Source: a bacterium (GTDB taxonomy: Bacteria; UBP6; JAFGXH01). From it: a DNA stretch of 34,934 bases. Location: assembly GCA_016936735.1 (NCBI GenBank), contig JAFGXH010000176.1, positions 1-34,934 of the forward strand, written 5' to 3'. This document shows, piece after piece, positions 1 through 34,934 of the stretch (within the stretch, counting starts at the first letter, position 1; each line of letters starts with the position of its first letter). The position numbers were made by a program, and so were the translations under genes. The notes under the pieces were generated by a model. It did no database searches, was not told where the DNA came from, and worked only from the letters and a program-made list of their open reading frames with translations.

Positions 1-168
1 AATCTCTTTTATTACCGAATTTTTACAAACAAACTTTCTTCCTCCTTTAAAAACAATTTCAGAACCATCAAAAAATATAACATCAAAAAAGGTAAAATTA
101 GTAAAAAATTTTAGATTTATATCTGTAATAATATCTAAAATTGATATAAATTTTTTACCCTGCTTCAT
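1..168 (-). CDS. Partial hypothetical protein (3' end beyond the window)
   Basis: Minus-strand frame open from ATG at 168 to the window edge (MKQGKKFISILDIITDINLKFF...SVIKEI), with GGAGG about 12 nt upstream (CCTCC at 181-185). Too short to be in the ORF track. Confidence 0.55.
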   Translation of the reverse strand, partial: MKQGKKFISILDIITDINLKFFTNFTFFDVIFFDGSEIVFKGGRKFVCKNSVIKEI

Positions 169-427
169 GTTAAAATAGTTCCTCCAAAACTCTATATACT
201 ATTCGATTTTTTTTGAATTTATTTTAGTTTAAAAAAAATTTAAATTTTTTATTTAAATAGTTATTCAGAAAAGTTTTGAAAAATAGCCTAAATAATGCTA
301 AAAATAGATGAAGATAAAAGAGTTAGCTTTTATCATTTAAAAAGTAATATTAATTATTTTTTACAAAATAATTTAAAAATAACTTTTTAATTAAGTTTTT
401 AAATAAATATTATTTGGGAAATTTTAT

Positions 428-1567
428 ATGATCAAAAATACATCATCTAAGCAGGCTGAGTCAAAACGTTTTACATTAAGGGAGCTTGATTTAAGTATTG
501 GTCGTTTTCCAACAGGAAAATATAATGCAATAACAGATGTAAAAGGTGTAAAGGTTGGACATGTAACTCATATTATTGATAATATCCATGTTCCAGGAAC
601 AACAGAAAATAGCTCTGTAAGAAGTGGAGTTACAGCAATTATACCATTATCATCAGATGCAATTTATAAAAAAAGATTGGTTGCTGGGGGATTTATTCTT
701 AATGGAATTGGAGAGATGACAGGTTTAACTCAAGTTATGGAGTGGGGTTGGCTTGAGACACCAATTTTATTAACAAATACAATGTCTATTGGAAGTGTTC
801 ATCAAGGAGTAATTCAACATACAATAAAAAAACATCCTGAATTGGGAACAAAAACAGATGTAATAATTCCTGTAATTGGAGAAACAGATGACTCTTTTCT
901 TAATGATGTAAGAATCCCATCTGTTAAACCTAGTGATGCAGAGAGAGCAATTAAAATTGCTAAAGGTGGTTTTGTAAGGCAGGGTTCTGTTGGTGCTGGC
1001 ACAGGAATGACAACTCTTGATTTTGCTGGTGGAATTGGAACATCATCAAGAGTTATTCCCTACAATATTGGAGGTTATACTGTTGGAGTTCTTGTTTTAT
1101 CAAATTTTGGTCATATGGTTAATCTAACCTTGGATGGTGCTGTTATTGGAAGAGATTTAGAGAGACATTATGATAGTGCAAGAATGAGAAAATTTAATTA
1201 TGGCTCAATTATTGTTGTTGTTGCAACAGATGCACCACTATTAGCAAGTCAATTAAATAGAATTGCAAAAAGGGCTGCTCTTGGAGTTGGTAGAGCTGGC
1301 TCTTTTGCTGCATCAACAAGTGGAGAGATAATGATTGCTTTTTCAACAGCAAATAAAATAAATAGAGAGGAGGCTGGTTCAAATAAAACTCTCTCTATAA
1401 ATTTTATAAGTGATGCTGTTTTAAATCCAATTTATGAGGCAGTTATAGAAGCAACAGAGGAGGCTATAATGAATGCAATCTTCTGTTCAGGTGGAGTAAA
1501 AGGACGAAATAATCACTACTCTCCTCCTATTCCTTATGATTTAGTTTTGAAATACTTAAAAAGATAG
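428..1567 (+). CDS. P1 family peptidase / DmpA-type L-aminopeptidase-D-esterase (Ntn hydrolase)
   Basis: GSVGAGTGM motif and the self-cleavage context NYG|SIIVVVATDAPL (Gly259-Ser260), typical of the DmpA family. Confidence 0.9.
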   Translation: MIKNTSSKQAESKRFTLRELDLSIGRFPTGKYNAITDVKGVKVGHVTHIIDNIHVPGTTENSSVRSGVTAIIPLSSDAIYKKRLVAGGFILNGIGEMTGLTQVMEWGWLETPILLTNTMSIGSVHQGVIQHTIKKHPELGTKTDVIIPVIGETDDSFLNDVRIPSVKPSDAERAIKIAKGGFVRQGSVGAGTGMTTLDFAGGIGTSSRVIPYNIGGYTVGVLVLSNFGHMVNLTLDGAVIGRDLERHYDSARMRKFNYGSIIVVVATDAPLLASQLNRIAKRAALGVGRAGSFAASTSGEIMIAFSTANKINREEAGSNKTLSINFISDAVLNPIYEAVIEATEEAIMNAIFCSGGVKGRNNHYSPPIPYDLVLKYLKR

Positions 1568-1673
1568 AGTTTAAAACTATGTTATCTTTTTTAAACTACT
1601 ACTAATAATTATAAAATATTCTTCACATATTATTACAAAAAAATACAATTTTTATTTATAAAATCGATAAATC

Positions 1674-1702
1674 TTGTTTTTACATGAGTAATGTGATATA
1701 TT
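1674..1702 (+). promoter_or_regulatory. Candidate sigma70-like promoter for ppdK (TTGTTT-N17-TATATT)
   Basis: Hexamers at 1674-1679 and 1697-1702 with a 17-nt spacer, upstream of the ppdK start. Such matches are common in AT-rich DNA. Confidence 0.45.
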
Positions 1703-1738
1703 CTCTTGTCTATGATTGTTCTTCTAAAGGAGTTTTTA

Positions 1739-4402
1739 ATGACTAAAAAGTATGTTTATTTTTTTGGAAAAGGTGAGTCTGAAGGTAATGCTTCAATGAA
1801 AGCTATTCTTGGTGGAAAAGGTGCAAATCTTGCAGATATGGCTGAAGCAGGAGTTCCTGTTCCTCCAGGATTTACAATTACTACAGAGGTTTGTGAACAT
1901 TTTTCAAAAAATGCTGGAACATATCCAGAGGGTTTAAATGAAACAGTTGCTCAATATGTTAAAAGAGTTGAAACTGCAACAAGTTTTGAATTTGGAAATC
2001 CAACTAACCCTCTTCTTTTCTCTGTTCGCTCTGGAGCTGCTGTATCTATGCCAGGTATGATGGATACTATCTTAAATCTTGGAATTAATGATGCTGTTGC
2101 AAAAGGTATTGCAGAGAAAACAGGAAATCCACGTTTTGCTTGGGACTCTTATCGTCGTTTTATTCAAATGTTTGGTGATGTTGCAATGGATGTTCCTCAT
2201 CATGCTTTTGAAAAAGCTCTTGATTCTGTAAAAGCAAAAAAAGTTAATGAACTTGGAAAATCGGTTCATGAAATTAAAGATACAGATTTAAATGCAACAG
2301 ATCTTCAAGATGTTGTTGAGGCTTATAAAGCGGTTTACCGCAAATATAAAGGAACTGACTTCCCTACAGATCCAATGGTTCAATTATGGCATGCAGTTGC
2401 TGCAGTTTTCCGTTCTTGGGATAATGATCGTGCAGTTGCTTATCGTGAACTTAATGATATAAAAGGTTTGATTGGAACAGCTGTTAATGTTCAATCAATG
2501 GTTTTTGGAAATATGGGTGAAACATCAGCAACTGGTGTTGGTTTTACTCGTAATCCATCAAATGGTGAGAAAGAGTTTTATGGTGAATTTCTTGTAAATG
2601 CTCAAGGAGAGGATGTTGTTGCTGGTATTCGTACTCCACTTCCAATCATTGAACTTGAAAAAGTTATGCCTGCTGCATTCAAACAATTAAAAGATATTAC
2701 AGATAGTCTTGAACTTCGTTATAGAGATATTCAAGATTTTGAATTTACAATTCAAGAGGGAACTCTATACATGCTTCAAACAAGAAATGGTAAAAGAACT
2801 GTTCCTGCAGCAGTTAAAATTGCTGTTGATATGGTTGAAGAGGGACTTATCACTAAAGAAGAGGCTGTTCTTCGTGTTAATGCAAATGATTTAACACAAC
2901 TTCTTTTACCTATTTTCGAATCAAAAGCAAGAGAAAATGCAACTATTTTAGCATCAGGAATTAATGCATCTCCAGGTGCTTCAGTTGGTGTTGTTGTTTT
3001 TAATGCAGAAGATGCTGAGAAAGAGGCTGCAGAAGGAAAAGATGTTATTCTTGTTCGTATTGAGACATCTCCAGAAGATATTCGTGGTATGGCTGCCTCT
3101 AAAGGTATTTTAACTGCACGTGGTGGTGCAACATCTCATGCAGCTGTTGTTGCAAGAGGTATGGGAAAATGTTGTGTTGCAGGTGCTGGTGATTTAATGA
3201 TTGATTATGAAAAAAACTTAATGGTTGTTTCTGGTCAAACAATTAAATATGGTGATGTAATATCTCTTGATGGAACAACAGGTCATGTTCTTCTTGGAAC
3301 AGTTCCAACAATTAAACCAGAACTTTCTGGAAATTTTGCAAAACTGATGACTTGGGCTGATGAAATTCGTGGTGATTTTAAAATTCGTACAAATGCTGAT
3401 ACACCTCATGATGCAGCAGTTGCTATCTCTTTTGGTGCAGAAGGTATTGGACTTTGTCGTACAGAGCATATGTTTTTTGAAGAGGATAGAATTGACTATG
3501 TTCGTGAAATGATTCTTGCAAATGATGAAGCTGGTCGTAGAAAACCTCTTGCTGAATTGAAAAAAATGCAGAAAAAAGATTTCTTAGGAATTCTTGAAGC
3601 AATGAAAGGACTTCCTGTGACTATTCGTTTATTAGATCCACCTCTTCATGAATTCTTACCTCATACAGAAGAACAGATTGTTGAGCTTGCTTATAAAATT
3701 AATCGTAATCCTGTTCGTATTAAAGAGCGTGTTGAACAACTTCATGAATTTAATCCAATGTTAGGACATCGTGGTGTTCGTCTTGGAATTACATATCCTG
3801 AAATTTATGAAATGCAAATTGAAGCAATTCTTGAAGCAGCAGCAGAATTAGTTGCAAAAGGTGTTGATGCAAGACCAGAAATTATGATTCCTCTTGTTGG
3901 AGATGTTTCTGAATTTACACCTTTTGAAAAAATGACACGTTCAATTGCTGAAAATGTTATGAAAAAATATGGTGTTAATTTCCATTATCTTGTTGGAACA
4001 ATGATTGAGGTTCCAAGAGCTGCTATGACAGCTGATGAGATTGCAACTCAAGCTGAATTCTTCTCTTTTGGAACAAATGATTTAACTCAAATGGGTGCTG
4101 GTTTTTCACGTGATGATGCTGGTTCTTTCCTTAAAGAGTATGTTCACCAAGGTATTTATGATAAAGATCCTTTCCAAGTTCTTGATCAGAAAGGAATTGG
4201 ACGTTTAATTCAAAGTGCTGTTCAATATGGAAAATCAACTCGTCCAAATATCAAACTTGGTATTTGTGGTGAGCATGGTGGTGAACCAAGTTCAATAGAG
4301 TTCTGTTATAAAACAGGTTTAAACTATGTATCTTGTTCTCCTTACCGTGTTCCTACAGCACGTTTAGCTGCAGCTCAAGCAGTTGTTAAAAATAAAAAAT
4401 AA
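1739..4402 (+). CDS. ppdK: Pyruvate, phosphate dikinase
   Basis: GGKGANLADMAEAG, the phosphohistidine motif GGATSHAAVVARGMGKCCVAG, and the PEP-utilising C-terminal domain (LGTMIEVPRAAMTADEIA, FFSFGTNDLTQMGAGFSRDD). Start moved to ATG 1739 behind AAAGGAG. Confidence 0.97.
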   Translation: MTKKYVYFFGKGESEGNASMKAILGGKGANLADMAEAGVPVPPGFTITTEVCEHFSKNAGTYPEGLNETVAQYVKRVETATSFEFGNPTNPLLFSVRSGAAVSMPGMMDTILNLGINDAVAKGIAEKTGNPRFAWDSYRRFIQMFGDVAMDVPHHAFEKALDSVKAKKVNELGKSVHEIKDTDLNATDLQDVVEAYKAVYRKYKGTDFPTDPMVQLWHAVAAVFRSWDNDRAVAYRELNDIKGLIGTAVNVQSMVFGNMGETSATGVGFTRNPSNGEKEFYGEFLVNAQGEDVVAGIRTPLPIIELEKVMPAAFKQLKDITDSLELRYRDIQDFEFTIQEGTLYMLQTRNGKRTVPAAVKIAVDMVEEGLITKEEAVLRVNANDLTQLLLPIFESKARENATILASGINASPGASVGVVVFNAEDAEKEAAEGKDVILVRIETSPEDIRGMAASKGILTARGGATSHAAVVARGMGKCCVAGAGDLMIDYEKNLMVVSGQTIKYGDVISLDGTTGHVLLGTVPTIKPELSGNFAKLMTWADEIRGDFKIRTNADTPHDAAVAISFGAEGIGLCRTEHMFFEEDRIDYVREMILANDEAGRRKPLAELKKMQKKDFLGILEAMKGLPVTIRLLDPPLHEFLPHTEEQIVELAYKINRNPVRIKERVEQLHEFNPMLGHRGVRLGITYPEIYEMQIEAILEAAAELVAKGVDARPEIMIPLVGDVSEFTPFEKMTRSIAENVMKKYGVNFHYLVGTMIEVPRAAMTADEIATQAEFFSFGTNDLTQMGAGFSRDDAGSFLKEYVHQGIYDKDPFQVLDQKGIGRLIQSAVQYGKSTRPNIKLGICGEHGGEPSSIEFCYKTGLNYVSCSPYRVPTARLAAAQAVVKNKK

Positions 4403-4424
4403 TCTATAACATTATAGTTTAGAT

Positions 4425-4452
4425 AAAAAAGGGAGCAATTGCTCCCTTTTTT
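4425..4452. terminator. Bidirectional intrinsic terminator between convergent ppdK and prfH
   Basis: Perfect 28-nt palindrome AAAAAAGGGAGCAATTGCTCCCTTTTTT, with A and T tracts on either side. Confidence 0.93.
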
Positions 4453-4456
4453 ATTA

Positions 4457-5071
4457 TTAATAAATTTTAAATGCCTCTCCTCTTTTGAGTTTATAATGTT
4501 GTTTCCAAAGTTTCTCCTGAGATTTTTCCGATTTCTCAATTTTTGTTGAGTTTAAAGCATTTAATAGTCTTGCTAAAGCAAGTTTTTTATTTCTATATTG
4601 AGATCTCTCCTCTCTTGCAATAACAGATATTCCTGTTGGGATATGAGTTACTCTAACTGCAGACTCTGTTTTATTTTGGTGTTGACCACCAGGACCTCCA
4701 GCTCTCATTGTCTCAATTTTAATATTTGTTAAATCAATATCCTCATCTTTTGGTGGTTCTAATAAAAGAGTATCAATAAACCAGTTTTTTCTTTTATGTT
4801 GTGGTCTAAAGCTACTTTGAAATCTATATTGAACTGTTCCAGACTCTAATTTTAATAAATCAACCAATTTTTTATCAATAGATAAAAGAATTGATTTTGG
4901 AAGAGTCTCATTAAAATTTTCCCATTTTATAATATCAATAGATAATCTCTCTTTTTTTGCTTCAGATACTATTGATTCATAAAATTTTTTAACAGCTAAA
5001 CAGCACTCTATTGGTCCTGTTCCACTACTTATTTGAATCCATAATAGATTCTCATCTTTATATAAACTCAT
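4457..5071 (-). CDS. prfH: Peptide chain release factor-like protein PrfH
   Basis: GGQ motif in the form RAGGPGGQHQNKTESAVRVTHIPTGISVIAREERSQYRNKKLA; about 204 aa with no RF1/RF2 codon-recognition domain; adjacent to rtcB. Confidence 0.92.
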   Translation of the reverse strand: MSLYKDENLLWIQISSGTGPIECCLAVKKFYESIVSEAKKERLSIDIIKWENFNETLPKSILLSIDKKLVDLLKLESGTVQYRFQSSFRPQHKRKNWFIDTLLLEPPKDEDIDLTNIKIETMRAGGPGGQHQNKTESAVRVTHIPTGISVIAREERSQYRNKKLALARLLNALNSTKIEKSEKSQEKLWKQHYKLKRGEAFKIY

Positions 5072-5091
5072 ATTAACCTCAAAATTAAATA

Positions 5092-5144
5092 TTAAAAAAA
5101 GAGATTCTACTTTTTACAAAAAATAGATACAAATAGAATCTCTT
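5092..5144 (-). terminator. Terminator- or attenuator-like hairpin between rtcB and prfH
   Basis: 11-bp perfect inverted repeat AAGAGATTCTA (5099-5109) / TAGAATCTCTT (5134-5144), 24-nt loop. Read on the minus strand it is followed directly by a T tract. Confidence 0.6.
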
Positions 5145-5195
5145 CATTTAAATAGATATTTTCAACTAAAAATAACTTTTTTTATTAAAGATATT

Positions 5196-6542
5196 TTAAT
5201 CTAAATCAGATTCATAGTTTTCAACCATTTTTTTAACAAAATATCGCTCTCTTGAGCGTTCTCTTTTTTTGTTATATTTTTTATCTAATCGATTCTCCTC
5301 TCTCTGTTTTTTATCTGTTTTTGATGAGATATCTTTCATATTATATAGAGGTGATATCATATCAATTAACTCTCCAGATGGTTCAATAGAGTCAAGAATG
5401 AAGTTAGAATCTTTATATGCAAAAGGTGATTCATCAATAGTGGAAGAGCATACTGATGATGAATAGATTCCACTCATTGCTTTTTTAAATGATGATAATG
5501 TTATCTCATTTTTTGAGTCTGCTCTACTTTTTAATCTTCCAGCACCATGTGGAGCAGAGTAGTTCCATTCTGGATTTGATAAACCACTCATTATTGCAAT
5601 TCCATCTCTCATATTAAATGGAAGAATAAATTTAGAATCTTTATATGAACGAATGGCCCCTTTTCGAATAATCCAATCATTAAAATCAATATAGTTATGA
5701 GTTGATTCAATAGTATCTACAATTGATTCAAAATCAATATCTAAAGAGTTTAAAATCTGAGTTGCAATGGTTTTTCTATTTATTTTTGCATAAAATTGTG
5801 TAAAAACCATGTCAATAAGATAATCCTCTAAATTTTCTCCCTCAAGAAAAGATAGCTCTTTAGTAAATCCACTTGGAACAATCCCCTTTTTTTGATGATA
5901 AGTTGCAACAGATTGTCCTAAATGTCTACTTCCTGTATGAATAGTAAGCCAAGTTTTTCCTAGTTCACTTATTCCAATCTCAATAAAATGATTTCCACCA
6001 CCAAGTGTTCCTAATGAGTTTTTTATTGTTCTAAAATCCTCTCCAATTTTTTTTGCAAAATTTTGTACCCATTCAGAATTAATCTCTGGTAATTCAATTG
6101 CCCTTCCATATCTATTTTTATAACTCATTACAAATTTTCTCATCTCCTCATTAAGAGCTTTCCAAGGAAAATCTTTATCAAAATTTATAATTGATTTAAA
6201 ATGGATTGAACCTCCAGTAGGTATAGAGTCTCTTATTTGATTATCAATTTTTTTCCAATCAATCTCTGTTTTATCAATATTATTAAATATATCACCTAAA
6301 GAGATTGATAACATTCCACATCCAATATCAACACCAACAACTGCAGGAACAATTTTATCACTAGTCTCCATTGTAAAACCAACAACAGCACCCTTTCCAA
6401 CATGTGTATCTGGCATTATTGCAACTCTATTTGTAAATGCTGGATGATTAATTAATCTATGAATCTGTTTTATTGTCTCTGCATCAGCATTATTGATTGT
6501 TAAATATGCTGATGTATATTTTCCATGCAAATTATAGCCCAT
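5196..6542 (-). CDS. rtcB: RNA-splicing ligase RtcB family (PrfH-associated)
   Basis: MPDTHVGKGAVVGFT, VVGVDIGCGM, LGTLGGGNHFIEIG, HTGSRHLG and SAPHGAGR motifs. Start proposed at ATG 6542 (MGYNLHGKYTSAYLT) behind GGAGC; the ORF extends to 6584. Lys/Arg-rich C-terminal tail. Confidence 0.93.
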   Translation of the reverse strand: MGYNLHGKYTSAYLTINNADAETIKQIHRLINHPAFTNRVAIMPDTHVGKGAVVGFTMETSDKIVPAVVGVDIGCGMLSISLGDIFNNIDKTEIDWKKIDNQIRDSIPTGGSIHFKSIINFDKDFPWKALNEEMRKFVMSYKNRYGRAIELPEINSEWVQNFAKKIGEDFRTIKNSLGTLGGGNHFIEIGISELGKTWLTIHTGSRHLGQSVATYHQKKGIVPSGFTKELSFLEGENLEDYLIDMVFTQFYAKINRKTIATQILNSLDIDFESIVDTIESTHNYIDFNDWIIRKGAIRSYKDSKFILPFNMRDGIAIMSGLSNPEWNYSAPHGAGRLKSRADSKNEITLSSFKKAMSGIYSSSVCSSTIDESPFAYKDSNFILDSIEPSGELIDMISPLYNMKDISSKTDKKQREENRLDKKYNKKRERSRERYFVKKMVENYESDLD

Positions 6543-6725
6543 TATAGCTCCAATAAAATCTATAGTTTGATTATGTTTTACCACTATTGATATTATTAAA
6601 TTATATTTTTTATCAAATAGTATAATAAAAATATCAAACTAATTGGTTAAATTTTCTGTACCACTTTTTTTAGATTTTTTGATTGAATAGAACCCAGCAC
6701 AAATGCCTTACTTTGATATTCTACT

Positions 6726-6746
6726 CTAGTTGATATGACTCTGCAT
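6726..6746 (-). CDS. Candidate leader peptide MQSHIN* upstream of rtcB
   Basis: Minus-strand AAAGGAGG (6753-6760), 6-nt spacer, ATG CAG AGT CAT ATC AAC TAG. The Shine-Dalgarno lies in the loop and 3' stem of hairpin CTATCC-ACAAAGGA-GGATAG. Confidence 0.4.
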   Translation of the reverse strand: MQSHIN

Positions 6747-6785
6747 GGCTATCCTCCTTTGTGGATAGGGGTAAACGATTTTTAA

Positions 6786-6813
6786 ATTATAACATAAAAA
6801 AAATAAAATACAA
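6786..6813 (-). promoter_or_regulatory. Candidate promoter TTGTAT-N16-TATAAT for the rtcB leader transcript
   Basis: Minus strand: TTGTAT (6813-6808), 16-nt spacer, TATAAT (6791-6786), just downstream of the rsgA stop. Confidence 0.5.
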
Positions 6814-6820
6814 GATATTT

Positions 6821-7753
6821 CTACTCCTCCTCTATAAATTTTGTTGGATTTGTAAGAATATTTATATAGTTTTCAAATCTTATTTGCTCTATTTTTCCAT
6901 TCAAATATGCCTCTTTTACTCCACATTGATTCTCATGTGTGTGGGTACAATTTGGATATTTACACCCAGAAAGAAATGGATAAAACTCCTCATAATGCTT
7001 TTTTATATCAATATCTGTGATACTATCTAATCCAAAACCATAAATTCCTGGAGAATCAATAATATAGCCACCATTTTTTAAAGGGATAAGTCTTGTTGAA
7101 CGGGTTGTATGTGTTCCTCTTGCCCCTTTTTCAGATATATCTCCAACTTTTTGAGGAAGATCTGGTTCCATTAAATTCACAATTGTTGATTTTCCAACAC
7201 CTGATGTTCCAGAAAAAAGGGTGATAGAGTTTTTGATTAGCTCTTTTAGTGAATCAAAACCTGTTTTATTTGTTGCTGATGTAAAAAATATAGGAATGTT
7301 CATATCTCTATATGGTTTTAGTGGTAAAGATTCAATAAACTCATTATCAACTAAGTCTGCTTTATTAAAAACAATAATAGGTGGAATCTCATATTTATCT
7401 GCAGTTATTAGATATCTATCAATAAGCTCCCATTGAATATCTGGATTTTTTAAAGATGTTACAACTCCTAAAAAATCTATATTTGATGCAATAACTTGAG
7501 AGATATGTGTTAAAAAAGGGTCTCTTCTTGATATCTGATTTCTTCTCTCCTCTCTTGATTCAAAAATATATGATTTTGATTTCGAATCGAAATAGATATT
7601 TATTAAATCACCAACAGCAACAGGTGAACGCTCTGTTTTCTCTTTATGTAAAACTGAACCAGGCACCTTTATTTTTACTCTTTTATTATCAAGAAAAGAT
7701 ATAATCTCCCCTCTATGAATCTCTGTTACAACAACCCTTTTTTTCTCTTTCAC
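6821..7753 (-). CDS. rsgA: Ribosome small-subunit-dependent GTPase RsgA
   Basis: Circularly permuted GTPase order: FNKADL, GTSGVGKSTIVN, DSPGIYGFG; C-terminal zinc site CKYPNCTHTHENQCGV; N-terminal OB-like region. GTG start behind AGGAG. Confidence 0.95.
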   Translation of the reverse strand: MKEKKRVVVTEIHRGEIISFLDNKRVKIKVPGSVLHKEKTERSPVAVGDLINIYFDSKSKSYIFESREERRNQISRRDPFLTHISQVIASNIDFLGVVTSLKNPDIQWELIDRYLITADKYEIPPIIVFNKADLVDNEFIESLPLKPYRDMNIPIFFTSATNKTGFDSLKELIKNSITLFSGTSGVGKSTIVNLMEPDLPQKVGDISEKGARGTHTTRSTRLIPLKNGGYIIDSPGIYGFGLDSITDIDIKKHYEEFYPFLSGCKYPNCTHTHENQCGVKEAYLNGKIEQIRFENYINILTNPTKFIEEE

Positions 7754-7774
7754 TAACTCTCCTGTTTTAAGATT

Positions 7775-9073
7775 TTAATTTAAATAACTCATCATATCAA
7801 AAGCATAAACTCTTGCCTCTGATATTAAATCAATATCTGGTGCTAAAGTTTTTGCAACTCCCTCAATTGTTATCATTGCAACAAATATCATTGTATAGTT
7901 TGGTGCAATTCTTATTTTATATTTTGTTAATACTTTGTATATTCCAGATATTACTACTCCAAACTCAATTTCAGAAAGTTTTTTACCAGCAAATTTATGA
8001 AAAATAGAGTCTATATCATCCAAATAACTTTTATAAGAGTTTTTAGAAATAATAGAGTATCCTCCACATGCCTCTAACATAGTATCTGCAATTTTTTTTG
8101 TATCCTCTTGAACTATTCCAAGGATAAAATTTAGAGTTATACTCATCTCCTGTTGTGAAACAAATCCAACCATTCCACAATCTAAAATACCGATTTTTTC
8201 ACCATTATCAAGTAATAAAATATTTCCAGGGTGTGGATCTGCATGAAAAAATCTATCTCTATATATCATTTTCAAACTCATCTCAATTCCATATCTTGCA
8301 ATTTTTAGTGGGTTTGCATTAATTTTCTGATACTCTGTTGGTTTAACTCCATCTAAAAACTCCATAGTTATTATTTTTGATGTGGAGAAATTATCAAAAA
8401 CATCTGGAACAACAACAAAATCACTATTTTTAAAATTCTCTTTAAATTTTTTAAGATAGGATGCCTCTTTTATAAAATCTAATTGTTCAAATAGTGGTTT
8501 CTCTATCTCTGAAATAATTGCAACAGGATTTACCCTTTTTATAAATGGTAAAACTGTTTCAAAAAAAATAAAAATTTTCTTTAATATATCTAAATCAAAT
8601 CTTAATATCTCCCCTATTTTGGGTCTTTGTATTTTTATTGCAACTTTTCTATCACCTAACTCTGCTATATGAACCTGTGCAACAGAGGCTGATGCAATTG
8701 GTTTTTTTGAAAAATTTTTAAAAATCTCATCACCCTTTTTTCCAAACTCCTCTATAAATATCTGTTCAATAGTATCTAATTTTAAAGGATTTACATCATC
8801 TTGAAGTTTTTTTAGTTTGTCAATAAATGGTGATGGAATCATATCTGGTCGACTACTAAGAATCTGACCAAATTTTATAAATGCAGCTCCTAACTCCTCA
8901 ATAACAGATATAATTGTATCTGCTATAATAACATTAATCTCAATTTTTGAAAGCTCTTTTGGGTTTTTAAAATCACTATCAAGATATTTTAAGTAGAATT
9001 TTAAAAATCCTTTAATAACTGTAAAATTGATAGTTATAAATCTTTTAATTGTGGGAAAAATCATACTATACAT
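7775..9073 (-). CDS. ABC1/UbiB-type atypical kinase (AarF family)
   Basis: KFGQILSSRPDMIPSPFIDKLKKLQDDV, ASVAQVH, DPHPGNILLLDNGEKIGILDCGMVG. Confidence 0.93.
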   Translation of the reverse strand: MYSMIFPTIKRFITINFTVIKGFLKFYLKYLDSDFKNPKELSKIEINVIIADTIISVIEELGAAFIKFGQILSSRPDMIPSPFIDKLKKLQDDVNPLKLDTIEQIFIEEFGKKGDEIFKNFSKKPIASASVAQVHIAELGDRKVAIKIQRPKIGEILRFDLDILKKIFIFFETVLPFIKRVNPVAIISEIEKPLFEQLDFIKEASYLKKFKENFKNSDFVVVPDVFDNFSTSKIITMEFLDGVKPTEYQKINANPLKIARYGIEMSLKMIYRDRFFHADPHPGNILLLDNGEKIGILDCGMVGFVSQQEMSITLNFILGIVQEDTKKIADTMLEACGGYSIISKNSYKSYLDDIDSIFHKFAGKKLSEIEFGVVISGIYKVLTKYKIRIAPNYTMIFVAMITIEGVAKTLAPDIDLISEARVYAFDMMSYLN

Positions 9074-9328
9074 CCATTATAAACTAAGATTATATCATTA
9101 GAAAGTATCAATAATCATAAATATGATTTTAATATAAATCATGTTTTTGTCAATAAAAAATATTTAATATCCTCTATTAAAAAATAAATAGAGGAACTAT
9201 TTTCTGATTTATTACAAAATAGTATAAAATTAAAATGGTTTATACCAATAATTTGGAAAATTTTTTTAAAAAAATAGAAAAACACTCTATTTTAATTCAC
9301 TGAAGTTAATAGATAGGTAGTTTGTTGT

Positions 9329-10222
9329 CTATTGGAATTTCATGCTTAGATCGGCTGCTTTTACAGAGTGAGTTAGTGCACCAGTTGATATAAAATCTAT
9401 ATCAAGCTCTCTTAATGATGATAATCTCTCAATTGTTACATTTCCAGAGACCTCAATAAGAGCCTTTTTATCTATTAATGCTATTGCCTCTCTCATCATC
9501 TCAATACTCATATTATCAAGCATTATAATATCTGCTTTAGAGTTTAAAGCCTCCTGAACCTCTTTAATTGTTGTTGTTTCAACCTCTATCTTTGATGTGT
9601 GTGGAGCATTTTTTCTAACAGATTCAACTGCTTTTGTTATTGAACCAGCAGCAATAATATGATTCTCTTTTATTAAAATTCCATCACTCAATCCCATTCT
9701 GTGATTAAATCCACCACCAACTCTAACTGCATATTTATCAAGTGGTCTAAAACCAGGGGCAGTTTTTCTTGTGTCCACAATTTTTATTTTAGTTCCCTCA
9801 AGCTCTTTTACATACTTTTTTGTCATTGTTGCAATTCCACTCAAACGTTGGAGAAAATTTAGTATAGTTCTCTCTGCCATTAAAATCTCTCTTGCATATC
9901 CATCAAATCTAAAAGCTATCTTTCCTTTCTGTAATAACTCTCCCTCTTCTGCAATATCAAAAATTTTAGTTTCAAAATTATTTTCCTTATAATCAAAGTT
10001 GTTTTTGTCTGTAATTATTATTTTTTTAGATGTAATTTTTTCAAAAATAGCCTTTACAAGTGGAAATCCACAAAAAACAAGCTCCTCTTTTGCAATAACA
10101 AAACCAGATACCCTTCTATCTTTTTCTGTTGTAAACATAGTTGTAATATCTCCATTTGGAATATCCTCCTGAAGTGCTAAATCTATGAGTGTTTTTATTG
10201 ATGGTGATAAAAAAAACTCCAT
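9329..10222 (-). CDS. nadC: Nicotinate-nucleotide pyrophosphorylase (quinolinate phosphoribosyltransferase)
   Basis: ALQEDIPNGDITT, ERTILNFLQRLSGIAT, DTRKTAPGFRPLDKYAVRVGGGFNHRMGLSDGILIKENHI. Start placed at ATG 10222 behind GGAG. Confidence 0.96.
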   Translation of the reverse strand: MEFFLSPSIKTLIDLALQEDIPNGDITTMFTTEKDRRVSGFVIAKEELVFCGFPLVKAIFEKITSKKIIITDKNNFDYKENNFETKIFDIAEEGELLQKGKIAFRFDGYAREILMAERTILNFLQRLSGIATMTKKYVKELEGTKIKIVDTRKTAPGFRPLDKYAVRVGGGFNHRMGLSDGILIKENHIIAAGSITKAVESVRKNAPHTSKIEVETTTIKEVQEALNSKADIIMLDNMSIEMMREAIALIDKKALIEVSGNVTIERLSSLRELDIDFISTGALTHSVKAADLSMKFQ

Positions 10223-10363
10223 AATATATCTCCAAAAAAACAATTTTAGCAGATATTATATATAAAATCAAATTGAAGAGAGAGGAAAATCTTTATAAAA
10301 TACTATATATCTTGAATTTTGGTTAAAAATATGTAATTATTTAATAGATGTTGTGGAGGTAAC

Positions 10364-10597
10364 ATGAAAAAACTATTAATTGCTATGATTTTACTTGTTA
10401 ATATATCTATATTTGCTGCTGAAGAGAAAAGTAAATTTTATGATTTTTCAGATTTGATGATTAATGGTGATTTTAAAAAACCTGAAATGTTATCAATTAA
10501 AGATAAAAAAGCGACTAAATTTGATAAAATGTTAAATTTAAAAGCATCTTTTATTCCTCAAATTGAGAAATCTGATAAAGATATTGCTGTAAAATAG
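10364..10597 (+). CDS. Small secreted or periplasmic protein of unknown function
   Basis: 77 aa with N-terminal signal peptide MKKLLIAMILLVNISIFAAEE; strong SD GGAGG before ATG 10364. Confidence 0.7.
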   Translation: MKKLLIAMILLVNISIFAAEEKSKFYDFSDLMINGDFKKPEMLSIKDKKATKFDKMLNLKASFIPQIEKSDKDIAVK

Positions 10598-10675
10598 ATT
10601 ATTTTTTAAACTCTATTTTTAAATAGTGTTATGAGTTGATTCTTCTCTTTTTTATACTCATTTAATAATAAAATT

Positions 10676-11575
10676 ATGATTGATATTGAGATAATTAAAA
10701 ATTTTGCTTTGAATGAGCTAAATTTTTCTCTATTTGGAGTTACTTCAGAAACTCCTTCAGATATTGAAAAAAATTTTTTTTATCAATTTTTATCTCAAAA
10801 AAAACATGGAACAATGAGTTTTTTAGAGAACTATGTTGATATACGTTTAGATCCAACCCTTTTTTTTGAAAACTATAAATCTGTTATTGTTGTTGCAGAA
10901 AACTATAATCAAAAATCTGAAAATAGTAGTGATTTTATAAATTTTATATCCAAATTTGCCTATGGAAAAGATTATCATAATGTGATAAGGAAAAAACTAA
11001 AAAAATTGTTAATTTTTTTAAATAAAATTGGAATTAATGGTAGAATCTCTGTTGATTCAGCCCCTGTTCTTGAGAAATTTTATGCAAAGGAGGCAGGAAT
11101 TGGGTGGCAAGGGAGAAATAGTTTAATTATTAATAAAAAATATGGCTCATTTATTTTTTTAGGCTTTATTTTTGTTGACTATAAGTTTGAAAACTCTATA
11201 AAAATTAGTAATTTATGTGGAAACTGTTCTAAATGTATAGATGCTTGTCCTACGAAAGCACTTGATGTTAATGGTTTAAACCCATCAAAATGTATATCAT
11301 ATCATACAATAGAGTCAAAAGAGAGTATTCCTGAAGATGTATCTGAACAGATATTTGGTTGTGATATATGTCAAAATGTTTGCCCTTGGAATAATAACTC
11401 TATCTATGATATTGATGATGGATTTAAAATAAGAGATTATCCCTCAATAAAAGAGTTAATCAATATTGATGAATATCAATTTAATGAGATATTTCAAGGC
11501 TCCTCAATTAAAAGAATGGGATATCAGAGATTTATTAATCAAATTAGAAAAATATATCAACAATCAAAAATATAG
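10676..11575 (+). CDS. queG: Epoxyqueuosine reductase QueG-like
   Basis: Two 4Fe-4S motifs: CGNCSKCIDACPTKAL and CDICQNVCPWN; SVDSAPVLEKFYAKEAGIGWQGRNSLIIN; QueG-like length. Confidence 0.93.
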   Translation: MIDIEIIKNFALNELNFSLFGVTSETPSDIEKNFFYQFLSQKKHGTMSFLENYVDIRLDPTLFFENYKSVIVVAENYNQKSENSSDFINFISKFAYGKDYHNVIRKKLKKLLIFLNKIGINGRISVDSAPVLEKFYAKEAGIGWQGRNSLIINKKYGSFIFLGFIFVDYKFENSIKISNLCGNCSKCIDACPTKALDVNGLNPSKCISYHTIESKESIPEDVSEQIFGCDICQNVCPWNNNSIYDIDDGFKIRDYPSIKELINIDEYQFNEIFQGSSIKRMGYQRFINQIRKIYQQSKI

Positions 11576-11622
11576 ATATTCAAAAAGTTTTAGTTTTTAT
11601 ATTTTTTCTAGAGATTTTATTA

Positions 11623-14600
11623 TTAATGATTATCTAAATAATCTTTTGCCTCTTGGTTTTCAGAATCAAATTCAAGAACTTTTTTATATGCACTTTTTGC
11701 TCTTAAAGCATCATTTGCTGCACCTCTCAAACGACCAATGTTTAAAAATAGATCAATTTTCATTTGATTATCCTCTATTTTAGCTTGGTTTAATTGAAGC
11801 ATTTGGAAAACTTTTAAAGCTCCCTCTGAATCTCCCATCTCCATTAACATTGTTCCAAGCTCCATTTGACCTGGAATATATCCCATTTTTAAGCGATTTG
11901 CTGTTTCATAGCAACTAATTGCTTTATCATATTCAGATGCATTACGACAGGCTCTTCCAAGATATACCATATAAACATGTCTATCCTCAAAATTTCTATC
12001 AGTTTTAAGAATATTAAAGAAATCATCAAAATAGTTAAAAAAGTTAAAAGACTCTGTTGAATTAGAGTAGAGCTCAATAAGTTCAAGCATTAATGTTTGA
12101 TTATCTCTATCATTATCATAATCCTCCTCTTTAAATGGAATCACCATCTCTGGTTGTTTCAATTTATTAAGATATAAATCTATTAACTCCTCTCTAAGTT
12201 GTAGTTTTTTCTCTCCTGTTGCTTTTTTAATCTCCATATTAAGAAGATTAACATACATATTGTAATCAGATTTATTTTTTGCAATCTCTTTTAACCCAGA
12301 TATTGCCTCCATTGAGTCTGATTTATACTCAAATGCTTTGTTATAACATTTTATAGACAGATCCTCTTTATTAAAGTTATGGTAAGCAATTGAGCCCATT
12401 CTTACAAAAATAGATGCTTTTAATTCATTAGATTCAACCTCAGGAATACGTCCTTTAATAAAATCAAAATAGCCTTTTAAATTATCCATTGATGAGAATA
12501 TTTTCTCAGCATAAAATAGATAATCACTATTTTCAGAGTTGTTTTGTATTAAATCTTTTATTAAGTTTAAAGCCTCTGATGGTTGATTTAGTTGTTCCAT
12601 ATATATTTTAACTTTTGTGAAAATAATTTCACCAAGTTTATCATCCTCTGCAAACTCTATTTTCTCATCAAGAAGTGCAATAAGTTCACTCCAACTTTTT
12701 TGAGCAAATAGAATCTGCTCTCTTACATCAAGAATCTGTTTATTATATGGATCATGCTCTCTTATAAAAGATACACAATCTTGTGCTTTCTCTATCTGAT
12801 TAAGATGTTGTGCATAGATAGTAGCAAGTTGAACCTGAATCTCTATCTGCTCATCTTTTGATGATGCTCTATTTAGTTTTGATAAATAGAGTGTTGCAAC
12901 TTTCTCATAATTCTCTAAATCTTTATAACATTCAAGAAGAATTAGCTCTGTTTGAGCTGTTTCTGAAGATATTTCGTAAGAGATTTCAGCAAGCTCTACT
13001 GCTCTTTTTAGAAGAGTTGTTTTCTCCTTCTGATATTTAAAAAGTTTTAAATAGTAGTAAGCTGCACGATTAAGATGATATACCTCTTTAGGATATATTT
13101 TCAAAAAATCCTCTAAAATAGGTATAATTGCCTCAAAACTCTCTTCAGCTTTATAATAATCAAAAAGTTTTCCAAGTAGAGCCTCATCTGAATGATTTAA
13201 CTCTCTTGCTTTTTCAAAACACTCAACACCACCATCAATATCTCCTAAATGATCATATAGAAGATATCCCTGTTTTTGATAAATCTCAAAAAGAGTTTTA
13301 GTATCTTTTATTATTGAGATGAGTTTGTTGTAAATTCCTCTTAATTTATCATATTCACCATATTCATTATACATGGATTCTAATTTATTAAGTGCCTCAA
13401 TATGTTCTGGATTTTTCTCAAGAACTACTAAGAAATATTTCTCTGCTTGCTGAAAATCTCCCATATATCTATGTGATATATCTCCCATTAAGAGATAAAC
13501 ATCAACCGATTTTTCATCACCTCTTAATGAAACTAAAAGAGTTTGATATATCTGGATTAATCTATCAAAATCATTTGTTATTTCTGCATAATTAACACCT
13601 AATTGAAGAATTTCACTATCCCCTTTTGATAAAAGAAGAGTCTCTTGATATTTTTTCATTCCTCTATCAATTTCAGATATATCAAAAAACTGCTTCATCT
13701 CATCTTTCATTAACTCAATTTTTAATGAATCCTCAACCCCTTGCATGTTAATCACTAAACCATATAAAGAGTCAAGTTCATCATATCTGCTTGAGTCAAT
13801 ATAAACAGGTTTTAATATATCTAAAATTTTTAATTTTAACTCAAGTTGCTCAATTTTTAAGAAATCATTAAGTTTTAATAAAAATTTAATAGCTCTCTCT
13901 TCAAGAGGATCCCACTCTAAAATCTCTCCAAGCAAAATAATTGCTTTTTCAAAATCTCTAAATTTTTCAACTAAAAATTTAGAAACCTCTAATTTTAATA
14001 GTAAAAGTTCACCTTGATCATCAAGAAGCTCTATTTTTCTGTAGTATAAATCTTTCATTTTTTCAAATGATTTAATATCATTTAAAGAGGAGATATATTT
14101 ATCAAGTACCTCAATATTTTGCTCATCCAACTCATAGGCTAATGATAGAAAATGTGATGTTTTTTCAGAGTTATTTAATTTTGATTTATATAACTCTGAA
14201 ACTTTTAAATATAGATCTATTTTTAAATCAATATCAGGAAAATCAATTGTTTCAAGATAGTTCTCAAAAATCTCTATAACTCGTTTATAGTTTTTAGTCT
14301 CTTCAACTAACTCCTCTATGGTTGATAAAATCTCTCTCTCTTGGGTAAAAAGAAAAATTTTATCATAATATGTAATTGCATTTTCATAATTTTTTACCTG
14401 TTCATGATATATCTCTGCAATTTTTAAAAGAGTTGGTATTTGTTCTGAATCTTGAAGTGTTTCAATCCATTTTTCATGAAGAGAAATAAGATTTTCCCAT
14501 TTTTCTGTAGAGTTATAAAGTTGCTCTAAAACATCATAAATATGAGGAAGAATCTCTATATTAGCAATAAATCCTTCAAGATAGGATATTAATTGATTCT

Positions 14601-17316
14601 CATCATATTTTGCCTTGATTAAAAATGAGAACATTCTTGATGCTCGTTCAAATTTTTCAACTTTCTCAAGATAGATTTTACCCATTTTAAACATAAGAGG
14701 AATTAAAGATGTTTTATCCCCTTCAGCTTTAAGAAACTCAAACTTCTCCTCTAAAATAGAGATTAATCTCTCATAATTCTCCAATGATTCATAGATTTTC
14801 TCAAGATTTGATAAAACTTTTAATCTGTTTTCTGTGTTATCTAATATCTGTTCATATAGCTCTGCAGAGTATTCAATGTTTTTGATATATTTAAACTGTA
14901 TATCTGCAGCAGCCTCAATATATTGAGGCTCTGGAACCACTTCAATAATTCTTTTATAAAACTCTGCAAGCTCATCCCATTTTTGTAACTCCTCAAGATA
15001 TGATATAAGTGTATCTTGATGCTCCTGTTGACTATAGGAGTCTAAATCATATAGTTTGTATATAAAAGGTAAGGCCTTCTCTTTGTTTTTAAATTGATCA
15101 AGAGCAATATCTCTTAATCTATACAATATTTCAACTTTTTCATCCTCAATCTCCTCTTTTAGCTTAAGAATATTAAAAAGCTGATTATATTTTTCAAGAG
15201 AGGAGTATATTTCATCTAAATATTGAAGAGTCTCTTTATGATGAGACTCTATCTCAATAACCTTTGCAAAATACTGTTCTGCCTCTGAATAATTAGAGAA
15301 TTGAAAGAGAACTCTTCCTAAATCAAATAGAGCAATTTGATATAGTTCACTCTCTTTTGTAAGAGATGATACAATTTTTTTGAGTGATTCGATTAAACGC
15401 TCCTCAAATCCCATTGATTCTACATACTCTTTTAGTTCAGCATAATACTCTAAGTTTGGACTCAATTGAATGGATGCAATAAAATAGTCATAGGCTTTAC
15501 CAACCTCACTGCTTCTGTCAAGATATATTTTTGCAACTTTGTAGCATAATTGAGACTGTTCCTCTTTTGATGCTACCATTTTTATTCTCATTTGATTTAA
15601 TTTTATTTGATATGAGATATTATCTGTTGATTCAAAAAGAGAATCAAGATAGTTATAAATCTCATCACTATATCTTTTTTCCTGAATAAATTTAAATAGA
15701 AGTTTTATTGCATCCTCATGCTCTGGATTCATATCAAGAATAGATATTAGTTTTTGATAAGCCTCCTCATATCTTTCAAATTTAGCAGAAAGAATCTCTG
15801 CAAGTTGATACTCAATTTTTTCACTTTCATCTTGATCAATAATAAACTCTTTATAGTTTTCAAGAAAAGATATAAGTTCATCATATTTATTTAACTCTTC
15901 ATATAATGCTCTAACTCTTTGAACTATATCCTGATTTTCAACATATCCATACTCTGTTAAAAACTCTAGATAGTATCTTATAGCCTCTTCATAGTTTTGA
16001 AGTTTTTGATCAAAAATATATGCACGTTTTTTATCATACTCCTCAACATTATCAACATACTCTCTCATTTTTCCAATAAGAACTAGTAGTGAGCTCCAAT
16101 CTTGTGATTGTTCATATAGTTTCTCTAGTTCAAAATAGAATGTTGTCTCTTCTGGTGTTAAAGAGATCATTTTTTGATATAAATTAATTGCTTGTGGTAG
16201 CTGAAAAAGTCTCTCTTGGTATATAAATGCTGCCTCTTTTAAAACATCTATTTTTGATGAGATATCCTCAATATAGTCTGCCTGTTTAAGAAAGGTAAAT
16301 ACAAGTTCATTATAGTTCTCTTCATTATTCAAAATCTCAATGAGATATTGAAATGCCTCTTCATAATATATGTCACCATTTTTAACATATTCCAATAGAT
16401 ATTTTTTTGCTACTTTTGAGTCATTCAAAAGTGTGTATGATATTGTTCCTATTTTATAAGATAAAAATGTTTTTTTATCTGAATTTTCATATATTTTTAT
16501 TAAAGTTGTTACAACTGTTTGATGTGTGTTTAGTTGATCTGCATATTGCTCTAATTTCTCAAAATAGTCATCCCTATTTTGATCTAACTGATAGCCAAAT
16601 AGTAATGTTTCAAATATCTGTTCATCCCTTTCTGGAAAGCTATTCTCAAGAAGCTCTATTTTTTTCTCTAGAATAGATTTCAGTTCATCAAAATTCTCAT
16701 TTTGTTTATATAATGATATTAAAGAGTTAAAAAGAAGAAGAAGTTTTTCCCACTCTCCAATTTTTCTGTATATTGGCTCAAGAATAACTAAAAGCTCAAT
16801 ATCTCCCTGTTTTTTATTAAAAATAAAATCGAGAAGATTAAGTGATTCTGGATGCATCTCATCAATACCAAGTGCACTATCAAGATACTCTGCTGCACTA
16901 TTAAAACTGTTTTGTTGAAGTGATAGTGATGCCAATTCATAGTAGAATAGTATTTTTTGATCATCCTCTACTTTTGTTAAAACAGATTGATAAACCTCTA
17001 TTAAAACATCAAAAGATGATATGCTTCTGCAAAGAGATTCAAAATATTTAAAATGATGGAGTGTAAATGGTTCATAAGAAATCAGATGTTTTAGTTCATC
17101 AATAGCCTTATCAGTTTGCATTAACATCTCATCATAAATGAGTGCTTTCTTCAAGGTGTATTTGCTTACTAATAACTCATCCTCTGTCTTTTCTGTAAAA
17201 ACATGATAAATGTTGAGAAGCTCCTCCCAATTTTCAGAAGTAGAATATTCAACTTCCAATTTTTCCAGCAATGATAGGTTCTCTGGTTGTTCTAAAAACT
17301 GATTTCTCAACTCCAT
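11623..17316 (-). CDS. Giant TPR-type repeat protein (1897 aa)
   Basis: Continuous 5.7-kb ORF of helical repeats (e.g. AEQYFAKVIEIESHHKETLQYLDEIYSSLEKYNQLFNIL). No signal peptide or other domain recognised. SD AGGAG/GGAG before ATG. Confidence 0.85.
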   Translation of the reverse strand: MELRNQFLEQPENLSLLEKLEVEYSTSENWEELLNIYHVFTEKTEDELLVSKYTLKKALIYDEMLMQTDKAIDELKHLISYEPFTLHHFKYFESLCRSISSFDVLIEVYQSVLTKVEDDQKILFYYELASLSLQQNSFNSAAEYLDSALGIDEMHPESLNLLDFIFNKKQGDIELLVILEPIYRKIGEWEKLLLLFNSLISLYKQNENFDELKSILEKKIELLENSFPERDEQIFETLLFGYQLDQNRDDYFEKLEQYADQLNTHQTVVTTLIKIYENSDKKTFLSYKIGTISYTLLNDSKVAKKYLLEYVKNGDIYYEEAFQYLIEILNNEENYNELVFTFLKQADYIEDISSKIDVLKEAAFIYQERLFQLPQAINLYQKMISLTPEETTFYFELEKLYEQSQDWSSLLVLIGKMREYVDNVEEYDKKRAYIFDQKLQNYEEAIRYYLEFLTEYGYVENQDIVQRVRALYEELNKYDELISFLENYKEFIIDQDESEKIEYQLAEILSAKFERYEEAYQKLISILDMNPEHEDAIKLLFKFIQEKRYSDEIYNYLDSLFESTDNISYQIKLNQMRIKMVASKEEQSQLCYKVAKIYLDRSSEVGKAYDYFIASIQLSPNLEYYAELKEYVESMGFEERLIESLKKIVSSLTKESELYQIALFDLGRVLFQFSNYSEAEQYFAKVIEIESHHKETLQYLDEIYSSLEKYNQLFNILKLKEEIEDEKVEILYRLRDIALDQFKNKEKALPFIYKLYDLDSYSQQEHQDTLISYLEELQKWDELAEFYKRIIEVVPEPQYIEAAADIQFKYIKNIEYSAELYEQILDNTENRLKVLSNLEKIYESLENYERLISILEEKFEFLKAEGDKTSLIPLMFKMGKIYLEKVEKFERASRMFSFLIKAKYDENQLISYLEGFIANIEILPHIYDVLEQLYNSTEKWENLISLHEKWIETLQDSEQIPTLLKIAEIYHEQVKNYENAITYYDKIFLFTQEREILSTIEELVEETKNYKRVIEIFENYLETIDFPDIDLKIDLYLKVSELYKSKLNNSEKTSHFLSLAYELDEQNIEVLDKYISSLNDIKSFEKMKDLYYRKIELLDDQGELLLLKLEVSKFLVEKFRDFEKAIILLGEILEWDPLEERAIKFLLKLNDFLKIEQLELKLKILDILKPVYIDSSRYDELDSLYGLVINMQGVEDSLKIELMKDEMKQFFDISEIDRGMKKYQETLLLSKGDSEILQLGVNYAEITNDFDRLIQIYQTLLVSLRGDEKSVDVYLLMGDISHRYMGDFQQAEKYFLVVLEKNPEHIEALNKLESMYNEYGEYDKLRGIYNKLISIIKDTKTLFEIYQKQGYLLYDHLGDIDGGVECFEKARELNHSDEALLGKLFDYYKAEESFEAIIPILEDFLKIYPKEVYHLNRAAYYYLKLFKYQKEKTTLLKRAVELAEISYEISSETAQTELILLECYKDLENYEKVATLYLSKLNRASSKDEQIEIQVQLATIYAQHLNQIEKAQDCVSFIREHDPYNKQILDVREQILFAQKSWSELIALLDEKIEFAEDDKLGEIIFTKVKIYMEQLNQPSEALNLIKDLIQNNSENSDYLFYAEKIFSSMDNLKGYFDFIKGRIPEVESNELKASIFVRMGSIAYHNFNKEDLSIKCYNKAFEYKSDSMEAISGLKEIAKNKSDYNMYVNLLNMEIKKATGEKKLQLREELIDLYLNKLKQPEMVIPFKEEDYDNDRDNQTLMLELIELYSNSTESFNFFNYFDDFFNILKTDRNFEDRHVYMVYLGRACRNASEYDKAISCYETANRLKMGYIPGQMELGTMLMEMGDSEGALKVFQMLQLNQAKIEDNQMKIDLFLNIGRLRGAANDALRAKSAYKKVLEFDSENQEAKDYLDNH

Positions 17317-17495
17317 ACTCCAACTCCTACAATTTAAAAAACTAGAAACACTTTATCATGACTATTTTGTCATTGTAAAGAAATTATTAAAATAATTTTA
17401 AAAATATAGTTATTACCTATAAATATTTTTTTTGATTTTTAATACAATTTTAACTGATTTGTGATATTGTGAGTTGAATAGATATTTGACTACTT

Positions 17496-18773
17496 TTATG
17501 GAACACAAACACCAAAAGTTTTTCCTGAGAAAATATTACAATTTCCACTTGAACATGCATTAGAGTCATCACACATCTCTAAACATGTTCCATTTGCATC
17601 TCCAGGTATAATTGTACAAAAATATCCGCTTTTACAAACAAATGAGTTACTACTTGGAGTACATTCTGCACCACCTTCAATATCTCCCTCTGGATAACAT
17701 CTATTAAGACCTGTTGTTGTTGTCCAACATATTTCACTACTACTACATCCCTGATTTGTAACAAGAGTACAATCTAAACTAGATTGATCAAGACATGCAT
17801 AACCTCCATCCTCAAGAGGCATACAGCTTTCAGGAGAATCACAATCAACTTCATCAGGCCAACACTCTTTTTTACAAATACCTGTTTCTGAATTTGAATC
17901 TAAATTGACACAAGCTAATCCAGAGATACAACGACCTGTTTCTGTAGTTCCACAAGCCTCTCCAAGTTGTTGAGTTTTTTCAACCTCCATACAAACACTT
18001 ACACCTGTGCTTAAATCAATACACTCAAGAGGTGCTTCACACTGTAATCCTACACCAGATTCACAGTTTTCAAAACAGACTCCCTCAATAGAGTTTGAGG
18101 ATCCAAAAACACAAGTTGCACCATTTATACAGTTACCAACTGTTCCACCACAACTTTCACCAATATTCCTTTCTCCTGCAATTAATTCACAATAACCTGT
18201 ACTTTTGTTACAAGTTTTTGTTCCATCTGTTGAACAATCTAAATCAGATGTACAAGCAGGAAAACATCCATTAAAACCTCCTGTCAAATGGAGACAGATA
18301 TAGTTTTCACGCCCACAAGATGCTGAATCTGCAAATTCACACTCTTTTACACATCCACCAATAGAGCCTGAAACAACACAAACTCCCCCATCCATACACT
18401 CTGTACCATGCTCTGAACACTCCATAGTACAATAGCCACCATCAAGAGTTAAGTCACATACTGCACCTTCACCACAATCACTATTTGTACTACAAGGCAT
18501 ACCAACGCTATCATTTCCAGAACAACCTTGACACTCTGACCAACTCTCATTGCTACATGTTTTGGTTCCTTCTCCGCCAAAAGGACAAGCACAACTCTCT
18601 TGAGCTCCATTAGAGCATTCAGGAATAGAGTCTCTACAAGAGCCTTCATAACAAACCTGATTTTCAGGACAGGTTCCATCTGGCTTCTCTAAGCTACAGG
18701 TATAATCCTTATTACTACTACTGCTACAAGAGAATAGAAAAAGAAATATTGCAAATAAAAAAAGTTTTTTCAT
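17496..18773 (-). CDS. Cysteine-rich putative lipoprotein
   Basis: Signal peptide with lipobox (MKKLFLFAIFLFLFSC|SSSS); many GxxC/CxxxxDC repeat units such as GMPCSTNSDCGEGAVCD and IGESCGGTVGNCINGATCV. Confidence 0.82.
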   Translation of the reverse strand: MKKLFLFAIFLFLFSCSSSSNKDYTCSLEKPDGTCPENQVCYEGSCRDSIPECSNGAQESCACPFGGEGTKTCSNESWSECQGCSGNDSVGMPCSTNSDCGEGAVCDLTLDGGYCTMECSEHGTECMDGGVCVVSGSIGGCVKECEFADSASCGRENYICLHLTGGFNGCFPACTSDLDCSTDGTKTCNKSTGYCELIAGERNIGESCGGTVGNCINGATCVFGSSNSIEGVCFENCESGVGLQCEAPLECIDLSTGVSVCMEVEKTQQLGEACGTTETGRCISGLACVNLDSNSETGICKKECWPDEVDCDSPESCMPLEDGGYACLDQSSLDCTLVTNQGCSSSEICWTTTTGLNRCYPEGDIEGGAECTPSSNSFVCKSGYFCTIIPGDANGTCLEMCDDSNACSSGNCNIFSGKTFGVCVP

Positions 18774-19062
18774 AAAACCTCCATCTAATACACTCTTTTA
18801 TGTTATAAGTCTATTTAACAAAAAAATCAATAAACCTTTTGACCTATAAGAGTTTAATTTTTAATGGTTTTACATATTTTTCAAAAAATAGACAAATAAT
18901 TATATTTAATTTATGATAAAAATCAAACAATAAAAATAGATTTAAATTTATCCAATATTCTTTTTAATTTTCTATTTAGATTTTGTTATTTCCTTTTCTA
19001 TATTATATTTGTTTTTTTTATTCTAATTTGATACAATCTCTCGATTTATTTTGGAGGTTAAT

Positions 19063-19821
19063 GTGTTTATAGATCTTGCTATTCTTGGATATCTAATTCT
19101 TTTTGGTGTTTTTGGTTATTTCTCAGGTGCATTAAAACAGATATTTAAACTTATAACATTAGTACTTGCATATATTTTAGCAAAACCAATGGCTGGTCTT
19201 TTTTATCTAAAAGTTGCTGAGGGGTTTAAAATTCCTGATCAAGCAGCCTTTTTTGCCTCAACATTTATAAGTTGGATTGTTTTATCTATAATATTTAGTA
19301 TAATCTCCTCTATAATAATAAGATTTTTAAAGAATTTAGGAAAGGGAGAGCTCTCTGGTGTGGATAGTTTTGCAGGATTGGTTGTTTCTCTTTTAAAAAA
19401 TTTGGCAATTACATATGTAGTTTTAGGAATTGCAGCCTCTTTTAATTTAGTAACCTTTATGAAATATAAAGATGGTTATGATTACTCTAAAAAATCCATA
19501 ATTTATAATTTTGTAGAGAATAACAATAGTGTAAAAAATATTTTTTGGATTGGTTATACATCAAGATTAGCAGATTTTTCTCTTTTGCCTGGAGTACAAA
19601 ATTATGTTGCAAATGATGTTGAGTTTGCAAAAATTATTAATAAACCAGAGTATTCTGAAGCGATTAAAAAAAATGGTAAAAATATCAAAAATGCAAACAA
19701 TTTAATGAGAGATGAGACAACTCAAAAAATAATAAAAGATCCAGATTTTCAAAAATACATGATGAGTGAAAAAATCTCAAAATTGGTTGAAGAGGAGAAA
19801 ATCAAAAAAATGAGCAAATAG
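19063..19821 (+). CDS. CvpA family membrane protein
   Basis: N-terminal FIDLAILGYLILFGVFGYFSGALKQIFKLITLVLAYILAKP, several TM helices. GTG 19063 proposed as start because the ORF-track TTG (19051) overlaps the GGAGG SD. Confidence 0.8.
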   Translation: MFIDLAILGYLILFGVFGYFSGALKQIFKLITLVLAYILAKPMAGLFYLKVAEGFKIPDQAAFFASTFISWIVLSIIFSIISSIIIRFLKNLGKGELSGVDSFAGLVVSLLKNLAITYVVLGIAASFNLVTFMKYKDGYDYSKKSIIYNFVENNNSVKNIFWIGYTSRLADFSLLPGVQNYVANDVEFAKIINKPEYSEAIKKNGKNIKNANNLMRDETTQKIIKDPDFQKYMMSEKISKLVEEEKIKKMSK

Positions 19822-19847
19822 GTTTTTAATTTTAAAGGATTTTTTAA

Positions 19848-20945
19848 ATGAAAACAGTTTATGAAAATTTAATTTTTGGTGATAAAAGCATTGCAAAAAA
19901 AGAGATTGAGGAGAGAATAAAAGTGGGTGATTCAAAATCTATTGTTCCTTTAATTCCATTTTTTGATGATGATAAGGGCTGGATTTCATCAAAAGTTGAT
20001 GAGATTATAAAAAATTTAACAACAGAACAGAGTGATGATTTTGAGTTTTGGGATGAGTTTATTTTCTATATAACATATCTTGATGATGGAGATAAATATC
20101 TTGAGGCAATATATCCTCAAATTGAGAATTTGAAACTAAAATTAGAGATTGTTACATCTATTTATGAGATAAATAACGAAAAAGGAAGACGAGAGATAAA
20201 AAAATGGCTTGATTCTGATGATATGGGAGAGTTAAGTGTTGCAATCTTTCTTATTCACAGATTTAGAATTAAAGATTTAACTCCACAACTTCATGAAATA
20301 ATGAAAAAAAATATCTCTGAGGAGTTAAAATATCAAATTATTTTTACTCTTGGTGTTTTAGAGGATAGTAGAGTTTATCCTCTTCTTATAAAGGGAGCAA
20401 CAATAAAAAATGATAGACAGTTAGACTATTTAGAGTCATTAAAACATTATAAAAGTGAAGAGACTATATCTCTTTTAAAAAAAGAGGCCTCTAAATTTTT
20501 CCAAAATAAACTTATAAAATTAAAGTTGGCAGAGTTAATTTATAAACATGATATTGGATTCTCAAATGGTATATTTAAAAAATATATTTTTTCAGGAAAA
20601 TTAGATCTTCAGGGTTATGTTTTGGAGATTTTAACAATGTTTAAAAATAATAGTTTTATAGATGAAGTTAACACTATTTTTCAAAAGAAATCACATTTTC
20701 ATCTCTCAAGTGCAATTAGATATTTTGGAGCTATAAATAATTTTGGAAAACTTGAAGAGATAAAACAGGACTATAAAATAGATCGAAAAGCTATTAGGCA
20801 AGAGGTTATGAAGGCTGTTATATCTCTTGATAAAATAAAAGAGTCTCAATATAGTTTTTATAAAACTCTTGAGGATGATGATCAACTCTATTTTCTAAAA
20901 AGAAAAGCAGACTCACTATTAAAAAAACGATTAAAAACAACATAA
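19848..20945 (+). CDS. HEAT-repeat-like protein of unknown function
   Basis: Alpha-helical repeats (e.g. LKYQIIFTLGVLEDSRVYPLLIKGATI); SD AAAGGA. Confidence 0.6.
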   Translation: MKTVYENLIFGDKSIAKKEIEERIKVGDSKSIVPLIPFFDDDKGWISSKVDEIIKNLTTEQSDDFEFWDEFIFYITYLDDGDKYLEAIYPQIENLKLKLEIVTSIYEINNEKGRREIKKWLDSDDMGELSVAIFLIHRFRIKDLTPQLHEIMKKNISEELKYQIIFTLGVLEDSRVYPLLIKGATIKNDRQLDYLESLKHYKSEETISLLKKEASKFFQNKLIKLKLAELIYKHDIGFSNGIFKKYIFSGKLDLQGYVLEILTMFKNNSFIDEVNTIFQKKSHFHLSSAIRYFGAINNFGKLEEIKQDYKIDRKAIRQEVMKAVISLDKIKESQYSFYKTLEDDDQLYFLKRKADSLLKKRLKTT

Positions 20946-20993
20946 AAATCAGAGTTTACAAAAAAATTTAATTTTTAAAAAGGTAAAATTTTT

Positions 20994-21614
20994 ATGAAAG
21001 GTAAATTTATAGTATTTGAGGGAATTGATGGTTCTGGAACAACAACTCAAATTCAGTTAATTGAGAAACTGTTAAAAGATAGGGGAGTTAAAGTTCATAG
21101 AACAGCAGAACCAACAGGTGGAGTATTAGGTTCATTAATTAGACAGATTTTAAATAGAAGATTAGTTACACTTGATGGAGCCTCAATAGATCCAAAAGTA
21201 ACAGCTCTTTTATTTGCAGCAGATAGAGTTGACCATATTCAAAATGAGATTACTCCATATATTGAGAAAGGGATAACTGTTTTATCTGATAGATATGATT
21301 TATCATCTTTTGTTTATCAGGGATTATTTACTGGAGATGTTAATTGGGTAAAAGAGATAAATAGATATGCTATTGAGCCAGATCTTTTAATATATCTTGA
21401 TATTGATGGGGACTCTGCTTTTGAAAGAATATCAAATAATAGAGTTTTTCTTGATGCCTATGAGAAAAAAGAGCTTTTAAACTCATATTCTAAACTATAC
21501 AAAAAGGAGTTTGAACAATATAGAGGTAAAAACAGAGTTCAAATTGATGGAAAACTTACTCAAGATGAGATTTTTAATATTATCAAGGAAAAAATAGATA
21601 AGCTTCTATTTTAA
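20994..21614 (+). CDS. tmk: Thymidylate kinase
   Basis: FIVFEGIDGSGTTTQIQLIEKLL, VHRTAEPTGG, LSDRYDLSSFVYQG, PDLLIYLDID. Confidence 0.95.
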   Translation: MKGKFIVFEGIDGSGTTTQIQLIEKLLKDRGVKVHRTAEPTGGVLGSLIRQILNRRLVTLDGASIDPKVTALLFAADRVDHIQNEITPYIEKGITVLSDRYDLSSFVYQGLFTGDVNWVKEINRYAIEPDLLIYLDIDGDSAFERISNNRVFLDAYEKKELLNSYSKLYKKEFEQYRGKNRVQIDGKLTQDEIFNIIKEKIDKLLF

Positions 21615-21654
21615 TAATAATTACTGCTTAACCAGATTATTGTTATTATTAAAA
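21609..21654. terminator. AT-only inverted repeat between convergent tmk and iorB, possible bidirectional terminator
   Basis: TTTTAATAATAA (21609-21620) / TTATTATTAAAA (21643-21654), 12 bp, 22-nt loop. No GC pairs in the stem. Confidence 0.35.
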
Positions 21655-21677
21655 ATATAGAAATTTAGTAACTATTT

Positions 21678-22253
21678 TTAAAGAGATAATCCTAAATCAA
21701 AAGCCTTAAGATTCATTTGAATGGTTTTTGATGGAACAGATAACTCTATTGCTTTATGAAATGACTCTATTGATATGGATTCTATTTTTTTTGCAATAAC
21801 ACCAAGAAGAATAGTATTAAAAACACGAACATCTCCAAGTTTTAAAGCCTCCTCTGTTGAGTTAACAAATTTATACTCAATCTCCTTTAGATAAGACTCA
21901 ACTGTTGATCTCTCTGGATATGTTTTTCCTGTATAATTTAGTGAAGTTGGCCTAATTTCATAATCATTAATTAATAAAAATCCATCAGATTTTAGATAAT
22001 CTATCCATCTTAATGTTTCAGATTTTTCAAATGAAAGTATTATATCTGCTGTTTTTTGCTCAACTGTTGGAGAGTAAACTTTCTCACCAAATCTAACAAA
22101 ACTTACAACAGAACCTCCTCTTTGAGCCATTCCATGAACTTCAGACTGTTTTACATCAAAACCACTATTTAAACAGGCTGTTGCAAGAATTGAGCTTGCT
22201 TTTATTATTCCTTGACCACCAATTCCAGCAAACAATATAGATGTTGTTTTCAT
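21678..22253 (-). CDS. iorB: Indolepyruvate:ferredoxin oxidoreductase beta subunit (IorB-like)
   Basis: SILFAGIGGQGIIKASSILA, SEVHGMAQRGGSVVSFVRFG. Translationally coupled to iorA (TAATG overlap at 22253). Confidence 0.92.
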   Translation of the reverse strand: MKTTSILFAGIGGQGIIKASSILATACLNSGFDVKQSEVHGMAQRGGSVVSFVRFGEKVYSPTVEQKTADIILSFEKSETLRWIDYLKSDGFLLINDYEIRPTSLNYTGKTYPERSTVESYLKEIEYKFVNSTEEALKLGDVRVFNTILLGVIAKKIESISIESFHKAIELSVPSKTIQMNLKAFDLGLSL

Positions 22254-24028
22254 TACGCCTCCTTCTCAATTTTATGAATAGCCTGAACTTTTGGTGGACA
22301 AACTTGAGCACACATTCCACAACCAATACAATAAACTGGATCTATTTTAGATTTTCCTGACTCACCCTTTGATATTGCAGGACAACCTAAACGTAGACAG
22401 GCACCACAAGCAATACATTTTGATTCATCTATTTCAAATGGATATTTTTTAGCCCTTTTAACCTCTTCTGTTAGGGCACATGGTTGCGATGTTATTAAAA
22501 CAGAAACTCCATCAAACTCTCTTGCCTCTCTTAAAGCATCAGATGTCTCTTTTAAGTTATAATTATTAACCCTTTTTACCCATTTTACACCTATTGCTTT
22601 TACAAGAGCCTCTAAATCAATTTGAGAGGTATTATTTCCCTGGAGAGTCAATCCTGTTGTTGGGTTTTGTTGATTTCCTGTCATTGCAGTTATCCTATTA
22701 TCTAAAATAACAACAGTTCCTTTTCTATTATTATAAACCATGTCAATAAGACTTGTAATTCCAGAGTGTATAAATGTTGAATCTCCAATAACAGCAACAC
22801 TATTATTTCCAGTTAACATTGGATTTTGCATCAATCCACTTAATCCTGAAATGCTTGCTCCCATACAGATGCAGGTATCCATTGCATTCCAAGGTGCTAA
22901 TGCTGCAAGTGTGTAACAACCAATATCTCCAGCTACACTTAATCTCTGTTTTTTTATTGCATCAAAAATACCAATATGAGGACAACCAGGGCATAATACA
23001 GGTGGTCTTTCAAGTATATGATTGCTATTTATGGTTTTTTTCTCTACTTTTTCGTTTAATAGATACTCTTTTAATACCTCTGGAAGCATCTCTCCACAAT
23101 ATGGAAGGATATTTTTTCCAATAATCTCATTAGATAAACCAAGTTGTCTTACATATCCCTCAATAAAATCATCCCCCTCCTCTATTATAATGATTTTTTT
23201 CACTTTTTTTGAAAACTCTTTAACTTTTTCCATTGGGAATGGAAAAGAGAATCCCAGTTTTAGATATGTTGCATTAGGAAAAACCTCTTTTGCATAATTA
23301 TATGAGACGCCACTTGTTATAACTCCTATCTCTGAATCTCCATCCTCAATAACATTCCATTCAGAACTCTCTGCAAGCTCCTTTAGCTTTTTCAGTCTCT
23401 CCTCAACAACAACATGAAGTTTTCTAGCATTAGATGGCATCAATACATATTTTTCAAAATTTTTCTTATATGGATATATTGGTATCTCCTCTCTTTCACT
23501 AAGTGTTACAACCCCTTTTCCATGAGATACTCTTGTTGTTGTTCTAAGTATTACTGGTGAATCAAATTGATGTGATATTTTTAAAGCCCATTTTGTCATT
23601 CTAAGAGCCTCATCACTATTAACAGGTTCAAGTAAAGGGAGTTTTGCAGCTCTTGCAAAATGTCTATTATCCTGCTCATTTTGAGATGAATGCATTCCAG
23701 AGTCATCAGCAGTTATAATTAATAGAGCCCCTGTTACTCCTGCATATGCAAGAGAGAATAGTGGATCTGCTGCAACATTTAATCCAACATGTTTTTGTGC
23801 ACATAGAGATATTGCACCACCAATTGCTGCACCACCAGCAACCTCCATTGCAACTTTTTCATTTGGTGCCCACTCAGCTTTTACCTCTTTATATAATGCT
23901 AAAGACTCTAGTATCTCTGTACTTGGGGTTCCAGGATATGCTGAAGCAAAATGAACTCCAGCCTCATAGGCTCCTCTTGCAATAGCCTCATTTCCAGATA
24001 AAATTGCTTTTCCAATCACTTTGACCAT
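22253..24028 (-). CDS. iorA: Indolepyruvate:ferredoxin oxidoreductase alpha subunit (IorA-like)
   Basis: AYPGTPSTEILESL, RPPVLCPGCPHIGIFDAI, TPP-binding VIGDSTFIHSGITSLIDMVYN, C-terminal ferredoxin motifs CIACGACLRLGCP and CIGCGMCAQVCPP. Confidence 0.95.
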   Translation of the reverse strand: MVKVIGKAILSGNEAIARGAYEAGVHFASAYPGTPSTEILESLALYKEVKAEWAPNEKVAMEVAGGAAIGGAISLCAQKHVGLNVAADPLFSLAYAGVTGALLIITADDSGMHSSQNEQDNRHFARAAKLPLLEPVNSDEALRMTKWALKISHQFDSPVILRTTTRVSHGKGVVTLSEREEIPIYPYKKNFEKYVLMPSNARKLHVVVEERLKKLKELAESSEWNVIEDGDSEIGVITSGVSYNYAKEVFPNATYLKLGFSFPFPMEKVKEFSKKVKKIIIIEEGDDFIEGYVRQLGLSNEIIGKNILPYCGEMLPEVLKEYLLNEKVEKKTINSNHILERPPVLCPGCPHIGIFDAIKKQRLSVAGDIGCYTLAALAPWNAMDTCICMGASISGLSGLMQNPMLTGNNSVAVIGDSTFIHSGITSLIDMVYNNRKGTVVILDNRITAMTGNQQNPTTGLTLQGNNTSQIDLEALVKAIGVKWVKRVNNYNLKETSDALREAREFDGVSVLITSQPCALTEEVKRAKKYPFEIDESKCIACGACLRLGCPAISKGESGKSKIDPVYCIGCGMCAQVCPPKVQAIHKIEKEA

Positions 24029-24185
24029 AATAACCTCTATGAAACAATATGAGAGATAATAGCAAAAAAAATATATAAATCCAACAATTAGAGTAATTAA
24101 AAATTAACATCATAAAAAATTAACAAAAAATATAAAAATATCTTAAAAATTCAAATATATTTTTCATTTTAAATCCTCTTGTTGC

Positions 24186-24214
24186 TTGACTTAATACTGA
24201 TAATAACATAAAAT
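24186..24214 (+). promoter_or_regulatory. Candidate sigma70-like promoter TTGACT-N17-TAAAAT for the AllH-like operon
   Basis: TTGACT at 24186-24191, TAAAAT at 24209-24214, 17-nt spacer, just upstream of ATG 24227. Confidence 0.6.
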
Positions 24215-24226
24215 TTTATTTTTGAG

Positions 24227-25114
24227 ATGAGAGTTATGGATATTTATGAAATTGGAGATAGATTACCTTTAGGGATTTTTTCGCTTCACTCCAAATTTAA
24301 TAAATATTGTAATTTTGTTAATGAGTATGGAGAGTTAATAACTCTTACCACAGAGAAAAGTGGTCCTAATACAATTACTGTTTCTGAAAGAGTTTTAAAA
24401 AGTAGCACTTTTATCAAAGTAACATCTGAAATTTTAGAGATAAATTTCGATAAATATAAAAAAAGATCAATACCTATCTATTGTTCAAAAATAGAGTCTC
24501 AAAATAACTTAAAAAAAACAGACCTTATTGAAGATAACTGGAGTTCAACTATTCTTGAACTAAAAAAAATCTATAACTACTTAAAAATAAGGGTTGGAGA
24601 TAAAACACTATTATCTGCAATTGAGCTTGGAAAAAACAGTGTTGATAAAATATTAATACAAGAGAGAAAATATAGATTTTCTGAGCTTATGTTTAAAGAG
24701 ATTGAGAGTGGTGTTGAACTATTTTTAGATAAAAATTTTGAACAAGCAATCTCAAAAATAAAAGGACATGGTTTTGGATTAACACCATCTGGTGATGATT
24801 GGCTTGCTGGTGCATTAACAGGAATCTCTTTTTATGAGGAGTATTTTAATAAAAATTTAAAAAATATTAAAGAGTCTATTTTTAATTTATCAATTGGAAA
24901 AAATTTAATCTCTAATAGTTTTATATATTACGCAAAAGAGAGCTCTTTTTTTTATGATGTTAAACAGTTTTTAACATCAATACTGAAATCCAATTTTGAT
25001 TCACTTTATCAGTTGGGAATTAATGTATTAGAGCATGGAGCAACATCTGGAGGAGATTTTCTATCTGGATTTTTTTCAGTTATATTAAAAAAAGATTTTT
25101 TTGATTTTTCCTAG
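24227..25114 (+). CDS. DUF2877 / AllH-like protein (putative carbamoyltransferase component)
   Basis: Signature GHGFGLTPSGDDWLAGALTG...SNSFIYYAKES...HGATSGGDFLSGFF; adjacent to FdrA-like and DUF1116-like genes. Confidence 0.85.
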   Translation: MRVMDIYEIGDRLPLGIFSLHSKFNKYCNFVNEYGELITLTTEKSGPNTITVSERVLKSSTFIKVTSEILEINFDKYKKRSIPIYCSKIESQNNLKKTDLIEDNWSSTILELKKIYNYLKIRVGDKTLLSAIELGKNSVDKILIQERKYRFSELMFKEIESGVELFLDKNFEQAISKIKGHGFGLTPSGDDWLAGALTGISFYEEYFNKNLKNIKESIFNLSIGKNLISNSFIYYAKESSFFYDVKQFLTSILKSNFDSLYQLGINVLEHGATSGGDFLSGFFSVILKKDFFDFS

Positions 25115-25142
25115 TTTATCCACTTATATAAAGGATATTTAT

Positions 25143-26666
25143 ATGGTTGTAAAGGGTATTATTAAAAGCAAAGTCTATTTCGACTCAGTGAGTTTAATGA
25201 GAATTGGAAGTGAATTAAGCTCAATGCCTGGTGTTGAGGATGTTGCAATGGTTATGGGAACAGATGAAAATAAATCTATTCTTAAAGTATCAGAGATGTT
25301 ACTATCTGAGTTTAGTGATAGTAATGGTAATGATTTATTGATTGGAGTTAAAGCTGATAGTGAAGAGATTGTTGAAAAAGTATTAGAAAAAATGGAATCT
25401 CTTCTAGAGGCTCTTCAAAAAGGGGATAGTAGTACAACTACATTTGTACCAAAAAGTATTGATGGTGCACTTAAAGTACTTCCTGAAGCAAATTTAGCAA
25501 TGATATCTATTGCAGGTAAATATGCTGCAAATGAGGCTAGAAAAGCATTAAATAACAACCTTCATGTTATGATTTTTTCAGATAATGTTTCGATAGAGGA
25601 TGAGCTATCTCTTAAAAAACTTGGAAAAGAGAAGGGGCTTCTTGTTATGGGTCCTGATTGTGGAACAGCAATAATAAATGGTGTTCCATTAGCTTTTGCA
25701 AATAGAGTAAGAAAAGGGGATATTGGAGTTGTTGGAGCATCTGGAACAGGTATGCAGGAGGTTACATCTTTAATCTCTAATTTTGGAGGTGGAGTTTCAC
25801 AAGCAATTGGAACTGGTGGAAGGGATGTTAAAAAAGAGATTGGTGGTGTAATGTTTTTAGAGGGATTAAAGGCTCTTAAAAATGATAAAAACACAAAAAT
25901 AATCACTCTTGTTTCCAAACCACCTCACCAAGATGTTATTGACAAAATTGCATTAGAGTTAAAAGGGTGTGAAAAACCTGTTGTTGCTCTATTTTTAGGT
26001 GCGAATAAAGAGGAATTATCAGATTTTCCAGCAGAGATTTGTACCACATTAGAGGAGACTGCTCAAAAATCTGTAGAGCTTTCACTTCAACTATCTTTAG
26101 CAAGAGAGTGTGAATTTTCAAATGAGGATGTATTAAGAGAGAGAGGTAAAAAATCCTCAAATCAAAAATATATAAGAGCTCTTTTTAGTGGTGGAACATT
26201 TTGTGATGAGACAGGAATTCTATTAAGAGACTCTTTAACAGATCTTTATGGTAATCATTCAGGAAAATCTATTCTACCATTAGAAAATCTTTTAAAATCC
26301 CAAAAACATACTCTTATTGATTTGGGAGAGGATGATTTTACTGTTGGAAGACCTCATCCAATGATTGATTTTTCATTAAGAAATAAACGAATTATTCAGG
26401 AGGCCTCTGATCCAGAGTGTTCTGTTATAATTCTTGATGTTGTTTTAGGTTATGGTGCTCACCCTGCTCCAGATGCAGAGTTAGTTCCAATAATAACTAA
26501 AGCATTATCAATAAATCCTAATTTAACAGTTATCTCTTATGTTGTTGGAACAGATGCAGATCCACAAAATAGAAAACAGGTTATCTCTGCTCTTCAAAAT
26601 GCAGGATCACTTATTGTTTCATCGAATAGAGCAGCTGCCCTATTTGCACTTGAGATTGTTAAATAG
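25143..26666 (+). CDS. FdrA / AllF-like acyl-CoA synthetase-family protein
   Basis: Succinyl-CoA synthetase alpha-like motifs (IGVVGASGTGMQEVTSLISNFGGGVSQAIGTGGRDV), MGPDCGTAIINGVPLAFANRV, DVVLGYGAHPAPDAELVP. Start placed at ATG 25143 (MVVKGIIKSKVYFDSVSLMRI). Confidence 0.9.
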   Translation: MVVKGIIKSKVYFDSVSLMRIGSELSSMPGVEDVAMVMGTDENKSILKVSEMLLSEFSDSNGNDLLIGVKADSEEIVEKVLEKMESLLEALQKGDSSTTTFVPKSIDGALKVLPEANLAMISIAGKYAANEARKALNNNLHVMIFSDNVSIEDELSLKKLGKEKGLLVMGPDCGTAIINGVPLAFANRVRKGDIGVVGASGTGMQEVTSLISNFGGGVSQAIGTGGRDVKKEIGGVMFLEGLKALKNDKNTKIITLVSKPPHQDVIDKIALELKGCEKPVVALFLGANKEELSDFPAEICTTLEETAQKSVELSLQLSLARECEFSNEDVLRERGKKSSNQKYIRALFSGGTFCDETGILLRDSLTDLYGNHSGKSILPLENLLKSQKHTLIDLGEDDFTVGRPHPMIDFSLRNKRIIQEASDPECSVIILDVVLGYGAHPAPDAELVPIITKALSINPNLTVISYVVGTDADPQNRKQVISALQNAGSLIVSSNRAAALFALEIVK

Positions 26667-26695
26667 ATTTTTACATTTTTTGTTATGTTTTCTTA

Positions 26696-26721
26696 TAACA
26701 GGGCACTAAAGTATCCTGTTA
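26696..26721. repeat. Inverted repeat between the FdrA-like and AllG-like genes
   Basis: TAACAGG (26696-26702) / CCTGTTA (26715-26721), 12-nt loop, followed by ATTTTAAG. Confidence 0.4.
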
Positions 26722-26764
26722 ATTTTAAGTTATATTTTGATTATATATATTTTATGGAGAAAAT

Positions 26765-28171
26765 ATGAGTATAGATAATCTCTTTTCAGGCTCCATTCAA
26801 GTGGTAAATTTGGGGCTTAGCTCATTTCTTGATGCTTTAAAAGAGAGTAACACTCCACATGTTCAAGTTGATTGGAAACCTGGTCTTGATGTAGATCCAT
26901 CTCTAATTTCAAAATTTGATAAAAATAGAGATATAGTGGATAAAGCTAATAAAGAGGCAACAGATATAATTGCAAGTGGTTCACCTTTCTTAACAGGAAT
27001 GGCTCAGGCTTTTGAGGTTATTCCTGGAATGCATAAAAAACTTATTCTTCATGCAGGACCACCAATAACTTGGGATAGAATGTGTGGGCCAATGAAAGGG
27101 GCTATAATTGGTGCATTAATTTATGAAAATCTTGCTTCAAATCCAGAAGAGGCTGAAAAATTAGCATCTTCTGGTGAAATAGAGTACTCTCCATGTCATG
27201 AACACAACTCTGTTGGACCAATGGCAGGAATTATATCATACTCAATGCCTGTTTTTATTGTAAAAAATAAAACATTTGGCAATGAGACATATTGTACACA
27301 AAATGAGGGTCTTGGAAAAGTTTTACGGTATGGTGCCTTTAGTGAAGAGGTTGTTAATCGACTTCGTTGGATGGAGACAACACTATACCCAACACTTAAA
27401 AAAGCTGTTGAGTTTTTGGGGGAGATTGATTTAAAAGCTCTTATTTCACAAGCATTACATATGGGTGATGAGGTTCATAATAGAAATAGAGCTGGAACAT
27501 CCCTATTTTATAGAGTTATTGCACCTGCAATTGTTCGCACATCAGAAAATAGAGAGGATGCAGCTAAAGCTCTTGAGTTTATTCATGGAAATGACCATTT
27601 CTTTTTAAATCTCTCAATGCCTGCTTCAAAAGCTATTTTAGATGCAGCTAGAGGTATTAAAAATAGCTCTATTGTTGTTGTTATGGCTAGAAATGGAACA
27701 GATTTTGGTATTCAAATCGCAGGTGATAGTAAAAAATGGTATACAGGAAAAGCATTAGTTCCTGATGCTCTATTCTTTCCAGGTTTTACTAAAAATGATG
27801 CAAATCCAGATATTGGTGATAGTGCAATAACTGAGACTGCTGGACTTGGTGGCTTTGCAATTGCTGCCTCTCCTGCAATTGTTCAATTTGTTGGAGGAAA
27901 TGCATCTGATGCTTTAAATTATACAATGGAGATGTATGAAATTACAGCATCTGAAAGTAGATATTTTCAAATTCCATCTCTTAATTTTAGAGGAACACCA
28001 ACTGCAATTGATATTAGAAAAGTTGTTGAGAAAAATATTACCCCTTTTATTGATACAGGGGTTGCACACAAAGAGCCTGGTGTTGGACAGGTTGGTGCTG
28101 GTGTTTTACGTGCTCCATCAGAGCCTTTTCAAAAAGGATATGTTGGTTTTGCATCTTTATTGGATGAGTAG
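26765..28171 (+). CDS. DUF1116 / AllG (YlbE)-like protein
   Basis: MCGPMKGAIIGALIYE, EYSPCHEHNSVGPMAGIIS, MGDEVHNRNRAGTSLFYR, VVVMARNGTDFGIQIAG; genomic context with the FdrA-like gene. Confidence 0.9.
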   Translation: MSIDNLFSGSIQVVNLGLSSFLDALKESNTPHVQVDWKPGLDVDPSLISKFDKNRDIVDKANKEATDIIASGSPFLTGMAQAFEVIPGMHKKLILHAGPPITWDRMCGPMKGAIIGALIYENLASNPEEAEKLASSGEIEYSPCHEHNSVGPMAGIISYSMPVFIVKNKTFGNETYCTQNEGLGKVLRYGAFSEEVVNRLRWMETTLYPTLKKAVEFLGEIDLKALISQALHMGDEVHNRNRAGTSLFYRVIAPAIVRTSENREDAAKALEFIHGNDHFFLNLSMPASKAILDAARGIKNSSIVVVMARNGTDFGIQIAGDSKKWYTGKALVPDALFFPGFTKNDANPDIGDSAITETAGLGGFAIAASPAIVQFVGGNASDALNYTMEMYEITASESRYFQIPSLNFRGTPTAIDIRKVVEKNITPFIDTGVAHKEPGVGQVGAGVLRAPSEPFQKGYVGFASLLDE

Positions 28172-28203
28172 TTTTTTTCTATTTTTTAATGGAGGTTTTA
28201 TAT

Positions 28204-29025
28204 ATGGATTCAAAAACTTTTTTTGATTTTATGGGTTCTTTAAAAATGTATGATTTAACACAACGTTTAAGCATTCATACTCCACCTTGGCCAAGTTATG
28301 TTCCACTTCAAATTCAGTATTTTAAAAGAATTGCTGGGGCTCATATGGGACAAGGGGCTAATGGTCAAATCATAACAACAAGTAATCATGTTGGAACACA
28401 TATTGATGGAGAGATCCATTTTCATGCAAGTGGTCGTTCTATTGGTCAAGTTCCAATGGAAGAGTGGGTAGGAGCTGGTGTTGTTGTTGATATCTCTGAT
28501 GAAGTTGGTGATTATGATCTTTATACACCAGAGATGATTATGAAAAAAGTTGAAGTAAAAGAGGGTGATATTCTCATTATTAATACTGGATACCATCGTT
28601 ATGCTTGGGATCAACCAGAATCTGATGAAGTACGATATTTTGTAAAACATCCTGGTCCAGATCCAAGTTTTCATGAATGGGCATTACAGATGAAAATTAA
28701 ATGGATTGGAGTTGATTGTGGAAGTGCAGACCATCCAATGAATACAATTATTCGTAATTGGCATCCAAAACCATTTAAAGAGGCTGAGGCAAAATTAATT
28801 GAAAAATATGGAAAAGCTTGGGATGAGATGTTTCCACCAGAGGAGTATTATCAGGTTATGCATCTAAAACTTTTCCCTAAAAAACTTGTTCATGCAGAGA
28901 ATATTGGTGGTGATATTGATAAAATAAAAAATAAACGAGTTTGGATTGGTCTTTTCCCTTTAAGAGGAATTGAGTTAGAGTCCTCAATGTGTCGTATTAT
29001 TGCATTTGAACCACCAACTGAATAA
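28204..29025 (+). CDS. Cyclase-family metal-dependent hydrolase (kynurenine formamidase / isatin hydrolase superfamily)
   Basis: Metal-binding motif HVGTHIDGEIHFH (HxGTHxDxxxH); SD GGAGG before ATG 28204. Confidence 0.85.
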   Translation: MDSKTFFDFMGSLKMYDLTQRLSIHTPPWPSYVPLQIQYFKRIAGAHMGQGANGQIITTSNHVGTHIDGEIHFHASGRSIGQVPMEEWVGAGVVVDISDEVGDYDLYTPEMIMKKVEVKEGDILIINTGYHRYAWDQPESDEVRYFVKHPGPDPSFHEWALQMKIKWIGVDCGSADHPMNTIIRNWHPKPFKEAEAKLIEKYGKAWDEMFPPEEYYQVMHLKLFPKKLVHAENIGGDIDKIKNKRVWIGLFPLRGIELESSMCRIIAFEPPTE

Positions 29026-29068
29026 ATAAAAATAGAGTGGTTCTAATATTTTTAACTTGAGAATGTTG

Positions 29069-29111
29069 ATTGGGTTAATCTATTGTATATATAACAATAG
29101 ATTAACCCAAT
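29069..29111. repeat. Perfect 18-bp inverted repeat, 7-nt loop, between the cyclase gene and the Mo-hydroxylase genes
   Basis: ATTGGGTTAATCTATTGT (29069-29086) - ATATATA - ACAATAGATTAACCCAAT (29094-29111). Confidence 0.95.
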
Positions 29112-29149
29112 TTTAACAAAAATCTCTTAACTAATGGAGAAAATAGAGA

Positions 29150-30010
29150 ATGGTTGTTGCACATGATTTTCTATACCAAAAACCATCAACTCTTTTAGAT
29201 GCTCTCAAATTAAGAGCACAATATGGAGAGAAATGCTCATTATTAGCAGGTGGAACAGATTTGGTTGTTAATATAAAAGAGAGACGTATCTCTCCTGATA
29301 TTGTAATAGATATAAAAGGGATTCCAGAGTTTTCTATTCTTGAAGAGAGAGATGGCTCTATTTTTATTGGTTCTGCTATCACATTTACAGAATTAATAGA
29401 GTCTCCACTTATTAAGAGTAGAGTTCCAATAATAGCTGAGTCTGCACATACAGTAGCCTCTGTTGGAGTTAGAAATAGAGCCACTCTTGTAGGAAATATC
29501 TGTTCTGCTGTTCCATCATTGGACTCAGCACCAGCTCTTCTTGTTTATAAAACAGATGTTGTTGTGGAGAGTGTTGATGGAAAAAGAATTATTCCTATTG
29601 ATAAATGGTTTGTTGCTCCTAAAAAAACAGCTCTTCAAAATAATGAGATTGTTTTAGGAGTTTTAGTGGAGATTCCAAATTCAGAAAATGGAACAGCATA
29701 TATGAAACTTGGTCGTTACTCTGGTGAGGATTTAGCTCAAGCAGGTGTTGGAATAATGATTTCAAAAAATTTAGAGTATAAAATTGCATTTTGTGCAGTT
29801 GGGCCAGTTCCTAGAAGAGCATTAAAAGTTGAGGCTTTTTTAAATGGTAAAGAGTTTTCATCAATAACAAATGAGCTTTCAGAAATTATTCAAAGTGAAA
29901 TCTCCCCAATAACTGATATTCGTGCATCAAAAGAGTATCGTAGACATATGGTTGATGTTCTGGTTGAGAGAGGGATTAAATTAGCTCTTTCAAGATTGCA
30001 GGGGGAATAA
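29150..30010 (+). CDS. Molybdenum hydroxylase FAD-binding subunit (XdhB/CoxM-like)
   Basis: SLLAGGTDLVVNIKERR, TVASVGVRNRATLVGNICSAVPSLDSAPALLV, CO-dehydrogenase-flavoprotein-like C-terminus. Confidence 0.93.
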   Translation: MVVAHDFLYQKPSTLLDALKLRAQYGEKCSLLAGGTDLVVNIKERRISPDIVIDIKGIPEFSILEERDGSIFIGSAITFTELIESPLIKSRVPIIAESAHTVASVGVRNRATLVGNICSAVPSLDSAPALLVYKTDVVVESVDGKRIIPIDKWFVAPKKTALQNNEIVLGVLVEIPNSENGTAYMKLGRYSGEDLAQAGVGIMISKNLEYKIAFCAVGPVPRRALKVEAFLNGKEFSSITNELSEIIQSEISPITDIRASKEYRRHMVDVLVERGIKLALSRLQGE

Positions 30011-30504
30011 TGAATAAAATAACATTTATAATAAATGGTGAAAAACGCTCTATATATGTTGAACCTAATGATGTTTTATTAGATGTATTAAGAGATAAAT
30101 TAGGATTAAAAAGTCCAAAATGTGGCTGTGAAAGAGGTGATTGTGGTGCCTGTTCAGTTCTATTGAATGGAAAAAGTGTTAGAAGTTGTTTGGTTTTTGC
30201 AATTGAGGTTGATGGTTGTGAAATTGAAACTGTTGAAGGTATCTCTCAAAATGGATTAAGTGTTGTTCAAGAGGCATTTATTGAGATGAACTCTTTTCAA
30301 TGTGGTTTTTGTGCTCCAGGAGTTGTAATTGCAACAACAGAGCTACTAAGAAAAAATAGTACTCCAACAAAAGAGGAGATTAAAGAGGCATTAGCTGGAA
30401 ATCTATGTCGTTGTACAGGATATACCCCTATATTAGAGGCAGTTGAGAAAATCTCTCACCACAACAAACATAACTCAGATAATACAGGAGGTACAAATGA
30501 GTAA
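30010..30504 (+). CDS. Molybdenum hydroxylase [2Fe-2S] subunit (XdhC/CoxS-like)
   Basis: CGCERGDCGACSVLLNGKSVRSC and QCGFCAPGVV...GNLCRCTGYTPI. TAATG coupling to the FAD subunit. Confidence 0.97.
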   Translation: MNKITFIINGEKRSIYVEPNDVLLDVLRDKLGLKSPKCGCERGDCGACSVLLNGKSVRSCLVFAIEVDGCEIETVEGISQNGLSVVQEAFIEMNSFQCGFCAPGVVIATTELLRKNSTPTKEEIKEALAGNLCRCTGYTPILEAVEKISHHNKHNSDNTGGTNE

Positions 30505-32842
30505 ATATAGATTTGTTGGAAAGGGTGTTGAGAGAATTGATGGTAGAGAGAAAGTGTCTGGTGCAGCAATCTATACAGATGATTTAGAGTTTGGTCCAGA
30601 TCTACTTTATGCAGAGATTGTTGAAAGTAGTGAAGCACATGCAAAAATAGTATCAATAGATGTAACTGAAGCAGAAAAAGTGGAGGGAGTTGTTCAGATT
30701 TTTACAGGAAAAGATTTTCCATATAAATTTGGTCTATATATGAAAGATAGATATATTTTTGCTCAAGATATTGTTCGTTTTATTGGGGAGCAGGTTGCAG
30801 CTGTTGTTGCAAGAGATCCAAAGGCGGCAAAAAAAGCAGCAGAGTTAATTAAAATAGAGTATGAATTATTAACTCCTGTTTTTTCTCAAATGGATGCAAT
30901 ATCTGAAAATCCAGTTCTGCTTCATCCAGATTTGGGAGAGTATCCTCATGTGCCTTGGTTTTTTCCAAAAGAGAATACAAATATTGCTCATTGGAGAAAA
31001 ACAAAAAGGGGTGATTTAGATGGTGGATTTAAAGATGCTGATCTTATTCTTGAGGAGACATTTGAGGTTCCAAGATATGCTCATTGTGCTATTGAGACAC
31101 ATGTTGTTATATCAAAATATGACTATTCAGGAAGATTAACTGTTTGGGCAAGTTCTCAATCACCATATACACAAAGACATCTTTTTGCTGAGGCATTAGC
31201 ACCACTTGGAATAAAACATAAAGATGTTCGTGTTATTGCTCCACATGTTGGAGGTGGTTTTGGAGGTAAAGCAGGAGTAACGATGGAGATTCTTGCTGCT
31301 GCTCTTGCAACAAAAATGAAGGGACATCCTGTTAAAATAAGATGGAGTAGAGAGCAGGAGTTTTATAACACATATCAAAGATTGGGAGTTGTTGCAAAAC
31401 TTAAACTTGGTCTTAAAAAAGATGGTTCAATAACAGCATTACAACATCAACTCTATTGGGATGCTGGAGCATATGTTGAGTATGGGGCAAATGTTGTTAA
31501 TGCAGTTGGATTATCAGCTACTGGTCCATATAAAATTCCAGCTATATCAATAGATTCACTCTGTATATACACAAATTTACCACCAGGTGGTGCATATAGA
31601 GGATTTGGATATTCTGAGTTTCTTTTTGGTTTAGAGTCTTTAATGGATCAGGCTGCTGAAAAATTGGGAATAGATGCTGTTGAGTTTAGATTAAAAAATG
31701 CAATCTCAAAGGGTGATACTCTTGCTTATGGTGCACACATGAATCCAAATGGGTTAAAACAGGCAATAACTGAGGTTGCAAAAGAGATTGAGTGGGGAAA
31801 AGAGGTTGTTTCAATAGATCCTGAAAAAGTTTTATGTAAAGGTTTTTCACTACTTTGGAAAGCACCTGCAATGCCACCAAATGCTTCATCTTCTGCATTT
31901 ATTAAATTTAATGAGGATGGGAGTTTAAATATTTTAGTATCTGGAATGGATATTGGGCAGGGTTATTTAACAGTTATGGCTCAAATTGCTGCAGAGATTT
32001 TATCTGTTCCACCCAATAAAATACGTGTTGAAAATCCAGATACAGATAGGAATCCATATGAGTGGCAAACTGTTGCATCTCATGTAACTTGGTCTTGTGG
32101 TAATGCTGTTAAAAAGGCTGCTATTCATATTAGAGAACAGATATTTGATCTTATGGAGAGGGCATTTAAAGTTTCAAAAGATAATTTTTATCTTGAGGAT
32201 GATGGAGTAAAAAGTCATTTAGATCCATCATTTTATTTAGCATTTAAAGATTTTGTTGTTTTTGGTATTCCAATGGATGATGGTAGTTTTAGAGGTGGAC
32301 CAATTACAGGTGTTGGTACATTTTTACCAGAGTTCTCATCAGCAAAAAGTGATCCAGAAACGGGACAGGGAGGACATCCAAATGTTCATTATACTGTTGG
32401 GGCAGCAGCTGTTTTACTTGAAGTTGACAAAAAAAGTGGTCAAATTAAAGTTTTAAAAGCTGTTGAGGCAATTGATGCTGGTCAAGCGATAAATCCAGAT
32501 CTTGTTAAAGGACAAATAACAGGTGGATTACTTCAGGGATTAGCAACTGTTTTATATGAGGATATGCGTTTTAATGATAAAGGACGTCTTTTGAATCCAA
32601 ATTTTACAGATTATAAAATTCCAACAACAAAAGATATTCCAGAGGAGATTGTTCCTATTATTATTGAAGTTCCTCAACCAGATGGTCCATTTGGTGCTCG
32701 CGGGGTTGGAGAACAAACAATGATTCCTGTTGCACCAATGATTGCAAATGCACTTTATAATGGTCTTGGAATTCGAATTAAATCTATGCCTATAACTGCA
32801 GAAAAAGTTGCAATGGCTATTCTTGAAAAAGAGAAAAATTAG
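30497..32842 (+). CDS. Molybdenum hydroxylase molybdopterin-binding subunit (XdhA/CoxL superfamily; substrate unknown)
   Basis: GVERIDGREKVSGAAIYTDD, APHVGGGFGGKAGV, PPGGAYRGFGYSEF, GPFGARGVGEQTM with catalytic Glu. Start placed at ATG 30497 with SD AGGAGG, overlapping the Fe-S subunit stop by 8 nt. Confidence 0.95.
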   Translation: MSKYRFVGKGVERIDGREKVSGAAIYTDDLEFGPDLLYAEIVESSEAHAKIVSIDVTEAEKVEGVVQIFTGKDFPYKFGLYMKDRYIFAQDIVRFIGEQVAAVVARDPKAAKKAAELIKIEYELLTPVFSQMDAISENPVLLHPDLGEYPHVPWFFPKENTNIAHWRKTKRGDLDGGFKDADLILEETFEVPRYAHCAIETHVVISKYDYSGRLTVWASSQSPYTQRHLFAEALAPLGIKHKDVRVIAPHVGGGFGGKAGVTMEILAAALATKMKGHPVKIRWSREQEFYNTYQRLGVVAKLKLGLKKDGSITALQHQLYWDAGAYVEYGANVVNAVGLSATGPYKIPAISIDSLCIYTNLPPGGAYRGFGYSEFLFGLESLMDQAAEKLGIDAVEFRLKNAISKGDTLAYGAHMNPNGLKQAITEVAKEIEWGKEVVSIDPEKVLCKGFSLLWKAPAMPPNASSSAFIKFNEDGSLNILVSGMDIGQGYLTVMAQIAAEILSVPPNKIRVENPDTDRNPYEWQTVASHVTWSCGNAVKKAAIHIREQIFDLMERAFKVSKDNFYLEDDGVKSHLDPSFYLAFKDFVVFGIPMDDGSFRGGPITGVGTFLPEFSSAKSDPETGQGGHPNVHYTVGAAAVLLEVDKKSGQIKVLKAVEAIDAGQAINPDLVKGQITGGLLQGLATVLYEDMRFNDKGRLLNPNFTDYKIPTTKDIPEEIVPIIIEVPQPDGPFGARGVGEQTMIPVAPMIANALYNGLGIRIKSMPITAEKVAMAILEKEKN

Positions 32843-34248
32843 AAACTTGCAGATGCACCAACAGAGAATACAAACATATCTGTTTTATATCTTCCATTAC
32901 CAACAACAAAATCTGAAGGAAAATCGTTTTCAAGAGGATTTGCAGGATGAGCCTTTGATGTTACAACATCTCTTTGAACAAAATTTATATATGAGAATGC
33001 AGATGTAAACTGCAGATAGTTCCATTTATATTCAATACCAACAGATACACCATATTTATCTGAATCTACAATTGATGCATCATAATACTCATCTGGTATT
33101 GCTCCCTGTTCAAAAAATGTTCCAAGAGATAATATAAATGTTCCTTGAGAGAAAATAATATCTCCACCCAAATGAATAGAGAATGTATCCATCCACTCTT
33201 TTGGTTGAACCATATCCTCCATTATTAAAACACCATCACCTAATCCTGTTTTAGCAGACATTTTAGGTGATATAACAATTTTATCATGTCTGGACCACAT
33301 CTCATAACCTAAAACTAGTTCAATATTGAAAAAATCTGGTTCTTGATATAGAAAACCCAGTTTAAAAGTGTGAGGTAATTTTAAAGATACAGATATATCA
33401 TCTCCAATAATCTCTGTTTTTGCATTAACTAAAATCTCAGAACGCTCATATATTTTAACATCAGCTGTTCCCTCAGCATCAACATCAATTGGTGATTGAT
33501 AAGCAAATGAAAAAGATATTTTAGAGTTTAAATCATAAAGAACACCAAAGTTAAAATTGATATTTATTGGATCTGAAACATCAAAATTAATATTACCATC
33601 ACCACCACCCTCTCTAACATAATCATTCATTATTGAACCAAGCTCCCCACCTGCAACAATAAAATCTAAATTATATCTAAAACTTACATAACTATTTTTT
33701 AATCCAACTCCAATAGCAAGATTTGGAAGTATATTAAATGATGCTGTAAGTTGAGCATTTATCATCATAATATCAGAATCATAAAGAGAGTATCTATTTG
33801 GACATGTTGGATGATTTCTTCCTCTACAGGTTGAATCATATTTATAATCTGGAGCATAAGGACCATGAAGAGCAAATGAGAAGTTCCATTTTTTTAAATC
33901 AAAATTTTCTGAAACTACAATTGTTGGATTAAAAAATGGATCTGGCTGATTTAAAATCTCATAAGAGTAGTCTGTTGGATCATACTCTGGTTCCTCATCA
34001 AATGGCCTATTGTAATAGTAAATAGAGCCTCTTGTGTTAATTCCAGCTATAGATAAATAGGCCTCTCCTCCTTTTATTCTGGATAAACCTGCTGGGTTTT
34101 GAATTGTTGCAGTTAAATCATCAGCTTTTGTTATAAAGGCTCCACCTCTTGCAGTACTTCTTGGTCCCATTATTGGTAACCAGTATCCACTTCCAAAAAT
34201 CTGAATTGTTGTTAAGAAAAATAGACAAAGTTGTGTTAAATTTTTCAT
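32839..34248 (-). CDS. FadL/OmpP1/TodX-family outer-membrane protein
   Basis: Signal peptide; GSGYWLPIMGPRSTARGGAFITKADDLTATIQNPAGLSRIKG (FadL-type N-terminus); beta-barrel-like C-terminus ending in SF. Confidence 0.85.
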   Translation of the reverse strand: MKNLTQLCLFFLTTIQIFGSGYWLPIMGPRSTARGGAFITKADDLTATIQNPAGLSRIKGGEAYLSIAGINTRGSIYYYNRPFDEEPEYDPTDYSYEILNQPDPFFNPTIVVSENFDLKKWNFSFALHGPYAPDYKYDSTCRGRNHPTCPNRYSLYDSDIMMINAQLTASFNILPNLAIGVGLKNSYVSFRYNLDFIVAGGELGSIMNDYVREGGGDGNINFDVSDPININFNFGVLYDLNSKISFSFAYQSPIDVDAEGTADVKIYERSEILVNAKTEIIGDDISVSLKLPHTFKLGFLYQEPDFFNIELVLGYEMWSRHDKIVISPKMSAKTGLGDGVLIMEDMVQPKEWMDTFSIHLGGDIIFSQGTFILSLGTFFEQGAIPDEYYDASIVDSDKYGVSVGIEYKWNYLQFTSAFSYINFVQRDVVTSKAHPANPLENDFPSDFVVGNGRYKTDMFVFSVGASASF

Positions 34249-34348
34249 GTACCCCTCAACACATGATTAATTCTATACTCTACAAAATAGCTATTAAAAT
34301 ATCAATAGTTTTTTCGTTGTTTAAATAATTAACTCACTATTTATTAAT

Positions 34349-34934
34349 TTAAAATATAATAGGTAAACTATTTTTTATTTTTAAATAGAATTTTGAATTT
34401 AGAAAAATAAAACCAGATTCATCAGAAAAAATAGCTGTTTTTTGATTTGTGATAATTGGAATAGTTTGATTATTTGGTGATATTTCAATATTTTTTAATT
34501 CAATAACACCATTATCATAATATACTTTTATATTATAACTATTTGGATATACTTTTATCTGTTCACCATTTTTAAAAGAGTATATATTTTTTCCATCATC
34601 AAAAACTACTAGTTTGCTATTTTCAGGAGTAACAACTGGAATTTTATCTGCTTTTGGAGAGAAACTTAGTGTAACTGTTTGAGATTCAACTAAAGATATC
34701 TCCAAGCTATTTTCAATGTTTTTAGCCTCTCCATAATTAATAATATAGTCTCCTTCAGGAATATTAAGAGATAAATCACCCTCAAAAAAATATGATAAAT
34801 AGAGTCCACATTGAGCTGCTGGATGGCTATCTAAACAACTAAAGCTATTTTTTGATTTAATTGATACTAAACTATATCTATCTGTTTTTAAATTTAATTG
34901 AATATAGTTTAGATTTTTATAATAAATCTCACTA
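34349..34934 (-). CDS. Partial hypothetical protein (5' end beyond the window)
   Basis: The frame of the listed 118-aa ORF stays open upstream to the window end (SEIYYKNLNYIQLNLKTDRYSLVSIKSKNSFSCLDSHPAAQCGLYLSYFFEGDLSLNIPEGDYIINYGEAKNIENSL...). The listed TTG start is therefore probably internal. Confidence 0.75.
   Translation of the reverse strand, partial: SEIYYKNLNYIQLNLKTDRYSLVSIKSKNSFSCLDSHPAAQCGLYLSYFFEGDLSLNIPEGDYIINYGEAKNIENSLEISLVESQTVTLSFSPKADKIPVVTPENSKLVVFDDGKNIYSFKNGEQIKVYPNSYNIKVYYDNGVIELKNIEISPNNQTIPIITNQKTAIFSDESGFIFLNSKFYLKIKNSLPIIF

Follow-up and report, generated by a model that had tools for sequence, protein, structure and literature searches.

A conserved seven-gene cluster forms a predicted operon for anaerobic uracil degradation

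Results

Gene content of the cluster

Seven adjacent genes lie on the forward strand in a 34,934-nucleotide stretch of bacterial DNA (contig JAFGXH010000176.1, the whole of which is referred to here as the window). They encode homologues of AllH, AllF and AllG, a cyclase-family hydrolase (PF04199, here called CYC) and the FAD, 2x[2Fe-2S] and Mo subunits of a xanthine-oxidase-family hydroxylase, as the initial annotation had stated (Table 1). The gaps between the genes are short (+25, 98, 29, 124, -1 and about -8 bp). The initial annotation also noted a promoter-like sequence before the first gene, this claim is weak because promoter-like sites are not enriched in the region (33 were found, compared with 41+/-5.4 in shuffled sequences).

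Table 1. Genes and features of the predicted operon, with coordinates in the window.
Coordinates	Strand	Feature	Length	Basis of assignment
24186..24214	+	Promoter-like site upstream of the first gene		Matches 10 of 12 positions; not above chance in number
24227..25114	+	AllH-like subunit (PF11392, DUF2877), fast-evolving	295 aa	Pfam 63.3 bits; 21-36% identity to cluster homologues outside its genus
25140..26666	+	AllF/FdrA-like subunit (CoA_binding and Ligase_CoA folds)	508 aa from ATG 25140 (longer TTG frame from 25101)	NCBIfam FdrA subfamily model 529 bits, cut-off 433; 43% to E. coli YahF, 40% to E. coli AllF
26765..28171	+	AllG-like subunit (DUF1116, PF06545), proposed ureidomalonate carbamoyltransferase core together with AllF and AllH	468 aa	PF06545 323 bits; placed in a tree among CYC-linked AllG, apart from E. 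coli AllG and YahG
28201..29025	+	Cyclase-family (PF04199) metal hydrolase (CYC), proposed barbiturate-opening amidohydrolase, most conserved member of the cluster	274 aa	PF04199 119 bits; HVGTHID at residue 63 (HxGTHxD metal motif); predicted fold matches isatin hydrolase and kynurenine formamidase; 74-87% identity across phyla
29150..30010	+	FAD subunit of Mo hydroxylase		FAD_binding_5 148 bits, CO_deh_flav_C 55 bits
30010..30504	+	2x[2Fe-2S] subunit of Mo hydroxylase		Fer2_2 104 bits, Fer2 28.5 bits; ten Cys
30497..32842	+	Molybdopterin subunit of xanthine-oxidase-family hydroxylase, proposed uracil 6-hydroxylase (dehydrogenase)		MoCoBD_1 262, MoCoBD_2 221, Ald_Xan_dh_C 105 bits; best PDB match 4-hydroxybenzoyl-CoA reductase alpha, 343 bits; GGGFGGKAG, YRGFG and GVGE motifs

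Several specific enzyme identities were rejected because the proteins score below the equivalog cut-offs. CYC scores 53 bits to the kynurenine formamidase model (TIGR03035), for which the cut-off is 223; the same genome contains another, 201-aa cyclase-family gene. The Mo hydroxylase scores 502 bits against a cut-off of 780 for XdhA, 198 against 310 for XdhB and 177 against 217 for XdhC. The score to 4-hydroxybenzoyl-CoA reductase (TIGR03194) is 503 bits against a cut-off of 995.

Conservation and co-occurrence

The gene order is conserved in MAGs labelled Cloacimonadota, Bdellovibrionota, Lentisphaerota, Elusimicrobiota, Spirochaetota, Bacteroidota and Verrucomicrobiota. In a sample of 386 genomes, 34 of 39 with AllG also have CYC, compared with 1 of 347 without AllG (p=3e-42). 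CYC is also associated with carbamate kinase (27/32 against 116/354, p=1e-8). The co-occurrence of AllG and CYC is far beyond chance. These values are not corrected for phylogeny.

Associated genes in related clusters

Related clusters (numbered here with the prefix L) carry additional genes which narrow down the likely substrate. NCS2 nucleobase permease genes are found beside or inside the clusters L044, L079, L083, L090, L092 and L108. All six permeases carry the UraA Glu290-type glutamate, where XanQ and UacT have Gln. The permeases of L079 and L090 group with UraA/RutG at 100/99 support. The other four form their own NCS2 clade of uncertain specificity, and the two of these that were scanned score closer to the xanthine than to the uracil permease model. 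The window's own genome, which is 93% complete, has no NCS2 permease, so uptake there is unexplained.

Cytosine deaminase and uridine phosphorylase flank CYC in L095, where they are on one strand with gaps of 18 and 75 bp (uridine phosphorylase 293 bits, cut-off 280), and also in L163. Cytosine deaminase (518 bits, cut-off 483) lies next to a CYC and a CoA-transferase in L168. Uridine phosphorylase was seen in only one family (f97).

Other clusters contain an amidase and a small-dicarboxylate CoA-transferase. The amidase of L012 has malonamidase E2 (PDB 1OCK) as its best PDB relative (184 bits, against 157 for the next family), malonamidase had been predicted from the chemistry before this search. 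Equivalents of the catalytic residues Lys62, Ser131 and Ser155, and of Arg158, are invariant in nine cluster amidases. The amidase of L002, however, scores slightly better to a Thermus 'probable amidase' (151) than to malonamidase E2 (146). The CoA-transferase scores best to CoA:oxalate, mesaconate and glutarate CoA-transferases. Na+ pump decarboxylase genes beside L012 look like methylmalonyl- or malonyl-CoA decarboxylase, but these were seen only once.

The window's own genome has the amidase (500 bits) and the CoA-transferase (640 bits, 56-58% identity to most operon copies) on other contigs. It also has carbamate kinase (405 bits, above the curated cut-off) and XdhC (110 bits) elsewhere.

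Many clusters carry a GNAT-like gene, with or without a thiolase and DUF35 pair, whose role is unexplained. The GNAT-like protein has no Pfam or NCBIfam hit and no PDB sequence match. Its predicted structure (pLDDT 74) matches GNAT acetyltransferases only weakly, and the idea that it is a malonyl-CoA decarboxylase is not supported.

We expected the reductive enzyme PreA to be absent from genomes with the cluster, which would have supported an oxidative route. A PreA-like dihydropyrimidine dehydrogenase is present over the cut-off in 14 of 34 cluster genomes, so the pathway is not the only possible pyrimidine route in them; the remaining 20, including the window's own genome, lack PreA over the cut-off. 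A search for an AtzD-type barbiturase (PF09663) gave nothing in the 34 cluster genomes, but the control was also silent, so this proves little.

Discussion

A proposed pathway for uracil

The initial annotation proposed that the substrate is hydroxylated, ring-opened and phosphorolysed to carbamoyl phosphate by a route other than that of allantoin. Our analyses support this logic: the arrangement is conserved in many phyla, the genome has a carbamate kinase, and no characterised pathway with these genes was found in the papers searched, which did not include most subscription papers and preprints. The initial annotation left the substrate open, the genes associated with the clusters now point to uracil.

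We therefore hypothesise that the operon encodes an oxygen-independent, energy-conserving oxidative pathway for uracil, and probably for cytosine and uridine after deamination or phosphorolysis. The three-subunit Mo hydroxylase would oxidise uracil at C6 to barbiturate, and CYC would open the ring to ureidomalonate, an acylurea. AllF, AllG and AllH would phosphorolyse ureidomalonate to carbamoyl phosphate and malonamate, this reaction is one CH2 longer than the known E. coli reaction (oxalurate to oxamate). A separately encoded carbamate kinase would make ATP from carbamoyl phosphate. The malonamidase-like amidase and a class III CoA-transferase would turn malonamate into malonate and malonyl-CoA, hence acetyl-CoA. 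The oxidative pyrimidine pathway is known to end in malonate (PMC7662398), and AllFGH is known to phosphorolyse an acylurea (PMC11326118). The genes are conserved together across phyla, whereas every catalytic step and the order of the steps are inferred, and the Mo subunit does not itself single out a pyrimidine enzyme. We consider this explanation more likely than not.

Comparison with known systems

The oxidative pyrimidine pathway of aerobic bacteria uses uracil/thymine dehydrogenase, barbiturase and ureidomalonase (Soong et al. 2001, 2002, cited in PMC7662398). The proposed pathway would share its intermediates barbiturate, ureidomalonate and malonate, and a hydroxylating dehydrogenase as the first step. 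It differs in that the proposed ring opener is a PF04199 cyclase instead of the AtzD-type barbiturase, and in that ureidomalonate would be phosphorolysed to carbamoyl phosphate and malonamate instead of hydrolysed to urea and malonate. The organisms that carry the cluster also appear, by inference, to be anaerobic.

The E. coli oxamic transcarbamylase AllFGH with AllK (PMC11326118, PMC9843812) shares with the proposed system the three subunit families, a coupled carbamate kinase and, presumably, acylurea phosphorolysis. The AllF and AllG proteins are only 40-44% identical, however, and the gene order in the window is H-F-G. In a tree E. coli AllG falls with sequences of family f141, and the window's AllG is in a separate clade. 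The genes in the window are also linked to a cyclase and a Mo hydroxylase. No allantoin genes (allantoinase, allantoate amidohydrolase or ureidoglycolate dehydrogenase) were recognised among the ten gene products scanned around the operon.

The E. coli yahEFG-yahI-yahJ locus, whose function is unknown, has the gene order AllH-AllF-AllG as in the window, with a carbamate kinase-like gene and an amidohydrolase nearby. It has no cyclase or Mo hydroxylase, and YahG forms its own clade. The reductive uric acid pathway (YgeW, YqeA; PMC12507026) also includes a Mo hydroxylase homologue, amidohydrolases, carbamoyl phosphate and a carbamate kinase used to save energy, but with a different carbamoyltransferase family (YgeW) and a different substrate.

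Alternative explanations

Other explanations are possible, but each appears unlikely. The Mo hydroxylase and CYC could make oxalurate through parabanate or a hydantoin, with AllFGH performing its known oxalurate reaction and the amidase and CoA-transferase handling oxamate and oxalate. The activity of E. coli AllFGH on oxalurate (PMC11326118), the best NCBIfam model of the CoA-transferase (CoA:oxalate CoA-transferase) and a dihydropyrimidinase/hydantoinase upstream in L004 agree with this route. The uracil-type permeases, cytosine deaminase and uridine phosphorylase do not fit, the amidase of L012 is nearest to malonamidase, and no oxalyl-CoA decarboxylase was recognised among the cluster genes examined. 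About as improbable is a non-nucleobase N-heterocycle or cyclic imide, with the nucleobase genes of some clusters being secondary. The family of CYC includes isatin hydrolase and kynurenine formamidase and the window's genome lacks an NCS2 permease, but the linkage to nucleobase permeases and pyrimidine salvage genes is repeated.

Two further routes seem less likely still. In a purine route the Mo hydroxylase would make xanthine, CYC would open its pyrimidine ring to 4-ureido-5-imidazolecarboxylate and AllFGH would remove the ureido group as carbamoyl phosphate. The permease clade of uncertain specificity, the membership of the Mo hydroxylase in the xanthine oxidase family and a PurU-like gene in L163 are consistent with this. 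However, no formiminoglycine or glycine-pathway genes were seen in clusters, the amide-to-acid and CoA-transferase genes are left unexplained, the permeases keep the pyrimidine-type Glu and not the purine-type Gln, and cytosine deaminase and uridine phosphorylase do not fit. In a variant of the reductive pyrimidine route uracil would be reduced elsewhere in the genome by PreA, CYC would open dihydrouracil and AllFGH would phosphorolyse N-carbamoyl-beta-alanine, leaving another role for the Mo hydroxylase. PreA-like proteins in some cluster genomes and the dihydropyrimidinase in L004 are in its favour. Against it, most cluster genomes lack PreA over the cut-off, the Mo hydroxylase is a standing member of the cluster, beta-alanine would need no amidase and N-carbamoyl-beta-alanine is not an acylurea.

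Implications

Four bacterial routes of pyrimidine degradation (oxidative, reductive, Rut and URC) are listed in a 2025 paper (PMC12507026). More tentatively, the cluster may represent a fifth kind, found in roughly 8% of the sampled genomes and spread across phyla, in which anaerobes ferment uracil and gain ATP through carbamoyl phosphate. AllFGH would then be mainly a pyrimidine (ureidomalonate) enzyme family and the E. coli allantoin branch a side line. Two variants would add new enzymology, an aldehyde:ferredoxin-oxidoreductase-like protein standing in for the Mo hydroxylase (L095 and L163), and the GNAT-like protein, with or without thiolase and DUF35, standing in for the CoA-transferase and amidase.

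An oxygen-independent oxidative route that captures the ureido carbon as carbamoyl phosphate would explain how many uncultured anaerobes can live on nucleic-acid bases. It would give functions to three poorly understood families in these genomes (DUF2877, FdrA and DUF1116) and to a cyclase subfamily, and would correct the annotation of many such loci as allantoin or oxalurate degradation.

Gene content of the operon

Gene calling and profile searches confirm the seven genes proposed in the initial annotation. AllH, AllF and AllG are recognised by PF11392, the FdrA subfamily model and PF06545 respectively, and the fourth protein, a cyclase-family hydrolase (CYC), is recognised by PF04199. The last three genes encode the FAD, 2x[2Fe-2S] and molybdopterin subunits of a xanthine-oxidase-family hydroxylase (MoM, MoS and MoL). 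None of these proteins reaches the equivalog cut-offs for xanthine dehydrogenase, 4-hydroxybenzoyl-CoA reductase or arylformamidase. The genes are closely spaced, and the flanking genes lie on the - strand, with indolepyruvate:ferredoxin oxidoreductase IorAB upstream and a FadL-type porin downstream. The initial annotation also noted a good promoter-like sequence before the first gene, however the promoter-like site upstream of AllH is not exceptional for the region.

Features of the window, of its genome (contigs labelled C) and of related loci (labelled L)
Location	Strand	Feature
window 21678-24028	-	Divergent indolepyruvate:ferredoxin oxidoreductase IorBA, next to the operon
window 24227-32842	+	Seven-gene operon
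window 28201-29025	+	CYC
C281:15048-16280		Homologue of the cluster amidases
C153:876-2060		Homologue of the cluster CoA-transferases
C122		Carbamate kinase
C135		XdhC maturation protein
L095:10478-12370, L163:2532-4445		Aldehyde:ferredoxin-oxidoreductase-like gene
L158:1024-1953 and 12334; L164:14341		Ornithine carbamoyltransferase next to CYC (L158) and carbamate kinase about 12-14 kb downstream on the same strand (L158, L164)
L004:3446-4840		Dihydropyrimidinase and a PTR2-type transporter, directly upstream of AllH
L012:1429-5070		Carboxyltransferase, OAD gamma, biotin carrier and Na+-pump decarboxylase beta genes, directly upstream of AllH
L081:1592, L095:7904-8983, L096:1520, L102:8045, L111:956		Conserved 360-aa protein between AllF and AllG
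L005, L008, L009, L011, L016, L020, L024, L044, L045, L078, L079, L084, L086, L089, L092, L103, L159, L163		GNAT-like protein of about 245 aa

Conservation and co-occurrence

A single-sequence scan of genome contigs with CYC returned 24 loci. Most of these carry AllH-AllF-AllG-CYC-MoM-MoS-MoL in the same order, in MAGs labelled Cloacimonadota, Bdellovibrionota, Lentisphaerota, Elusimicrobiota, Spirochaetota, Bacteroidota and Verrucomicrobiota; in four Elusimicrobia loci the two blocks are swapped. CYC is 74-87% identical across these phyla, while AllH is 21-36%, MoM 44-54% and AllF 42-55% identical to the window, so CYC is an unusually constrained enzyme. The divergent IorBA genes are also found in the near relative L001/L043, but were not seen in other loci. 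The L001 contig (DYRY01000088.1) is titled Anaeromyxobacter dehalogenans and is 89-95% identical in AllF, AllG and CYC to the AT-rich window; the organism name is doubtful. In two families the conserved 360-aa protein is found within the cluster; the L095 copy has no NCBIfam match.

The co-occurrence of these genes was examined in a sample of 386 genomes, 28 of them from the window's own phylum and the rest from elsewhere in the domain. AllG is present in 39 genomes and CYC in 35; 34 have both, and only one has CYC without AllG (Fisher p=3e-42; 3e-39 without the host phylum). Carbamate kinase is present in 27 of 32 strict CYC genomes and in 116 of 354 others (p=1e-8). These tests ignore shared ancestry. 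The contexts of 36 AllG loci were read, and CYC plus a Mo hydroxylase is the commonest company of AllFGH in this sample. Ornithine carbamoyltransferase, which lies next to CYC in L158, and carbamate kinase, which lies about 12-14 kb downstream on the same strand in L158 and L164, are both users of carbamoyl phosphate.

Genes pointing to the substrate

Three kinds of genes in related clusters point to uracil. NCS2 nucleobase permeases lie next to or inside the clusters of L044, L079, L083, L090, L092 and L108. When aligned with E. coli UraA, RutG, XanQ and UacT, all six have Glu at UraA position 290 and Tyr at 288, as in the pyrimidine permeases, while XanQ and UacT have Gln and Phe. The L079 and L090 permeases group with UraA and RutG at 100/99 support; the other four form their own clade of uncertain specificity.

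Cytosine deaminase and uridine phosphorylase, which both deliver uracil, are also associated with these clusters. In L095, AllH, AllF, AllG, an aldehyde:ferredoxin-oxidoreductase-like gene, cytosine deaminase, CYC and uridine phosphorylase are present on one strand. L163, of the same family, has the last four of these plus a PurU-like gene, a GNAT-like gene and a thiolase. No Mo hydroxylase subunit was detected in these two clusters, and the aldehyde:ferredoxin-oxidoreductase-like protein is a possible replacement of the first enzyme. In L168, cytosine deaminase lies beside a more distant CYC and a CoA-transferase. The dihydropyrimidinase of L004, which counts for the oxalurate/parabanate and reductive-pyrimidine alternatives, scores 538 bits against a cut-off of 393 (TIGR02033).

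The downstream enzymes fit a malonate-type product. We predicted, before searching, that an amidase in these clusters should be a malonamidase, and the best solved relative of the L012 amidase is malonamidase E2, at 184 bits against 157 for the next family. The equivalents of Lys62, Ser131, Ser155 and Arg158 are invariant in nine cluster amidases. The L002 amidase, however, is a near tie between a Thermus amidase and malonamidase E2. The CoA-transferase scores best against CoA-transferases of small dicarboxylates. The genes upstream of AllH in L012 are candidates for a malonyl- or methylmalonyl-CoA decarboxylase, but were seen only once.

The genome of the window contains one full-length homologue of the amidase (500 bits; 41-47% identical to most operon amidases) and one of the CoA-transferase (640 bits; 56-58% identical to most operon copies). 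It also contains a carbamate kinase (405 bits, cut-off 358) and XdhC. It has no NCS2 permease, and no PreA at the threshold used.

Proposed pathway

The association of these genes is shown, and we infer each of the following reactions. In the best fit, uracil and water are converted to barbiturate by the Mo hydroxylase with release of two electrons, and barbiturate is hydrolysed to ureidomalonate by CYC. AllFGH then converts ureidomalonate and phosphate to carbamoyl phosphate and malonamate. Carbamoyl phosphate and ADP yield ATP, NH3 and CO2 through carbamate kinase, while malonamate is converted to malonate and then malonyl-CoA by the amidase and the CoA-transferase. The last step, malonyl-CoA to acetyl-CoA, was not located in the window's genome. 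The AllFGH step copies the known oxalurate to oxamate reaction of E. coli AllFGH (PMC11326118) with one more CH2, and the intermediates copy the known oxidative pathway, which ends in malonate (PMC7662398). The predicted fold of CYC (pLDDT 78, with a poorly predicted stretch at 25-62) matches isatin hydrolase, kynurenine formamidase and other PF04199 hydrolases, which are generally enzymes that cleave amides.

ALTERNATIVES

Oxalurate/parabanate, purine, reductive-pyrimidine and other-heterocycle readings were considered as alternatives. The uracil reading explains the permeases, cytosine deaminase, uridine phosphorylase, the malonamidase-like amidase and the CoA-transferase together, whereas each of the alternatives leaves some of these unexplained. 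Some facts do not fit neatly with uracil: the lack of an NCS2 permease in the window's genome, the presence of PreA in 14 of 34 cluster genomes, and a module of GNAT-like protein, thiolase and DUF35 protein. The GNAT-like protein has no Pfam or NCBIfam match, and often occurs with a thiolase and a DUF35 protein. This module never co-occurs with the CoA-transferase in the 48 loci compared (0 overlaps of 18 and 13, Fisher p=6e-4, not corrected for phylogeny) and may replace it; the GNAT-like protein may be an alternative way to make a CoA ester from malonamate or malonate.

Relationship to known pathways

AllG of the window belongs neither with E. coli AllG nor with YahG. Among the papers searched, none was found that describes these genes as a pyrimidine pathway. 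A 2025 paper lists only the oxidative, reductive, Rut and URC routes (PMC12507026), and work on nitrifiers reads AllFGH as oxalurate degradation. We estimate that the substrate is likely to be a pyrimidine base, and with moderate confidence we propose that the operon encodes the specific pathway from uracil, which would be a new variant of oxidative pyrimidine breakdown.
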